This document shows, one piece after another, positions 1 to 64,000 of a stretch of DNA of 64,000 bases. The translations under genes were made by a program, and so were the position numbers. The notes under the pieces were generated by a model that worked only from the letters and a program-made list of their open reading frames with translations, did not search any database and had not been told where the DNA came from. Where the stretch lies: NCBI RefSeq assembly GCF_016925535.1, contig NZ_CP070496.1, positions 1,116,001-1,180,000 on the forward strand, given 5' to 3'. Source of the stretch: Natronoglycomyces albus. Its GTDB lineage: Bacteria; Actinomycetota; Actinomycetes; Mycobacteriales; Micromonosporaceae. The stretch's first letter is position 1, and each line of letters starts with the position of its first letter.

Positions 1-317
1 CGCTGTGGCTGCTCTTTGAGGTGGACGTGTGGATGGGCCTGGCCGTCGGTGTCAGTATCGCGCTGGCGGGCACGCTGGGGGACTTGACGGAGTCACTTAT
101 AAAGAGGGACCTGGGAATCAAGGACATGAGCAATTTGATTCCCGGTCACGGCGGCCTGATGGACAGGCTTGACTCGATTCTCATGGCCGCTCCCGTGGCC
201 TTCATCTGGTTTTGGTATTTGCTCGGCTTAGCGGGAGACTTATGTCTCTTTGAGTCGATCGATAGTAGTGACCTGGTGACGCAGCGGTGGGAGCCTGGCA
301 CATGTGGCGGGCTTTGA
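1..317 (+). CDS. cdsA: Phosphatidate cytidylyltransferase, C-terminal part (cut by window edge)
   Basis: This is the last ~105 residues of CdsA, the membrane enzyme that makes CDP-diacylglycerol from phosphatidic acid and CTP for phospholipid synthesis. The reading frame is open from base 3 and stops at 315-317. The family signature is intact: GDLTESLIKRDLGIKD followed by PGHGGLMDRLDS, which carries the metal- and CTP-binding aspartates. A hydrophobic helix (AAPVAFIWFWYLLGL) follows, as in other CdsA proteins. The tail after this helix, about 28 residues, is polar and unremarkable. rlmN follows in the same direction, an order seen in many actinobacteria. The 5' end lies outside the window. 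Confidence 0.93.
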   Translation, partial: LWLLFEVDVWMGLAVGVSIALAGTLGDLTESLIKRDLGIKDMSNLIPGHGGLMDRLDSILMAAPVAFIWFWYLLGLAGDLCLFESIDSSDLVTQRWEPGTCGGL

Positions 318-445
318 CCAGGGACCGAACGGTTGGAAGTGCAGCGATCAATGGACAGTATGTGGACACGCGAGGGTAGGTCACCCTCTTACGAGGAACT
401 GGGGTTGGCAGATGCAGCGCTACTCATGCGAGACTTGGCTGTGAC

Positions 446-1576
446 ATGGCTGTAGCACTCACATTGACAGAACCGCGCAAGCGCAGGGCCGCACCTCCCC
501 GGCACCTGGCTGATCTCAGCATGGCCGAATGCCAGGAGGTGTTGGCCGAGTTGGGTCAACCGGCCTTCCGAGCCAAGCAGCTTCGCAACCAGTACTTCGG
601 GCGGCACGTTACTGACGCGGAGGCGATGACCGATCTTCCGGTGGCCGCGCGAGAGCAGATCGGGTCGGCTCTGTTGCCGCAGTTGTTGCATCAGGTCCGT
701 CAGGATTCTTGCGACGATGGCAAGACGGTGAAGACTTTGTGGCGGCTTCACGACGGGGCGTTGGTCGAGAGCGTACTGATGGCCTACCCCGATCGGGTTA
801 CCGTCTGTATTTCTTCCCAGGCTGGTTGTGGCATGGCTTGCCCCTTTTGTGCGACTGGTCAGGCCGGTTTGACGCGCAACCTCTCGACCGCCGAGATCGT
901 TGATCAAGTAGTACACGCGGCTAAGACCGCCGCGGAACATGAGCTGGGTCGTCTCTCCCATGTCGTTTTCATGGGGATGGGCGAGCCGCTGGCGAACTGG
1001 GCGCGGTTGAAGAAGGTGTTGCAGTTGCTGACTGCTCCGGTCCCGGATGGGGTGGGGCTATCAGCTCGCAACATCACCGTGTCCACTGTGGGGTTGGTCC
1101 CACAGATCAAGCAACTGACCGAATTGGGGCTTCCAGTCACCTTGGCTGTGTCACTGCACGCTCCCGATGACGAGCTGCGTGATGAGCTCGTCCCGATCAA
1201 CACCCGTTGGAAGGTCGCGGAAGTTCTCGATGCCGCGTGGGAGTACGCTAACCGGTCTAAACGCCGTGTCTCGATTGAGTACGCGATGATCCGGGACATC
1301 AATGACCAACCGTGGCGTGCGGATCGGCTGGCCGCGCTCTTGCGTGGCCGTATCGCACATGTCAATCTGATCCCGCTGAACCCAACACCGGGCTCTCGCT
1401 GGGACGCGAGTCCGAAGCCGGTGGAGGCGGAGTTTGTACGTCGGCTACGGGATGGCGGGATCGCCACGACAGTGCGTGATACCCGCGGACAGGAGATCGA
1501 CGGTGCCTGTGGGCAGTTGGCCGCCTCTGAGCAGGCCGGCACATCCGTCGATACGAACAGTGGCCGAACGAGTTAA
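446..1576 (+). CDS. rlmN: 23S rRNA (adenine-2503-C2)/tRNA methyltransferase RlmN
   Basis: A 376-residue radical-SAM enzyme that methylates C2 of A2503 in 23S rRNA and, in other bacteria, A37 of some tRNAs. The 4Fe-4S binding motif is CGMACPFC, with cysteines at 128, 132 and 135. Cys355 (DGACGQL) is the residue that becomes methylated in the reaction. Cys121, seven residues before the cluster motif, matches the second conserved cysteine of E. coli RlmN. The radical-SAM GEP element is present as [10 protein letters not shown]. The length is normal. The start is an ATG without a convincing Shine-Dalgarno sequence. It lies 128 bases after cdsA and 18 bases before the DivIVA gene, so the three are probably co-transcribed. 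Confidence 0.95.
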
Positions 1577-1594
1577 GCGGAAGGTGGCTTTGTA

Positions 1595-3736
1595 GTGGCG
1601 AGTCATGGGGACCGGTTTAGGCGCCGCGCGTTGAGCCGTGGCTACAAGGTTGACGAAGTCGATGCCTTCCTCGACCGAGTAGAGGCGACGCTGGCCGGTG
1701 ACCCGGTGGGTAGCCCGGTGACAGCGGAAGAAGTCGACGATTGCGTTTTCCGTGTGCGTTTCGGCGGCTATGACGAATGGCAGGTCGACGTCTATCTCGA
1801 CCGAGTGGCTCGGCAACTGGCTGAGCTGGAAGAACGTGGAGTCTTGGGCTCTGCTCCCGCTCCGGACTTCTCCAAGGCCGCCAGTGAGACGGGCCCAGGT
1901 GGTAAAGCGCAGCCAATTCGTGAGATTCCCGATGCTCCGCGCGGTGCCGTTGGCTTCGCCCCTGAGGGCCCTCCGGGGCGGGAACCGGTGCCGATGGGTG
2001 AGGGCGGACGTGGACGCGCCGGCAGAGCCGAGCCCGCGCGTGCGGCCGTGGCCAGGGCCCCCGAACCGGACGATGCCGAGGGTTTCGGGCACTTGCGCGG
2101 CGGCGGAGACGACGACGAGGGCTTCGGTTTCCTCGCCGGTCCGCCCCCAGGAGAGTCCGATCCCAATGACCCCTTCGCAGCGCCGCGCAAAGGCGGTTTC
2201 GGGGCGCCAGCTGAAGACGAGTTCTCCGATGTAGACGATTTCGGGCCCGGTGGACCTGGTCCTGACCGTGGTTTCGGCCCGGGACGTGGACGTGAGCCTG
2301 GTTTCGCGCCAGCGGGCGCTGGTCCAGAGCGAGGTTTTGACGACCGTTTTGGCGGTCCGGAACGCGGCTTTGACGGATTCACTCCGGCCGCGCAGAGCGC
2401 CCGCGTACCCGAGGAGGGTTTTGCTCCCTCAGGGCCTGACCGGGGCCCGGAACGTAGCTTCGATGGGTTTGCTCCGGCCAATGAGGAATATCGGCATCCT
2501 GGTCCAGGCCGCGATAATGCCTACGGTGCGCCGAGCGACCCCGGCGGACCCGGCCCAGATATGGCCAATGCCACGCAACAACTTCCCTTGCATCACGATG
2601 AGGCCTCTCCTGGGCCCGGTCGCGGCCCCATCCGGCGTGGCGCCCCCGTTCCGCAAGAGGGGTTTGGCCCGCGTGATGGTGCCTTTGGCGGCCGCGAAGA
2701 ATCGTTCCCTCCTCGCGACGAGGGGTTTGCGCCCGGTGGCCCTGGCCCACATGAGGAGGGGTTTGGTCCGCGCCGTGGCGCGGCGGTGCCGCCTCCATCT
2801 CGTGGGCCAGCGGCTGACGCCACCCAGATTCAACCTGCCGTAGGTGCGGGCGACACCGGTTCCCGCCGGGCGGCGCTGGGCCCGCGCAGCGGTGATACTG
2901 GTTCGCGTCGTGGCGGCCCGGCTGGCCCACCGGAATCGGAATTCGGCGGCAACTATCCGCCGGAGAACCATTTTTCCGACACTGGCTCTCGCCGTGCCGC
3001 TCCGCGCCCACCTCAGGGTCCGCCGCCGGGCGGCCCAGGTGAGGATCACCCACGCTTTGGGGCTGCGGCTGTTCCGCCTCCTGGGAGACCAGAGGGCGGC
3101 CCGGGACGCGCCGCTTTGCCCGGACGCTCGGCCTTCCCAACTTCCTCGGGTCCTGCCGGGCAATATCCGCCGCAGGAGGCCGGACCATACGGCGGTCGGG
3201 CGCCCAGCTCTGGTGCCGGTTATGCCCCCACTTCTGGCGCGGGCCCCGTCTCGGGCGCCGGGCCAGTCTCGGGAGCGGGCCCGATCTCAGGTGCCGGGCC
3301 GGTCTCGGGGCCTGGCGATCCGGCGGGCACTGAATTCGGTCGTGGCGCGGCCGCACCGGTTGACTATGGGCGCCGTAACCCCTATGAGGGGCGAGGAGCA
3401 TTTGACGGCCCTGGGCGTCACGGTCGTCAAGAGATGACCACTGAGATGCGTCCCTCCGACTCGGCGTTTACTCCCGATGACGTGCATCGTCTCGACCAGT
3501 TGCGCCGTTCGTTCCAGCCTCGTCGATTCGGCTCGGGCTATGACCCAGCCCAGGTGGACCGGATTTTTGACGCTGTCGGTGCGGCCATGACCGGTCGCAC
3601 GCCGATGCCTTTGACAGACCGCGAACTGGATACTAGCCAGTTCTCGCTGGTTCAAGGCGGCTACTTTGAGGGCGAAGTGGAGGCGGCGTTGCGCGAGGTG
3701 CGGGAGATCTTCCAGCAGCGGGGCATGATGCGCTGA
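1595..3736 (+). CDS. Large DivIVA-domain protein with Gly/Pro-rich repeat linker
   Basis: 713 residues from a GTG preceded by a purine-rich stretch (gcggaagg). The N-terminus has two DivIVA-type (DivI1A) segments: RRRALSRGYKVDEVDAFLDRV near residue 10 and VRFGGYDEWQVDVYLDRVA near residue 53. The C-terminus has two more: RRFGSGYDPAQVDRIFDAV near 645 and FSLVQGGYFEGEVEAALREV near 685. About 500 residues of low-complexity Gly/Pro/Arg/Glu sequence lie between them. These contain GPERGFD-like and DTGSRRAA-like repeats and a run of SGAGPV units (residues ~547-573). DivIVA domains sense curved membrane or recruit polar growth and division factors. The exact role here is unknown. Homologues sit next to rlmN in other actinobacteria. 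The gene ends before a strong palindromic terminator. Confidence 0.85.
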   Translation: MASHGDRFRRRALSRGYKVDEVDAFLDRVEATLAGDPVGSPVTAEEVDDCVFRVRFGGYDEWQVDVYLDRVARQLAELEERGVLGSAPAPDFSKAASETGPGGKAQPIREIPDAPRGAVGFAPEGPPGREPVPMGEGGRGRAGRAEPARAAVARAPEPDDAEGFGHLRGGGDDDEGFGFLAGPPPGESDPNDPFAAPRKGGFGAPAEDEFSDVDDFGPGGPGPDRGFGPGRGREPGFAPAGAGPERGFDDRFGGPERGFDGFTPAAQSARVPEEGFAPSGPDRGPERSFDGFAPANEEYRHPGPGRDNAYGAPSDPGGPGPDMANATQQLPLHHDEASPGPGRGPIRRGAPVPQEGFGPRDGAFGGREESFPPRDEGFAPGGPGPHEEGFGPRRGAAVPPPSRGPAADATQIQPAVGAGDTGSRRAALGPRSGDTGSRRGGPAGPPESEFGGNYPPENHFSDTGSRRAAPRPPQGPPPGGPGEDHPRFGAAAVPPPGRPEGGPGRAALPGRSAFPTSSGPAGQYPPQEAGPYGGRAPSSGAGYAPTSGAGPVSGAGPVSGAGPISGAGPVSGPGDPAGTEFGRGAAAPVDYGRRNPYEGRGAFDGPGRHGRQEMTTEMRPSDSAFTPDDVHRLDQLRRSFQPRRFGSGYDPAQVDRIFDAVGAAMTGRTPMPLTDRELDTSQFSLVQGGYFEGEVEAALREVREIFQQRGMMR

Positions 3737-3814
3737 TCGATTTTCCGCCCCGTCAGGCGGAGGCGTCATCGCACTGACCTGGTCGGGTGTTCGGCTCGCC
3801 TAATACATAAGAGG

Positions 3815-3868
3815 ACGTAACGACAGTGGTGGGCCCCGCGATCGCGGGGCCCACCACTGTCGTTACGT
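3815..3868. terminator. 54-bp perfect palindrome, bidirectional terminator
   Basis: The two 27-base halves are exact reverse complements with no spacer. The core is GTGGTGGGCCCCGCG. It lies between the convergent DivIVA gene (+) and the DUF2631-like gene (-) and is followed by a short T-run on the + strand. A shared rho-independent terminator is the simplest reading. Confidence 0.8.
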
Positions 3869-3902
3869 TTTGTGTCCGAACCGCTAGGGGTTGGGGCCGC
3901 AA

Positions 3903-4127
3903 CTAGTCACGCAACCCGGTCCGGCGCATCCACCAGTCCAGTACCACGAAGCCGACGATGCCCGCCGCGGTGAGAATCACGAAGAAGTCTTCGATGCGGC
4001 CAGTGTGGTTCCCAAGGAGGAACGTCAAGACGATGCCCGCCGTCACTAGCAGCGTGCTGTAGAGCACCTTGCGGCTGGTCGGTTTGCGTTGGGCGGGGGA
4101 CAGTACGGGCTCTTCGCCGCCGGCCAT
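3903..4127 (-). CDS. Small DUF2631-like membrane protein
   Basis: 74 residues starting MAGGEEPVLSPAQRK. I chose this ATG (complement of 4125-4127) because GGAGG lies 8 bases upstream of it. An in-frame ATG at 4187 would add 20 polar residues. Two transmembrane helices are evident: VLYSTLLVTAGIVLTFLLG, then FFVILTAAGIVGFVVLDWW. The cytoplasmic N-terminus is short. The size and two-helix layout, and its position near cdsA and rlmN, match the actinobacterial DUF2631 family (Rv2876 in M. tuberculosis, from memory). The function is unknown. It is convergent with the DivIVA gene. Confidence 0.75.
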   Translation of the reverse strand: MAGGEEPVLSPAQRKPTSRKVLYSTLLVTAGIVLTFLLGNHTGRIEDFFVILTAAGIVGFVVLDWWMRRTGLRD

Positions 4128-4338
4128 AGTGGTTACCTCCGGGTGTGCGGACTTCTCTGCACTGTGCAGCATAGTCTTGCGTGCCACAGACCGTCACACT
4201 GCCCGGATTAGTGTGGCCTGAAGTGTAATTTAGAGACGTTGAGGTTCCTTCGGAACCGACCAGGGGCGGTCACGCCTTTGCTCGATCGAAAGTATCGATC
4301 CAATAATTCGTCGGCACAGCGTGTGTTAGGGGTTAAGT

Positions 4339-5928
4339 GTGCGCATTACCGGTACGGGTCACGCATCCATGTTCATCGAGACCGCTTCGGGGTCGATCCT
4401 GTGCGACCCATGGGTGAATCCGTCCTATTTCGCGTCTTGGTTCCCTTTCCCGGACAATTCGAGCCTCGACTGGGACACGTTGGGCAACTGCGACTACCTG
4501 TATGTTTCCCATCTGCATCGGGACCACTTCGACGCTGAGAACCTCGCCGGGCACATCAACAAGGACACCACGGTCCTGTTGCCGGAGTACCCCACCAACG
4601 AGCTAGAGGCCGAGCTGCGGGCGCTGGGCTTCCACAAGTTCATCAAGACCGTCTCCGAGGAGATCGTTGATCTTCCCGGTGGCGCTCGCATCATGATCCA
4701 GGCACTCACCTCGCCTACGGATGGTCCGATCGGTGACTCCTCGCTGTGGGTCGAGGACGCCGATGGGGTGCGGCTGCTTAACCAAAACGACGCCCGGCCC
4801 ACCGACCTGACGGTGTTCACCCAACACGGCCACCTGCACGCGCACCTATTGCAGTTCGCTGGCGCGATTTGGTACCCGATGGTCTATGAACTGCCCGACA
4901 ACGCCAAGCGCGCCTTTGGCAAGCAAAAGCGTGAACGGCAGTTCGATCGTTCTTTGCGCTACATCAACGATGCCAAGGCCTCGTGGACGTTCCCCATCGC
5001 CGGGCCGCCGTGCTTCCTGGATGACAAGTTGTGGGAGTTCAACGACATCTTTGGCGATGAGGGCAATATCTTCCCCGACCAACTCACCTACGCCGACTGG
5101 CTTTCCGAACAGGGCCATGACAATAATGTCGTCCTCATGCCGGGCACGGTCGCGGAATTGACTCAAGAGGATATTTCGGTCACCCACCCGGTCGCGGATC
5201 TGCGCGAATGGTTCGCCAACAAGAAGCAGCATCTAGAGGATTACCGGGACCGTCAGCAGGGGCGCTTGGCGCAAGAGAAGGCTTCCTGGTCTCACCCTGA
5301 GATTGATGTGTTGGCCACGTTGAGGGAGCGCATTGAACCGCTCATGGCCGAGGCCGAGCAGATTTGCGCGGGGATCGGGGGCTCGGTTCGTTTCGACCTG
5401 ACTGAGGCCGATTCCGATGAGATTATCGAGTCGATCCTGTTTGACTTTGTCGAGCGAGCCATCATTCCCGATGACGGCCGTAAAGTCCGCTACCGCTTCC
5501 GCACCGAGCGTCGCCTCATCGAGCACTTGCTGCACATTAACGAGGTTGACTGGGTGAACTCGCTGTTCTTGTCGTGCCGTTTCACCGCCGCGCGGATCGG
5601 TCAATACAACGAGTACGTGTACACGTTCTTCAAGTGTCTGTCTTCGGAGCGCCTCCAATACGCCGAGGGATGGTATGCCGAGCAGCGGCCGGATGAAGAG
5701 AATGTGGTGCTGGATGGCTGGACCATCCAGCGGCGCTGCCCGCATTTGAAGGCTGACTTGTCGGTCTTTGGCAAGGTCGAGGATGGGGTTCTGACTTGCC
5801 AAATGCATGGCTGGAAGTGGAACTTGAAGTCGGGTAAGTGCATGACGTCAGTCGGCCATGACATTCGCAGCTTTGCTCCCGGAGAGGCTCCGTGTGAGGG
5901 AGAGCAGGAGACCGCGCGCGGCGAATAG
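4339..5928 (+). CDS. Metallo-beta-lactamase-fold protein with C-terminal Rieske [2Fe-2S] domain
   Basis: 529 residues from a GTG with AGGGG four bases upstream. The N-terminus is a UlaG-like metallo-beta-lactamase fold, with the metal motif HLHRDH at 58-63 after LCDPWVNP. The middle (~200-440) has no motif I recognise. The C-terminus has a Rieske cluster-binding pair: C467-P-H469 and C487-Q-M-H490. The order is MBL then Rieske. CMP-sialic acid hydroxylase (CMAH) carries the same two domain types in the opposite order, so an oxygenase or hydroxylase reaction on a polar substrate is conceivable, but that is inference. No ferredoxin or reductase partner is adjacent. A strong hairpin at 5984-6022 ends the transcript. 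Confidence 0.82.
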   Translation: MRITGTGHASMFIETASGSILCDPWVNPSYFASWFPFPDNSSLDWDTLGNCDYLYVSHLHRDHFDAENLAGHINKDTTVLLPEYPTNELEAELRALGFHKFIKTVSEEIVDLPGGARIMIQALTSPTDGPIGDSSLWVEDADGVRLLNQNDARPTDLTVFTQHGHLHAHLLQFAGAIWYPMVYELPDNAKRAFGKQKRERQFDRSLRYINDAKASWTFPIAGPPCFLDDKLWEFNDIFGDEGNIFPDQLTYADWLSEQGHDNNVVLMPGTVAELTQEDISVTHPVADLREWFANKKQHLEDYRDRQQGRLAQEKASWSHPEIDVLATLRERIEPLMAEAEQICAGIGGSVRFDLTEADSDEIIESILFDFVERAIIPDDGRKVRYRFRTERRLIEHLLHINEVDWVNSLFLSCRFTAARIGQYNEYVYTFFKCLSSERLQYAEGWYAEQRPDEENVVLDGWTIQRRCPHLKADLSVFGKVEDGVLTCQMHGWKWNLKSGKCMTSVGHDIRSFAPGEAPCEGEQETARGE

Positions 5929-5983
5929 CCACCGTGCTCGCTGGCGGGTTGGTCATCACTGATGGCCCACGAGCGGGGACGTG

Positions 5984-6022
5984 AGGGTTGTCTCCCCAGT
6001 TGTGACCTGGGGAGACAACCCT
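5984..6022 (+). terminator. Rho-independent terminator
   Basis: A 16-bp perfect stem (AGGGTTGTCTCCCCAG / CTGGGGAGACAACCCT) with a 7-base loop lies after the MBL-Rieske gene and before the hut operon promoter. Confidence 0.75.
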
Positions 6023-6047
6023 AAAATGAAGAATATTCAACATCCTG

Positions 6048-6077
6048 TTGCCCCATGTATGGAATTATTCATACACT
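6048..6077 (+). promoter_or_regulatory. Candidate promoter and operator of the hut operon
   Basis: TTGCCC at 6048-6053 and TACACT at 6072-6077 are spaced by 18 bases. The predicted start of transcription falls on or next to the GTG at 6084, so the mRNA would be leaderless. The spacer contains an imperfect palindrome with outer arms GTATG and CATAC (6057-6074), and a second palindrome GAATATTC lies upstream at 6031-6038. Both resemble RpiR-type sites and would suit autoregulation. This is inference from sequence only. Confidence 0.45.
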
Positions 6078-6083
6078 GAGGGG

Positions 6084-6923
6084 GTGACTGACGCTGCCGG
6101 GACCAAGCTTCCCGCCCTCTTCTCCAGTACGCGGCTGACGCCCGCTCAGCGGCGTATCGCCCGCTGCCTGGTTGACCAGGCTTCGATGGCCACCTACATG
6201 TCTGCCAGCGAACTGGCCGCGCTAGCTGGTGTAAGCCAGCCTTCGGTCACTCGATTCGCGATCGCCCTAGGGTTTGAAGGCTATCCCGACCTGCGCCGCC
6301 ACATCGCGAAACTCATGAGCGGCCAACAGGCTGACGAACCTACCGGCGGCAATCAATTCCAACGCGCCGTGTCGGCCGAACAAGACAATCTGCGGAAGCT
6401 CTCCGACCTCCTCACCGACGAGCGGCCCATCACCGAGGCCGGACAGGCCCTCATGAATTCCCAGCCGCTGCCGGTATTGGGGCTGCGTGCCGCCGCTCCC
6501 GCCGCTGGCTATTTCGGCTATTTCGCCGCCAAGATCCACCCCGATGTGCGCATCCTAGATGCGGGGGGCTCCGAGATTGGCGACCAGCTGCAACAGGCTC
6601 GGTCAGCCGGGGCAAGATCGCTGCTGGCTTTCGTGCTGCCACGCTACCCGCGCGACACCCTGGCCGCGCTCACCGAAGCCAGGCAGTTGGGAATGCACGT
6701 TGTCTCCATCACCGACTCGCCCATGAGCCCGGCCGCAGAACTCAGCGACATCGTCTTGCCCGCGGCAGTCGGCTCTCAGCTGGTGTTCGACCTGCACACC
6801 GCGCCGATGGTTCTGGCCATGGTGCTGCTGCAAGCCATGTGCGACGCGGCCCCAACCGAGACCACCCAGCGGCTGGAGAACTTCGAACTCTCCGCAGCCC
6901 GCCGCGACATCTTCAGTACCTGA
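6084..6923 (+). CDS. RpiR/MurR-family transcriptional regulator (HTH + SIS domain)
   Basis: 279 residues from the GTG at 6084. The open frame reaches back to a TTG at 6048, but that start would put the promoter and operator inside the gene. The N-terminal helix-turn-helix (RPIR type) covers roughly residues 15-75, including SASELAALAGVSQPSVTRFA. A SIS (sugar-isomerase) domain follows at ~110-260. SIS domains in this family usually bind phosphosugars. The gene leads the histidine utilisation operon, so it probably senses a histidine pathway compound or a carbon signal and represses from the palindromes at 6031-6074. HutC (GntR type) is the more usual hut regulator. hutU starts 73 bases downstream. 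Confidence 0.88.
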   Translation: MTDAAGTKLPALFSSTRLTPAQRRIARCLVDQASMATYMSASELAALAGVSQPSVTRFAIALGFEGYPDLRRHIAKLMSGQQADEPTGGNQFQRAVSAEQDNLRKLSDLLTDERPITEAGQALMNSQPLPVLGLRAAAPAAGYFGYFAAKIHPDVRILDAGGSEIGDQLQQARSAGARSLLAFVLPRYPRDTLAALTEARQLGMHVVSITDSPMSPAAELSDIVLPAAVGSQLVFDLHTAPMVLAMVLLQAMCDAAPTETTQRLENFELSAARRDIFST

Positions 6924-6996
6924 CCCACCGATCCCTCGGATTCGCTCAGACTCGCCACAACCACATTGACCATCGCCCCGCAACGGAGGTAAAACC

Positions 6997-8634
6997 ATGC
7001 GCGCACCGCACGGCACCGATCTGAACTGCCAAAACTGGCAAACTGAGGCGGCATATCGGATGCTGCTCAACAACCTCGACCCCGAGGTGGCCGAACGTCC
7101 CGAAGACCTGGTCGTCTACGGCGGCACTGGCAAGGCGGCCCGCAGCCAAGCCGACTTCGAGGCCATCAAGCGCGCACTGAAAACCCTGGCCGCCGACGAG
7201 ACCCTGCTGGTCCAAAGCGGCCGCGCCGTCGGAGTCATGCGCACCCACGAATGGGCCCCGCGTGTCCTCCTAGCCAACTCCAACCTCGTCGGCGACTGGT
7301 CGACGTGGCCCGAATTCCGCCGTTTGGAAGAACTCGGCCTCACCATGTACGGCCAGATGACCGCCGGTTCCTGGATCTACATCGGAACCCAGGGAATTCT
7401 CCAAGGCACCTACGAGACCTTCTCCGCCGTGGCCAAGAAGCGCTTCGGGGGCAGCCTGAAGGGGACGCTCACCCTCACCGCCGGCTGCGGAGGCATGGGC
7501 GGCGCGCAACCGTTGGCCGTGACCATGAACGACGGCGTATGCCTCATCATCGACATCGACGCGACCCGCCTGGCCCGTCGCGTCGAGAAGCGTTACCTCG
7601 ACACCGTCGCCAACAGCCTCGATGAGGCGATCGAGCAGGCTGTTGCCGCCAAAGAAGCTGGCGATGCCATCTCCATCGGGGTCGTCGGCAACGCCGCCAC
7701 ACTCGTGCCCGAAATTCTTCGCCGCAGCGTCCCCGTCGACATCGTCACCGACCAAACCTCCGCCCACGACCCGCTGTCCTACATCCCCGAAGGGGTCGCA
7801 CTCTCCGAAGCGGCCGACCTAGCCAAACGCGACCCCGAGGGGTTCACCGAGCAATCCCGCGCCTCCATGCGCAAACACGTGGAAGCAATGGTCGGCTTCC
7901 AGGACATCGGGGCTGAAGTCTTTGACTACGGCAACTCCATTCGCGGAGAAGCGCAACTGGCTGGCTACGACCGTGCCTTCTCCTTCCCCGGTTTCGTCCC
8001 CGCCTACATCCGACCGCTATTTTGCGAAGGAAAGGGCCCGTTCCGGTGGGCCGCGCTCTCGGGCGACCCCGCCGATATCGCCGCCACCGACCAGGCCATT
8101 CTCGAACTATTCCCCGAAAACGAGTCGCTCAAACGCTGGATCACCATGGCTGGGGACCAAATCGAGTTCCAGGGCCTGCCCTCGCGCATCTGCTGGCTGG
8201 GATACGGCGAACGCGACAAAGCGGGCCTGCGCTTCAATGAAATGGTTGCCGAGGGCATCCTCAAAGCACCCATCGCCATCGGCCGCGACCACCTAGACTG
8301 CGGATCGGTCGCCAGCCCCTACCGCGAAACCGAATCCATGCTCGATGGTTCCGACGCCATCGCCGACTGGCCCCTACTCAACGCCTTGATCAACACTGCC
8401 TCCGGAGCCACCTGGGTCAGTATCCACAACGGCGGCGGCGTCGGCATCGGACGGTCCCTCCACGCCGGACAGGTTATCGTCGCCGACGGCACCGACCTGG
8501 CCGCTCAAAAAATCTCCCGCGTCCTCCGCAACGACCCCGGAATGGGTGTCATCCGCCACGTCGACGCCGGGTACGAGCGCGCCGAAGCCGTCGCCAAGGA
8601 CCAAGGCGTCCGCATTCCCACCCGGGAGAACTGA
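6997..8634 (+). CDS. hutU: Urocanate hydratase
   Basis: 545 residues from an ATG preceded by GGAGG. The enzyme uses a tightly bound NAD+ to convert urocanate to imidazolone propionate, the second step of histidine breakdown. The family active-site signature [10 protein letters not shown] lies at 391-400, with catalytic Cys399. Other conserved stretches are [16 protein letters not shown] and [12 protein letters not shown] (the NAD region). The length matches the family. It is second in the operon, with the next gene only 2 bases after its stop. Confidence 0.97.
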
Positions 8635-8636
8635 GC

Positions 8637-9989
8637 ATGAACGACATCGCCAAAACCCAGCAGGAGTTCCGGCGACTCTGGGACGAGCTGGCCCCCATCG
8701 GGCGCGCCGACTCCGGCGGCTACCTGCGCTATTCGTGGACCGAAGCCGACGCCGCCTGCCGAGAGTGGTTTCACGACCAGGCCACCGCTCGCGGACTGTC
8801 GACCGAGACCGACCGCAACGGCAACCTCTACGCCTGGTGGGGCGACCCAGACCGCGGCGACGCCGTCCTCACTGGAAGCCACTTCGACTCGGTTCCACAC
8901 GGGGGAGCATACGACGGTCCGCTCGGCATCGTCTCTGCCTTCCTCGCCATCGACATTCTGAAAACCCGCAACATCCAACCGCACCGTCCCATCGCCATCG
9001 CGGCCTTCACCGAAGAAGAGGGCGGACGCTTCGGCGTACCCTGCCTGGGATCACGCCTGATGACCGGTGCTTACGACCCCAACAGCGCCCGGGCCCTCAC
9101 CGACCGGGACGGAACCACGCTCGAGGAGGCCATGCGCGCCGCAGGCGAAGACCCCGACGCGCTCGGGGTCGACACTGAGCGTCTGAACCGCTTCGGGTGC
9201 TTCATCGAACTGCACGTAGAACAAGGGCGCGCGCTCGTTCACGACGACGCGCCGGTCGGGGTTGCCAGCGCGATCTGGCCGCACGGCCGTTGGCGCTTCG
9301 GCTTCAGCGGCGAAGGCAACCACGCGGGCACGACTCCGTTGGCTGACCGGCGCGACCCCATGTTGACGTTCGCATTCACCACCCTCGCGGCTCGTAAAGA
9401 AGCCAAGCTGGCCGGGGCGCTGGCCACAATCGGCAGGGTCTCGGTTGATCCGGGGGCGACGAACGCGATCGCCGCGCACGTTGACGCTTGGTTGGACGCC
9501 CGCGCACCCGACGAGGAAACCCTGAACCAGCTGGTTGCCGAAATCGAACAGAAGGCCCGCGAGCGGTCCACGCGCGATGGCACCTCGGTGGACATGGTGG
9601 CCGAATCGGTGACTCGGGTCGTGGAGTTTGACGACGGACTGCGCGACCGGATCGCGGCGCTATTGGGAGGAGTTCCGGTCCTGCCCACTGGAGCTGGCCA
9701 CGATGCGGGGGTCTTGGCCGGGCATATCCCCACCGCGATGTTGTTTGTGCGCAATCCAACCGGTGTTTCGCATTCTCCCAGCGAGTTTGCCTCTGACGAT
9801 GACTGCGCCCAGGGTGTGCACGCGCTGGCGACTGTGTTGCGGGAGCTGGCATGGTTACCTACTGGGCTCAGTGGGCGTGGTTGGAGAACGGGCCGACCGC
9901 TCAGGTGGCGATCGAGGTTGAGGCCGGATACATCCGCGCTGTGGCGACAGGACCGAAACCCGAAGGAGCGGTGGAGCTATCCGGTTTGA
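8637..9989 (+). CDS. M20-family amidohydrolase (allantoate amidohydrolase/AllC-like), candidate N-formylglutamate deformylase; stop codon displaced
   Basis: A metal-dependent hydrolase of the allantoate amidohydrolase/carbamoylase type. Metal ligands are visible at H82 (GSHFDS), D93 (AYDGPLG), E127-E128 (FTEEEGG) and H193 (IELHVEQG), and the C-terminal metal motif is in GVSHSPSEF. It sits between hutU and hutF. No hutG is present, so hydrolysis of N-formylglutamate to glutamate and formate is the natural guess for its job. No test of this is possible from sequence. The frame reads 450 residues, but the family-like part ends at ~405 (LRELA). The last 45 residues overlap hutF by 139 bases. One G-to-A change at 9854 would give TGA and an ATGA overlap with hutF. 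Confidence 0.88.
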   Translation: MNDIAKTQQEFRRLWDELAPIGRADSGGYLRYSWTEADAACREWFHDQATARGLSTETDRNGNLYAWWGDPDRGDAVLTGSHFDSVPHGGAYDGPLGIVSAFLAIDILKTRNIQPHRPIAIAAFTEEEGGRFGVPCLGSRLMTGAYDPNSARALTDRDGTTLEEAMRAAGEDPDALGVDTERLNRFGCFIELHVEQGRALVHDDAPVGVASAIWPHGRWRFGFSGEGNHAGTTPLADRRDPMLTFAFTTLAARKEAKLAGALATIGRVSVDPGATNAIAAHVDAWLDARAPDEETLNQLVAEIEQKARERSTRDGTSVDMVAESVTRVVEFDDGLRDRIAALLGGVPVLPTGAGHDAGVLAGHIPTAMLFVRNPTGVSHSPSEFASDDDCAQGVHALATVLRELAWLPTGLSGRGWRTGRPLRWRSRLRPDTSALWRQDRNPKERWSYPV

Positions 9990-11155
9990 CGTTGCCGGGG
10001 TTGGCGAATGCTCACTCGCACGCATTTCATCGAGCCTTGCGCGGCCGTACTCATGCCGAACGCGGCACATTCTGGACCTGGCGGGAACGCATGTATGCGG
10101 TGGCCGACCGGCTCAATCCGGATTCGTACTATCGGCTGGCCCGCGCCGCTTACGCGGAGATGGCTTTGACTGGGGTTACGTGTGTCGGTGAGTTTCACTA
10201 CCTACACCATGACCTCGACGGTAAGCGGTTTGCCGATCCCAATGCGATGGGGCAGGCCCTCATCGCGGCGGCCGCCGATGCCGGGGTTCGTCTGACGCTG
10301 TTGGACACGCTCTACCTCAGTGGCGGTTTCGATCAAGAATTGTCGGCCTCGCAGCGTCGCTTCAGTGACGGAGACGTCGAATCCTGGTGGTCGCGCGTGG
10401 CGGCGTTGGAGGTTCCCGAGCATGTGGTGCTGGGGGCGGCGGCGCATTCGGTGCGGGCAGTCCCCGCCGAGGCGCTGGAGTCGTTCGCCGAGTTCACCGC
10501 AGACATGCCGGTGCATGTGCATTTGTCTGAACAACGGGCCGAGAATGAGGCCTGCCGGGCTCTCCACGGTCTGACTCCAACGCAGTTGTTGGCCGAGCAC
10601 GGACTTTTGCGGCCTAATTTGACGGCTGTGCACGCGACGCACCTGAGCGCCAATGACATTCGGCTGTTGGGTTCGACCGGTAGTGGCGTGTGCTTGTGCC
10701 CTACGACCGAACGAGATTTGGCCGATGGGATTGGCCCGGCTCGTGCGCTCGCCGACGCGGGGTCTCCGCTGTCGTTGGGTTCGGATAGCCACGCGATCGT
10801 CGACTTGTTCGAGGAAGCGCGGGCGCTGGAGATGCATGAGCGACTTGCCAGTGAGCAACGTGGGCATTTCACGCCCGGTCAGATGCTCAGTGCCGCCACT
10901 GACGCCGGTCACGCGGCTTTGGGCTGGGATGACGCCGGTTGCATTGAGGTGGGGATGCGCGCTGACCTTGTGAGCGTGGTGACCGACTCCCCGCGCACGG
11001 CGGGGGCGCAGATCGATGGCGTTCTTTTGGCGGGCAACGCCGCAGACGTGCATCATGTGGTTATTGATGGCCGTGTGGTGGTCTCTGAGGGCCGCCACCT
11101 GGATCTTGACGTGGGCCGCGAACTTGCGGCCGCCATTGGAGATGTGAGTTCATGA
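9851..11155 (+). CDS. hutF: Formimidoylglutamate deiminase
   Basis: 434 residues of the amidohydrolase superfamily (cytosine deaminase-like branch). It converts N-formimidoyl-L-glutamate to N-formyl-L-glutamate and ammonia. Metal and catalytic motifs are H55-S-H57 (ANAHSHAFH), [14 protein letters not shown] and GSDSHA. The start is an ATG with GGGAG five bases upstream, inside the displaced end of the preceding gene. It overlaps hutI by 4 bases (ATGA at 11152), so the two are translationally coupled. Its presence shows that this organism uses the deiminase branch of histidine breakdown, which needs a later deformylase. Confidence 0.94.
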
Positions 11156-12303
11156 CACTTCTGATCGACAACATTGGCGAATTGTTCACTGCCACCGAGG
11201 AGGGCATTCTCCGCGACGCCGCGGTGGTCATCGATAAGGGGCGCTTCGCGTATGTCGGACCCACTGCGGGGGCTCCTGAGGCCGATGATCGCTTCGATGC
11301 CCAGGGTGGGGCGGTCCTGCCCGGTTTCGTCGACAGTCACTCGCACATCGTTTTCGCACAAGATCGCGCCGCTGAGTTCGCCGCCCGTATGGCCGGGGAG
11401 CCCTACACCGGTGGCGGCATCCGTACCACGGTTGCCTCGACCCGGGAGGCTTCTGACGCGCAGTTGCGGGCCACAGCCCAACGCATTATGGGTGAGATGG
11501 CCCGTCAGGGGACGACCACCGTCGAAATCAAGTCCGGCTACGGGCTTTCGGTGCGCGACGAGGTCCGCCAACTCAACATCGCCGGTGAATTCACCTCCGA
11601 GACCACCTTCCTTGGGGCGCACACCGTACCCGCTGACACCGACGCGGACGCCTATGTGGATCTGGTCATCACCGACATGCTGGCTTCGGCTGCGCCGAAG
11701 GCCAAGTGGGTCGACGTGTTTTGTGAACGGGGAGCCTTCGACGGTGAGCAAGCTCGCGCCGTTCTCACCGCCGGAATGAAGGCGGGGCTGCTGCCACGGG
11801 TGCATGCCAATCAGCTGACCCAGGGCCCTGGGGTGCAACTGGCCGTGGAGCTCGACGCCGCCTCGGCTGATCACTGCACCCATTTGTCGGACGCCGATGT
11901 CGACGCGCTTGCCCAAGGCAACACTGTGGCGACCTTGTTGCCGGGAGCGGAGTTTTCGACTCGGTCGCCCTACCCTGACGCTCGGCGCCTTCTCGATGCC
12001 GGGGTCGAGGTCGCTTTGGCCACTGACTGCAACCCCGGTTCGTCCTACACCAGCAGCATGCCGTTTTGCATAGCGTTGGCGGTGCGCGACATGGGTATGA
12101 CTCCGACCGAGGCCGTGCTCGCGGCTACCGCCGGGGGCGCAAAGGCCCTGTGGCGCACCGACATTGGCGCGATTCGGGTAGGCGCTCGTGCGGACCTGGC
12201 GATCTTGGACGCGCCTTCCCATGTGCATTTGGCCTACCGTCCCGGAACCGACCTGATGGCAGCTGTCATTGGTGCCGGTGAGGTTCTCTATCGGGCGCGC
12301 TAG
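11152..12303 (+). CDS. hutI: Imidazolonepropionase
   Basis: 383 residues. It hydrolyses imidazolone propionate to N-formimidoyl-glutamate, the third step of histidine degradation. The amidohydrolase metal motif is H63-S-H65 ([10 protein letters not shown]). [16 protein letters not shown] and ATDCNPGSS are typical of HutI. The length is slightly short for the family (~400), with no missing block that I can see. Translation is coupled to hutF through ATGA. hutH follows 51 bases later with its own ribosome site. Confidence 0.94.
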
Positions 12304-12354
12304 CCATCACTTTCACTTGCCAACACCCTGCCCATTCAGACACGAGGAGACCAG

Positions 12355-14046
12355 ATGAACACCGTGACCATCAGTCAAAATGGCATTGAAGCGGCCGATG
12401 TGGTGGCCGTGGCGCGCGGCACGGCTCGCGTCAGCCTTGCCGCAGACGCCGTGGAGGCCATGAACCGTAGTCGAGCCCATATCGATGACATCGAACGTCA
12501 GGGCCGACCTGTCTATGGTGTTTCCACTGGTTTCGGTGCTTTGGCGAACACGTTCGTGGCTCCGGAACGTCGTGCCGAATTGCAGCACGCTCTTATCCGT
12601 TCCCACGCGGCGGGCTCGGGTGATCCGATGCCGCGTGAAGTCGTTAGGGCGATGGCCTTGCTACGGGTGCGTTCGTTGGCGAAGGGCTCCTCGGGGGTGC
12701 GTCCGCAAGTCGCGCAGTCGATCGTGGACATGCTCAATGCCGACATCACGCCATGGGTTCCGCGGCATGGGTCGTTGGGTGCCTCTGGTGACCTCGCTCC
12801 GTTGGCTCACTGCGCGATGGTGCTGCTTGGCGAGGGGTGGGTCGTGGGGAAGGACGGCGCTCGCGTCGAGGCGGCGCACGCGTTGGCCGAGGCGGGGCTG
12901 CGTCCGATTGAGTTGGCGGCCAAGGAGGGCCTTGCTCTCATCAACGGCACCGATGGCATGTTGGCCATGTTGATCCTGGCTTTGGAAGACATGGCTCACC
13001 TGTTGACGATGGCGGATGTGACCGCCGCGTTGTCGGTGGAGGCGATGCTGGGTACCGATCGGCCATTCCAAAGAGAGTTGCACGAGATTCGGCCCCATCC
13101 GGGCCAGGCCGCCAGCGCCGCGAACATTCACGCGCTGCTGCAAGGGTCGGCCATTATGGACTCGCACCGGGATGACTTGGAACACGCGGTACAGGATGCC
13201 TATTCGATGCGCTGTGCCCCGCAGGTGGCCGGTGCGGCTCGGGACGTGGTCGATTACGGGTGGCAGGTGGCTCGACGGGAGCTGGCCTCTGTTGTGGACA
13301 ATCCAGTGGTGCTCGATGATGGCCGGGTGGAGTCGACGGGGAACTTCCATGGGGCTCCCTTGGCATATGCGCTCGATTTCCTCGCGATCGCCGCTGCCGA
13401 TGTCGCGTCGATCTCGGAACGGCGCGTGGACCGGCTGTTGGACGTGGCGCGTTCGAGGGATCTGCCCGCGTTCCTCACCCCTGATCCGGGGGTGAACTCC
13501 GGGCTCATGATCACCCAGTACACCGCTGCCGGAATCGTGGCGGAGAATCGCCGCCTGGCGTCTCCGGCTTCGGTTGACACGGTGCCGACCTCCGGCATGC
13601 AAGAAGACCATGTGTCGATGGGTTGGGCATCCGGACATAAGCTGCGCATCGTGTTGGACAATATGGCCAGCGTGCTTTCGGTGGAACTGTTGGCGGCCGT
13701 CAGGGGCCTGCAACTGCGCACTCCACTGATGCCCTCTCCGGCTGGCCAGGCAGCGTTGGGGACGCTCACGCCCATTATTGGCGAGCCGGGGCCGGACGTG
13801 TTCATGGCTCCGATTATGGAAGACCTGAAGGCGCAGGTGTCAGGACCTGCGCTGCGCGAGGCTATCGAGGCGGCCATCGGCAAGCTCAAGTTAGTCAAAC
13901 GTCACGTTGTGGGGCCCGGACGTACGCGTCCGGGCCCCACAACGTGTTCAGCGTCCCTCGAGGTCGGTGGGGTCGATGCCCATTTGCAGCGCCATGATCT
14001 TCATTTCGGCGTCGTAGTATTCGTCGATGTTTTCGCTGATCGGTAG
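12355..14046 (+). CDS. hutH: Histidine ammonia-lyase with anomalous C-terminal extension
   Basis: HutH removes ammonia from histidine to give urocanate. The A143-S144-G145 triad in HGSLGASGDLAPLAH cyclises to the MIO prosthetic group. The start is an ATG after GAGGAGA. The frame runs 563 residues, but the HutH-like part ends at about residue 513 (EAAIGKLK) at base 13890. The next codon is TTA, where a stop would be expected. The extra ~50 residues are translated straight through the hairpin at 13903-13946 and antisense to the TetR gene. A single base change (TTA to TAA) or deletion of one T restores a normal end. This could be a real stop-loss mutation or a sequence error. Confidence 0.93.
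   Translation: MNTVTISQNGIEAADVVAVARGTARVSLAADAVEAMNRSRAHIDDIERQGRPVYGVSTGFGALANTFVAPERRAELQHALIRSHAAGSGDPMPREVVRAMALLRVRSLAKGSSGVRPQVAQSIVDMLNADITPWVPRHGSLGASGDLAPLAHCAMVLLGEGWVVGKDGARVEAAHALAEAGLRPIELAAKEGLALINGTDGMLAMLILALEDMAHLLTMADVTAALSVEAMLGTDRPFQRELHEIRPHPGQAASAANIHALLQGSAIMDSHRDDLEHAVQDAYSMRCAPQVAGAARDVVDYGWQVARRELASVVDNPVVLDDGRVESTGNFHGAPLAYALDFLAIAAADVASISERRVDRLLDVARSRDLPAFLTPDPGVNSGLMITQYTAAGIVAENRRLASPASVDTVPTSGMQEDHVSMGWASGHKLRIVLDNMASVLSVELLAAVRGLQLRTPLMPSPAGQAALGTLTPIIGEPGPDVFMAPIMEDLKAQVSGPALREAIEAAIGKLKLVKRHVVGPGRTRPGPTTCSASLEVGGVDAHLQRHDLHFGVVVFVDVFADR
13903..13946. terminator. Bidirectional terminator between hutH and tetR
   Basis: A 20-bp perfect stem (CACGTTGTGGGGCCCGGACG and its complement) with a 4-base TACG loop lies between convergent genes. 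As the sequence stands, it lies inside the extended hutH reading frame. Confidence 0.75.
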
Positions 14047-14727
14047 GTGTCCGAAGATTTCCATCGCGATCAGGCCATATATGCGTACCCAATAGGACAA
14101 GAACAGGTAGCCAAGGTCGTCTGGCAGGTCGGCCTTGACTTGTTGATTGCACGCTCGGATCTCGGTGCGGAGCCCCTCTGACAGGGGGGGAAACAGCACG
14201 TTGACGGTGCGGTGGCGGCCTTCTGCCTTGATCTGCTGGTGGTAGGCGGTTAGTTCCGGGCCGAACATCGACGAAAACTTCAGCGAGGCCTCCATGATTT
14301 TCAGCTGGTCGGGCGGTAGCTCACTGGGGTGATCGAAGGTGTAGCACTTCGCTCCGGCCAAATTGGAGGCGAAAATGAGGCTGAACTCCGCGGGGTTTGC
14401 CACCGCCCAGTGCCGAAAGGCCCGGATGATGGCAAAGGTGCGCCCTACGTAGTCGTGGGAGGGGAGCGCATCGCGAGCGGCCTCGGCGGTGGCCTGTAGT
14501 TCCCCGTAAATGTCGACGCACAGCTGTGCCATGAGCTCGTCGATGCTGGTGAAGTAGCGATAGATGGCTGCGGGGGACATCCCGATGTCGCGGGCGATCG
14601 CCCGCAGCGACACACCGCTGGGCCCGGAGTCAAGCAGCTGTGTCCGGGCGCTGCCTTTGATTTCCGCGATGGTGTCGGCCCGCAAACGCTCGCGCCGACT
14701 GGGCGTCCCTGGCGTGTCTGAACTCAC
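13948..14727 (-). CDS. TetR-family transcriptional regulator
   Basis: 259 residues from a GTG (complement of 14725-14727) with GAGGAAGA just upstream. An earlier in-frame GTG at 14757 lacks such a site. The TetR helix-turn-helix lies at ~15-65 (SLRAIARDIGMSPAAIYRYF). The ligand-binding part resembles the WHG/TetR_C_13 type (FRHWAVANPAEFSLIF). It is divergent from two MMPL exporters, and the gap between them holds operator-like inverted repeats, so it most likely represses those exporters and itself. The inducer is unknown. Confidence 0.9.
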   Translation of the reverse strand: MSSDTPGTPSRRERLRADTIAEIKGSARTQLLDSGPSGVSLRAIARDIGMSPAAIYRYFTSIDELMAQLCVDIYGELQATAEAARDALPSHDYVGRTFAIIRAFRHWAVANPAEFSLIFASNLAGAKCYTFDHPSELPPDQLKIMEASLKFSSMFGPELTAYHQQIKAEGRHRTVNVLFPPLSEGLRTEIRACNQQVKADLPDDLGYLFLSYWVRIYGLIAMEIFGHLPISENIDEYYDAEMKIMALQMGIDPTDLEGR

Positions 14728-14754
14728 TCTTCCTCTTCCATATCCAGCTGAAAT

Positions 14755-14798
14755 CACTGTTGACTAATCAAACAGTGTTAGGTTTAGTTAACGGTGTT
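14755..14798. promoter_or_regulatory. Operator-like inverted repeats between tetR and mmpL
   Basis: CACTGTT-N9-AACAGTG (14755-14777) is a perfect 7-bp inverted repeat. The right half-site also pairs with a third copy: AACAGTGTTA (14771-14780) and TAACGGTGTT (14789-14798), 8 of 10 matching over an 8-base spacer. Placement and symmetry fit a TetR operator with three half-sites. Confidence 0.55.
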
Positions 14799-15000
14799 CG
14801 TAAAATATTCACTGATTACATCCTAAGTACTGACCCCGCCGCTGTCCAGACGACTTGGCCGCATCGGCTCACCAACTCGAGTTCGCGCCCGAAGCCACCG
14901 CACGAAACGCCCGAGAAAAAGCTTCGTGAGCGCCGAACCGACACCTGAGCCGCCGCGATTCGTTGAGCCGCCGTACGGCGAGCACCACGAGGAGATCATC

Positions 15001-17163
15001 ATGTTTGCCGCCTTGGGCAAAACAGTCATCAAAGTACGCTGGCTCATTGTCGCCATGACCGTCGCCATTTACGCCGTCGGCGCGGCGTGGGGCACCGGGC
15101 TGTTCGACGATGTGTCTGACGGAGGCTTCGTCAACCCCGACGCGCCGTCAGTGGTCGCCACCGAACGCATCACCGAAACCTTTGGTAGTCAAGATGCCGA
15201 CGTCATCGTCCTGTATTCCTCACCTGACCTCACCGTCGAGGACCCGCAGTTCGCTGTCTCGGCATCCGAACAGTTGGACCTCATCGCCGCGCTGCCCGAA
15301 GTCTCCAGCGTGACCTCATACTTCAACACTGGCGCCGAGGCGTTCGTGTCAACGGAGGGTAACGCTACCTTTGCCACAATCGGCCTCAGCGGCGGAAGCG
15401 AGAACGAGCTCGCCGCGACCTTCGACTCCATCAAACATCACTTTGCCGCCGACGGGCTCGACACCGCGCTAGGTGGAGGAGCTGCGATCTTCCACGACAT
15501 CAACACTCAAGTCCAAGACGACCTGATCACCGCCGAACTTTTCTCCCTGCCACTCCTGCTACTGATCATGGTGCTTGTCTTCGGCGCCCTGGTGGCCGCG
15601 TCCATGCCGCTCATGATCGCCGGAATGGCCATACTCGGCGGCTTTACCGTCACCCGCATCATCGCGCAGTTCACCGATGTGTCGATTTTCGCCGTCAACG
15701 TCATCACCATCATCGGTCTGGGCATGTCCATCGACTATTCCCTGTTCGTGCTGAAACGCTTCCGCGAAGAACTGGCCGCCGGACGCGACAAACGCACCGC
15801 TGTCCTCAACACGGTTGCCACCGCCGGCCGCACCGTCGGCGTCTCCGGGCTCATCATCATCTTGAGCATGGTCGGGTTGCTGTTCGTGCCCCTGCCATTC
15901 CTGCACGGCATCGCCTATGGAGTCATGGCCGCCGTTGGAGTCGCCATGCTCGGCGCGATGGTCGTCCTCCCCGCCGTGCTCTATCTCTTGGGACACCGTG
16001 TCGACAAACTCGCCTTCCCCTGGACCAATAAGAAACGCGCCACCGACACTGGTTTCTGGTCACGCGTGGGAGATGTGGTCATGCGCCGACCCGTGTTCGT
16101 ACTCGTCGGTGTCACCGCGCTGCTGGCACTCATGGCCTCGCCAGTGCTGTCGGCGGCCTTCGGAGGCGTCGACGAACGAGTGCTACCGGCGGGAACCGAA
16201 TCCCGTACCGTCACCGAGACCCTCGCCTCGGACTTCCCCGGCGGGCACCTGAACCAGATGTCGGTCATGCTCGATGGTGGGACAGAAAATATCCTCGACC
16301 AGGCAGTCCACGAGATCAGCCTGCTACGCGGTGTCCACTCCGTGCAGCCGGTCAACGGCAACGGCGAGGCCACCCTCCTGCAAGTCTCCTACGACCTCGA
16401 CCCATTCAGTGCCCAAGCGCGCGACCTGGCCTCGGACCTGCGTGAGCTGGACCTGGCCGGGACCGAGGTCATCGTGGCCGGGGGACCCGCCGAACTGACC
16501 GACACCTTCGAGGACATCCTCGACAACCTGCCATACATGGCCGCCTACGTCGTCGGCATCACCATGTTGCTGCTGTTCTTCGCATTCGGTTCCATCATCT
16601 TGCCGATCAAAGCCGTGCTGATGAACTTCATCTCCCTAGCCGCCGCGATCGGTGTGGTGGTGTGGATCTTCCAAGACGGCAACCTGTCGACCATGCTGGG
16701 CTTCGATGCCTCCGGCTACCTGGAACCATCCAACATCATTCTCATGGCCGTGATCCTGTTCGCTCTGTCGACCGACTATGAGGTCTTCCTGCTGTCCCGG
16801 GTCCGGGAGGAGTGGGACAACGGGGCCGACAATCGTACCGCCGTGCTGCGGGCCATGCAGCGCACCGGAGGCATCATCACCGCCGCCGCCGCAGTGCTCA
16901 TCGTCGTCGTTGGAGCGATCACCTTCTCTGGCGTCGTCTTCATGAAGATGCTGGGTCTGGGCATGGCGTTGGCGATCTTCCTGGACGCGACGGTGGTGCG
17001 GATGCTGCTGGTGCCCTCGACGATGCGCCTGCTGGGGCGCGCCAACTGGTGGGTGCCCGGCCCACTGGCGAAGTTGTATGCGAAATACGGCCTGAAGGAA
17101 GGGCCTGACGCGCCCATACCAAGCCAAGAAGGGAAACCAGAGCTCGTCTCCTCGCGACGATAG
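15001..17163 (+). CDS. MMPL-family (RND-type) membrane transporter, first of a tandem pair
   Basis: 720 residues from the ATG at 15001, which has AGGAG six bases upstream. A GTG at 14926 would add 25 polar residues. This start also lines up with that of the downstream paralogue. The layout is typical MMPL: one N-terminal helix (~17-35), a periplasmic loop, five helices (~180-350) with GLGMSIDYSLF, a second periplasmic loop, and five more helices with ALSTDYEVFLLSR. The conserved Asp-Tyr pairs in these helices serve proton relay. Such proteins export lipids or hydrophobic compounds. The divergent TetR gene probably controls it. The substrate is unknown. Confidence 0.9.
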   Translation: MFAALGKTVIKVRWLIVAMTVAIYAVGAAWGTGLFDDVSDGGFVNPDAPSVVATERITETFGSQDADVIVLYSSPDLTVEDPQFAVSASEQLDLIAALPEVSSVTSYFNTGAEAFVSTEGNATFATIGLSGGSENELAATFDSIKHHFAADGLDTALGGGAAIFHDINTQVQDDLITAELFSLPLLLLIMVLVFGALVAASMPLMIAGMAILGGFTVTRIIAQFTDVSIFAVNVITIIGLGMSIDYSLFVLKRFREELAAGRDKRTAVLNTVATAGRTVGVSGLIIILSMVGLLFVPLPFLHGIAYGVMAAVGVAMLGAMVVLPAVLYLLGHRVDKLAFPWTNKKRATDTGFWSRVGDVVMRRPVFVLVGVTALLALMASPVLSAAFGGVDERVLPAGTESRTVTETLASDFPGGHLNQMSVMLDGGTENILDQAVHEISLLRGVHSVQPVNGNGEATLLQVSYDLDPFSAQARDLASDLRELDLAGTEVIVAGGPAELTDTFEDILDNLPYMAAYVVGITMLLLFFAFGSIILPIKAVLMNFISLAAAIGVVVWIFQDGNLSTMLGFDASGYLEPSNIILMAVILFALSTDYEVFLLSRVREEWDNGADNRTAVLRAMQRTGGIITAAAAVLIVVVGAITFSGVVFMKMLGLGMALAIFLDATVVRMLLVPSTMRLLGRANWWVPGPLAKLYAKYGLKEGPDAPIPSQEGKPELVSSRR

Positions 17164-17184
17164 AGCCGAGGCGACCAGCTCAGC

Positions 17185-17226
17185 CCGCTGGTGGGACGTT
17201 GACCTCTGGGAACGTCCCACCAGCGG
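17185..17226 (+). terminator. Terminator between the two MMPL genes
   Basis: A 16-bp perfect stem (CCGCTGGTGGGACGTT) with a 10-base loop lies just after the first MMPL gene. A second, longer-range repeat CGCCTCAAT/ATTGAGGCG (17251-17259 and 17280-17288) follows in the leader of the next gene. The second transporter therefore probably has its own promoter. Confidence 0.6.
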
Positions 17227-17402
17227 TGAGCCTTCGGAGGGTTCGGATCACGCCTCAATGCGGCCCAGTGCTGTGCGGGATTGAGGCGAGGCGGTAGTAG
17301 CCTAAACCCGCTCCATACTTTCCGACGGACCCTCACTTTGAGGAGTTGGCGCAAAGTTGGGGCGCGCCATTTCGCCGCGACCGCGCGTTAGGAGTCCCCA
17401 CA

Positions 17403-19559
17403 GTGTTTCGTTGGCTGGGTACCACCATCATTAAGACTCGGTGGTTCATCGTCGCCGCGCTCGTGGCGATTTATGCGGTCGGCGCCGCATGGGGTACCGG
17501 TGTCTTCGACGACCTGGCCGATGGCGGCTTCGTCAACCCCGATGCCCCGTCCGTGGTCACCTCCGCCGACATCGAGGAGCGTTTTGGTCATAACGGCGCC
17601 GAAGTGTTGATCTTGTACTCGCACGCTGAATTGACCGTCGACGATGACGAATTCGCCGCCGCCGTCACCTCATCAGTAGATGAAGTCGCGGCGTTGAGCC
17701 CCGTCTCCAGCGCCACCTCTTATTTCAACACCGGCCTGGATCAATTCGTCTCCACTGACCGTCACTCCACGTTCGTGGCCGTCGAATTCCACAGCTCCGA
17801 TGAAGACGGAATGCTCAGCGACTTCCGGCTCGTTGAGGAGGTCGCCCCAGCCGAAGGAGTGACGACGCAGCTGGGCGGCCCGGCCGCCATGTTCTCCGAA
17901 ATCGGCGACACCGTCAAAAACGACCTGATCATAGCCGAGATCATCTCGCTGCCCCTGTTGTTGATCATAATGGTGCTGGTCTTCGGTGCGGTCGTAGCCG
18001 CCCTGATGCCCATGATCATTGCCGGGATGGCGATTCTCGGTGGCCTCGCCATCACCCGCGTGCTCACCTACTTCGTCGATGTGTCGGTGTTCGCCGTCAA
18101 TGTCATCACCATCATCGGTCTGGGCATGTCCATCGACTATTGCCTATTCGTTCTGCGCCGCTTCCGCGAAGAGCTGGCCGCCGGACGCGACAAACGCACC
18201 GCTGTCCTCAACACGGTTGCCACCGCCGGCCGCACCGTCGGTGTCTCCGGGCTCATCATCGTGCTGTGTATGGCGGGCCTGCTCTTCATTCCGCTGCCAT
18301 TCCTGCACGGCATCGCCTATGGAGTCATGGCCGCCGTCGGCGTGGCGATGCTGGGCGCGATGGTGGTGCTCCCGGCGATGCTCTACCTCTTGGGACATCG
18401 CATCGACAAGCTGAAGGTATTGCGCAAACAGGAGAAGCGTTCAGGTGGCGACAGCGAGGGCTTCTGGTACCGGGTCGGATCGGCGGTCATGGCCCGGCCC
18501 ATCCTCGTGCTCGTGGCCGTCGCCCTCGGGCTGGGCGCGCTGGCGATCCCGGCGTTCAACGCCTCCTTCGGCGGCGTCAACGAAACCACTTTGCCCCCCG
18601 GTTCGGAACCGCGCCTCGTCATCGAGACGCTCAGAGAAGACTTCCCCGGTCAGGAAAATGAAGTCTCCACCGTCATGGTGGAGGTCGAATCCGATGCCGT
18701 CCTCGAACAGGTCCTCGCGGGTCTAAGGGCCGTCTCCAATGTCGAGGACGTCGTTCGCATTGATACGACTGAGACGCACACGCTCTTCGAGGTCGGCTAT
18801 GAGGTCGACTCGTTTAGCCCCGAAGCCCGCCACATCGTGCACGACATCCGCGACCTGGACATCGCCGGTGCCCAACTGGAAGTCACCGGCGAGACCGCCT
18901 ACCTGGTCGACATGCTCGCCGACATCCGCGATAACGTCCCGGCGCTGGTCATCTACATCGCCGTGGTCACCTTCATACTGTTGTTCCTGGCCTTCGGTTC
19001 GATCATCCTGCCGATCAAGGCGATCCTGATGAACCTACTGTCCTTGGGCGCGTGCATCGGCATCGTCGTGTGGATCTTCCAATACGGCAACCTGTCCGGA
19101 ATCCTGTTCTTTGAGGCCACCGGCTACATCGACCCGACGAACCTGATCTTGATGCTGGTGATCCTGTTCGCTCTGTCGACCGACTATGAGGTCTTCCTCC
19201 TGTCGCGCGCCCGGGAGGAGTGGGACAACGGGGCCGACAATCGTACCGCCGTGCTGCGGGCCATGCAGCGCACCGGAGGCATCATCACCGCCGCCGCGAT
19301 CATCCTCATAGTCGTCGTCGGGGCCTTCTCGCTATCCAGCATCGTCATGATGAAGATGGTCGGTGTCGGTATGGCCGTCGCCATCTTCCTGGACGCGACG
19401 GTGGTGCGGATGCTGCTGGTGCCCTCGACGATGCGCCTGCTGGGGCGCGCCAACTGGTGGGTGCCCGGCCCACTGGCGAAGCTCTACTCCAGCTATGGCC
19501 TCGAACGCTCCGCGAAAGCAGACGCTGAGAAGCCGACCTCGACGAAAGCCGCAGACTGA
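17403..19559 (+). CDS. MMPL-family membrane transporter, second of a tandem pair
   Basis: 718 residues from the GTG at 17403, with AGGAG eight bases upstream. It begins MFRWLGTTIIKTRW and aligns end to end with the preceding transporter. It has the same two-halved RND layout, with GLGMSIDYCLF in the first membrane block and ALSTDYEVFLLSR in the second. Several blocks are identical in DNA to the first copy, for example 19383-19481 against 16976-17074. The periplasmic loops are clearly diverged, so substrates may differ. The C-terminal tail is short and charged. Confidence 0.9.
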   Translation: MFRWLGTTIIKTRWFIVAALVAIYAVGAAWGTGVFDDLADGGFVNPDAPSVVTSADIEERFGHNGAEVLILYSHAELTVDDDEFAAAVTSSVDEVAALSPVSSATSYFNTGLDQFVSTDRHSTFVAVEFHSSDEDGMLSDFRLVEEVAPAEGVTTQLGGPAAMFSEIGDTVKNDLIIAEIISLPLLLIIMVLVFGAVVAALMPMIIAGMAILGGLAITRVLTYFVDVSVFAVNVITIIGLGMSIDYCLFVLRRFREELAAGRDKRTAVLNTVATAGRTVGVSGLIIVLCMAGLLFIPLPFLHGIAYGVMAAVGVAMLGAMVVLPAMLYLLGHRIDKLKVLRKQEKRSGGDSEGFWYRVGSAVMARPILVLVAVALGLGALAIPAFNASFGGVNETTLPPGSEPRLVIETLREDFPGQENEVSTVMVEVESDAVLEQVLAGLRAVSNVEDVVRIDTTETHTLFEVGYEVDSFSPEARHIVHDIRDLDIAGAQLEVTGETAYLVDMLADIRDNVPALVIYIAVVTFILLFLAFGSIILPIKAILMNLLSLGACIGIVVWIFQYGNLSGILFFEATGYIDPTNLILMLVILFALSTDYEVFLLSRAREEWDNGADNRTAVLRAMQRTGGIITAAAIILIVVVGAFSLSSIVMMKMVGVGMAVAIFLDATVVRMLLVPSTMRLLGRANWWVPGPLAKLYSSYGLERSAKADAEKPTSTKAAD

Positions 19560-19638
19560 CCGCAAAAGCCTTTGCCGGCGAATACTCCCACAGGTGAGGA
19601 TGAAATCACCGCCGGTGATACTGGCAGACCGCAGCCAG

Positions 19639-19644
19639 TATCAT
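19639..19644 (+). promoter_or_regulatory. Candidate -10 box of a leaderless purU transcript
   Basis: TATCAT ends 7 bases before the purU ATG, and no Shine-Dalgarno sequence precedes the gene. This arrangement fits a leaderless mRNA. A convincing -35 box is not visible. Confidence 0.35.
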
Positions 19645-19651
19645 TCAATCG

Positions 19652-20497
19652 ATGACGCGCGAATACATCCTCACCCTCTCCTGTGACGACCGGCTGGGCA
19701 TTGTCTATGCCGTCTCCGGCTACCTGACCCGCCGGGCTGGCAACATCGAGGACTCTCAGCAGTTCTCCGACTCCTCCACCTCCCGATTCTTCATGCGCGT
19801 CAAATTTTCCTCGCAGGCCAGCCGGGACGAGCTGGCCGTGGGATTCGCCGAGATTGCCCGCGAATTCGGGATGGAGTGGCAACTAGTCGACCGCCAAGAC
19901 AGGCCCCGGGTGCTCATCATGGCCTCCAAACAGGGCCATTGCCTCAACGATCTGCTCTACCGATTCCGCATCGGCGCGTTGCGCGGCGAAGTGGGGGCCG
20001 TGGTGTCCAACCATGCCGATTGGAGAGGATTGGCCGAAGCCGCCGACGTTCCCTTCCACCACCTCAGCATCACGCCCCAGAACAAGGATGACCAAGAACG
20101 CCGACTACTCGACTTGGTCACCCAACACCGGGTCGACGTGGTGGTCCTGGCTCGTTACATGCAGATCTTGTCCAACTCCGTCTGCGAGAAGCTACCCGGC
20201 CGCATTATCAACATCCACCATTCCTTTCTCCCCAGCTTCAAGGGCGCGCGGCCCTACCACCAGGCATTCGACCGAGGTGTCAAGCTCATCGGGGCCACGT
20301 GCCACTACGTCACCGCCGACCTGGACGAAGGCCCAATCATCGAGCAGGAGGTCACTCGCGTCGACCACGCCATGACCCCCGCCGACCTCGCCGCCGCCGG
20401 ACATGACCTCGAAAACGCCGTCCTCGCCCGCGGCCTCGCCGCCCACCTGGACGGTCGCATCATCCTCAACGGCTCGAAAACTGTCGTCTTCCGCTAA
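19652..20497 (+). CDS. purU: Formyltetrahydrofolate deformylase
   Basis: 281 residues. It hydrolyses 10-formyltetrahydrofolate to formate and tetrahydrofolate, balancing one-carbon pools. An N-terminal ACT domain (~5-80) precedes a formyltransferase-like catalytic domain. The catalytic segment INIHHSFLPSFKGA and the downstream DLDEGPIIEQ carry the Asn/His/Asp set of the family. The length is normal. There is no Shine-Dalgarno sequence before the ATG, and a good -10 box sits 7 bases upstream, so translation is probably leaderless. Confidence 0.95.
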   Translation: MTREYILTLSCDDRLGIVYAVSGYLTRRAGNIEDSQQFSDSSTSRFFMRVKFSSQASRDELAVGFAEIAREFGMEWQLVDRQDRPRVLIMASKQGHCLNDLLYRFRIGALRGEVGAVVSNHADWRGLAEAADVPFHHLSITPQNKDDQERRLLDLVTQHRVDVVVLARYMQILSNSVCEKLPGRIINIHHSFLPSFKGARPYHQAFDRGVKLIGATCHYVTADLDEGPIIEQEVTRVDHAMTPADLAAAGHDLENAVLARGLAAHLDGRIILNGSKTVVFR

Positions 20498-20585
20498 GTC
20501 AGCCACCTGGCCCTTGTCACCACGACTCGGCAACATTCGTCCCATAACCCTGCCAAGGGAGCGCATAAGCCTCTACGGGTCAGAT

Positions 20586-20896
20586 ATGGGAAAGGTCGAG
20601 ATCACTGATCTGCCCGCAGAAGTCTTCGCGCTGCTGAAGAAGCGTGCCACGATGGCCGACATGACCGTGTGAGATTATCTGCGGGAGCTCGTCGTGGCGC
20701 AGACGCGTTTCAGCCTCGCCTCGCTGGCCGACCGGACCTGGGAGTTTCGCCACACCTTCAACCCATACAACGCCACCTCGTACTGGCCGAGGAACTCCAG
20801 TTCCCACTCGTCACCACCGACAGCAAGCCGCACGCTCCAGATATTCACAGTGCCGCAGTCGAGTTACGCGACATAGCCAAATGGCGCTCCAAATAG
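20586..20896 (+). pseudogene. Decayed VapBC-type toxin-antitoxin remnant
   Basis: The first 28 codons read like a VapB/FitA-type antitoxin (GKVEITDLPAEVFALLKKRA). A TGA at 20670-20672 then interrupts ADMTV-DYLRELV, and the same frame continues past it. After about ten more residues the frame resembles the end of a PIN-domain VapC toxin (WEFRHTFNPYNATSY). The rest of VapC appears one frame over (LAEELQFPLVTTDSK, from ~20790). So there is a nonsense codon, an internal deletion spanning the end of vapB and most of vapC, and a frameshift. No PIN catalytic aspartates of the N-terminal part remain. The assignment is by recall of family sequences. Confidence 0.72.
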
Positions 20897-20903
20897 CGTC
20901 ATT

Positions 20904-20909
20904 GATAAT
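20904..20909 (+). promoter_or_regulatory. Candidate -10 box of a leaderless dxr transcript
   Basis: GATAAT ends 6 bases before the dxr GTG. The G-run next to the start is too close to act as a Shine-Dalgarno site. The arrangement suggests a leaderless mRNA. The -35 region is weak. Confidence 0.3.
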
Positions 20910-20915
20910 GGGGGC

Positions 20916-22112
20916 GTGAATCCTCGCAATATCGTCCTCCTCGGCTCCACTGGCTCCATTGGCACCCAAGCCATCGATGTCGCCCGGCGCAACCCCGACA
21001 CTCTCAACATCGTCGGCATCGGCGCAGGTGGCAACAACCCAAAGCTGCTGGCCCAACAAGCGGTTAGCCTCGATGTCGACGTCGTCGCCATCGCCGACTC
21101 CCGAGCTTTCGAAGACCTCCAGCTGCACCTGTACGCCGAAGCCAAGAGACGCGACTACGCGGCCGGTCAATTCCGCATGCCGAAAATTCTCGCTGGTCCC
21201 TCGGCAATGGCAGAACTCGCCGCTTGGCCCGCCCACAGTGTCCTCAACGGCATGAGTGGCTCCATTGGACTCGCCCCGACTCTGGCCGCCCTCAAAGCAG
21301 GCAGTCAACTCATCCTCGCCAATAAGGAATCCCTTGTCGCCGGGGGGCCACTGGTGCGCGCCGTGGCGCAAAGCGGACAAATAGTGCCAGTGGACTCCGA
21401 ACACTCCGCCTTGGCCCAATGCCTGCGGGCCGGGCGAGACGACCAGGTCGCCCGCCTCGTTCTCACTGCCTCCGGGGGGCCCTTCCGAGGCCGCAGCCGC
21501 AGCCAACTGGGCGAAGTAACCCTCAACGACGCCCTAGCGCATCCGACCTGGGACATGGGGCCAGTGGTCACCATTAACTCCGCCACCATGGTCAACAAAG
21601 CCCTCGAAGTCATCGAAGCGGCCGAAATGTTCGGTTTCGACTACGACGACATAGACGTAGTCGTTCATCCTCAGTCGATCATCCACTCCATGGTCGAATT
21701 CGTCGACGGCTCCACCATCGCCCAGGCCTCCCCACCCGACATGCGCCTGCCCATCGCCCACGCGCTAGCCTGGCCCGACCGTCTTGCCGAGGCCGCACCC
21801 CCAGTCGACTGGTCGAAAGCGCACACCTGGACGTTCCAGCCGCTAGATCACGAGGCCTTTCCCGCAGTGGGACTAGCCAAAGCCGCAGGCAAAGCTGGCG
21901 GAACCCTACCGGCCATCTACAACGCCGCGAATGAAGAGGCAGTGGCCGCCTTCCGGGAATCCCGTCTGCCATTCCTGGGCATCGTCGACACCATCGACAC
22001 TGTCCTCGCCGCAGCGCCCGACTTTGGGCAACCGGGTACAGTCGAAGCGATACTAGAGGCGGAATCGTGGGCCCGCAGCCGCGCCCGTGAGGTAGTTTCA
22101 GACCTGTCATGA
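20916..22112 (+). CDS. dxr: 1-deoxy-D-xylulose 5-phosphate reductoisomerase
   Basis: 398 residues from a GTG. It makes 2-C-methyl-D-erythritol 4-phosphate from DXP with NADPH, the committed step of the MEP isoprenoid pathway. The Rossmann NADPH motif GSTGSIGTQ is at residues ~8-16. ANKESLVAGG and VDSEHSALAQ carry the conserved Glu, Lys and the metal-binding Asp-Glu pair. The length is normal. It is followed by rip and by ispG, a second MEP pathway gene, an order shared with mycobacteria. Confidence 0.96.
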   Translation: MNPRNIVLLGSTGSIGTQAIDVARRNPDTLNIVGIGAGGNNPKLLAQQAVSLDVDVVAIADSRAFEDLQLHLYAEAKRRDYAAGQFRMPKILAGPSAMAELAAWPAHSVLNGMSGSIGLAPTLAALKAGSQLILANKESLVAGGPLVRAVAQSGQIVPVDSEHSALAQCLRAGRDDQVARLVLTASGGPFRGRSRSQLGEVTLNDALAHPTWDMGPVVTINSATMVNKALEVIEAAEMFGFDYDDIDVVVHPQSIIHSMVEFVDGSTIAQASPPDMRLPIAHALAWPDRLAEAAPPVDWSKAHTWTFQPLDHEAFPAVGLAKAAGKAGGTLPAIYNAANEEAVAAFRESRLPFLGIVDTIDTVLAAAPDFGQPGTVEAILEAESWARSRAREVVSDLS

Positions 22113-22181
22113 CCGCTGTAGCCACGGCGGGGACCCGTGGACACTCGGCATTCGCCCCTTCCTTGACCAAGGAGCACATCG

Positions 22182-23441
22182 TTGCTGGCTTACACCATCG
22201 GCATCATCCTGTTCGCCCTCGCGATCCTCATTTCGGTGAGTCTTCACGAGGCCGGACACATGCTCACCGCCAAGGCCTTCAAAATGAAGGTCACCCGTTA
22301 CTTTGTCGGGTTCGGACCCACCCTGTGGTCCTTTCACCGGGGCGAGACCGAATACGGCCTTAAGGGCATCCCGCTGGGCGGATTCGTCAAGATCACCGGA
22401 ATGACACCTCTCGATGAAGAAGAAGAGAGCCTGTCGGAAAAGGACAAGAAACGCGTCTTTTGGCGTAAGCCACTGTGGCAGCGCACCACGGTCCTAGCCG
22501 CTGGTTCCATCACCCACTTCATTCTGGCGTTTGTCATCTTGTGGGTTCTGGTGTCCTTCATCGGCATCGCCAACCCGGCACTAGCCGATCAAATCGAAGA
22601 GTCGCAAGAGACCGCGACGGTGGCCGTCGCCCCATGCATCCCGCCTGAGGACGCGACGGGCACCTACGAGTGCACTGCCGAGGACGAACCCAGTCCAGCC
22701 GCCGCCGCAGGTTTGCGCGATGGCGACGAGATCACCGGCATCGCCGGAGCGACCGTGACCGATTGGGATTCGCTGTTGGAGACCGTCTCCGGTCTCCAAC
22801 CGGATGAAGAGGTCGAAATCACCATCCGGCGCGACACCGGTATCACCACCCTTGACATCACGCCGTACTCGGCGAGTGTGCCAATGGAGGACGGTTCGAC
22901 CACCGAGGTCACACGCATCGGCGTTAGTGTGTATGTGGACCGATCGCTGGACCCGGTCGTCACCTATGGGCCAATCAGCGGAGTTGGCCAGAGCTTTGTG
23001 GTCACCGGCAACCTGTTCACCGCCACTTTTGAGGCACTGATCACACTGCCGACGAAGATCCCGGATCTGTGGAACTCGGTTTTCGGAGCGGAGCGACCTG
23101 ACGACACCCCGGTCAGCGTGGTGGGGGCCTCGCGCCTTGGCGGTGAGATGGTGCAGTTCGACCAGTGGGCCATGTTCTTTATGCTGGTTGTGGTCCTGAA
23201 CTATTTTGTCGGCATCTTCAACTTGTTGCCGCTGCTGCCGCTGGATGGCGGGCATATCGCGATCGCCTGGTACGAGAGGGCCCGCTCCTGGCTAGCGGCG
23301 CGGCGGGGAAAGCCCGACCCGGGCCGAGTGGATTACTTGAAGCTCATGCCGCTGACCTACGCTGTACTGGTGGTGCTCGGTGGTTTCATGCTTCTCACCA
23401 TCACCGCGGACATCGTGAATCCGATCAGACTCTTCAACTAG
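22182..23441 (+). CDS. rip1: Site-2 intramembrane metalloprotease (RseP/Rip1 family)
   Basis: 419 residues from a TTG with AGGAG seven bases upstream. The zinc motif H22-E-A-G-H26 lies in the first membrane helix. The second metal site is in [13 protein letters not shown] in the third helix block. A single PDZ-like domain (~165-230, including [14 protein letters not shown]) lies between them on the outer face. These proteases cut anti-sigma factors or other membrane proteins after a first cleavage. It lies between dxr and ispG, as Rip1 does in mycobacteria. The substrate is unknown here. Confidence 0.93.
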
Positions 23442-23454
23442 GTATGTTTCATAT

Positions 23455-24624
23455 ATGACTGCTGTAAATCTTGGGATTCCCTCCGCCGCTCCGCCTCCGT
23501 TGGCTCAGCGGCGGCCAACACGGCAACTCAATGTCGGAGGGGTGCTAGTCGGCGGTGGGGCACCAGTGAGCGTGCAGTCCATGACCACGACCCGCACGTC
23601 CGACATCAACGCGACGCTGCAGCAGATCGCCGAGCTGACGGCCTCCGGTTGCCAGATTGTGCGCGTGGCGGTCCCGACCAATGACGATGCCGACGCGCTG
23701 CCAGCTATCGCGAAGAAATCGCAGATTCCGGTTATCGCGGACATTCACTTTCAGCCCAAGTATGTATTCGCCGCGATCGACGCCGGTTGCGCGGCGGTGC
23801 GCGTCAACCCGGGCAATATCAAGAAGTTCGACGATAAGGTCGGTGAGATCGCCAAGGCCGCCACGGAGGCGGGAACTCCGATTCGGATCGGCGTCAATGC
23901 CGGCTCCTTGGATAAGCGGTTGTTGGAAAAGTATGGCAAGCCCACCGCTGAAGCTCTGGTTGAGTCGGCTCTGTGGGAATGCTCGCTATTCGAAGAGCAT
24001 GGCTTCGGCGACATCAAGATCTCCGTGAAGCACAACGACCCGGTGGTCATGGTGCGCGCCTATCGGCTGCTTTCCCAACAGTGCGACTACCCGCTTCATT
24101 TGGGCGTCACCGAGGCTGGCCCCGCCTTCCAGGGCACTATCAAATCCGCCGCTGCCTTCGGAGCTTTGCTGTCGGAAGGGATTGGCGACACCATTCGCGT
24201 CTCGTTGTCGGCCCCTCCGGTTGAGGAGATCAAGGTCGGCACGCAGATTCTGGAGTCCTTGGGGCTGCGCGAACGGGGTCTGGAGATCGTTTCGTGTCCC
24301 TCGTGCGGACGTGCGCAGGTCGATGTTTACAAGCTGGCCGAAGAGGTCACCGCCGGGCTGGAGGGCCTGCCGGTGCCGTTGCGGGTGGCGGTTATGGGAT
24401 GCGTGGTCAACGGCCCAGGTGAGGCTCGAGAGGCTGACCTTGGGGTCGCCAGCGGGAATGGCAAAGGGCAAATCTTTGTCAAGGGTGAGGTCATTCGGAC
24501 AGTGCCCGAATCACAAATTGTGGAGACGCTTATCGAGGAGGCTGTGCGTATAGCCGACCAGATGGGTGCGGATCTGCCAGATGAGCTCAAGGAGCTGGTG
24601 GGGCCGACTGTCACGGTTCACTAG
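23455..24624 (+). CDS. ispG: 4-hydroxy-3-methylbut-2-enyl diphosphate synthase (GcpE)
   Basis: 389 residues. This 4Fe-4S enzyme of the MEP pathway converts ME-cPP to HMBPP. The TIM-barrel half includes [12 protein letters not shown] and [10 protein letters not shown]. The three cluster cysteines are C281 and C284 (SCPSCGRAQ) and C316 ([10 protein letters not shown]). The length is normal. It starts 13 bases after rip1, so dxr, rip1 and ispG form one transcription unit that ends at the hairpin at 24650. Confidence 0.96.
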
Positions 24625-24649
24625 GCCGCCTCCGCTTTTTATCAGCTTT

Positions 24650-24685
24650 TCGAAGGGCCGCCGGCATTTGTCGGCGGCCCTTCGA
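24650..24685 (+). terminator. Terminator after ispG
   Basis: A 14-bp perfect stem (TCGAAGGGCCGCCG) with an 8-base loop. Confidence 0.7.
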
Positions 24686-24690
24686 CGTGT

Positions 24691-25116
24691 GGTTTTCGAT
24701 GGGGTTCTTCCCGGGCGCGTGTGTCTGTAGTGGCATGTGTGACTCAGTCCGATTCTTGACAACCGGCCTGAGGTGTCATCAAGGCGACATCCTGCGGTCG
24801 GCTTCTGTGGTGTGCTGAATGGGTGCCAGGTAGCTGCCGCGACGTTCCATGAAGGTGGAAATCTCTCATGATGGGGGATTGCGCTGGTGTGTCAACGCGC
24901 GGTAGGTACTGCTCGAACTGTCATAATTCCGACAAAATACGTATAAGCCCAGAATGCGGGGCATATCGAGTGGCAGCGGAGTGTGGAAATCAGCAGACAC
25001 GCTCTCGTCGGCCCGCCGATAATGTTCCCGGCGGCCGCAAATGGTGACAGGACCTTCCGCACCAGCGCGGGCGCACGGTGTACCGCTATCTCACAATGCG
25101 AGGGGAGTCCACCACC
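24691..25116. other. Intergenic stretch without a supported gene
   Basis: I see no credible coding region, tRNA or known RNA here. The part near 24915-24950 is AT-rich for this genome and could hold the promoter of the membrane protein gene that follows. No box pair is convincing. Confidence 0.4.
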
Positions 25117-25644
25117 ATGGGGAGGATCGTCCGAAACGTCTCTGACGGGGTGACAAAGTACTACTGGTATCCCGGTGAGAAAGGTGACTGGGTCAAGGCC
25201 GCGATAACCGTGGTCGGGGGCGCCGCAGTCTTCGCCCTCTCTTTCGTCGCCTTCCACAACAGCTTGATATCAGCCGTGCTGTCCGCATCGGTGGTCTTGG
25301 GACTCGGTGGGGTCTACTTGGGGCGTTCCGACGCCGCGGGGCTCAGCAAGTTCCACGACCCAACCTCAGAACGCCGCGAAGCCATGGCCGATTCCGCCCA
25401 CGCCGCCTGGCGTGGAACCCTGATGGGTTTTGCCTCAGCTGGGGCCGCCATCTTCGTCCTCAACATGCCTCATGACGGCTTCCTCAGCAACTGGGTGTTG
25501 CCGATCGTGCCGTCGGTCGTCGGAGCGATCGCGCACTCAGCGGGCATGATCTATGAGCGCATGAACCAAGCCGGGCAGGCCGAAGCCGAACCGCCTCCAG
25601 CTGAGGTCGAAGCCGCCAAGGAGCTGGAAAAAGAACCGGCCTAG
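25117..25644 (+). CDS. Membrane protein of unknown function
   Basis: 175 residues from the ATG at 25117, with GGGGAG upstream. The frame extends back to a GTG at 25078. Four hydrophobic stretches are visible: two between ~25 and 70 (AAITVVGGAAVFALSF, LISAVLSASVVLGLGGVYLG) and two between ~110 and 155 (TLMGFASAGAAIFVL, WVLPIVPSVVGAIAHSAG). The C-terminus is Glu/Ala/Pro-rich and charged. I do not recognise the family. The gene stands alone between ispG and an inverted-repeat element that starts 24 bases after its stop. Confidence 0.65.
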   Translation: MGRIVRNVSDGVTKYYWYPGEKGDWVKAAITVVGGAAVFALSFVAFHNSLISAVLSASVVLGLGGVYLGRSDAAGLSKFHDPTSERREAMADSAHAAWRGTLMGFASAGAAIFVLNMPHDGFLSNWVLPIVPSVVGAIAHSAGMIYERMNQAGQAEAEPPPAEVEAAKELEKEPA

Positions 25645-25667
25645 GTGATAGGCCAGCTGTGCCGCTT

Positions 25668-25831
25668 AGAGCTCCTATCAGGTTTGTTTCCGTGGCGAGG
25701 ATGGTGTGCTGTCAGTGCGTGGGGAGGCGGAGGCCCTTGTTCATACCCAGCGGGTATGGGCAAGGGCCGACAACGCGGCCAGGCGCGACATCACTCCACC
25801 GCAGTAGGAAGAGAAACCTGATAGGAGCTCT
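25668..25831. repeat. 164-bp element with 18-bp perfect terminal inverted repeats and inner hairpin
   Basis: AGAGCTCCTATCAGGTTT (25668-25685) is exactly complementary to 25814-25831. Inside, GGCCCTTG...CAAGGGCC encloses ATACCC-AGC-GGGTAT. Parts of the two halves in between also pair imperfectly, so the whole could fold as one long hairpin. It contains no ORF. It could be a MITE-like element, a structured RNA or an elaborate terminator for the gene before it. Confidence 0.6.
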
Positions 25832-26441
25832 TAGGGCGGCGAGATTAAGGAGCCGACGCGAAGCTACTGCACACCGCCGTGGTTGGGTCTGGCGGGGCGC
25901 TCGACCGTGTGAGGTGTCGCAAGTACACGGGAGCGAGTTTCGCGTCGGCTCGGCTTGGAATCGGCCCTCTCACCAGGCCAGTGCCCGGAGTTGACGTGCT
26001 CTGTGGCGATTGCGGTGGGAGAGTAGCCAATGGATGCCAAGCCACATATGAATTTGTCGCCCTCTGGCGGGCAGTGCTCGCACATACACCGTGCCGCAAC
26101 GGATCAAAGGCCTCAGGGAAGTGATGTCGCCGCATCTCCTGTGGGGTCAGGTCGGTTCACCGTGAGCCTGCGGATGGGGTTTTTCTCATCATGCGCTTCG
26201 CAAAGATCATTGGCAAGAGGGTTTCGCGGCCAAGTCTCGAAAAAGGCGCAAAGTCGTGCATATGGACACCGTGCGGAAGGCGGTGGATATCGTCAGTGGA
26301 ACAACCCGACGCCACGGTGATTCGGGGCGGAATCCACCACGATGACGCGGCGTTAGGCCTGCCTAGGGCCGTTATAGAAGGTGAGCCAGATTTCACCCCG
26401 CCATTGATCACCTCGGGCGCCCTCCCGTTAGGCTTGACCGC
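25832..26441. other. 600-bp stretch without a supported gene
   Basis: Several short frames overlap here on both strands, but none has both a ribosome site and family-like sequence. The least bad is on the minus strand at 25864-26085 (73 residues, starting MCEHCPPEGDKFICGL). I cannot support it further. No tRNA was found. It may be decayed accessory DNA. Confidence 0.35.
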
Positions 26442-27341
26442 ATGAGTGTAAGAGCCCCATTGAAGCCAGGAAAGCAAACGCCGCGCCGCGCAGTGCCCGA
26501 GCACATTGCGCGCCCCGAATACGTGGGTAAGAGCGGGCCGCAGCCCTTCCAGGGCTCCGAGATCAAGAGCGCCGACGTCATCGAGCGAATGCGCATCGCC
26601 GGCCAGTTGGCCGCCGATGCCCTCATCGAGGTCGAGAAAGCCGTCGCACCCGGCGTGACCACCGATGAGCTGGACCGCGTGTGTCACGAATTCCTGTGCG
26701 ACCACGGGGCATATCCGTCCACTTTGGGGTACAAGGGTTATCCCAAATCCTGCTGCACCTCTGTCAACGAAGTCATCTGTCACGGGATTCCCGACTCGAC
26801 AGTGTTGCAAGACGGTGACATCGTCAATGTCGACATCACCGCCTACCTCAATGGCGTGCATGGAGATAACAACGCGACCTTCCTGGTGGGGGATGTAGAC
26901 GAAGAGGTGCGTCTATTGGTGGAACGCACCTATGCGGCCACGATGCGCGGCATCAAAGCCGTGCGACCCGGCCGAATGCTCAACACCGTCGGCCGCGTCA
27001 TCGAGTCGTACGCGAAACGCTTTGACTATGGAGTCGTCCGCCAGTTCACCGGCCACGGAATCGGCGAATCGTTCCACTCGGGTCTCTATGTGCCCCATTA
27101 CGACAACCCGTCGTTGGACACCGTGATCGAGGCCGGAATGACCTTCACCATCGAGCCGATGATCAATTTGGGGGTGGCCGAACACCACATGTGGAACGAC
27201 GGCTGGACAGCCGTGACCCGGGATGGGAAATGGACCGCACAGTTCGAGCACACCTTGTTGGTGACTGAAGACGGGTTCGAACTGTTGACCATGCCCAGTG
27301 GGGGAGCGCCCTCGGCTGGCACGCCAGAGAAATTTCGATAG
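26442..27341 (+). CDS. map: Methionine aminopeptidase, type I
   Basis: 299 residues. It removes the initiator methionine from new proteins. The five metal ligands are in place: D131, D142, H205, E238 and E269. The ~40-residue N-terminal extension, rich in Pro and basic residues, resembles the longer actinobacterial type (MapB/MetAP1c in M. tuberculosis), whose extension is proposed to contact the ribosome. The start is an ATG. The gene is convergent with the ABC permease across a strong hairpin. Confidence 0.95.
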
Positions 27342-27362
27342 TCGCCTCGAATCGACCGCATG

Positions 27363-27398
27363 ACAGTGTTGGGGCCGCCTCGGCGGCCCCAACACTGT
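27363..27398. terminator. Bidirectional terminator between map and ABC permease
   Basis: A 17-bp perfect stem (ACAGTGTTGGGGCCGCC) with a 2-base loop lies between convergent genes. Confidence 0.8.
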
Positions 27399-27439
27399 TG
27401 GTGGACGGGTGTCGTCCTGGTTTCAAGTAAGGAACTAGG

Positions 27440-30196
27440 TCAGTCGGCTCGGCGTTCCTCGGAGGGAAGCCGCGATCGGGTGAACGTCCCGGTGATGAGC
27501 ATGGCCATGATCGGCAGCACGATGAGCGCGAGCACAAGGAACAGCCACGGCATAGCGAAATCGTGGGTCGTTTCGATCGGGTAAGCCGTCCTGATATTGC
27601 GATTAAGCGCCGCGATGATGACGGCAAAGATGCCCACTCCCGCTACTACTCCCAAGATCGATCCCAGGATGGAAATAACGCCCGCCTGCCACAGGGAAAG
27701 CTTGCGCCGTAGCCCAGGGGTCGCGCCCACCGCGCCCAGTGTCCGCAAGTCGCGGCGGGATTCCGCCGCCACCAGACCGGTAGCCACCAGGGTCGCACCC
27801 AACGCCACGATGAGGGTGATGATGGCGATGGCCCACATGATGATGAGTTCCTCATCCAAGGGAGCGTCGTAGGCCGGATGCACCGAAATGGTGGCTCGGT
27901 CCGCAACATCGTCGAAACTGGAATAGCCCAAGTTCATCACGTAGGAGTTGAGGGCTTGCCGGACCGAGTCGTCAATCTCGGTGTCGGTAAACACCGCGAA
28001 CTGTTGGTGCAATCTGAGCTGGAAGCCGTCGGAAGTCAACTCCTCGATCATCGCGGAGGGGACGAGGACTTGGTGATACTCGATGGCGTCGCCCAGCGCG
28101 ATCGCCCGAACCGATATCTCGTCAATCGAATCGGCTTTATCTCCATGTTCTTGGTAGCGGTCGACGCTGAAGGTGACATTCCCATCCGCGTCGATATCGA
28201 GTTCGTCGGGTACTGCCACGGCACCCGCCTCCATGGCGCTCCACGTGCTGTCGAGCTCGTCTCCGGCAAGGCCCGACAGCGCGCTTAGCCCTTCCTTGTC
28301 TTCGACATAACGCAGTGATGTGTAGTCCAGAAAGTAGGTGTACAGGGTGGCTACACACAGAGGATGGTCCAAGGCGGCGAGTTGATCCTCTTGACTCAAG
28401 TCGCGCTGGCCGTCATAGGGACACACATTGGCCTCGGGCCGCTTGATATCGAAATCGCAGTGGACATCATCCTCGCTGAGGCAATTAATCAGGTGGATCG
28501 GGTGGATGCTGGGACCAGCGACGTATTCGTCAAGCCCAGCCACGAAGTCGGTTTGCGCCTGGGAGGTTTGTTCGGTTTCGAGTTCGGGTTCGGCAGCCGA
28601 GGAGTAAATGCTGTACTCAAAGTCAGCATGGTGAGTTTGGGACGCCCGAAAGTCGGTGTAACCAGGGAACGTCAACGCGTACATGGTGATGGCGATGCCC
28701 GCAGCGACCACAGCCATGACCGCAGCGACAGCCGGTGCGGTGGCCGAGCGGTTGCGGCCCGCGTCGCGCAAGGCGATGCGCGGGGCCAGCGACAGCCTCG
28801 AACCCAGCTTGGAGATTCCCGCGATGATGATTGAGGTGCACAGCACCAGGCCGATCTGGAACAGCGCCACCACGGCGAGGACCACAGCCGGGCCCTGCTT
28901 GAGCGCCCCGAGCACGATGAAGGCCACAGCGAGGCCGATGAGGATGAGTCCGATGATGGGCCAGCGTTTGCGGGCCTTGCCCAATGAACGGCGTCCGGTC
29001 AGTGCCGCGACGACGTCGACCTTTGCGGCGCTATGGGCGGCCACGAGGGAAGCCAACAGTCCGGTTCCCACCGCGACTAGGGCGACAACGATGTGGAACG
29101 TGGGCCAGGCGCTAAATGAGGATGCACGGTGCCCAGCAATCATTTCGGCTAGCGGCATAGTGACCGCAGCGAGCCCGACTCCCAGCGCGATTCCACCGAT
29201 TGCCGCTAGAGCTCCCAGCGCGATCCCTCCGGACAGCACAACATTGCGGATCTGGCCTGGGGTGGCACCGTTGGCCGACAGCATGGCGAAGTCGCGCATT
29301 CGACGTTTGGCGCTAATGGCGAAGGCCGGTCCCGCCAAGAGCACTATTTGCAGGATGATGATGCCGACCAGCAGCGCCAGTACTGATATCGCCTCGTTGG
29401 ACGAGGAACTGTCCATCATGGATGCCTCTGAGGGCAGGTGCGCCATCGAGGGCGCGTAGACGGTCATCCCGGCGGCATTCAAGTCCTCGACGTGGCTGCG
29501 AGTGAGGTCGCTCGGAAGGCTGACCAGCCATGATGTGGCTTCGTGTTCGGTGTGGCCGGGAATGACGGCGAAGGTGTCGTTGATGTGGCGGGGGTGTTCG
29601 ACTATGGCGGCCACCCGATGCAAAACGAAGTCAGTATCGTCCATGACCGAAAGTTCGTCGCCAACCTTGAGGTCAAATGAGGAGGCCATGGCTGTACTGA
29701 TGGCGGCCTCGCCGCTGGCGGGGGTTTTGCCATCCCTGTAAGTGAACACGCCCTTGATGAGGGGGTCGTTCATGTCGAAGCCACTGATGGGCACGGTGGC
29801 TACGCCGTCGGTGGTTTCGATATTGGAAAGATTGCTGTAGGCGACATTGATGCTGAAAGGAGTCGCGCTGGCGCCTGCGGGCAGAACGTCGAGGGGATGG
29901 GTGATGCCGCTGGGGGTTTCGTCGGAGGTTGTCTCCCAGTGAATGTATTGGGAGTCGAAGCTCTTTTGCTCCAGTGGAGATTCCGATACCAAGTGAACGT
30001 AGGCGTCGGCTTCGTGACCGACGTGTTGGTGGGCGCGGTCGGTGTCGCTCGATTCTAGGGATGAGTAGACCGTTGCCCCGTAGGAGACTCCGATAATGGG
30101 CAGTGCCAGGAGCACTGCTGCCAGGATCGAGCGTCCCAGGTTGTGTTTGATGTCGCGCCAGGCTAGGCGGTACGACAGGCGGATTCGGGTCAGCAT
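27440..30196 (-). CDS. ABC transporter permease, FtsX/MacB-like, two-module
   Basis: 918 residues. Two FtsX-type modules are visible. The first has an N-terminal helix (SILAAVLLALPIIGVSYGA), a ~230-residue outer domain, and a membrane block (~270-400) that includes AKRRMRDFAMLSANGATPGQ. The second has a further helix (~480-510), a second outer domain, and a last block (~770-905) that includes SRRDLRTLGAVGATPG. The paired RR-L-x-x-GATPG elements are the cytoplasmic coupling regions. Family members act in export, in resistance to antimicrobial peptides, or as mechanotransmission pumps. It starts 21 bases after the ATPase gene and is third in the padR operon. The substrate is unknown. Confidence 0.88.
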   Translation of the reverse strand: MLTRIRLSYRLAWRDIKHNLGRSILAAVLLALPIIGVSYGATVYSSLESSDTDRAHQHVGHEADAYVHLVSESPLEQKSFDSQYIHWETTSDETPSGITHPLDVLPAGASATPFSINVAYSNLSNIETTDGVATVPISGFDMNDPLIKGVFTYRDGKTPASGEAAISTAMASSFDLKVGDELSVMDDTDFVLHRVAAIVEHPRHINDTFAVIPGHTEHEATSWLVSLPSDLTRSHVEDLNAAGMTVYAPSMAHLPSEASMMDSSSSNEAISVLALLVGIIILQIVLLAGPAFAISAKRRMRDFAMLSANGATPGQIRNVVLSGGIALGALAAIGGIALGVGLAAVTMPLAEMIAGHRASSFSAWPTFHIVVALVAVGTGLLASLVAAHSAAKVDVVAALTGRRSLGKARKRWPIIGLILIGLAVAFIVLGALKQGPAVVLAVVALFQIGLVLCTSIIIAGISKLGSRLSLAPRIALRDAGRNRSATAPAVAAVMAVVAAGIAITMYALTFPGYTDFRASQTHHADFEYSIYSSAAEPELETEQTSQAQTDFVAGLDEYVAGPSIHPIHLINCLSEDDVHCDFDIKRPEANVCPYDGQRDLSQEDQLAALDHPLCVATLYTYFLDYTSLRYVEDKEGLSALSGLAGDELDSTWSAMEAGAVAVPDELDIDADGNVTFSVDRYQEHGDKADSIDEISVRAIALGDAIEYHQVLVPSAMIEELTSDGFQLRLHQQFAVFTDTEIDDSVRQALNSYVMNLGYSSFDDVADRATISVHPAYDAPLDEELIIMWAIAIITLIVALGATLVATGLVAAESRRDLRTLGAVGATPGLRRKLSLWQAGVISILGSILGVVAGVGIFAVIIAALNRNIRTAYPIETTHDFAMPWLFLVLALIVLPIMAMLITGTFTRSRLPSEERRAD

Positions 30197-30217
30197 GTGA
30201 ATGTGGGGCCTCTCTGC

Positions 30218-30919
30218 CTAGGCCCGCGCCACGAGGGGGGCGGAGGAGTCGACTTGGCTACCGTCGCGCAGGAACACGATGCGGTCGGCCCATCCGGCGT
30301 GGCGGGCGTCGTGGGTGACCATCAGTCCGGCCGCTCCTTGATCGCAGCGGGAGCGCAGCAGCTTGAGCACCTCTTCGCCAGCGACGCTGTCTAGCGCCCC
30401 GGTTGGTTCATCGGCGAGGATGAGTCGGCGTCGTCCGACGAAGGCCCGGGCGATGGCGCAGCGTTGTTGTTGTCCGCCAGAGACTTGGTTGGGAAAGCGA
30501 TCAACCAGATCGCCAATGTTGACTTCCTCCAGCGCCTGGAGTGCCGCCTTGCGGGATTTGCGAACACTGGTTCCATCCAATTCCAGCGGTAGGGAGGCAT
30601 TCTCTCCCAGCGTGAGGGAGTCAATGAGGTTGAAGTCTTGGAAGACGTATCCGATCGAGTGGCGTCGAAGTGCCGATAGTCGGCGTCGGGAAAGCGCCTG
30701 CAAGTTTTGCCCTTCCACAAGCACCTCACCGGAGGTGGGGGAGTCGAGTCCGCCCGCCAGGTTGAGCAATGTGGATTTGCCGGAACCGGATGGCCCCATG
30801 ACGGCCACGAGTTCGCCGGGGTGAATGTCCAAGTCGAGGTCGACCAGGGCGGCGGTGGCCGCGTCACCGGTGCCATGCACGCGGCTGACGCCACGTAGCT
30901 GGAGGACGGTTTCGGTCAT
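30218..30919 (-). CDS. ABC transporter ATP-binding protein (LolD/MacB type)
   Basis: 233 residues from the ATG at 30919 (MTETVLQLRGVSRVHG). The frame continues upstream for 95 more codons, but these are padR in another frame. It has Walker A GPSGSGKST, Q-loop FQDFNLID, signature VSGGQQQR, Walker B LILADEP and the switch histidine VTHDAR. Its start overlaps the padR stop by 4 bases (ATGA), giving translational coupling. It powers the FtsX-like permease encoded just downstream. Confidence 0.94.
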   Translation of the reverse strand: MTETVLQLRGVSRVHGTGDAATAALVDLDLDIHPGELVAVMGPSGSGKSTLLNLAGGLDSPTSGEVLVEGQNLQALSRRRLSALRRHSIGYVFQDFNLIDSLTLGENASLPLELDGTSVRKSRKAALQALEEVNIGDLVDRFPNQVSGGQQQRCAIARAFVGRRRLILADEPTGALDSVAGEEVLKLLRSRCDQGAAGLMVTHDARHAGWADRIVFLRDGSQVDSSAPLVARA

Positions 30920-31509
30920 GATGTGCTCTTTTCTGCGACGGTGGGTTCGGAAGGGGTGGATTCGCCGTCTTCTAGGTCCAATGGCGATGTTTGGTGGGGT
31001 GGGTTGCGCCTCAGCGCAGTCTCGGTGTGGTCTAGCCAGCGCACTTCGGCTTCGGCCTTGAAGATCATGGCGTCGAGGATCAACGTCCAGGCGGTGTCGT
31101 CGTGGCCAGCCGCAAATTTCATCCGGGTGTATTCCTGCAAAGTGCGCAACGTGGACGATCGTTGTGCCTGGATGACCGCTGGGATGTTGACTCCCGGTGT
31201 GCATAGTGCCAACGCGACTTTGATGGTCAGTTCGTCGCGGGGCCGCTGGTCGGCGACAACGGGTGAGTTGAACCAGGCGTTAACGGTGGCGCGGCCTTTT
31301 TCGGTGATGGTGTAGGGCTGTTGGCCCTTTTCGCTCTCGGGTAGGGCTTCGACGAGTCCGTCACGTTCGAGCCGTGACAGGGTGCTGTAGACCTGTCCGA
31401 TGTTGAGTGGCCAGGTTGATCCGGTGCTCTTTTCGAAGGCGGACCGGAGTTGGTAGCCGTATGCTGGCCCGTGCTCCAAGAGGGCGAGCAGCCCGTGTTT
31501 GATGCTCAT
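30916..31509 (-). CDS. PadR-family transcriptional regulator
   Basis: 197 residues. The N-terminal winged helix (MSIKHGLLALLEHGPAYGYQL, then GQVYSTLSRLERDGLVE) and the C-terminal PadR helical domain (~90-170) are clear. The last ~25 residues are a polar tail. GGAG precedes the ATG. It leads the operon padR-ATPase-permease and is probably an autorepressor released by the transporter's substrate. Three palindromes of the form ATAC-N3-GTAT lie 150-190 bases upstream and are likely its binding sites. Confidence 0.93.
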   Translation of the reverse strand: MSIKHGLLALLEHGPAYGYQLRSAFEKSTGSTWPLNIGQVYSTLSRLERDGLVEALPESEKGQQPYTITEKGRATVNAWFNSPVVADQRPRDELTIKVALALCTPGVNIPAVIQAQRSSTLRTLQEYTRMKFAAGHDDTAWTLILDAMIFKAEAEVRWLDHTETALRRNPPHQTSPLDLEDGESTPSEPTVAEKSTS

Positions 31510-31658
31510 ATGTGAACTCCACGTCGGTCGGTGACCTTGAGCCTGTCTCTTGTAAGTGCCCGCGCCGCTGGGCTGTTCGCTTGCTGCGGTGTGGGCTTAC
31601 CTGAGGTGGGCTGTTTGAGCTCGCGTGGATGGTGATGGGACGCGAGGCTCATCGGTAG

Positions 31659-31702
31659 ATACGTAGTATGCCATACCGAGTATGGTCATGGATACCGAGT
31701 AT
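31659..31702. promoter_or_regulatory. Three PadR-type operators (ATAC-N3-GTAT)
   Basis: ATAC-gta-GTAT at 31659-31669, CCATAC-cga-GTATGG at 31671-31685 and GGATAC-cga-GTATCC at 31690-31704. The last two are perfect 6-bp palindromes with the same spacer, centred 19 bases apart. They lie upstream of padR. The remaining ~150 bases to the padR start show no clear promoter boxes. Confidence 0.6.
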
Positions 31703-31794
31703 CCATTCTTGCGTCGCCGCATGTCACAGGGCTGGTCTTGGTCAGGGCATAAAAATGGCGGGGCAGGCACGTGCGCCCATCCCGCCGTGGTGAA

Positions 31795-32205
31795 CTACGG
31801 TCTTCCGGGCCACGGCTGGGTCGGAATCTCCCCTGCGGCCACTCTCCATCGCACGAGCGTCGAAGCGGCGGCGCACAGCATTTCCACGCATATCTTTCGC
31901 TGGTCGACCTCGTCGGTGTGCACCACCGAACGCCATGCTGTGGCCACGGCCTCTTCTGTGGCCATCAGCGCGGCCACCGCGTCGGTGCCGTCCTGAGCCT
32001 GGTCCAGTTCATAGGCCGGCTGAGGGGTCGGTGGCTGAGCATCATTTTCGGCAAACCACACCAACAGACGATCGCGTCGCTGTCGATGCTGCTCCTCGAT
32101 CGCTTCGGCCATGTCCGCGGTAGGGCCGCCCAAGTAGTGGGAGTATGCCCCATAGGCATAGATGGCCGCGTACTCGGCGTTGAGGCCGACTTCCATTGCG
32201 TTCAT
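31795..32205 (-). CDS. DUF4439 ferritin-like protein
   Basis: 136 residues, helical, beginning MNAMEVGLNAEYAAIYAYG, with an EEQHRQRRDRLL motif. These are typical of the actinobacterial ferritin-like DUF4439 family, although metal binding is unproven. It overlaps the upstream lipoprotein gene by 4 bases (ATGA). The pair sits next to rimP, as in mycobacteria (Rv2843/Rv2844 region, from memory). The function is unknown. Confidence 0.72.
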   Translation of the reverse strand: MNAMEVGLNAEYAAIYAYGAYSHYLGGPTADMAEAIEEQHRQRRDRLLVWFAENDAQPPTPQPAYELDQAQDGTDAVAALMATEEAVATAWRSVVHTDEVDQRKICVEMLCAAASTLVRWRVAAGEIPTQPWPGRP

Positions 32206-32666
32206 GACAACAACCTCAGGTGTCCAAAGCGGCAGGCGGCAATTTCGGCTACGACGGTGGCCAGATCACCCTCGACCGCGAGGCAATCCTCGACAGCGGC
32301 CTCGACCGCGACCGAGGTAGCCTCTCTGAAGGAGTCCACGTCGACTGGGACATCCTCCTCAGCGACTTCGAGCGTGTCGTCAACCACCGCTGGGCGGGTG
32401 AGTCGTTCCAGTGTCTCGATATGGGCCGCATGGTCGTCAATGATGAACTGCCAGGTCTCGGCGTCGAGCTCTCCCTCTTCTCGCAAGTGAAGCGCGACGG
32501 CATGGAGGTGCCGGGCATGGCGCAAGGTGGAGGCTAGGTTGGCATTGGGCTCGGCGGGGTCGGGCTCGGTGTCGGTGCATCCGGTGAGGGCAGTCGCCCC
32601 GGCGGCCCCGATTCCTATGACGGAGGCGGCGGTAAGCAACTGGCGTCTGCTGGCGAAGAAATCCAC
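32202..32666 (-). CDS. Putative lipoprotein, DUF4439-associated
   Basis: 154 residues. The N-terminus has a twin-Arg-free signal (RRQLLTAASVIGIGAAGATA) ending in the lipobox LTGC, so the mature protein is probably lipid-anchored on the outer face. The rest is acidic and helical, rich in His in RHARHLHAVALHLRE. It is divergent from rimP and translationally coupled to the ferritin-like gene. The role is unknown. A paired membrane-surface function with its neighbour is inferred from the overlap. Confidence 0.72.
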   Translation of the reverse strand: MDFFASRRQLLTAASVIGIGAAGATALTGCTDTEPDPAEPNANLASTLRHARHLHAVALHLREEGELDAETWQFIIDDHAAHIETLERLTRPAVVDDTLEVAEEDVPVDVDSFREATSVAVEAAVEDCLAVEGDLATVVAEIAACRFGHLRLLS

Positions 32667-32750
32667 GTGCCTATATTTCCAGGTGCACTTTCGCGTTTAT
32701 GTTGGGGACATTAGGCTCAATTGTGAGCAAAAAATATCAAGGGGGTGCGG

Positions 32751-33236
32751 GTGAGTCAACCACATGAAGACGATGTAAAGGCCGTGGTAACGCCAGTTGT
32801 GGAGCAGGCAGGCTTCGATCTGGAAGAGCTGACGGTCATTAAGGCGGGGCGCAGGCTACTGGTGCGGGTGCTCATCGACGGGGACGGCGGAGTCACGCTA
32901 GACGACATCGCCGAAGTCTCGCGGGAGGCCTCCAAGGCACTAGACGCCGGAGAGAACACCGGTGGCCTGTTTGCCGAGGCGTCATATACTCTGGAAGTTT
33001 CCTCCCCTGGGGTGGATCGACCGCTGACGCTCCCGCGTCACTGGCGGCGTAACATTGGCCGCTTGGTGGAAGTTTCCCTAGGCGGCGACAAAGTTCAGGG
33101 ACGTATTGTGGCCGCCGACGAGCGGGGGATCGAGTTGGAAGTCGCCGGGCGCGTGCGCGCTGCGACCTTTGCCGAGCTGGGGGCTGGCAAAGTCCACATC
33201 GAAATGCAAAAGTCGGCTAAGGCTAATAAATCCTGA
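32751..33236 (+). CDS. rimP: Ribosome maturation factor RimP
   Basis: 161 residues from the GTG at 32751, with a GGGGG site five bases upstream. A second GTG sits at 32745. It is needed for 30S subunit assembly. The conserved stretches LLVRVLIDGDGGVTLDDIAEVS and YTLEVSSPGVDRPL are present, followed by the C-terminal SH3-like part. It heads the nusA-infB cluster, with nusA 48 bases downstream. Confidence 0.94.
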   Translation: MSQPHEDDVKAVVTPVVEQAGFDLEELTVIKAGRRLLVRVLIDGDGGVTLDDIAEVSREASKALDAGENTGGLFAEASYTLEVSSPGVDRPLTLPRHWRRNIGRLVEVSLGGDKVQGRIVAADERGIELEVAGRVRAATFAELGAGKVHIEMQKSAKANKS

Positions 33237-33284
33237 GGCCGTCCGTCTCAGAGACTTAAAAATAAAAAGCTATAAGGAGTACAG

Positions 33285-34292
33285 GTGCACATTGACCTGG
33301 CGGCGCTTCGTTCGCTTGAGAGCGAAAAGGACATTCCTTTCGAGACTATTCTCGGCGCTATCGAATCGGCATTGTTGACCGCCTACCGACACACTCAAGG
33401 TGCCGTTCACCATGCGCGCGTGGTAGTGGACCGTGACAGCGGAACCGCCACTGTCTTCGCGCAAGAATTTGATGATGAAGGAAATGTGGTGCGCGAGCGT
33501 GACGACACCCCCGAGGGGTTCGGCCGCATTGCCACCACGACGGCGCGCCAAGTGATCTTGCAGCGGTTGCGCGAAGCTTCCGACGAGGTCACATACGGCG
33601 AATATTCTGGAAAAGAAGGCGACATCGTCACCGGTGAGGTGCAGGCGCACGGTTCCCGCTCCGAACAGGGCATTGTGACGATCGACCTGGGCAAGATCGA
33701 AGCTAGCCTGCCTGCCAATGAGCAGGTTCCCGGCGAGAGCTACGAGCACGGTAAGCGAATTCGCACCGTGATTGTGCAAGTCAACCGCACCTCGCGCGGT
33801 CCGCAGGTTACTTTGTCCCGTACTCACCCCACTTTGGTCAAGAAACTCTTTGCCATGGAGGTTCCCGAGATCGCCGACGGCACTGTCGAGATCGCGGCAA
33901 TCGCACGTGAGGCTGGTCACCGTTCTAAGATTGCGGTCCGCGCCACAGTCGAGGACGTGAACGCCAAAGGTGCCTGCATTGGGCCCATGGGTTCGCGGGT
34001 GCGTGCGGTGATGAGCGAGTTGGGTGGCGAGAAGATCGACATCGTCGATTGGGACGCCGACCCGGCGAAGTTCGTGGCCAATGCCCTCTCACCGGCCAAA
34101 ACAGTGTCGGTCGAGGTCGTGGACGAAGAAACACGGTCCTCTCGAGTGACGGTTCCCGACTATCAGTTGTCACTGGCGATCGGGCGCGAGGGGCAGAATG
34201 CCCGTTTGGCGGCCCGTTTGACCGGTTGGCGTATTGACATCAAGTCCGACTCCGGTGGCGTGGAAGCTCCTGCTCCCGCCGCCTCGAAATAG
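33285..34292 (+). CDS. nusA: Transcription termination/antitermination protein NusA
   Basis: 335 residues from a GTG with AAGGAG upstream. The N-terminal RNA polymerase-binding domain (~1-125), the S1 domain (~130-200, [10 protein letters not shown]) and two KH domains (~205-335, including [18 protein letters not shown] and [18 protein letters not shown]) are all present. The C-terminal acidic repeats of E. coli NusA are absent, as is usual in actinobacteria. It modulates pausing, termination and antitermination. Confidence 0.96.
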
Positions 34293-34306
34293 CCCAAAAG
34301 GTATCC

Positions 34307-34329
34307 GCGGCCCGGCTTTGCCGGGCCGC
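34307..34329 (+). terminator. Hairpin between nusA and ylxR
   Basis: A 10-bp GC stem (GCGGCCCGGC/GCCGGGCCGC) with a TTT loop and no T-run directly after it. It may be an attenuator or processing site within the operon rather than a full terminator. Confidence 0.5.
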
Positions 34330-34366
34330 CCTTGGGTGAAAAATAGCAATAGAGGTAAACTAACCA

Positions 34367-34720
34367 GTGGTTCGCAACGTAGCGGTGACTCGCATGTGTG
34401 TGGGTTGCCGTCAGCGCTCGGCAGTGAATGAGTTGCTGCGTGTTGTCGCCGCCCACGGCCCCTACGGGGCTGCGCAGCAGCATCCTGGAGGAGCTGGGCA
34501 TCATCTTGTTCCTGATCCGTCCCGTCAGCGAAGCGGGAGGGGCGCCCATGTGCATCGAAACCGTGACTGCCTTGATAAGGCAGTTTCCCGGCGTGCCTTT
34601 GGGCGGGCTTTGCGTCTGAGTGGCCCTCTTGACGACACTGCCGTAAAGAACTATGTGGAATCGCATCAGGTTTCACACGACATCGATGGGGTTGGGCATA
34701 CGCCCGACTCCCGCGACTGA
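34367..34720 (+). CDS. ylxR: YlxR (DUF448) RNA-binding protein
   Basis: 117 residues from a GTG with AGAGG upstream. It starts RMCVGCRQRS, the YlxR signature, and continues VPDPSRQRSGRGAHVH and AVSRRAFGRALR, which form the putative RNA-binding surface. It lies between nusA and infB, as in most bacteria. YlxR has been linked to RNase P and to expression control in other species. The role here is inferred. The C-terminal ~25 residues are a polar tail. Confidence 0.9.
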   Translation: MVRNVAVTRMCVGCRQRSAVNELLRVVAAHGPYGAAQQHPGGAGHHLVPDPSRQRSGRGAHVHRNRDCLDKAVSRRAFGRALRLSGPLDDTAVKNYVESHQVSHDIDGVGHTPDSRD

Positions 34721-34831
34721 ATTGCAGGTAGACCAAATGAGCTCACGATGAAGTCCGCACAATGACCAGGCTTCTAGTGGAAAATTGAGGCTGGCGGGGT
34801 AGGCCCGCGCAGCCTCGAAGTGAGGAGTGCA

Positions 34832-37879
<3,048 letters not shown>

Positions 37880-37915
37880 ATTGACCGCGGCGCTTGCCTA
37901 GGCTCGACGCCGTGT

Positions 37916-37949
37916 TGCGGGGGCGTTCCTCATCGGGAGCGCCCCCGCA
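37916..37949 (+). terminator. Terminator after infB
   Basis: A 10-bp stem (TGCGGGGGCG/CGCCCCCGCA) with a 14-base loop. Confidence 0.6.
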
Positions 37950-37952
37950 GCC

Positions 37953-37986
37953 GTCCCTCGTCTGGTGATATCACCGGGCGAGGGAC
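37953..37986. promoter_or_regulatory. 34-bp interrupted palindrome upstream of methyltransferase gene
   Basis: GTCCCTCG and CGAGGGAC flank the perfect inner palindrome GGTGATATCACC, with 3-base mismatched joints. It may be an operator or a second terminator hairpin. It lies directly after the infB terminator. Confidence 0.4.
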
Positions 37987-38093
37987 AATACTTTGAGTAC
38001 GGACAGTCCCACCCTTGTGAGAAGGGGCCGCCCGCCGGTGGCCTATTGCCGTCTCGATTTACCGTTGGCGCGATCGAGAAATCTGGAGTAGAC

Positions 38094-39548
38094 ATGCTCA
38101 ACACCGACGAGATCAACCAGCTACGCGAAGCGTGGCGACTATCGGGCTATGACCGATATGGGCAGATCTCGGCCTATGGTGGTCGGGCGTTGACAGCGGC
38201 ATCCCGTCGTGACTACCGCGAACTGCTTGACCTGGTGGAGAACGATGCTCTTGGCGTATGGACCACGCTGTTCACGATGGGCCTTCAAGTGCCGCGCCAT
38301 GAAGCCCAGGCGGCATTGCATCCGCTTCCACTGGCGGTGGCGTTGCGGTCCGGTTTGCTGGTGGAAGGCTCTGAGGACGTGGTTCGCGCCGGATGGGGCC
38401 TCCAGTTCGATCCGGCTAACCGGGCGGTGTTTTCCGACCAGCTGCCGCAAATGAGTGGTGTGCGACGCACCGATCACGTCTTGGGGCTGGGCGGGGCGAC
38501 CAAACTTCTGGGCGATATCACCTTGCGCCGCGAAGTCCCGACCGCGTTGGAGATAGGAACCGGGTGCGGCGTACACGCGCTATCGCTTCCTTCCCACGTG
38601 GGCCGGGTCACGGCCACAGACCTCAACCCGCGAGCATTGGACTTCGCACGGATCAACGCGGGTGTGAACGAAATCGAGCTGGAATTGTTGCAAGGCGACA
38701 TGTTCGAGCCAGTCTCCGAGCGCCAATTCGACTTGATCACCGCGAACCCGCCATTTGTCATCGCGACCCCAGGCCAGGGGTGGACCTACCGCGACGCGGG
38801 CCGGGAGGGCGACTCCCTGGGCGCGGAGCTGGCCGCCGCCGCGAGATCGAAACTGCGACCAGGCGGAGTCATGCAGTTCTTGGCCAACTGGCTGGAGATC
38901 AAGGGGGAACGCTCGGAAGACCGAGTGGCCGCCTGGTTTCCCTCCGAAGGGGTGCGAGTATGGGCGGTGGAACGTGAACAGCTCGACCCGCTGGATTACG
39001 TGCGCAATTGGCAGCGCGATAGCGGTGACCAAGCCGATCCGCATGAGACGGCGCAATGGTTGAACTGGTTTTCCGAGCGCAAGGTCGAGGGGATCGGGTT
39101 CGGGTTCGTCACGGTTGAGGCCATTGAGGGGCCCAGCGACATCGTGTGTGACGGGGTGAGCCATACGGTTGCCTACCCGTGGTCGGACCGGATCGAGGAG
39201 CGGTTGGTTCAGCGTCGGGTTCTCTCGACGATGGACCCAGAGACCTTCTTGGAGGCCAAGCTGTCGCTAGCCGACAGCGTGTCGCTGAATCAGGAGGCTG
39301 ATCAAGGGCCAGACGGCTGGGAGGTGAAGCGGCAATGGCTGAAATCCCTCCAGGGATTGCGCTACGCCGACGAGATTGACCAGCTGATGGTGACGTTGCT
39401 GGCCTCATGCAATGGCCAGGTGCCGTTGCGTTTGCAAATCGAGCTACTGGCTCAGACGTTCGACGGGGAGCCGGGGGTTGTCTACGCGGGCCTGTATCCG
39501 GAGATTAGGCGGCTGATTGACCGAGGATACGTCTTGGTCGACAGCTGA
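38094..39548 (+). CDS. Class I SAM-dependent methyltransferase (NPPF type)
   Basis: 484 residues from the ATG at 38094, with GGAG five bases upstream. The frame is open back to 37965, but that part runs through the palindrome. An N-terminal ~140-residue domain precedes a Rossmann methyltransferase core with LEIGTGCG (152-159), ATDLNPRALDFARIN and the catalytic N218-PPF. NPPF/NPPY enzymes methylate N or amide groups of RNA, DNA or glutamine. The ~200-residue C-terminal region is the kind seen in actinobacterial proteins annotated as DUF7059/methyltransferase. The substrate is unknown. It lies between infB and ylxP, where other genomes usually have nothing or other genes. Confidence 0.85.
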   Translation: MLNTDEINQLREAWRLSGYDRYGQISAYGGRALTAASRRDYRELLDLVENDALGVWTTLFTMGLQVPRHEAQAALHPLPLAVALRSGLLVEGSEDVVRAGWGLQFDPANRAVFSDQLPQMSGVRRTDHVLGLGGATKLLGDITLRREVPTALEIGTGCGVHALSLPSHVGRVTATDLNPRALDFARINAGVNEIELELLQGDMFEPVSERQFDLITANPPFVIATPGQGWTYRDAGREGDSLGAELAAAARSKLRPGGVMQFLANWLEIKGERSEDRVAAWFPSEGVRVWAVEREQLDPLDYVRNWQRDSGDQADPHETAQWLNWFSERKVEGIGFGFVTVEAIEGPSDIVCDGVSHTVAYPWSDRIEERLVQRRVLSTMDPETFLEAKLSLADSVSLNQEADQGPDGWEVKRQWLKSLQGLRYADEIDQLMVTLLASCNGQVPLRLQIELLAQTFDGEPGVVYAGLYPEIRRLIDRGYVLVDS

Positions 39549-39568
39549 GAACATCCTGTCGAGCCTGA

Positions 39569-39588
39569 CCGTGGGCAGTGAGCCCACA
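39569..39588 (+). terminator. Weak hairpin after methyltransferase gene
   Basis: GTGGGC-AGTGA-GCCCAC (39572-39588) is a short stem without a T-run. The stretch to 39790 shows nothing else clear. Confidence 0.3.
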
Positions 39589-39790
39589 GCACCGTAGCCG
39601 ATGAGCGCCACATCGCGCCGATCTGGCCGGGGACCGCCGTCGTTCTCGCGAACCAGACCGAGCCGTCGACACCGCTCGGGGAGGCAATCACCTGTGGTGT
39701 TCTGGTGCGTTTGATGGTCAAAGAAGCCCGTTGAGTCCGATTCGTGACCCCGCGCCGAACACATTGGCTATTCACCTAGTGTTAAACATT

Positions 39791-41173
39791 GTGCAAGTTC
39801 CTGAGATTTCCACTGACTGGTACCTGAGAGTTGTCAACTTCGTCGAAGGCTGGCCGGGCTGGCTACAGACCATCTTCGAGCATGGCACTGACGCAGGACT
39901 GGTAGTCTTCGCCGTTCTCTTCCTCCTAGGCTGGTGGCACGCCCGCAGCCGTCATGACTTCCGCATGGCCCTGGCGCTGGCCGCGCCGGTGGGCACCGTG
40001 GCCGCCTACCTGGTAAGCAACTCTCTCAAAGATGTCATCGAGCAGCAACGACCGTGCCAGCTCATGCCTGATGTCACGATCATCGCCACCTGTCAGGAAG
40101 CGGGTAGCTGGGCATTTCCGTCCAACCACGCCACCGTGGTAGCCGCGGCGGCAGCGGCCATCATCGTCGTGATGCCGCGCATCTGGGTCATCGTCGTGGC
40201 CGTTCCCGTCGCCGCTACGATGGCGGCCTCGCGCGTCATAGTCGGCGTCCACTACCCTCACGACATCATTGTCGGGATGATTGTTGGAACCATCGTCGCT
40301 CCGCTGGTGACTCTGCTGCTGGCCTGGATGTTCGCTCGACTGATCGGTGCGATGCGTCGAACGGCGTTCTTCGCGTTCTTCCTGGGCAAGGGTCCGGATG
40401 ACGCAGCGGAGGAGGTCAATGGCGCTACCGGTGGCACGCAACGGCTCGGTGACGACACCATGATGCTGAGCAAGGTCCGAGATGAGGTGCCGCCGCCCCC
40501 GCTTGGCAATAGTGCTCCGCAGCCGGGGAACGACCCGGCAGCGGCCTCACAGCATCCTCCAGCCGGCACCTCCCACCCTCAGCCGAGCGGGTACCACGGA
40601 CCCGAGGCGGGGTCTGCTCCTCAGCCCTCTGGTCCGGCAGCTGAGGGACCCACCGACCCGCACAGCGGCTATCGGCCCCCGGAAACGCCACGGGCAACCG
40701 ACTTTGGCCAGCCCCCATCAGGCCCCTACCAATTCGGGGCTGGGAACCACAGCGACCAAAATCGCCGCGAGCCCACTTTCGGCAACCCGCAATCGAGGCA
40801 AAGCCACAGCGGACACATTCACGGCCACGGACGACCCGAGGCTCCAACCATGGACTCACCACCGCCCTCCACTGGTCATCCGCCCGAACCGCGACAGCGC
40901 CACAGCGCCCAACAGCAGCCGCCTCAGCACCGGGCGCAGCCAGCAGGGGAAAACACCAACCCTCGCGCCGCTTCGTCGCGTCCTGCCGCCGAGGGCATAC
41001 CCTCGGCGGGAAAACGGCCGCCCAACTCCGGGCTTCCCACCGTCGGACACCGGCCGCCACCACCAAATACGCCCCGTGAGGAGCCACCGCCGCCCGAACC
41101 TGGCCAACAACGGGCCCGACGGCCGCAACAGGTGCGCCCCGAGGACCATCCCAATTACAAACATTGGGACTAG
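39791..41173 (+). CDS. PAP2-family phosphatase with long Pro/Gln/His-rich C-terminal tail
   Basis: 460 residues from a GTG at 39791. An in-frame TTG at 39731 would add 20 residues. The start is uncertain. Five or six membrane helices lie in the first ~200 residues. The PAP2 motifs are KDVIEQQRP, PSNHA and SRVIVGVHYPHD, so the catalytic His residues are present. Substrates are lipid phosphates or undecaprenyl diphosphate. The last ~240 residues are disordered and rich in Pro, Gln, His and Arg, ending in a basic segment. Such a tail is not part of the enzyme fold and could bind cell-wall or cytoskeletal partners. Confidence 0.87.
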   Translation: MQVPEISTDWYLRVVNFVEGWPGWLQTIFEHGTDAGLVVFAVLFLLGWWHARSRHDFRMALALAAPVGTVAAYLVSNSLKDVIEQQRPCQLMPDVTIIATCQEAGSWAFPSNHATVVAAAAAAIIVVMPRIWVIVVAVPVAATMAASRVIVGVHYPHDIIVGMIVGTIVAPLVTLLLAWMFARLIGAMRRTAFFAFFLGKGPDDAAEEVNGATGGTQRLGDDTMMLSKVRDEVPPPPLGNSAPQPGNDPAAASQHPPAGTSHPQPSGYHGPEAGSAPQPSGPAAEGPTDPHSGYRPPETPRATDFGQPPSGPYQFGAGNHSDQNRREPTFGNPQSRQSHSGHIHGHGRPEAPTMDSPPPSTGHPPEPRQRHSAQQQPPQHRAQPAGENTNPRAASSRPAAEGIPSAGKRPPNSGLPTVGHRPPPPNTPREEPPPPEPGQQRARRPQQVRPEDHPNYKHWD

Positions 41174-41240
41174 CCGCCCGGTCGGACGACAGCACCGAAA
41201 CCAATTTGGCACCCCGCGCGCACGCCCGTAACATAAAGCG

Positions 41241-41540
41241 GTGTTTTGCGGAACTCTCGAATGCGACCTGATGCTTCCTTCCGACGCCCGGTCGCTGAAA
41301 GCCAAACGTTCATACGTCCGACCAATCATCGCCTCACTGCGAAAGTACGACGTGGCCGTAGCGGAAGTCGGCCATTTGGCTCGACACGGACGAACGGCGA
41401 TCGGCGTGGCTGCCGTCGCCGCCGACCACCAGCATGTCAGTGAACTGCTCGACTCATGTGAACATCACCTCACTGGCCGCCCGGAAGTGGAAATATTGTC
41501 CGTCAAACGACGCATCATTGGACCAGAAGACTTCGAATAG
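41241..41540 (+). CDS. ylxP: YlxP (DUF503) protein
   Basis: 99 residues from a GTG. It matches DUF503 with LMLPSDARSLKAKRSYVRPI and VAAVAADHQHVSELLDSCE. Small members of this family sit between infB and rbfA in many Gram-positive bacteria. A ribosome-assembly role has been suggested from location. rbfA starts 13 bases after its stop. Confidence 0.9.
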   Translation: MFCGTLECDLMLPSDARSLKAKRSYVRPIIASLRKYDVAVAEVGHLARHGRTAIGVAAVAADHQHVSELLDSCEHHLTGRPEVEILSVKRRIIGPEDFE

Positions 41541-41553
41541 CAAAGGCCACATC

Positions 41554-42003
41554 ATGACCGACGACGCCAAAGTAGCCAAGGTAGCTGAGCGGGTAAAAGA
41601 GCTCACCGCCTCCGCGATCCGCAAACTGAAAGACCCGCGGGCCGGAATGATCACCGTGACTGACGCACGCATCACTCACGATTTGCGCGAAGCGACGATC
41701 TTCTACACCGTCTTGGGCTCCGACCAAGAGGTCAAGGATTCCGCGGCCGCGCTCAAGAGCGCCACCGGTCACCTGCGAACCCAGGTCGGCAGGGCCCTTG
41801 GCATGCGCCATACGCCCTCGTTGACGTTCCAAGCCGATACGGTTCCCGAGCAGGCCGACCGCATCGAGAAACTTCTCGCCGAAGCGGCCGAGCGTGACGC
41901 CCAGGTCCACGACCTAGCCGCCGATGCCACCTACGCCGGTGAGGCCGACCCGTACCGCAAAGACGAGGACGACGAAGAAGACGAGGACCCGACGCAACGG
42001 TGA
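41554..42003 (+). CDS. rbfA: 30S ribosome-binding factor A
   Basis: 149 residues from the ATG at 41554 (MTDDAKVAKVAERVKEL). The open frame before it overlaps ylxP and is not real. The KH-like fold is marked by LKDPRAGMITVTDARITHDLREATIFYTV and LRTQVGRALGMRHTPSLTF. It matures the 16S rRNA 5' end during 30S assembly. The C-terminus is a highly acidic run (DEDDEEDEDP). The next gene starts at 42000, overlapping the stop (GTGA). Confidence 0.95.
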   Translation: MTDDAKVAKVAERVKELTASAIRKLKDPRAGMITVTDARITHDLREATIFYTVLGSDQEVKDSAAALKSATGHLRTQVGRALGMRHTPSLTFQADTVPEQADRIEKLLAEAAERDAQVHDLAADATYAGEADPYRKDEDDEEDEDPTQR

Positions 42004-43334
42004 CCCTCACCCCCCAACCGCCGACGGTCCGCTCCAGCGCCGCCAGCTTCACTCAGATAACCGCGCTGGCCTTGCCAGCCCTGGTGGTGTTGGCGGCCGA
42101 GCCGATCTTCTTGCTGATCGACACGGCGGTCGTGGGGCACTTGGGCGCTGTTCCGTTGGCCGCTTTGGCCATCGGGGCGATCATGCTCGCCGTGGCCGGT
42201 TGGGTTGGGGCGGTCCTCGCCTACGGCACGACTGCCCGCGCCGCCCGCAAATTCGGCTCGGGTGACCGGGCTGCCGCAGTCGCCGAGGGTGTTCAAGGCA
42301 CCTGGTTGGCGCTGGGGGCCAGCTTCATTCTCTTCGCCATCGTTCAAGCCGCTGCCGGACCGATCGCCTCGGCGTTCACCGGTGACCCCGAGGTGGCCCA
42401 AGCGGCTGCCCTATGGATGCGCATCGCGGCCTTCGGCCTCCCCTCACTGCTGTTGATCTCAGCTGGTCAGGGTTGGATGCGTGGGGTACAGGACACGAAG
42501 ACGCCCATGCGTTTCGTCCTCATCGCCTTCCTGGTCGCCGCAATTCTCACCCCAACTTTGGTCTATCCGGTGGGCCTGGGCCTACCGGGCTCGGCGATCG
42601 CCAATGTTGTCGCACAGACCATCGCGGGAGTGCTGTTCCTGCGGGCCCTAAGGCGCGAGAACGTCAACCTGCGACCGCAGGTGTGGTTGTTGCGCAAGCA
42701 ACTCATCGCCAATCGGGATCTGCTGGTGCGAGGGCTCGCCATGCAGGCATGTTTCCTCTCGGCGGCGGCAGTGGCCGGGCACGTCTCCACCGCGTCCTTG
42801 GCCGCACACCAAATCGGTTTGCAGCTGTGGATGTTCGCCTCGCTCGCCCTAGACGCCGTGGCCATCGCCGGCCAAGCCCTTATCGGGGCCCAATTGGGCG
42901 CCCGCAGTCGCAATGGGGCCATCGCGACCGCGAAAAAACTGACCTGGATTGGCCTCGCCTACGGCGGCATTTTCCTCGCGCTCATGCTGGCTCTATCACC
43001 GGTGTTGCCATACGCTTTTTCGTCCGACCCGGCCGTTTGGGTCCAAATGAATCACATTTTCCTGTGGATGATCGTTCTCATGCCCGTGGCGGGGGTTGTC
43101 TTCGCGTTGGACGGAGTCCTCATCGGAGCTGGCGACCTCGCGTTCATGCGCAATATGACGGTGGCGGCCGCTGTGTTCGGCTGGCTGCCCTTCACCTGGG
43201 CCACCCCAGCCTTCGGATGGGGCCTGTTTGGGATTTGGGCTGGGCTGGCGGCTTTCATGGTCATCCGGCTGGTGTTGATACTCCTGCGCCTGCGCGGCGG
43301 ACACTGGGCCGTAGTCGGAGCCCAACGGGCTTGA
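42000..43334 (+). CDS. dinF: MATE-family efflux transporter (DinF-like)
   Basis: 444 residues from a GTG overlapping the rbfA stop by 4 bases. Twelve hydrophobic helices in two homologous bundles are evident. MATE hallmarks include the first-helix LPALVVLAAEPIFLLIDTAVVGHLG and GQGWMRGVQDTKTP. It probably exports cationic compounds in exchange for Na+ or H+. In mycobacteria a DHH phosphoesterase gene (nrnA) separates rbfA from dinF. Here the two are directly coupled. Confidence 0.92.
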   Translation: MTLTPQPPTVRSSAASFTQITALALPALVVLAAEPIFLLIDTAVVGHLGAVPLAALAIGAIMLAVAGWVGAVLAYGTTARAARKFGSGDRAAAVAEGVQGTWLALGASFILFAIVQAAAGPIASAFTGDPEVAQAAALWMRIAAFGLPSLLLISAGQGWMRGVQDTKTPMRFVLIAFLVAAILTPTLVYPVGLGLPGSAIANVVAQTIAGVLFLRALRRENVNLRPQVWLLRKQLIANRDLLVRGLAMQACFLSAAAVAGHVSTASLAAHQIGLQLWMFASLALDAVAIAGQALIGAQLGARSRNGAIATAKKLTWIGLAYGGIFLALMLALSPVLPYAFSSDPAVWVQMNHIFLWMIVLMPVAGVVFALDGVLIGAGDLAFMRNMTVAAAVFGWLPFTWATPAFGWGLFGIWAGLAAFMVIRLVLILLRLRGGHWAVVGAQRA

Positions 43335-43369
43335 TCAGCCAGCGCGGCGACGGTTTAGGCTCAACGACT

Positions 43370-44293
43370 GTGACTAACGAGCAGCACGGATTCATCATCG
43401 TCGACAAGCCGCAGGACATTACTTCTCACGGCGTCGTGGCCCGGATGCGGGGGATCGCCCGCACCCGCAAGGTAGGCCACGGAGGGACCCTTGACCCGAT
43501 GGCCACAGGAGTTCTCGTCATCGCCGTGGGTAAGGCCACCAAACTGCTGACGTACGTATCTGGCCTCGATAAGAGCTACTCCGCCACCGTGCGGCTTGGT
43601 CAATCGACCGTAACCGACGACGCCGAGGGCGACGTCATCGCCAGTTCCGCGACTGACCACCTCACCGCAGCCGATATCGAAGCTGCCTTTGCCCCTTTGC
43701 GCGGGCACATCCAGCAGCGCCCCAGTGCGGTGAGCGCCATCAAGATTAATGGGGAACGCGCCTACAAGCGGGTCCGCGATGGTGAGGACGTGGAGTTGCC
43801 AGCACGGCCGGTGACGATCTCTAGGCTGGATATCACCGACATCAGGCGTGGAGAATTCGTCGAGATTGACATCACCGTCGATTGTTCCAGCGGTACCTAT
43901 ATCCGCGCGATCGCCCGCGACGCCGGTGAAGCGCTCGGTGTCGGTGGACATCTGCGGGCGTTGCGCCGTACCAGCGTTGGCGGTTTTGGCCTCGATGAGG
44001 CGTTCACGCTGGAGACTTTGCAGGAGCGAAAAGACGCGGGGGAGCCGGTCCCCTTGACTGACATGGGTACCAGCGCGGGACGGCTGATGGAGACGTTTGT
44101 GGTGGGGGAGGACGAGGCGAGGAAGCTGTCGTTCGGTCAGTCACCGCCGTGGCGTGGTTCTGCACGCACCGACGAGGAGTCGGTCCTGATGGGGGCGGCG
44201 CTCAACGAGTCAGGTGAATTGCTGGCTGTGGTGTCCGAAGTCGATGGTAGGGCCAAGCCAGCCGTTGTATTTAAGGCCCACGGTTCGGCCTGA
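43370..44293 (+). CDS. truB: tRNA pseudouridine(55) synthase
   Basis: 307 residues from the GTG at 43370 (TNEQHGFIIVDKPQDITSH). The 319 codons open before it are a shadow of the MATE gene. It makes pseudouridine-55 in the tRNA T-loop. The catalytic Asp42 lies in GHGGTLDPMATGVL. KSYSATVRLGQST, the RPSAVSAIKINGERAY motif and the C-terminal part resembling the actinobacterial TruB tail are present. It is the last gene of the rimP-truB block. Confidence 0.95.
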   Translation: MTNEQHGFIIVDKPQDITSHGVVARMRGIARTRKVGHGGTLDPMATGVLVIAVGKATKLLTYVSGLDKSYSATVRLGQSTVTDDAEGDVIASSATDHLTAADIEAAFAPLRGHIQQRPSAVSAIKINGERAYKRVRDGEDVELPARPVTISRLDITDIRRGEFVEIDITVDCSSGTYIRAIARDAGEALGVGGHLRALRRTSVGGFGLDEAFTLETLQERKDAGEPVPLTDMGTSAGRLMETFVVGEDEARKLSFGQSPPWRGSARTDEESVLMGAALNESGELLAVVSEVDGRAKPAVVFKAHGSA

Positions 44294-44401
44294 GGAGGCC
44301 GCTGCCGCCCGCCGCCGCCTGTTCCCTGGTGGAATAAGCCAGGTGCCGGCATCGTTGCACCAAGGCGAACCACCCTCAGAAACCAGAAATGAGATTGCTC
44401 T

Positions 44402-45031
44402 GTGAGTGAGAAGAAAATTGCCGACTTTTGGTTCGATCCGGCTTGCCCGTGGGCGTGGATGACATCTCGATGGGCACTCGAGGTTGAGAAGGTCCGCGAC
44501 GTGACGTTTCGTTGGAACGTGATGAGCCTCTGGGTTCTCAACCGGGACAAGCTCGACGAGCTTCCGGATTCCTATCGGGAATTGCTGCCGCGCACCAAAC
44601 CAGCGGTGCGGGTATGCACGGCTGTGGCGCACAAGTATGACAACGAGACGCTGGGAGCGCTTTATACGGCGCTTGGCACTGAGATCCATATAAAACAGAA
44701 CAAGGATTCCGCGTCTTATATCCCCGCGGCGCTGGCACAGGTGGGTTTGCCGGCCGAATTGGCGACGGTCGGTGACACCGACTCGTACGACGAGGCGCTT
44801 GTCTCTAGCCACAACCGTGGTATCGATTTGGTCGGCCAAGATGTCGGCACTCCGGTCATCGCCGTGGACGGGCCCGACGGTGACCAGGTGGCATTTTTCG
44901 GGCCAGTGGTGACACCGGCTCCCAAAGGTGAGGCCGCGGGCCGGTTGTGGGACGGCACGATTCTGGTCGCCGCGACACCGGGTTTCTACGAGATTAAGCG
45001 CACTCGCCACCTCGGCCCAATCTTTGATTAG
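44402..45031 (+). CDS. DsbA-family protein, Rv2466c-like (mycothiol-dependent nitroreductase family)
   Basis: 209 residues from a GTG. It is a thioredoxin fold with a helical insert and resembles M. tuberculosis Rv2466c throughout (ADFWFDPACPWAWMTSRW, EDVGTP-like GQDVGTPVIAV, KRTRHLGPIFD). Rv2466c is a mycothiol-linked oxidoreductase with a CPWC active site. Here the site is C15-P-W-A18, so only the nucleophilic cysteine remains. A mixed disulfide with mycothiol would still be possible. The gene is transcribed alone and ends at a hairpin shared with the DUF3145 gene. Confidence 0.86.
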   Translation: MSEKKIADFWFDPACPWAWMTSRWALEVEKVRDVTFRWNVMSLWVLNRDKLDELPDSYRELLPRTKPAVRVCTAVAHKYDNETLGALYTALGTEIHIKQNKDSASYIPAALAQVGLPAELATVGDTDSYDEALVSSHNRGIDLVGQDVGTPVIAVDGPDGDQVAFFGPVVTPAPKGEAAGRLWDGTILVAATPGFYEIKRTRHLGPIFD

Positions 45032-45068
45032 GCCGACTCCCAGCTGCGAAGGTGTGAGGCAAGACTAT

Positions 45069-45094
45069 GGGCCGCAAGGTTTACCTTGCGGCCC
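45069..45094. terminator. Bidirectional terminator
   Basis: A 12-bp perfect stem (GGGCCGCAAGGT) with a 2-base loop lies between convergent genes. Confidence 0.75.
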
Positions 45095-45106
45095 TGTGTT
45101 TGCGGT

Positions 45107-45598
45107 TTAGCTGACCTGACCTAGCCAGGACTGCTCGGCTTGGCCACATGCGAGCCGGTACGGTTCCAGCTCCCGGTCCCATTCGGTGCCCAGCAGCTTG
45201 TCCAAGCCACTTCGCAGTGCCTCGGAACTGGTGGTGGTGGCCAACAGCGCCCGTATCCGGTCCTCGGTGACCATGAGGTCCCCGGAGGCGCTCATTGCGG
45301 CCCGGTAGACGCCCAAGTGGGGAACGTACATGATGCGTTCCCCGTCGCAGCCTTCGCTGGGTTGCTCGGTTACTTCGAACCGCAGCATTGGCCACTGGCG
45401 CAGGGCAGCTGCGATCTCGGCGGCCATGCCGGGCGCTTCGCGCCAGGACCGCGTTGAACGCAGGGTTCCCGCCTCTGCGGATTGGGGTTCCCAACCCAGC
45501 TTCACGGTCGTGCCCAGGACACGACCGATGGCCCACTCGACGTGTGGACACACAGCCGGTGGGCTGGAGTGGACGGATATAACGCCCTTCGTGAGCAC
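45107..45598 (-). CDS. DUF3145 protein
   Basis: 163 residues from a GTG (complement of 45596-45598) with GGGAGG six bases upstream. An ATG 39 codons further up has no such support. The family mark SVHSSPPAVCPHVEWAIGRVLG is at the start, and the sequence is collinear with the actinobacterial DUF3145 family as I know it (RFEVTEQPSEGCDGERIMY, LGTEWDRELEPYRLA). The function is unknown. It is conserved in actinobacteria, which suggests housekeeping. Confidence 0.85.
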   Translation of the reverse strand: MLTKGVISVHSSPPAVCPHVEWAIGRVLGTTVKLGWEPQSAEAGTLRSTRSWREAPGMAAEIAAALRQWPMLRFEVTEQPSEGCDGERIMYVPHLGVYRAAMSASGDLMVTEDRIRALLATTTSSEALRSGLDKLLGTEWDRELEPYRLACGQAEQSWLGQVS

Positions 45599-45715
45599 CG
45601 CGCACCTCCCGGCAAAATCGACGTAATGCACCTTCCCCACATGCACTCGCGCCGCCGTACTTTTACCGGCCTTTAGGCCCTTTTGCCGAACATGCGCAAC
45701 ATGGCTCATAACCAT

Positions 45716-46113
45716 ACTGACAGCTCGTAACGTATCGCGCTAGGTTAAAACTGGCCGAGAGTGGAAGTTTTTCGCCAATGCCGAGCCTGCCAACAGCGAG
45801 AACTGTATGGATATGGCGCAAACCTCCAATAATAAGTGTGCCAATCGACACCGGCGAGAACTCATGTACAGTTGTAGAGTTGAAGTGACCGGCCACGTGT
45901 CGGTTTTCTCTCTGCCTACAGACTCATACCACTGTTGTGCTCTCGCGGTCGTGTCCCGCACGACCGTAAAGCCCAACGACGTGTGGAGCCCGAGTCGGCA
46001 ATTCCGCGTCGCGACGCCGCCCGCAGGGGTGTGTGCCGCAAACGGTGCCCGGGCGCAGTTTGCGGCGCAGAAAATTGGAACCATACACACACGATTTGGT
46101 GAGGAGACCGGCT
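45716..46113. promoter_or_regulatory. Intergenic/leader region with a 9-bp hairpin before the 117-residue gene
   Basis: No supported gene lies here. GCCGCAAAC (46035-46043) pairs with GTTTGCGGC (46058-46066) over a 14-base GC-rich loop. It lies about 48 bases before the start codon and would fall in the mRNA leader. The more AT-rich part around 45730-45900 could hold promoters for both divergent genes. Confidence 0.35.
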
Positions 46114-46467
46114 GTGGCAGCTAACACCTCCAAGACAGCGCGCGCGTCCGTCCGTGCAGGGCAATCGAAAAGCTCTGGGCTCAGCGTTCTCGGGGAATTC
46201 AAGTACCTGATCCCGCTCAACAAGGGCAAGCACGTTTACGTCCGTAACATCACGAATGGCCAGACGGTGCACCACGCCGTTGACTCCGAGGCCATCGTCG
46301 AGGAGCTCAAGGTCCTCACCGACGCTGGTCACGGTGAAAAGATCCAGGCTGAACTGGAAAGTTTCGCCAAGGACCTCCCGGCCGAACAGAACTGGGCCGA
46401 CACGCTGAAGAACCTGCGGGCCGCCGGTGCTTTCGGCGAGGTTCAGGAAGCCGAGGCCGCCGCTTAA
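46114..46467 (+). CDS. Unrecognised 117-residue protein
   Basis: It starts at a GTG with GAGGAG eight bases upstream. The N-terminal ~25 residues are basic and disordered (AANTSKTARASVRAGQSKSS). A compact middle follows, beginning SGLSVLGEFKYLIPLNKGK and VYVRNITNGQTVHHAVDS. A helical acidic C-terminus ends in EVQEAEAAA. There is no membrane segment. I do not recognise the family. Strong ribosome site, strong terminator and standalone position suggest a well-expressed small protein. The basic N-terminus might contact nucleic acid, but nothing proves it. Confidence 0.75.
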   Translation: MAANTSKTARASVRAGQSKSSGLSVLGEFKYLIPLNKGKHVYVRNITNGQTVHHAVDSEAIVEELKVLTDAGHGEKIQAELESFAKDLPAEQNWADTLKNLRAAGAFGEVQEAEAAA

Positions 46468-46513
46468 GCGGAGCCTGCGCAGTGCGCCCCTAACCAGGGC
46501 GACCCAAGCAATA

Positions 46514-46545
46514 CAGAGCCGCCGCCCTTTCGGGCGGCGGCTCTG
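46514..46545. terminator. Bidirectional terminator
   Basis: A 14-bp perfect stem (CAGAGCCGCCGCCC) with a TTTC loop lies between the 117-residue gene (+) and the kinase gene (-). Confidence 0.8.
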
Positions 46546-46592
46546 TGCGTCAAAGACCGTCGGCAAACGCAGATGCCGAAGTTACCGCAGCG

Positions 46593-48362
46593 CTACTGCG
46601 GCTCGCGCTCAGTACACACTTCCTCCGAGAAGTTCAACTCCTCGGACGATACGAGGAATCCCACTTGGAAACAGTAGTTCTCCGTGTCGGACAGGGCGTT
46701 GATAGTCGTAGTCGTCGCGCCGTTTTCGGTGGTTGTGAGAGTTTCGTAGGTGGCGTCGGGGACATCGCGGATGTACATCACCACAAACGAGGATGTCCCT
46801 TCACCGACCGGATCCTCCCAGCTCAACGTGATGCGGTCACCCAGGTCGGCAATCTGCAGATCCGTCGGCACCAAGTCACCGTCGATGACCGCCTGTGGCG
46901 GTTCGTCCTCATTACCGCCAGAGGGACTGATAATCCACAGCCACCCCAGCATCACGGCCGCCAAGACGACTGTCACGACCGACCCCATGATGATGTAGGG
47001 CCGTAGGGAACCGGCACCATCGGCGGCCTTACTCGCCTTCTTACGTTCAATCACCGGCGGCGCGACCATGGGGCTGCTCACCGGGGCGCTAGAGACCTGC
47101 TGTGGTCCCCCTTGGGCGGAAGCGTTCCACGGCGTCGGAGGCGGAGCCATACTGACGGGGGCGGCGCTGGCGGGGCTGGCGCTAATGGGTGTGTCGTAGC
47201 CGCCGGTGCCAGTGGGGGCTGGCGAGGCGGGAATTCCGGAGAAGGGCACCCCAGAGGCTGGATATACCGGATGGGGGGCACCCGGCGCCTGCTGACCTGG
47301 CTGGGGTGGGGCGGCCGGTCCTCCGGAGAGCATCTGCTTGAGGTCGTGGTGGCTGGGGCCTAGCGCGGAATCGAAGGCAGCCGGTGGCATCCCGGCCTGT
47401 CCTGAGGACGTGTGTTGTCCGAAAGGGTCCATCGGCGCGTTGGGATCACGGGGTGGTCCGTCGGTGGGCCGGAAGACCGTGGCTTCGTCGGCCAAGTCCT
47501 CCCACGTCATGCGACTGGAGGGGGATCGCACGAAGCCAGCCGAGGTGGAGCCGTAAACCTGCTGTTGGAGAGCCTCGGCGAACGCCAGAGTGGACTCGTG
47601 GCGGTCGGCTGGGTCTTTGGACAGGCCTTTGCGCAGCTGGTTTTCCAACCATTCGGGCACGTCTTGACGCGGCAGGGGAGGTGGCGGCTCGTGTTCTAGT
47701 CGTCGCCGGTGTGTGTCCGGGTCGGTGCCGCCTTCGGGGTTGGCGAACGGGGCGTGACCCGCCAGAAGGTGCCACATGGTTGAGGCGAGGCTGAACAAGT
47801 CGGAAGCCGCCGTCTGCGATTCCCGGCGAATCGCCTCCGGAGAGGCGTGGAGTGGGGTCAGCTTGTCGAGTGTGCCCGTCGAGGCGAGGTCGGCGGCCGC
47901 GCGGGCGATACCGAAGTCGGCCAGGGCGGGGCCGTACTGGGCTCGCAGGATGTTTTGTGGTTTGACGTCGCGGTGAATGATATTGGCCGAGTGGGCCGCG
48001 TGCAGGGCCTGGCCGATCTTGATACCGACTTCGACGACGTCGGAGACGGGAAGTGGCCCGTTCTTTTTGAGAATTTGGGTGTAGGAGCCGCCTTCGCAGT
48101 ACTCCATGACGATGTAGGGCTGGCCCTCGGCGGTGGTCCCGGTGTCGATGATCGACACGATATGGGGGTGGTTGGACACCGACACGGTGGTGTCCAGTTC
48201 CTTCTGGACCGCAGACTGGGTGGTCATTTCATCGTCGACCAGTAGCACTTTGACCGCGACTTCGCGGTCAAGGCGCTCTTGCACAGCTCGGTAGACGAAC
48301 GCGGAGGAGCCGTGGGCGACCATGGTGAGGTCGCGATAACCGGTCAGGGTGGGTTCGACCAT
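46593..48362 (-). CDS. Transmembrane Ser/Thr protein kinase with extracytoplasmic FN3-like domain
   Basis: 589 residues from the ATG at 48362 (VEPTLTGYRDLTMVAHGSS). The frame upstream is open but shows no protein-like content. The kinase domain covers ~8-265, with catalytic Lys38 (EVAVKVL), H130-R-D132 (HRDVKPQN) and DFG 149-151. The glycine loop reads VAHGSSAFVYRA, degenerate but usable. A Pro/Ala-rich linker of ~190 residues follows, then one membrane helix (~457-482, PYIIMGSVVTVVLAAVMLGW). A ~90-residue outer domain with fibronectin type III character (DLGDRITLSWEDP...SFVVMYIRD) ends the protein. It is PknB-like in layout, but the outer part is FN3-like rather than PASTA. Confidence 0.9.
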   Translation of the reverse strand: MVEPTLTGYRDLTMVAHGSSAFVYRAVQERLDREVAVKVLLVDDEMTTQSAVQKELDTTVSVSNHPHIVSIIDTGTTAEGQPYIVMEYCEGGSYTQILKKNGPLPVSDVVEVGIKIGQALHAAHSANIIHRDVKPQNILRAQYGPALADFGIARAAADLASTGTLDKLTPLHASPEAIRRESQTAASDLFSLASTMWHLLAGHAPFANPEGGTDPDTHRRRLEHEPPPPLPRQDVPEWLENQLRKGLSKDPADRHESTLAFAEALQQQVYGSTSAGFVRSPSSRMTWEDLADEATVFRPTDGPPRDPNAPMDPFGQHTSSGQAGMPPAAFDSALGPSHHDLKQMLSGGPAAPPQPGQQAPGAPHPVYPASGVPFSGIPASPAPTGTGGYDTPISASPASAAPVSMAPPPTPWNASAQGGPQQVSSAPVSSPMVAPPVIERKKASKAADGAGSLRPYIIMGSVVTVVLAAVMLGWLWIISPSGGNEDEPPQAVIDGDLVPTDLQIADLGDRITLSWEDPVGEGTSSFVVMYIRDVPDATYETLTTTENGATTTTINALSDTENYCFQVGFLVSSEELNFSEEVCTEREPQ

Positions 48363-48860
48363 GGAGGTCAAGACCTTCCGAGCGAAGAGGGAAATTCGGA
48401 ACGGACTTACTTTACCGTCTGAGGTTTGTGAGTTGTCATTTCGGTATTGCCTGCCTGAGAATTCCTCGCAGGTGTGACTTCGGGTCCCTGTGTCGGCCCG
48501 TGTCCCTGGGCCCCGGATGGCAAAGCACGGTGACCTCGCCAAAGGCTGTGGTGTCCAACAGGTCCGCTTTGGCCTTCACCGTAAGCGCCCTTCGGCGAAA
48601 CCGTGCCTTTGAACATGGGGTGCGCAGCGGCGATGGCCCCCGGCCGTACACCCAGATTTAGGGACTCAGGTGCCGGGCTGCTCTCTGTAGGAGAGGTTCA
48701 TTGAACATCACCAGATGCCAGATGCGGAGGGTTGGCATTGCCCACGCAAGAAGAATGGATAGATCTGCCAAAAAACGTGTCTTTCGAGTATTGAAGTGAA
48801 AATGAGTCCAACGCCCCTGAAACACTGTTTGGCTGGATTTTTCTCATACGTGCGCAAAAG
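48363..48860. other. Intergenic stretch, ~500 bases, no supported gene
   Basis: Short frames on both strands lack ribosome sites and family-like sequence. The kinase promoter should lie in its left part, but I see no convincing boxes. The right part (48700-48860) is AT-richer than the genome average, like the XRE cassette next to it. Confidence 0.35.
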
Positions 48861-48889
48861 AGCGACCCTCACCATCAGCGAAGGTCGCT
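48861..48889 (-). terminator. Terminator of the XRE-DUF397 operon
   Basis: The stem AGCGACC/GGTCGCT is followed on the minus strand by TCTTTTG. Confidence 0.55.
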
Positions 48890-48934
48890 ATACTGCGGAA
48901 ACGACCAAGTCTCCGCCGCCTGGCTGCTAACCCG

Positions 48935-49111
48935 TTAGCGCCGGGCGGCGCGCAGCAGACTCGTGAAGTCACCGTCAGCGAGGTCGAAGACCGGTGACGC
49001 ATCGCCCAGCTTCGAATCCCGCACCTGGAACGCGCCCGTACGGCGTGCTTCAACGCAGTTTTGGGCACCACCCCCACTGCTACGGCTCGACTTGCGCCAT
49101 TCATGAGTCAT
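48935..49111 (-). CDS. DUF397 protein
   Basis: 58 residues from the ATG at 49111 (THEWRKSSRSSGGGAQNCVE), with GAGGAG seven bases upstream. The WRKSSRSSGGGAQNCVE start and VRDSK are diagnostic of DUF397, small proteins found almost only in actinobacteria next to XRE/DUF5753 regulators. The start overlaps the end of the XRE gene by 11 bases. The pair may act together as in the BldB/AbaA-type or antitoxin-like regulator sets, but the mode here is unknown. Confidence 0.86.
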   Translation of the reverse strand: MTHEWRKSSRSSGGGAQNCVEARRTGAFQVRDSKLGDASPVFDLADGDFTSLLRAARR

Positions 49112-49949
49112 ATAGATACTCCTCAATTGTTACGGTCATTGCTTGTGTCGCAGCGAAGACCTCTTTGTGTAGTGAGACTACTGGGCTATTTTCCACGTAG
49201 CGGCAGCCGTCAAGTGCATCGAGGAACAAGAATGTGCCACCGTCAGCGTCCAGGATATTGAACCCGTGTCCAGCACCTGGGTGCAGTCCCTTGGGAACGG
49301 AGATGTTCACTTTCGGGTTTTCCGCGAGTTCTAGCAACCGCCTCACTTGGCTGTCTCGCACCTCTGGGTCGAGGAGATGCAGGTATCGAATTGCGCCTGG
49401 CCCCACGATGAATTCCATGTGAGGAAGTTCGGCTCTGCTGTACATAAGTTGCTGACGGCGGCTCCTGAGATCGCGGATTGACGCTAGGACGTCTTCGGGG
49501 ACATGGGCCTGTGCCGCCTGTAGGGCTGCGAGGTATTCGGGAGTCTGTAGCAGCCCTGGGATGAGCTCGGATTCGAGGACTCGGATGTGTTCCGCGACCT
49601 GCTCAGTCTCTAGGAACATAGGGAATGCGGGGTTTACCACTGAGCCTGATCCAGCATCGAAGTAGGGCTCCCACCACCCGCGTTCGTTGCTCCTCACCCG
49701 GAGTGTATGCAGGTAGCTGCGTTCAACGCCGGTGATACCGAGATGTTCGCAAATAGCGTCGAGCTGGTGTTTTTTAACGCCTTGGGCGCCAGATTCGATG
49801 CGAACGATCGTGTTGCGGTGTTGGTCGAGCGCGGCTTGAGCTACTTGGCCCGGTGTCTCTCCCCTCATTCCGCGGGCCTTAGTCAGCCTCATGCCGAGGG
49901 CCCGTCGAGCCAGCGTAGGGCCCGGGATCTTACTTTCGTGTCTATCCAT
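49101..49949 (-). CDS. XRE-family regulator with DUF5753 domain
   Basis: 282 residues. The N-terminal helix-turn-helix of the Cro/C1 type covers ~15-75 (LTKARGMRGETPGQVAQAAL, then NTIVRIESGAQGVKKHQLDAICEHLGI). A DUF5753 sensor-like domain follows at ~95-275 (YFDAGSGSVVNPAFPMFLETEQ, ELIPGLLQTPEYLAAL). It is transcribed with the DUF397 gene and is divergent from four small overlapping genes. The 290-base gap holds direct repeats that are its likely targets. No Shine-Dalgarno sequence is evident before the ATG, so it may be leaderless. Confidence 0.9.
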   Translation of the reverse strand: MDRHESKIPGPTLARRALGMRLTKARGMRGETPGQVAQAALDQHRNTIVRIESGAQGVKKHQLDAICEHLGITGVERSYLHTLRVRSNERGWWEPYFDAGSGSVVNPAFPMFLETEQVAEHIRVLESELIPGLLQTPEYLAALQAAQAHVPEDVLASIRDLRSRRQQLMYSRAELPHMEFIVGPGAIRYLHLLDPEVRDSQVRRLLELAENPKVNISVPKGLHPGAGHGFNILDADGGTFLFLDALDGCRYVENSPVVSLHKEVFAATQAMTVTIEEYLYDS

Positions 49950-49974
49950 GCCCTAGTGTCGCATATGCCGTGTG

Positions 49975-49999
49975 CGTTTCGCACTTATACGTTTCGCAC
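49975..49999. promoter_or_regulatory. Direct repeats CGTTTCGCAC, candidate XRE operator
   Basis: Two exact 10-base copies lie at 49975-49984 and 49990-49999, with a 15-base period. The first is part of GTGCG-TTT-CGCAC. They sit 26-50 bases upstream of the XRE start, in the divergent promoter region. Confidence 0.5.
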
Positions 50000-50162
50000 A
50001 TGCACACAATGTGCAGCGCGTTTCCTCTACCAAAGTGCTAGGAACAGCCCTTATCGTCGTGTCATGCCCGATGTGGGCACCCTGCCCAACGTTGGCGAGG
50101 TAGGGACGGGTTGCTGGCTTTGGAGACCCCCGGGGCCACTCTCGATGTAGCCAACACACAAT

Positions 50163-50215
50163 GGCCCGCCGCTAGGACCAAAAGATTTCGCGGTCTCACA
50201 TCCCGGCGGCGGGCC
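50163..50215 (+). promoter_or_regulatory. Structured leader hairpin before the small-gene operon
   Basis: GGCCCGCCGC (50163-50172) pairs with GCGGCGGGCC (50206-50215). The loop has an inner GACC/GGTC pair. The right arm ends 7 bases before the AGGAGG of the first small gene, so folding could influence translation or terminate upstream transcription. Confidence 0.45.
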
Positions 50216-50239
50216 TCTTCACAGGAGGTTAGAGCTCCC

Positions 50240-50464
50240 ATGCCATCTGAAACGATACTGGTCGATGAGCGCCTTGGGCAACTCCAGACGCATTTGCATC
50301 TGCATGTTCCACGTCCTGCGTGGTGGGGGCTGCGGTGTGGCTACTGCCGGGAGCGGTGGGTACGGGGCGCGTGCCCCACCAAACGCGACGCACTCGTGGC
50401 AATTAACGCCCACCGGGCTCGCATGTCCTCGACCACGGCGCTACCGGCAGGTGAGGCGCTGTGA
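50240..50464 (+). CDS. Small Cys-pair (zinc-ribbon-like) protein of the XRE-linked operon
   Basis: 74 residues from the ATG at 50240, with AGGAGG 11 bases upstream. It contains LRCGYCRERW followed by GACPTKRDAL. This is one CxxC plus a lone Cys, so a partial zinc ribbon at best. LQTHLHLHVPRP before it is His-rich and could supply further metal ligands. I know of no firm family match. It is first of four genes with overlapping ends, and the next starts at the GTGA of its stop. Confidence 0.62.
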   Translation: MPSETILVDERLGQLQTHLHLHVPRPAWWGLRCGYCRERWVRGACPTKRDALVAINAHRARMSSTTALPAGEAL

Positions 50465-50739
50465 ACCAAAAAACAACACCGTCATCTGTAGTGGAATTTC
50501 AATTCGCGGGGGACACCTACATGGTCTGGCCACACTCACATCGTGGCCGCACGGTCCTGCTGACGCTCCAGGCCCGCACTTCCGCCATTGCCGTCGCCAA
50601 GATGATCGCCCGGCGCGGACTCATCACTGACATTGAGTGGGAGACACCATTCTCCGGCCGTTCCCAGGAATGGCGCGACACGCTGCGAACGCTAGTGCAA
50701 TCGCACGCGGCCACGCAGCTAGCCGAGGTATCACGATGA
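50461..50739 (+). CDS. Unknown 92-residue protein of the XRE-linked operon
   Basis: It starts at a GTG overlapping the previous stop (GTGA). The sequence is soluble and mixed alpha/beta, for example VVEFQFAGDTYMVWPHSHR and WRDTLRTLVQSHAATQLAE. I recognise no motif. The next gene begins in its stop (ATGA), so translation of all four genes is coupled. Confidence 0.55.
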   Translation: MNQKTTPSSVVEFQFAGDTYMVWPHSHRGRTVLLTLQARTSAIAVAKMIARRGLITDIEWETPFSGRSQEWRDTLRTLVQSHAATQLAEVSR

Positions 50740-50996
50740 GCGATCGAATCCTCGGCACATATGTGGGAACGGTCCTTATGGGACACCGCTACCCGCTTTA
50801 CGCACAGGGCAGGCCCGACGTTGTCGATATCTATCGCAGCGATGAGACCACCAAGCCACCCATTGGCCGGGCCCAGCTGACTGCAACGGGAAGCTGGTAC
50901 TTCACCTGGGCCATCTTCGGTGACGGCAGCGGAGCATGGATTGCCGCCTTCCGCGAACAGTTCGAGACGATCATGGCCCAGCGAACCGATGAATGA
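50736..50996 (+). CDS. Unknown 86-residue protein of the XRE-linked operon
   Basis: It starts at the ATG of an ATGA overlap. It has several aromatic residues and a beta-rich look (ILGTYVGTVLMGHRYPLYA, TGSWYFTWAIFGDGSGAW). I recognise no motif. It overlaps the following gene by 8 bases. Confidence 0.55.
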   Translation: MSDRILGTYVGTVLMGHRYPLYAQGRPDVVDIYRSDETTKPPIGRAQLTATGSWYFTWAIFGDGSGAWIAAFREQFETIMAQRTDE

Positions 50997-51144
50997 GACA
51001 CCACTAACCGCTGTCGCGATCGCAGCCGCTCTCCTAGCCGTGGCCGCATTCCTATGGTCACCACTGTGGAGATACCGCATCCGCTGGGCCATCATCGGTC
51101 TGGCGCTCATCGCCGCAACAACAACGCTTTACTACGAGACCTAG
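50989..51144 (+). CDS. 51-residue small membrane protein
   Basis: It starts at the ATG at 50989. Two hydrophobic helices (LTAVAIAAALLAVAAFLW and WAIIGLALIAATTTLYY) are joined by a short basic turn (RYRIRW), the layout of small hairpin membrane proteins. It is the last gene of the four-gene operon. A hairpin at 51279 follows. Confidence 0.55.
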   Translation: MNETPLTAVAIAAALLAVAAFLWSPLWRYRIRWAIIGLALIAATTTLYYET

Positions 51145-51278
51145 AGGCTGATGCAAATGGCATTGTCGGCGTTCTCATCGGCTTGTTGAGGAGCGTCAAC
51201 TTCGCCATCTACGGCCTCGAAGGCGCACTTTCGCGCAAGCTTCGTCATGACCAGGCCCATAGCGTTCCCTTCACAGCC

Positions 51279-51316
51279 TCAGTGGCCCCAGCAACGGAAA
51301 GCGCTGGGGCCACTGA
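51279..51316. terminator. Bidirectional terminator
   Basis: A 14-bp perfect stem (TCAGTGGCCCCAGC) with a 10-base loop lies between the small-gene operon (+) and the trehalose gene (-). Confidence 0.75.
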
Positions 51317-51398
51317 CGGTTGAGCAGCATATTTAGGTAGATATTTAACCTAGCGAGGGTAAACCCAGGCCATACACCCATGGCCAAACCAAACGAAA

Positions 51399-53975
51399 CT
51401 AGCGTTTACCCAGCTTGTCCAACAGCAACGCCACCCGGATAAGACCGAGGTGCGAGTATGCCTGCGGGTGATTGCCCAGCCCGTGCTCGGCGACCGGATC
51501 CCACTGCTCGGCCAAAAGGCCAGTCGGTCCCGCACAAGCCAGAATCTGATCGAAGAGCTCTTCGGCGTCGGCGCGGCGCCCGACCTGCACGTAGGCCTCG
51601 GCCAGCCACGCCGCACACAGCACGAAGCCCCCTTCGCCGCCGGGAAGCCCGTCGTCACGGTGGTAGCGGTAAACGGTCGGCCCGGAACGCAGCCCAGCTT
51701 CGATGGCGAGCACAGTTTGCAAATAGCGCGGGTCATCCGGGGGTACGAGGCCCGAGAGACCGACCCACAGTGAGGCCGCGTCGAGGTCGTCGTCTCCGTA
51801 CGCGGCGGTGTAGGCCCCCACGGTCTCGTTGAACCCCAGTTCGAGGATGTTGTTGGCGATGTTCTCGCGCAGCTTGTCCCAACCGGGCTTGGACTCCATG
51901 CCGTAATGCTCCGACACATACAGAGCCCTATCGACGGTCAACCAACACATCACCTTGGAGAAGACGTGGTGGCGGGGGGCCTGCCGGGCCTCCCAAATGC
52001 CGTGGTCGGGTTCGTGCCAGCGCCTCTCGACCGCCTCGACCATCGAGGAGAGGATGGTTTCCTCAAACTCGGTGACGTGTCCTCGGCGCTCGGCCACGGC
52101 CACAACCAGGTCGGCTACGGGGCCGAACACGTCTAGCTGTACTTGTTTGTTGGCGGCGTTGGACACGCGGACGGGACGTGACCCGGCATAGCCGGGCAAG
52201 GTGTCGATGATGGCCTCTGGTCCCGCGTGATGGCCCTCGATGTCGTACAGGGGTGCCAGTCGCTCGGGGTGACCAGCGGTACGGTCGATAATGCCGGCCA
52301 TCCACTCGAAGAATCCTTCGGCCTCCCGCAGTGAACCGAGGTCGACCAGTGCCTTTGCCGTCATGGCCGCGTCACGGACCCAGCAGAAGCGGTAGTCCCA
52401 GTTGCGTACGCCGCCCAGTTCCTCGGGCAACGAGGTGGTGGCGGCGGCGAGGAAGGCTCCGGTGGGTTGGTAACACAGGCCCCGCAACGCAAGGGCGGAG
52501 CGTTCGATCATCTCCGGCTCGATCGCGGGAAGTTTGAGGGAATCGGCCCAGTTGCGCCAGTGCGCCTCAGTGGTGCGGCGGCGCACCCCCACATTTGCGT
52601 CGACGGGGGAGAAGTCGTCCACACCGCACAGCAGTTCTAGAATGAGCGATTCGCCGTGCTCGGTCAGGTCGACCTCGGCGGTGGCGGTGGCGTGTTGGCC
52701 ATCGGTCTCAATCGTCCAGTCCACCCCAGGCGAACACAGCGTCATGGGCTCGTTGGCCCCGAGAATTTTGAGCCCGTTGTCTCCCACCGGTTGCAGTTGC
52801 ACCGAGATCTGCCCGAATTCGGGGCGCGGAGCGAAGGTGATCTTGGCGGTTGTGTGCCCGCTAATTTCGCGCACGAGCACAGTCGCGTTCAGGTCGCCCT
52901 TGCGACGAGGCGTGGAGTCGAGCCAGTCGGTGACCGTGAGGCCCGCCCAGCGCGTCTCCACGGTCATAGTGCCGGGCCGGTAACGCTGACCCAGCGGGAT
53001 GCCTTGGCTGACCGGCTGCACGGTGAAGTGACCGGCGGGCGTGCCACCGAGCAAGTCGGCGAAGACCGCGCCGGAGTCCGGGCGCGGGTGGCACATCCAG
53101 GTTATTTTCGCATCCGGTGAGACCAACGCTGTGTTGGAACCGTCCGCCAGCATCGAGTGGCGTTCGATGAGTTGCGCGTCCTCGCCCTTGAGCCACGATT
53201 GGCGAATTTCCACCAGGTCCGCTAGGAGCCGGGCGACCGCTTCGGGGTCCTCGATGGTGAAGTTGGCCTTGGTCTGTCCGTCACCGACTTTGACACCGAT
53301 GTCGGGGCCGGTCAGGTGCGCGAACGCGTTTTCGTCCGTGACGTCGTCGCCGATGAACAACACCGCTGAGGCACCAAGCTGGTGCCGCAGTTGGTCCAGC
53401 GCGTCGCCCTTATGCGTGGCGACCACGGACAGGTCGATGACGGACTTGCCAGCGGTGACTTGAACCCCGTCCCACGAGGCGGGGCCGTGGCGCACCGCCG
53501 ATATTGCCTCGGCTGCGTCCTGCCCGGACGCGGTGCGGGTGTGTAGCGCGGCTCCGGCGGGCTTGGACTCGACTTTGGTTCCGTCGAATCGTTCGGCGAT
53601 CGCCTTAAGTTCGGCGACCAGTTTGTCTCGGCGGCTCTGATCTTCAGCCGACAGCGCGCGGGTGAAGTCGACGTCGAATTCGGATCCATGCGATCCGACT
53701 AGATGCACTTCGGAGGGCAGGCGGGAGAGTGCGGCCAGGTCGCGCAGGGCACGCCCGGATATGACAGAGACTTTGGTTTGCGGCAGGTTGGCCAGGGTTC
53801 GCAGGGCCGAGACAGACTCGGGAATCGGTTTCGCCTGGGAGGGATCGGTGACGATGGGGGCAAGAGTGCCGTCGTAGTCGCAGGCGATTAGCAGCTGCGG
53901 CACACGTGCCAACTTGGTGAGCGCTTCGCGCAGCTCGTCATCGAAGGCACGGGACGGCCGTGTCGGTGAGGTCAT
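51399..53975 (-). CDS. otsB: Trehalose-6-phosphate phosphatase fused to GH15 glycoside hydrolase
   Basis: 858 residues. The N-terminal ~255 residues are an HAD-type trehalose-phosphatase: D33-YDGTLAP (nucleophile), SVISGR and GDDVTDENAF. The rest (~270-855) is a GH15 domain of the glucoamylase/trehalase type, with WDYRFCWVRDA and a late LAEQWDP segment. The phosphatase makes trehalose. The GH15 half could hydrolyse it, or another glucoside. GH15 trehalases are known in mycobacteria. Such fusions occur in actinobacteria. otsA lies directly upstream on the same strand, 127 bases away. Whether both activities are retained is not testable here. Confidence 0.9.
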   Translation of the reverse strand: MTSPTRPSRAFDDELREALTKLARVPQLLIACDYDGTLAPIVTDPSQAKPIPESVSALRTLANLPQTKVSVISGRALRDLAALSRLPSEVHLVGSHGSEFDVDFTRALSAEDQSRRDKLVAELKAIAERFDGTKVESKPAGAALHTRTASGQDAAEAISAVRHGPASWDGVQVTAGKSVIDLSVVATHKGDALDQLRHQLGASAVLFIGDDVTDENAFAHLTGPDIGVKVGDGQTKANFTIEDPEAVARLLADLVEIRQSWLKGEDAQLIERHSMLADGSNTALVSPDAKITWMCHPRPDSGAVFADLLGGTPAGHFTVQPVSQGIPLGQRYRPGTMTVETRWAGLTVTDWLDSTPRRKGDLNATVLVREISGHTTAKITFAPRPEFGQISVQLQPVGDNGLKILGANEPMTLCSPGVDWTIETDGQHATATAEVDLTEHGESLILELLCGVDDFSPVDANVGVRRRTTEAHWRNWADSLKLPAIEPEMIERSALALRGLCYQPTGAFLAAATTSLPEELGGVRNWDYRFCWVRDAAMTAKALVDLGSLREAEGFFEWMAGIIDRTAGHPERLAPLYDIEGHHAGPEAIIDTLPGYAGSRPVRVSNAANKQVQLDVFGPVADLVVAVAERRGHVTEFEETILSSMVEAVERRWHEPDHGIWEARQAPRHHVFSKVMCWLTVDRALYVSEHYGMESKPGWDKLRENIANNILELGFNETVGAYTAAYGDDDLDAASLWVGLSGLVPPDDPRYLQTVLAIEAGLRSGPTVYRYHRDDGLPGGEGGFVLCAAWLAEAYVQVGRRADAEELFDQILACAGPTGLLAEQWDPVAEHGLGNHPQAYSHLGLIRVALLLDKLGKR

Positions 53976-54102
53976 CAGCGGACTCCAACGCTGGTTAGTG
54001 AGTTCTCTTATTTGTCGCGCCCGTCAGGTATTTATGAGACCTCGACGCGCGGTTACAGCTCAGCACACTGAGCTTCGTTGTTCAGGCGTACATGTGCTGC
54101 GT

Positions 54103-55584
54103 TTATGTCGGCTCGTTCACGGTCGTGAACGTCCCCTCCGCTCTCTGGCCCAGACATTGCCTGGATAAGGCTTGCTGTTCGGGTACACCCAATGCGCTAA
54201 GGAATCGCCGCGCCCATCGTTGAACATCGTGCTTGCGGACGTGGCGCCTCATCGCGCGCATCCGTTTGATCTTATCGGTATCGGAGGCGTGCATCGCTTC
54301 AAGAAAACCCTGTTTCAAAGCCGCCATATCGTGGGGATTGACCTGGTAAGCCTGGTGAAGCTCCCCAGCGGCACCGGCGAATTCCGAAAGCAGTAGTGCC
54401 CCCGTATTATCCAGGCGACTGGATACATATTCCTTCGCGACCAGGTTCATGCCGTCGCGCATCGGGGTGACGGCCATGATATCGGCGGCTCGATACAGGG
54501 CCGTGAGTTCGCGACGATCATAGGATTGATGCAGGTAATGAACGGCTGGTCCACCGACTTGCCCGAAATCTCCGTTAATGCGGCCCACTTCGAGCTCAAC
54601 TTTATTACGCAGTTTCATGTAGTGCTCAACGCGCTCCCGGCTCGGGGTGGCCACCTGCACCATCACGGTGTCGGGAACGGACAACTCTCCGTCCTCCAAT
54701 AGCTCCCGGAACGCTTTGAGCCGCAGCTCGATGCCTTTGGTGTAATCGAGGCGATCGACGCCGAGAATGATAGTACGCGGGTCGCCCAGCTCGTTGCGAA
54801 TCTCCTCCGCCCGTTTGATCACCTCCGGCTCAGCGGCGATGCTCTCGTTGGTAGCCGTGTCGATCGAGATGGGGAAGGATTCCGCCCGCACTAGCCTCTC
54901 GTCGGCCAGGTCGTCGTCGACGGCGACGTAGTGTCCGCGCGGTTGCAGTCCCAACAGGTGTTTGGTCAGGCGCAGGAAGTTCTGGGCCGCGAAAGGGCGC
55001 TGAAAGCCCACCAGATCCGCCCCCAGCAGGCCCTTGAGGATTTGGACGCGCTGCGGCATCTGCATGAACAGCTCCACTGGCGGAAAAGGGATGTGCAGAA
55101 AGAATCCGATCCGCAGGTCAGGGCGCATTTGGCGCAGCATGGCGGGCACGAGCTGGAGCTGATAGTCCTGCACCCACACCACCGCGTTTTGAGCCGCCTC
55201 CTCGGCGGCAATCGTGGCGAATCGCTGATTGACCTCCTCGTACGCAGCCCACCAGCTGCGCCGGAACGTGCGTGTCTCGACCGCGTCGTGATACAGCGGC
55301 CACAGCGATGCGTTCGAGAATCCTTCGTAGTACCTTTGCACTTCGGCTTGGCTAATGGAGACCGGATGAAGACGCACGCCCTCCAAGTCGAAGGCCTCCG
55401 GGGCAGGCCCGGCGTTGCCCGCCCAGCCGACCCAGGTGCCTTTTTCCGCCTGCAAGACGGGGTGCAGCGCGGTGACGAGTCCTCCCGGGGAGCGCCGCCA
55501 ATGCCGGTTGCCGTCCGCGTCGGTCACGGAGTCGACAGGTAGACGGTTGGCCACGACCAAAAAAGACGCTTTTTGGTTACTCAC
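54103..55584 (-). CDS. otsA: Trehalose-6-phosphate synthase
   Basis: 493 residues from a GTG with AGGAGG five bases upstream. This GT20 enzyme forms trehalose-6-phosphate from UDP- or GDP-glucose and glucose-6-phosphate. Typical elements are NRLPVDS with [11 protein letters not shown] (loop that binds glucose-6-phosphate), [25 protein letters not shown] and [16 protein letters not shown]. The catalytic core is complete. It is first in an operon with the otsB-GH15 fusion. Trehalose serves as an osmolyte and as a precursor of cell-wall glycolipids in related bacteria. Confidence 0.95.
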
Positions 55585-55926
55585 CGAGTCCTCCTATATT
55601 GGGTGGTTGACCTTCTAGACTACTGCCAGATTTGAGATGGTGGCGTTACGTACATGTGACGAGCTCAGTCTCTGGGAGTTTCCCTGCAGTAGGCTGGAAC
55701 ACGGCGCGGAGCCGGTCTCGACGGACTCCGGCGCGCTCACGCGAGCGTCGCCACGACATGTGTGCAGGTCATAGCCGCATCCATGTGTGTAAACGTCGAT
55801 GGCGCGCCGTCATGGCGAGGGTGGTGTCCTTGGCACCGCCGATGGGGTGCCTGTGACGATTCGGCCCCCTCTTGACAGAATTAGCCCTGGTTGACTAAAG
55901 AGACTTTCTTAGCGCAAAGGATTATT
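55585..55926. promoter_or_regulatory. Divergent otsA/ettA promoter region
   Basis: No gene is supported here. A TTGACA at 55872-55877 and TAAAGA at 55896-55901 (18-base spacer) could form the ettA promoter, 20-25 bases before the GTG start. No otsA promoter was identified. Confidence 0.4.
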
Positions 55927-57603
<1,677 letters not shown>

Positions 57604-57618
57604 TTCAGGAAACTCCAC

Positions 57619-58023
57619 ATGGCTCGCTTCATCACGCCTGTCGCGTTGCGATGGTCGGACATGGATGCCTTCGGGCACGTCAACAACTGCCGATACCTGA
57701 CGGTATTGGAGGAAGCCCGCGTCGGCATCATGTTCAACGCGGCCGTTGACGAGGGAATCGACTCCTTCGCCGCTGGCATCGTCGTGGCCCGCCACGAGAT
57801 CGACTACCTCTTGCCGGTGCACTACACGCAAAAGGTGGAGGTGCAGCTGTGGGTGGACCGCATCGGCGGTGCATCGTTCACCCTCGCCTACGAAGTCATG
57901 GCGGACGGGAAACTAGCCGCCCGGGCCAAGACGATCATGGTGCCCTTCGACGTAAAGGCCGAGAAGTCACGCCGCCTGTCGCCGCAGGAACTGGACTTCC
58001 TGCACAAGTGGCAAGATGATTGA
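57619..58023 (+). CDS. Acyl-CoA thioesterase (4HBT hotdog fold)
   Basis: 134 residues. The hotdog motif RWSDMDAFGHVNN carries the catalytic Asp16, and YLTVLEEARV is the helix that follows in 4-hydroxybenzoyl-CoA thioesterases. The length is usual. It starts 15 bases after ettA, an arrangement shared with mycobacteria (Rv2475c region). It presumably hydrolyses short or branched acyl-CoAs. The true substrate is unknown. Its end overlaps the next gene by 8 bases. Confidence 0.9.
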   Translation: MARFITPVALRWSDMDAFGHVNNCRYLTVLEEARVGIMFNAAVDEGIDSFAAGIVVARHEIDYLLPVHYTQKVEVQLWVDRIGGASFTLAYEVMADGKLAARAKTIMVPFDVKAEKSRRLSPQELDFLHKWQDD

Positions 58024-58723
58024 TTCGACGCCGGGGAATTCGGATACCAATAGGGCCGCTGCGCGCCATGGGCAGGCTCAGGCTGGCTGGTCCGACGTCG
58101 CGTTCTTCGCGGCGCGGGCCGCTCGCCTGGGGCCCGACACGCTCGTGCGGGTGCAACCCGCCGTCGAATCGACCCAAAAACCACCGGTGGCAGAGCGAAG
58201 CGATACCGGCGCGGGGGTGGAATCGACCCCCACACCTGGATTCGTACACCTGTGGGCCGTGCTGCCCTTGAAAGTACTTGCCCAGCGAGTGGCAAGGGCT
58301 CAGATCGACGCTGACGCGACGTTTCGCGCGGCCGACCTCGCGGTCGCTGACACCTGGCCACAGCAGCGCCATGACAGCCAATGGCGTGCCGCGCTCCCGA
58401 ACTCGACCGGCATCCTCCTGGAGCGTATCCCCGCCCCCGCGATCACCCAGCTGGTGGAACAGGCACGAGAAACCCTGGAAGCCCGCAGGGGTGGATCGGT
58501 GGGTGACCGGCGACTACGCGACGCGCTGCTGGACCACGAGGCGCTGACAATCCACCACCGTGAAATGGAATACAAAGTCCAGCTACGTTTGGCCATTGCG
58601 GCCGCACGCATGGGTTTCATAGGAGACGATGAAGTACGAGTGAAACTATCCGGCCGTCGGATTGGTTTGGAATCCACTCATGGAACCGTTTGGCAACCAG
58701 ATACCGCATTGCGTTTGTTGTGA
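58016..58723 (+). CDS. Unknown 235-residue actinobacterial protein
   Basis: It starts at an ATG inside the end of the thioesterase gene, so translation is probably coupled. It has a disordered N-terminal ~80 residues (Pro/Ala/Thr/Ser), then a soluble helical domain with VEQARETLEARRGGSVGDRRL and a charged segment starting EALTIHHREMEYKVQLRL. There is no membrane helix or known motif. I do not recognise the family. Location suggests a link to ettA and the thioesterase, but no function can be assigned. Confidence 0.72.
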   Translation: MIDSTPGNSDTNRAAARHGQAQAGWSDVAFFAARAARLGPDTLVRVQPAVESTQKPPVAERSDTGAGVESTPTPGFVHLWAVLPLKVLAQRVARAQIDADATFRAADLAVADTWPQQRHDSQWRAALPNSTGILLERIPAPAITQLVEQARETLEARRGGSVGDRRLRDALLDHEALTIHHREMEYKVQLRLAIAAARMGFIGDDEVRVKLSGRRIGLESTHGTVWQPDTALRLL

Positions 58724-58896
58724 GTCACCCCCGCGACAGAGCACGAACCAATAGGTGTAACCGCAGTCTCATACGTTCGGCCAGTTTTGCAGCCTGACAA
58801 GGGTGAGTTGTGGGTCGTGCCCTAGCGCAAACTCAACTACAAGACGTAACGTAACAGTGCCATGTGTCCACGCGTCGTGGGGAGGCGAACAATACT

Positions 58897-59601
58897 ATGG
58901 CTTGGTGGCGCAAAAATAAGCGCAACGCTGACCTAAGTGAACAGGAAGCTACCGAGGGTTATTCCACTGCCGCAGAGGCAATGGAAGAGCTCGGTACTCA
59001 TCAAGATTGGGAAGATGCTCGTGGTGTCCAGCCCAGCCCTATTCCCGAGCCCAGGGAGGCTGACCTCGAAGCGATTGATGAGGCCCAGCGCTGGCAGCTT
59101 ATCAAGCGTGACCTGGAGGAGATTGACCCTCAGTTCGTCTCTGACCTGCAAGAACTTGCCCGGAACGCCCGCCCCAGTGACAAATCCGCGGACCTGACTG
59201 AAGAGCGCCTCGCGCACGTGCTGCGTCGCTTGAAGATTCGCTACCTGACCGACGAAGACGGTGGCCTCATCGCCCTGTGGGAGCGCCACGTGGTGCAACT
59301 GCGCTGCGAAGGCCCTCACCGGGACATCCTCGTCATCCGTGCCCGTGCCTATCAGACCGTTCCTCCGGAGTGGGCCGACCGTGGCTATGCGGCAATGAAC
59401 GAATGGAACCGCTCCCGTCGTTTCCTCAAGGCATACCTGGGGGACTTGACCGATACCGGTAACTTCCCCGTCTATGGGGAATTGCAACTCCCAGTGCGAC
59501 CTGGAATTGCCGACAACCTGCTCGAAGAACTCATCGACTGCGGAACCGCCATTGCTGGTAGTTATGTTGATTGGCTACACGGAGAAGGTTCACTACTTTA
59601 A
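58897..59601 (+). CDS. YbjN-domain protein
   Basis: 234 residues from the ATG at 58897, with GGAGG 11 bases upstream. An acidic N-terminal ~75 residues precede a YbjN/type III chaperone-like fold (~105-225). It includes RLKIRYLTDEDGGLIALWE, ALNEWNRSRR-like NEWNRSRRFLKAYLGD and YVDWLHGEG. YbjN proteins are small regulators or chaperone-like factors linked to stress in enterobacteria. In actinobacteria the role is unknown. A very strong terminator follows. Confidence 0.8.
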   Translation: MAWWRKNKRNADLSEQEATEGYSTAAEAMEELGTHQDWEDARGVQPSPIPEPREADLEAIDEAQRWQLIKRDLEEIDPQFVSDLQELARNARPSDKSADLTEERLAHVLRRLKIRYLTDEDGGLIALWERHVVQLRCEGPHRDILVIRARAYQTVPPEWADRGYAAMNEWNRSRRFLKAYLGDLTDTGNFPVYGELQLPVRPGIADNLLEELIDCGTAIAGSYVDWLHGEGSLL

Positions 59602-59614
59602 GTAGCTTAATAAT

Positions 59615-59651
59615 AACTCGGCGTAATCTCATTGCGAGATTACGCCGAGTT
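59615..59651 (+). terminator. Rho-independent terminator after YbjN gene
   Basis: A 16-bp perfect stem (AACTCGGCGTAATCTC) with a 5-base loop, followed by a run of T (GTTTTTG). Confidence 0.85.
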
Positions 59652-59656
59652 TTTGT

Positions 59657-59831
59657 ATAAACCCTGTCAATGATTAGTTCTCAAGAACCGCTTGTGGATT
59701 CAGTTCTCGAATTCGTTGGTTAGTGAAAACCGGGCACTAGTCTTCAATTAAGGACGACCGCTGTGCTATCGGCACCGCGTACCACTGCTCGCAGCTCGAC
59801 TCTGCCCACAGGAAGCGACTAACAACGCTCG
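59657..59831. other. Intergenic DNA without features
   Basis: I see no gene or clear signal between the YbjN terminator and the tandem repeat. Confidence 0.4.
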
Positions 59832-60063
59832 CTGACGGGTTAACCGGTGGTGCTGGTGCTGGTGCTGGTGCTGGTAGTTGGTTGGGTTGGTTGGGCTGGG
59901 TTGGTGGCCCGGGTCAGGCAGTTAACCATGCTGGGTTAGCTACTTCATGGTTAATTCTGACGGGTTAACCGGTGGTGCTGGTAGTTGGTTGGGTTGGTTG
60001 GGCTGGGTTGGTGGCCCAGGTCAGAGAGTTAACCATGCTGGGTTAGCTACTTCATGGTTAATT
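59832..60063. repeat. Two tandem copies of a 107/125-bp G-rich unit with inner TGCTGG microsatellite
   Basis: Copy 1 is 59832-59956 (125 bp) and copy 2 is 59957-60063 (107 bp). The 18-base difference is three extra TGCTGG units in copy 1 (four against one). Otherwise only about three bases differ. A third, partial start of the unit (CTGAC-GAATTAACC) follows at 60064. The G-rich part (TTGGGTTGGTTGGGCTGGG) has G-quadruplex potential on the + strand. The repeat runs into the 3' end of the globin gene. Confidence 0.85.
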
Positions 60064-60538
60064 CTGACGAATTAACCATGAAGTTTGCCGCGCGGACCAT
60101 GTAGTCCCACATGATCCGGTCGTGTTCGGGGGAAAGCTCGACCACGTCCATGGCGTGACGCATGTGCTTTAGCCAAGCGTCGCGTTCGGCTGCCCCAATC
60201 ACATACGGGGCGTGTCGCATACGCAGGCGGGGATGTCCACGCTCCTGTGAATAGGTACGTGGACCGCCCCAATACTGTTCCAAGAACAGTTGCAAGCGCT
60301 CAGCAGCCGGTCCCAAATCTTCCTCGGGATACATCGGTCGAATTACCGGGTCCTGTGCCACCCCTTCATAGAACGCCTCAGTTAGACGTCGAAACGTCTC
60401 CGAGCCCCCAACGGCTTCATAGAAGTTCTCCGTGGGGGCCTGCGTCGCTTGCGCCGAGGCGAACTGTTGAACTGGGCGCAACGGGACAGGAGCCCCGGAG
60501 TCAGCAGTAACAGTGTTGGTCTCTTTAGAGCTGGCCAT
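60047..60538 (-). CDS. glbO: Group II truncated hemoglobin (trHbO/GlbO)
   Basis: 163 residues. The truncated-globin fold begins near residue 38 (NFYEAVGGSETFRRL). Key haem-pocket residues match M. tuberculosis GlbO: Tyr57 (AFYEGV), Tyr70 (MYPEEDL), proximal His109 (RMRHAP) and Trp122 (RDAWLKHM), with YWGGPRTY in between. The N-terminal ~37 residues are an extra disordered extension. The last ~10 residues (NSSELTMK) come from the tandem repeat and hairpin sequence, so the stop codon lies inside the repeat. It probably handles O2, NO or peroxide chemistry. Confidence 0.93.
   Translation of the reverse strand: MASSKETNTVTADSGAPVPLRPVQQFASAQATQAPTENFYEAVGGSETFRRLTEAFYEGVAQDPVIRPMYPEEDLGPAAERLQLFLEQYWGGPRTYSQERGHPRLRMRHAPYVIGAAERDAWLKHMRHAMDVVELSPEHDRIMWDYMVRAANFMVNSSELTMK
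60049..60084. terminator. 15-bp perfect hairpin overlapping the globin 3' end
   Basis: ACTTCATGGTTAATT (60049-60063) pairs perfectly with 60070-60084 over the 6-base loop CTGACG. It spans the last globin codons and most of the stop. It may end the globin transcript. AT-richness is unlike the other terminators here. Confidence 0.5.
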
Positions 60539-60668
60539 CTATCCATCGTGCCAACCCATAAGGCCAGAAGGAACCCTGGCGGACGCGAGTCACAGCTCAA
60601 AGCGACTGAAATCACCCGCTGCCAGCGCAAACCACAGAGAAAATGTGACACAGATCGCCATAGAGGGC

Positions 60669-61652
60669 CTATTGTGGCTCCTGCGTGCTACGCGGCACGA
60701 ACACCCGGTTATTCCCCATTTTCTCCGAAAGGCCAGCCGCCCGCAGTTCCACCGAAATTCGCCGCCGCAACTCGCGCTGAACCGCCCACTGTTGCTCCGA
60801 GGTGCTTTGGAGACCGACCCGAATCGACAAGACGTCGATCGACATCTGGGCCACGCCCATGATGGCGGGTGGGCCAACAATGGAGCTCTTCCACTCATCA
60901 TCCTGCGCGACGGCCTCGGCCGCGCGCAAGATGGCCGCCGAGGCCTCCTCCACATCCGTGTCCGGTGGGAGCGGGATGTCCAGCAGTATCTCCGCCCAGC
61001 TTTGCGAGGAGTTTCCTACCCGGATGATCTCCCCGTTGGGGACATACCAGATCGCGCCACTCATGTCGCGCAGCGTCGTCACGCGCAAACCCATATCCTC
61101 CACGCTGCCCGACACCGGGCCGACATCCACCCAGTCACCCACCCCGTACTGGTCTTCCAGGAGGATGCAGATGCCGCTGAGATAGTCGCGCACGAGGTTT
61201 TGCGCCCCAAAGCCCAGCGCCAGCCCGACGATGCCCGCGCTGGCCAAGAACGGCGCCAAATTGATTCCGAACTCGCCCAGCAACAGGATGAACATGATCG
61301 TGAAGATGAAGATCGAGTTGGCATAGCGCAGTATCCGCGTCAAGGTGTCGGCGCGTTGCTTGCGGCGATCTCCAATGATCTTGGCGCGTGTTTCGTCGCG
61401 CATCTGCAGCGAACTGAGGAACTTGCGGCGTTTGGCGTTTGTCACGCCCATGACCACTTTGTTGATGGCCCGATTGATGATCATCCGCACTACCAGCAAC
61501 GCCACGACGATCAATATGACGTTAAAAGCGTGCGAGACAACCTGCCCACCCATCCGAGACAAGGTCTCGTTTCCGGTGATGTCCCATAGCAGTGAGCACA
61601 TTCCTGGCCCGTTGTCGCAGGGTGTGGCCGCTTCGTTGGCTACAGCCGTCAC
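60669..61652 (-). CDS. MscS-family mechanosensitive ion channel
   Basis: 327 residues from the GTG at 61652, with AGGA upstream. A GTG seven codons earlier lacks a ribosome site. Helices lie at ~40-60 (FNVILIVVALLVVRMII) and ~115-135 (IFIFTIMFILLL), followed by the pore helix with ASAGIVGLALGFGAQNLVRDYLSG. The MscS beta domain follows, with YGVGDWVDVG and IWYVPNGEI. The C-terminal alpha/beta domain is present. It opens on osmotic downshift to release solutes, which fits an organism that accumulates trehalose. Confidence 0.92.
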   Translation of the reverse strand: MTAVANEAATPCDNGPGMCSLLWDITGNETLSRMGGQVVSHAFNVILIVVALLVVRMIINRAINKVVMGVTNAKRRKFLSSLQMRDETRAKIIGDRRKQRADTLTRILRYANSIFIFTIMFILLLGEFGINLAPFLASAGIVGLALGFGAQNLVRDYLSGICILLEDQYGVGDWVDVGPVSGSVEDMGLRVTTLRDMSGAIWYVPNGEIIRVGNSSQSWAEILLDIPLPPDTDVEEASAAILRAAEAVAQDDEWKSSIVGPPAIMGVAQMSIDVLSIRVGLQSTSEQQWAVQRELRRRISVELRAAGLSEKMGNNRVFVPRSTQEPQ

Positions 61653-61790
61653 AAGGGTTCCTACTTTCCACACAGGTAATTGACAGACGTCAGTTACACG
61701 AACAATTCTGGATACTGACGAGAACTCGCGTGCATTTTCATGAGATATAAGTCAAACTTGTGAACACCGACCGCTTGGAGGTGTACGACT

Positions 61791-62393
61791 GTGAATCGTC
61801 GTAGAAGCTCAGGGGACGGCCCTGGTAGATCGGAGCCTGCCCCACCGCAGCGTGCAAACGGAAAGATCCCCATTTCCCTCTCAGCCTTGGTGCTGAACCA
61901 AAGTTACGAACCTCTATGCATCGTCTCGGTCAAACGAGCAGCGGTGCTGTTGTTGAGCAAGAAAGCCGAAACCGTCGAACACGGCGACGGCTACTTGCGC
62001 AGTACCACCACTCACATCCGCACCCCAGCGGTCGTGCGTCTCAACCGCTACATCCGCATCCCTCGTCAGGTGTCGTCCAATCCCAATCGGCGCGGAGTGT
62101 TCATCCGCGATAACAATGCCTGCGTCTATTGCGGTGGCAAAGCCGAGACGATCGATCACGTCGTCCCCCGGAGCCGGGGCGGCACTCACACCTGGGACAA
62201 CGTTGTCGCGGCGTGTGCCAACTGCAACCATCGCAAGAGTGACCGGTCCTTGGCTGATCTGGGATGGACCCTGAACCGTACACCCACTGTCCCCTCCAGC
62301 TGGCAGCTGCGAGGTTTGAGCATTCATCGCCATACCGACCCGCGCTGGGAAGTCTGGCTGCCCGGTTCATCCCGACAGGTCATGGCCGCCTGA
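61791..62393 (+). CDS. HNH endonuclease-domain protein
   Basis: 200 residues from a GTG with GGAGG upstream. An N-terminal ~90 residues (LVLNQSYEPLCIVSVKRAAVLLLS) precede the HNH core: C111-x2-C114, H123 in IDHVVPRSRGG, N137 and C142-x2-C145 with zinc-binding CxxC pairs. The arrangement matches the conserved actinobacterial HNH family (Rv2469c, from memory). A DNA nicking or repair role is likely, but not demonstrated. It is a lone gene close to glbO, DUF5130 and ctaJ-like genes, as in mycobacteria. Confidence 0.9.
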   Translation: MNRRRSSGDGPGRSEPAPPQRANGKIPISLSALVLNQSYEPLCIVSVKRAAVLLLSKKAETVEHGDGYLRSTTTHIRTPAVVRLNRYIRIPRQVSSNPNRRGVFIRDNNACVYCGGKAETIDHVVPRSRGGTHTWDNVVAACANCNHRKSDRSLADLGWTLNRTPTVPSSWQLRGLSIHRHTDPRWEVWLPGSSRQVMAA

Positions 62394-62627
62394 GCCTTGC
62401 CCGAGGCCGTGCCCCTTGATCAAGCAATGCCCTTCCGGCTGCCCGTGGGCGAACCACGTCACTGGTCGCGGCAGCTCTTGGAGTGCCTGAGAAATCTTCC
62501 CATGTCTGTCGGGCGAGGTTTGTTCGGCCTCCTAGGTCTGTCGCGACCTGTGGCATTGTGAGTCAGGCAATTAGACTAGGGTGATGCTTGAATCTTTGCC
62601 CTGTTCAAAGGAACGAAGGAACGACAC

Positions 62628-62924
62628 ATGACGGCCTTGCAAGAGGCGCTGATCCTCATCGGCGTGCCTGTCGGCGTCACTGTTGTGGTGTATGCGCTGA
62701 TCTATATGCGTAGTCCCCGCAAACAGCAGAGCTACCGCCCCGGGCGTCCCTATAACTACCCGCCGGTGTGGTTTGTGGCCCGGCCGGAAGGCGTCAGCAT
62801 CGCCGCCGCCGCGGAACTGACCTCAGCGACCGAACCCCCACAGCTAGAATCCGCTGGCAGCGTCGAGAAGTCCTCGCGCGACGTCAGCCCCAGCCCGAAG
62901 GGAGGCGCGCATGGCAGCTGGTAA
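62628..62924 (+). CDS. ctaJ: CtaJ-like small subunit of aa3-type cytochrome oxidase
   Basis: 98 residues. One N-terminal membrane helix (LILIGVPVGVTVVVYALIYM) is followed by a short basic cytoplasmic segment with RPYNYPPVWFVARPEG, the hallmark of actinobacterial CtaJ-like proteins. The polar C-terminal ~40 residues are longer than in mycobacterial CtaJ. It overlaps the DUF5130 gene by 14 bases. CtaJ is an extra subunit of the bcc-aa3 supercomplex. The assignment is from motif recall. Confidence 0.72.
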   Translation: MTALQEALILIGVPVGVTVVVYALIYMRSPRKQQSYRPGRPYNYPPVWFVARPEGVSIAAAAELTSATEPPQLESAGSVEKSSRDVSPSPKGGAHGSW

Positions 62925-63318
62925 CTCGACGGCCACCCAGGCCGAACCCGACGTCACCGACGGACCGTTCGAAGTCAAGGAACTGCTGCGTATCGACCAG
63001 GCGCTGACCGCCGCGGACGCTAACGGCCGTGGGCTGAAGTTCAGCGTCTACGTCGGACCATTGCACGATCCTGTGCGCGGGGCCGCCGAGGCGATGCACG
63101 ACCAGCTAGAAGACCCCGATCACTCGATCCTCATCGCCATCTCACCCCAGCAGCGGCAGCTTGAGGTCGTCACGGGTAAGGCCGCGCGGGAGCGAGTGCC
63201 GGACCGGCAAGTCTCGCTAGCGGTCTTTTCGATGGAGGCGTCATTCGGCGCCGGAAACCTTGCTGAAGGAATCGTCACCGGCCTTCGTATGTTGGGAGAG
63301 CAAGCCGCTCACAACTAG
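62911..63318 (+). CDS. DUF5130 protein (TPM-like)
   Basis: 135 residues from an ATG with GGGAGG upstream. It has KFSVYVGPLHDPVRGAAE, AISPQQRQLEVVTG and FSMEASFGAGNLAEGIVTGL, matching the actinobacterial DUF5130 family (Rv2468c, from memory). No signal peptide or helix is seen. The function is unknown. Coupled expression with the CtaJ-like gene hints at a role in respiratory complex biogenesis. Confidence 0.82.
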   Translation: MAAGNSTATQAEPDVTDGPFEVKELLRIDQALTAADANGRGLKFSVYVGPLHDPVRGAAEAMHDQLEDPDHSILIAISPQQRQLEVVTGKAARERVPDRQVSLAVFSMEASFGAGNLAEGIVTGLRMLGEQAAHN

Positions 63319-63331
63319 TCTTTAGTGGTGT

Positions 63332-63373
63332 TAAGAGTGCGGACCCAAGCAACTGCTTGGGTCCGCACTCTTA
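63332..63373. terminator. Terminator after DUF5130 gene
   Basis: A 20-bp perfect stem (TAAGAGTGCGGACCCAAGCA) with a 2-base loop. It is likely bidirectional, as it lies between convergent genes. Confidence 0.85.
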
Positions 63374-63616
63374 TGTCGACTAAGTAGGGGTGGCGAAGTG
63401 TCCATGTCGTGCCAGGACAGCATCTCGAAGTCGGTTCCCGTCTGGCTGGGAATGACTGAGGTTGATGCGAAGACACTTTCGGGGATCTCGTCGGCTCGTT
63501 TAGGAACTTAAACGTCGTCTCCTTCGGCTTTGAATGTGCGCGGGTGCGCAAGCTTCACTGAGAGGGGGAATCCCGAGCCTCGGCCCAGCCACGTCGGAGG
63601 CTGGCCCCGGCCCGCG

Positions 63617-64000
63617 TCATTCGCTGCGTAGCGTCACAACTGTGATGTCCGACGGGGCACCCACTCGCACCGGCGGGCCCCACGTGCCAGCGCCACGGGT
63701 GACGTACAGCTGAGTGTCACCGTGGGCTTCGAGACCGGCCAATGTGGGGTTTGCCAGGTCGGCCACATAGGTGAAGGGCCATATCTGTCCGCCGTGGGTA
63801 TGGCCAGCCAGTAGCAAGTCCACGTCCCACTCTTGCGCCTCGTCGATGACGATGGGTTGATGCGACATGAGAACTACGGCGCGGTTAGGTTCGCGGTCGG
63901 CCAAGGCCGCTGCGAAGTCTGGTCCCTCGTCGCCGGGTTGACCTTGAGAATCGGCGGCGACGTCATTGATGCCAGCTAGGTCGAAGCCAGTTAGCTCAAC
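63617..64000 (-). CDS. Metallophosphoesterase (YkuE-like), C-terminal part (cut by window edge)
   Basis: The frame is open to the end of the window and the last ~127 residues are visible. VVLMSHQPIVID and LLAGHTHGGQIWPF carry the histidine ligands of the calcineurin-like phosphoesterase dimetal site. YVTRGAGTWGPPVRVGAPSDI is typical of the YkuE-like C-terminus. These enzymes are often membrane-associated and act on UDP-sugar lipids or other phosphoesters. The N-terminal metal motifs lie outside the window. Confidence 0.9.
   Translation of the reverse strand, partial: VELTGFDLAGINDVAADSQGQPGDEGPDFAAALADREPNRAVVLMSHQPIVIDEAQEWDVDLLLAGHTHGGQIWPFTYVADLANPTLAGLEAHGDTQLYVTRGAGTWGPPVRVGAPSDITVVTLRSE

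Follow-up and report, generated by a model that had tools for sequence, protein, structure and literature searches.

What do four small, overlapping genes do opposite a divergent regulator pair, and how might their expression be held in check? The locus lies in a 64,000-nucleotide stretch of the Natronoglycomyces albus genome (hereafter the window). ORF coordinates and Pfam matches bear out the arrangement described in the initial annotation, with XRE/DUF5753 and DUF397 genes on the minus strand, divergent from four overlapping small genes (orf1 to orf4) on the plus strand (Table 1). Each small gene had been said to overlap the next by 4–8 bases, and the measured overlaps are 4, 4 and 8 nt; the DUF397 and XRE genes overlap by 11 nt. 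The XRE gene product matches DUF5753 (PF19054, 1.1e-26) and HTH_31 (PF13560, 1.1e-6). The locus thus has an XRE-type HTH gene with DUF5753 and then a DUF397 gene, the order that defines a WhiJ/BldB-type pair; WhiJ is presumably itself a DUF5753-bearing protein. The candidate operator upstream of the XRE gene is a 10-bp direct repeat. It was not seen in the other eight intergenic regions examined, including those of paralogues, and comparison of intergenic regions found no XRE operator common to the paralogous loci.

Table 1. Features of the regulator pair, the leader and the small-gene operon (window positions).
Feature	Position	Strand	Basis
DUF397 (BldB-like) protein, 58 aa	48935..49111	-	Pfam PF04149 9.6e-14
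XRE / HTH_31 + DUF5753 (WhiJ-like) regulator, 282 aa	49101..49949	-	Pfam hits
Direct repeat CGTTTCGCAC x2, period 15, candidate XRE operator	49975..49999	.	intergenic comparison
P1 hairpin in the leader (GC-rich stem of 10 bp, loop of 33 nt), separated from the orf1 start by 24 nt	50163..50215	+	
Predicted cis-antisense RNA, approximately bounded, covering P1, the RBS and the start codon	50150..50245	-	inferred
Hairpin P2, Shine-Dalgarno GGAG paired with CTCC just 5' of ATG	50224..50238	+	
orf1, 74 aa, His-Cys-Cys-Cys (zinc-knuckle-like) pattern	50240..50464	+	
Antisense -10-like box TATCGT (sense ACGATA, +13..+18, codons 5-6)	50252..50257	-	
Possible antisense -35 TTGCCC, spacing 18, weak	50276..50281	-	
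orf2, 92 aa, GTG start, predicted beta5-alpha-alpha	50461..50739	+	AlphaFold2 model
orf3, 86 aa, predicted beta5-alpha	50736..50996	+	AlphaFold2 model
orf4, 51 aa, two hydrophobic stretches	50989..51144	+	read from sequence

The four small proteins had been called unfamiliar, and they remain so: Pfam, NCBIfam and PHROGs contain nothing above the family cut-off for orf1 to orf4, and PADLOC gave no match for the six window proteins or for three Glycomyces proteins. With AlphaFold2 models of orf2 and orf3 (pLDDT 85.3 and 83.0), Foldseek gave nothing at E ≤ 0.001 and VIA Z stayed at or below 5.2; the PUR, polo-box and Ugi rows in their structure-match lists carry no evidential weight. A PDB sequence search found no match for orf2, stray xylanase stretches for orf3 (best E 0.011) and TFIIE for orf1 at an E of only 0.65; the last two were rejected. 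Between N. albus paralogues (three of orf1, three of orf2 and two of orf3, one pair saturated) dN/dS is 0.18–0.5, with a range of 0.03–0.56 over all pairs tested. Judged by these substitution ratios, which indicate purifying selection, orf1 to orf3 are not chance ORFs. For orf4, described earlier as a two-helix membrane protein, the two hydrophobic stretches are present and membrane character is read from the sequence alone. Proteins of this type, also 51 aa long, close three paralogous loci (L009, L011 and L131); in L131 the gene begins about 360 nt past the preceding one.

XRE-DUF397 pairs have been proposed as type II toxin-antitoxin systems in the available text of two reports (PMC10364602, PMC6262351). 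The XRE protein would then be the antitoxin of a toxin-antitoxin or antiphage system, with DUF397 or the small membrane protein, which closes four loci, as toxin. However, according to the accessible part of a 2023 study, none of fourteen S. coelicolor pairs behaved in this way (PMC10364602). PADLOC is silent, and an orf4-like gene was not recognised in L010 nor, by eye, in most Glycomyces operons. We consider this explanation very improbable. Defence and conjugation, both suggested earlier, are not supported. When single proteins were compared by tblastn with 72,556 plasmid records, neither orf1 nor orf2 had a relative there; 50,697 phage records likewise contained none for orf1, and inspection of the window ORFs by eye revealed no integrase or transfer gene.

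The N. albus genome holds a large paralogous set of these regulators, with 15 DUF5753 and 19 DUF397 matches, and small genes stand opposite 13 of the 15 DUF5753 loci; we infer that these small genes are effectors. The orf2 sequence alone has 18 matches in this genome and none in 100 genomes of the family or 297 of the order. Absence of orf1, orf2 and orf3 beyond the family is a soft result, because no more than 13–17 first-look candidates per genome were scored when the order and the class were searched, and one of these searches missed the known orf3 copies of the window, L009 and L010. Another genus (G096) gave a weak orf1 match inside a frame of 734 aa, and a match in G469 contains a stop codon.

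Operons led by orf1 are present in 20 of 22 Glycomyces genomes. We classed 47 of their 49 orf1 places (two were not fetched): 13 face XRE+DUF397 and 8 face GntR, as raw counts of divergent genes next to orf1, the only orientation sought. Among the 25 loci scored as having no regulator, 19 were judged on about 1.3–1.5 kb of upstream sequence and L159 on 2 nt; a larger XRE-like gene in L189 and L190 escaped the profile. The regulator is thus exchangeable. No homology was detected between the second and third Glycomyces operon genes and N. albus orf2 and orf3. Homology was detected between Gb and the L016/L078 second gene (90%), and likewise between the third genes of L131 and L130 (91%). The exact window gene set was seen in N. 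albus only, in the window and in L009, which has a second orf3-like gene. A search for the same four-gene order beside XRE-DUF397, as first proposed, thus recovers the general arrangement (in the 13 of 47 Glycomyces loci and 13 of 15 N. albus loci above) and not the exact set outside N. albus. The window cassette belongs to a family of small-gene operons in one bacterial group, and its description as a compact, regulator-linked accessory cassette was right, with no described relatives in the libraries searched.

Alternatively, the cassettes may be selfish or dispersing units, each bringing its own leader along and acquiring regulators by chance. One Glycomyces genome holds seven dispersed orf1 cassettes, upstream contexts are of several kinds, and the similarity of most of the 18 orf2 copies in N. 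albus ends near the last stop codon. Against this, neither integrase nor terminal repeats were noticed, the genes are under purifying selection, and the counted regulators are divergent and adjoin orf1 (the only orientation sought). In an empty-site test of mobility, the flanking gene was found in 2 of 22 genomes, with no comparable site. We assign selfish dispersal a slight probability. A further alternative places the small genes, as accessory components sharing one type of leader, in loci for type VII secretion (WXG100/EspC-like), since some stand-alone orf2-orf3 copies and some leader-bearing Glycomyces genes adjoin WXG100-like genes by eye. Pfam finds WXG100 in L009 (5.1e-4), L216 (8.2e-5) and L057 (0.066), but all three matches fall under the curated cut-off, the candidates in L217 and L055 have no match, and no WXG100-like neighbour was noticed by the window cassette. 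We consider a role in type VII secretion very unlikely.

Regulation of these operons can be approached through their leaders. The initial annotation contained neither leader hairpin, nor +13 box, nor paralogues. A GC-rich, covarying hairpin (P1) is common to the operons, usually 20–28 nt 5' of the start codon. Stems of 10–14 pairs occur at this set place in eight of nine XRE-linked N. albus cassettes, compared with none of at least 10 pairs there in 95 control leaders; when place is not limited, 5 of the 95 controls attain 10 pairs. In L050 the set place lacks a hairpin, and L131, L134 and L135 have none of at least 9 bp. In 21 leaders, 6 of 10 P1 pairs are changed on both sides (2.7 in shuffled alignments; reached in 1 of 500), 95.6% of cells are paired (84.0 shuffled; 0 of 500) and covariation is 0.281 (0.091 shuffled; 0 of 500); the number of pair types is no higher than in shuffles. 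Covariation was weak in our first, poorly aligned leader set (A9; 4 double-changed pairs against 4.1 shuffled, and no pairs predicted by RNAalifold) because MAFFT left the stems out of register. It is clear in alignments A10 and A11, whose rows were chosen to align; A11 omits main-type Glycomyces, L012, L049, L051, L052 and stand-alone leaders.

A second hairpin, P2, occurs at the ribosome-binding site in 34 of 41 orf1-first leaders, compared with 20 of 247 controls, and in two of four N. albus leaders. The P1 loop contains TTGG or CCAA in 22/23, 11/14 and 23/40 Glycomyces loops (3.2, 2.2 and 6.9 in shuffles) and in 2/6 of the N. albus orf1 group (0.9 in shuffles). On the 5' side of P1, A makes up 35–44% of the adjoining 10 nt in leader-bearing groups and 21% in control leaders; on the opposite strand this flank would give a U-rich tail, with no strong U run. 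In stand-alone N. albus copies the same flank is T-rich, not A-rich. Rfam returned nothing at E ≤ 1 over positions 48800–51400. Our limited literature search found nothing on toxin-antitoxin in Glycomyces genomes; as far as the accessible text goes, the match for Glycomyces small RNA or antisense concerns Ms1 RNA, and that for cis-antisense, actinobacteria and type I toxin-antitoxin concerns Bacillus methanolicus. Together, the Rfam and literature results suggest that the leader is so far undescribed.

The coding sequence behind the leader carries a second conserved signal. Of 83 leader-bearing genes, many of them related copies and hence not independent events, 75 have ANNNTA exactly at +13, compared with 1 of 318 controls, whose start codons were called by our own script. 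The count leaves out L050, L130, L131, L134 and L135, and scores as a miss L256, which was shifted by hand for frame. Codon 6 is CTA, GTA or ATA in all 75 box-bearing genes; of the Leu/Val/Ile codons at positions 7–19, 15 of 197 end in TA. A leader model (R1) that contains no coding bases past the start codon gave 98 matches, 40 of which, away from orf1, were fetched and counted. The box is present in 34 of these 40 non-orf1 genes, which are otherwise unrelated. It should be noted that the last bases of R1 are the start codon itself; that all but one of the 40 fetched hits (39 of 40) end on one is therefore partly by construction. The four N. albus hits of R1 are all training rows. Seven further matches (L212, L216, L217, L218, L222, L225 and L228) were inspected outside the box count, and some others were unfetched. 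No box was found in 11 further cases, comprising nine stand-alone N. albus copies, with starts picked by hand, and L012 and L049.

Read on the opposite strand, ANNNTA is TANNNT, the actinobacterial -10 box, given as the -10 of S. coelicolor in the text available to us (PMC4895711). In 9 of 14 main-type Glycomyces loci the gene upstream shares the operon's orientation, so that the box there is not a divergent gene's promoter. No consistent antisense -35 was found over the leader family: among 37 non-redundant cases, 6 have an antisense TTG at spacing 16, but there are also 7 with one at 23 and 5 with one at 24. The unclear -35, the covariation of P1, the frequency of P2 and the enriched loop motif would all suit a leader that is purely a sense-strand cis-regulatory RNA. 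A protein, which might be the zinc-knuckle product of orf1, would then bind P1 and P2, or the two hairpins would form an attenuator; the +13 box would serve as a second RNA- or DNA-binding motif rather than as a promoter. However, the conserved bases are exactly those of TANNNT on the other strand, with NNN free. The loop motif, moreover, is found in either orientation, a freedom that a protein site on a single strand would probably not tolerate easily. L051 and L052 have lost the body of orf1 and yet retain the hairpin, the start and the box, and still overlap orf2 by 8 or 4 nt. We regard the sense-strand explanation as unlikely, while taking it seriously.

The reading that we favour, with slightly less than even confidence, is that the window carries an effector operon controlled by XRE-DUF397 and also silenced by a cis-antisense RNA, with gene overlaps coupling the rest. 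By analogy with the WhiJ/BldB relatives that have been studied, the XRE protein would bind the intergenic region and set transcription of the operon, with DUF397 as modulator. The sequence signals point to a putative opposite-strand promoter in orf1 codons 5–6, which would make an RNA of about 75 nt that spans the start codon, ribosome site and leader, stops at P1 and blocks orf1 translation. Because the observed stop/start overlaps would couple orf2–orf4 to orf1, this block would silence all four genes. The zinc-knuckle-like protein, the two small beta-sheet/helix proteins and the tiny membrane-type protein would in all likelihood work jointly as an accessory effector that stays off until released by a signal, like IosA and AbaA, which are kept off in Streptomyces. 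A backwards promoter-like signal over the start codon suggests, at the level of sequence, an undescribed way of keeping genes off.

Extended to Glycomyces and N. albus as a whole, the proposal becomes possible rather than probable: a portable 5' module, made up of hairpin leader, ribosome-site hairpin and antisense promoter in codons 5–6, would precede many unrelated accessory genes, each with its own cis-antisense RNA. The module would be combined with divergent regulators that can replace one another (XRE-DUF397, GntR/UTRA) or with none. Codon 6 would be forced to a Leu/Val/Ile codon ending in TA, and the window operon would be one carrier.

The proposed control has described counterparts. 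In Streptomyces venezuelae, WhiJ9/BldB9 control the facing gene iosA (PMC10294661). As here, an XRE (WhiJ) and DUF397 (BldB) pair from a large paralogous set (median 19 BldB paralogues in genomes having them) faces a small unknown effector gene across a shared intergenic region, and regulator binding is published for the iosA locus. In contrast, the window effector is an overlapping small-gene operon with no match to any family searched, the iosA message is leaderless, and the available text of PMC10294661 does not mention a leader hairpin or +13 box. Control in plasmid pMV158 is likewise twofold, through a repressor protein together with an antisense RNA (PMC4485353): copG-repB and RNAII combine a transcriptional repressor with a short cis-antisense RNA (here predicted) and a GC-rich terminator hairpin just upstream of the translation start. 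That system, however, controls plasmid replication, whereas the loci here are many and the window locus is chromosomal, and here the predicted antisense promoter lies inside a reading frame. Scr1/Scr2 and other S. coelicolor XRE-DUF397 pairs share the regulators but have been studied for antibiotic production and differentiation (PMC6262351, PMC10364602), and the main text of PMC10364602 seemingly does not treat the facing genes.

XRE-DUF397 pairs are a much expanded actinobacterial regulator family. The loci described here are compact regulator-target units, and because they are paralogous within one genome and the regulator is naturally swapped for GntR, the regulator-target link is directly testable. 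If the antisense reading is true, one short module would silence the translation of dozens of unrelated accessory genes, and an overlooked codon constraint would make such genes findable by sequence.

All six genes of the window locus lie where the initial annotation placed them (Table), and the regulators are clear Pfam members, an XRE protein (HTH_31 plus DUF5753) and a DUF397 protein. The facing small genes overlap as described, by 4, 4 and 8 nt, and their four products, which had been called unfamiliar, score below every family threshold of Pfam, NCBIfam and PHROGs. None of the four was matched by PADLOC, and the predicted beta5-alpha folds of orf2 and orf3 gave no clear match to anything. 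The original finding is real, and larger than was reported.

Features of the window locus and of related loci (L009-L012, L049-L061 and L130-L135, Natronoglycomyces albus; L078, a metagenome bin)
Feature	Locus	Coordinates (strand)
DUF397 gene	window	48935-49111 (-)
XRE/DUF5753 gene	window	49101-49949 (-)
10-bp direct repeat (one)	window	49975-49999
orf1-orf4	window	50240-51144 (+)
Dispersed repeat, beginning at orf4 end	window	51144-51260
Tandem two-domain DUF397 gene	L011	5045-5560
Tandem two-domain DUF397 gene	L078	2481-2756
DUF5753 loci, orf1 first	window, L009, L010, L011	
DUF5753 loci with orf2-orf3	L012, L049, L050, L051, L052	
DUF5753 loci with other small genes	L130, L131, L134, L135	

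The N. albus genome (4.0 Mb, window included) holds 4 matches to orf1, 18 to orf2 and 13 to orf3, to which the orf3 copies of the window, L009 and L010 are to be added, together with 15 DUF5753 and 19 DUF397 matches. When the 15 DUF5753 loci were read, one or more small genes faced the regulator at 13; L132 and L133 had no facing genes of this sort. At L009, orf1 and orf2 are accompanied by two genes of the orf3 type and a membrane-type protein of 51 aa; a 51-aa protein of this kind is also last in L011 and L131. Away from DUF5753 loci there are eight more orf2-orf3 pairs, L053-L060, and one incomplete copy, L061. Because their dN/dS is 0.03-0.56, the small genes are genes under constraint. 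Several of the stand-alone copies have long upstream and downstream stretches in common, a duplicated segment is common to L055 and L056, and some adjoin genes that look WXG100-like or lipoprotein-like. The first part of the dispersed repeat matches 16 other places in the genome at 76-86%, and copies also occur around cassettes L010, L049, L053 and L055. By eye, tandem DUF397 genes are likewise present at Glycomyces loci L174 and L176.

Beyond this genome, orf1 is present in 20 of 22 Glycomyces genomes (49 matches), and the named collection yielded it at 21 Glycomyces loci and in one metagenome bin, L078. The N. albus and Glycomyces versions are linked by hhalign at 94.5%, and one His, three Cys and one Trp are kept (12- and 11-row alignments), a zinc-knuckle-like pattern; by eye, some further Glycomyces copies (e.g. 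L183) lack part of it. Searches of 100 further family genomes and 297 further genomes from the order gave no orf2, and 393 other genomes of the class gave no orf3, both soft absences with few candidates scored per genome. Three Glycomyces operons led by orf1 (L187, L188, L189) comprise four to six mostly overlapping small genes, with a membrane-type protein last in L187 and L189 (by eye).

At 47 Glycomyces orf1 places with sequence, classed by our own profiles, orf1 faces XRE plus DUF397 (13), a contig-end XRE (1), a GntR/UTRA regulator (8) or no regulator detected by the profiles (25). The bin locus combines XRE and a double DUF397 with second and third genes similar to those at the GntR-facing locus L016 (also listed as L081). 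Since regulators are swapped in this way, the operon opposite them is an independent unit, in many cases placed under a divergent regulator.

The first gene is directly preceded by a GC-rich hairpin, P1, whose stem sequences differ between copies. With one mismatch at most, P1 has 10-14 pairs in 8 of the 9 XRE-linked N. albus cassettes (L050 has none), 11-13 in 17/17 Glycomyces and bin leaders and 7-9 in the nine N. albus stand-alone copies. The best of 95 control leaders reached 9 pairs at this place; without the place limit, stems of at least 10 occurred in 5/95. At L130 the hairpin is 15 bp, 33 nt before the start, and 20 of 23 further Glycomyces loci examined have a P1 of 8-15 bp. RNAalifold on 21 leaders returned a 10-bp stem with both sides changed at 6 pairs; 95.6% of cells pair, with 17 double-changed cells (3.6 in shuffles) and a covariation of 0.281 (0.091 in shuffles). 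A second small hairpin, pairing Shine-Dalgarno bases with bases preceding the start codon, was found in 34/41 orf1-first leaders compared to 20/247 controls.

A covariance model of the leader (R1), limited at its 3' side by the start codon, recovered exactly the four orf1 cassettes in N. albus at E <= 1, all of them training rows. In Glycomyces it matched 20/22 genomes (98 matches at E <= 0.01), the two without a match being those without orf1. Behind forty fetched Glycomyces matches away from orf1 we saw, by eye, two main kinds of gene: short genes opposite XRE genes, and genes for proteins of 91-525 aa, some near WXG100-like genes. Two of the latter proteins were tested and belonged to no Pfam family. 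Of the Glycomyces proteins encoded behind the common leader (L229-L268, L212, L216-L218, L228), which reach 525 aa, many begin M[VA]xxS[LV]R[QE]N and some contain YDWAGRRLFL.

Though R1 includes no coding bases, the orf1 and non-orf1 genes it finds have ANNNTA at +13..+18 in common. This box is present in 6/6 N. albus orf1 genes and remnants, 14/14 Glycomyces main-type, 21/23 XRE/GntR/bin-type and 34/40 non-orf1 genes, compared to 1/318 controls. Codon 6 among 83 genes is mostly CTA (43), GTA (21) or ATA (11), whereas only 15/197 Leu/Val/Ile codons at positions 7-19 end in TA; the constraint therefore acts on bases, not residues. In L053-L061 the leader hairpin is weaker and the box absent. 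L051 and L052 have lost the orf1 body and retain hairpin, start codon and box, their starts heading frames of 33 and 13 codons whose overlaps with orf2 are 8 and 4 nt long. This suggests that orf1 matters through its start, by which the operon would be entered, and would give the gene overlaps a role.

On the opposite strand the box reads TANNNT, which in S. coelicolor is the promoter -10 consensus (PMC4895711). It is not simply the promoter of a divergent gene, since the upstream gene is co-directional at 9/14 main-type loci. An RNA from this box would have its 5' end near the start codon, span the ribosome site and stop at P1, with a predicted length without tail of 66-95 nt (median 74). The flank that would form its tail has 0.35-0.44 A on the sense strand, compared to 0.21 in control leaders. 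The P1 loop contains TTGG in some copies and CCAA in others, at frequencies well above shuffles in Glycomyces; in the six N. albus loops this was not so. Against an antisense RNA, no consistent -35 and no strong U run were found, and 11 N. albus leaders lack the box.

The closest studied locus is WhiJ9-BldB9-iosA, where WhiJ9 binds intergenic direct repeats, iosA activation after BldB loss requires WhiJ9, iosA overexpression blocks sporulation, and IosA resembles no solved structure (PMC10294661). The window has one 10-bp direct repeat (Table). Fourteen S. coelicolor XRE-DUF397 pairs showed no toxin-antitoxin behaviour (PMC10364602). With these comparisons in mind we favour two levels of control, in which the XRE-DUF397 pair would act on transcription in the WhiJ/BldB manner and the predicted RNA would add antisense-type silencing of orf1, an arrangement likened to the dual control of pMV158 repB (PMC4485353).

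The operon family is seen only in the genome of the window, in Glycomyces and in one bin, and its leader signature is statistically strong. The leader signature and putative effector proteins are without description within the databases and literature searched; the regulator half belongs to a known type, and the locus is one of a family of small-gene operons linked to regulators.
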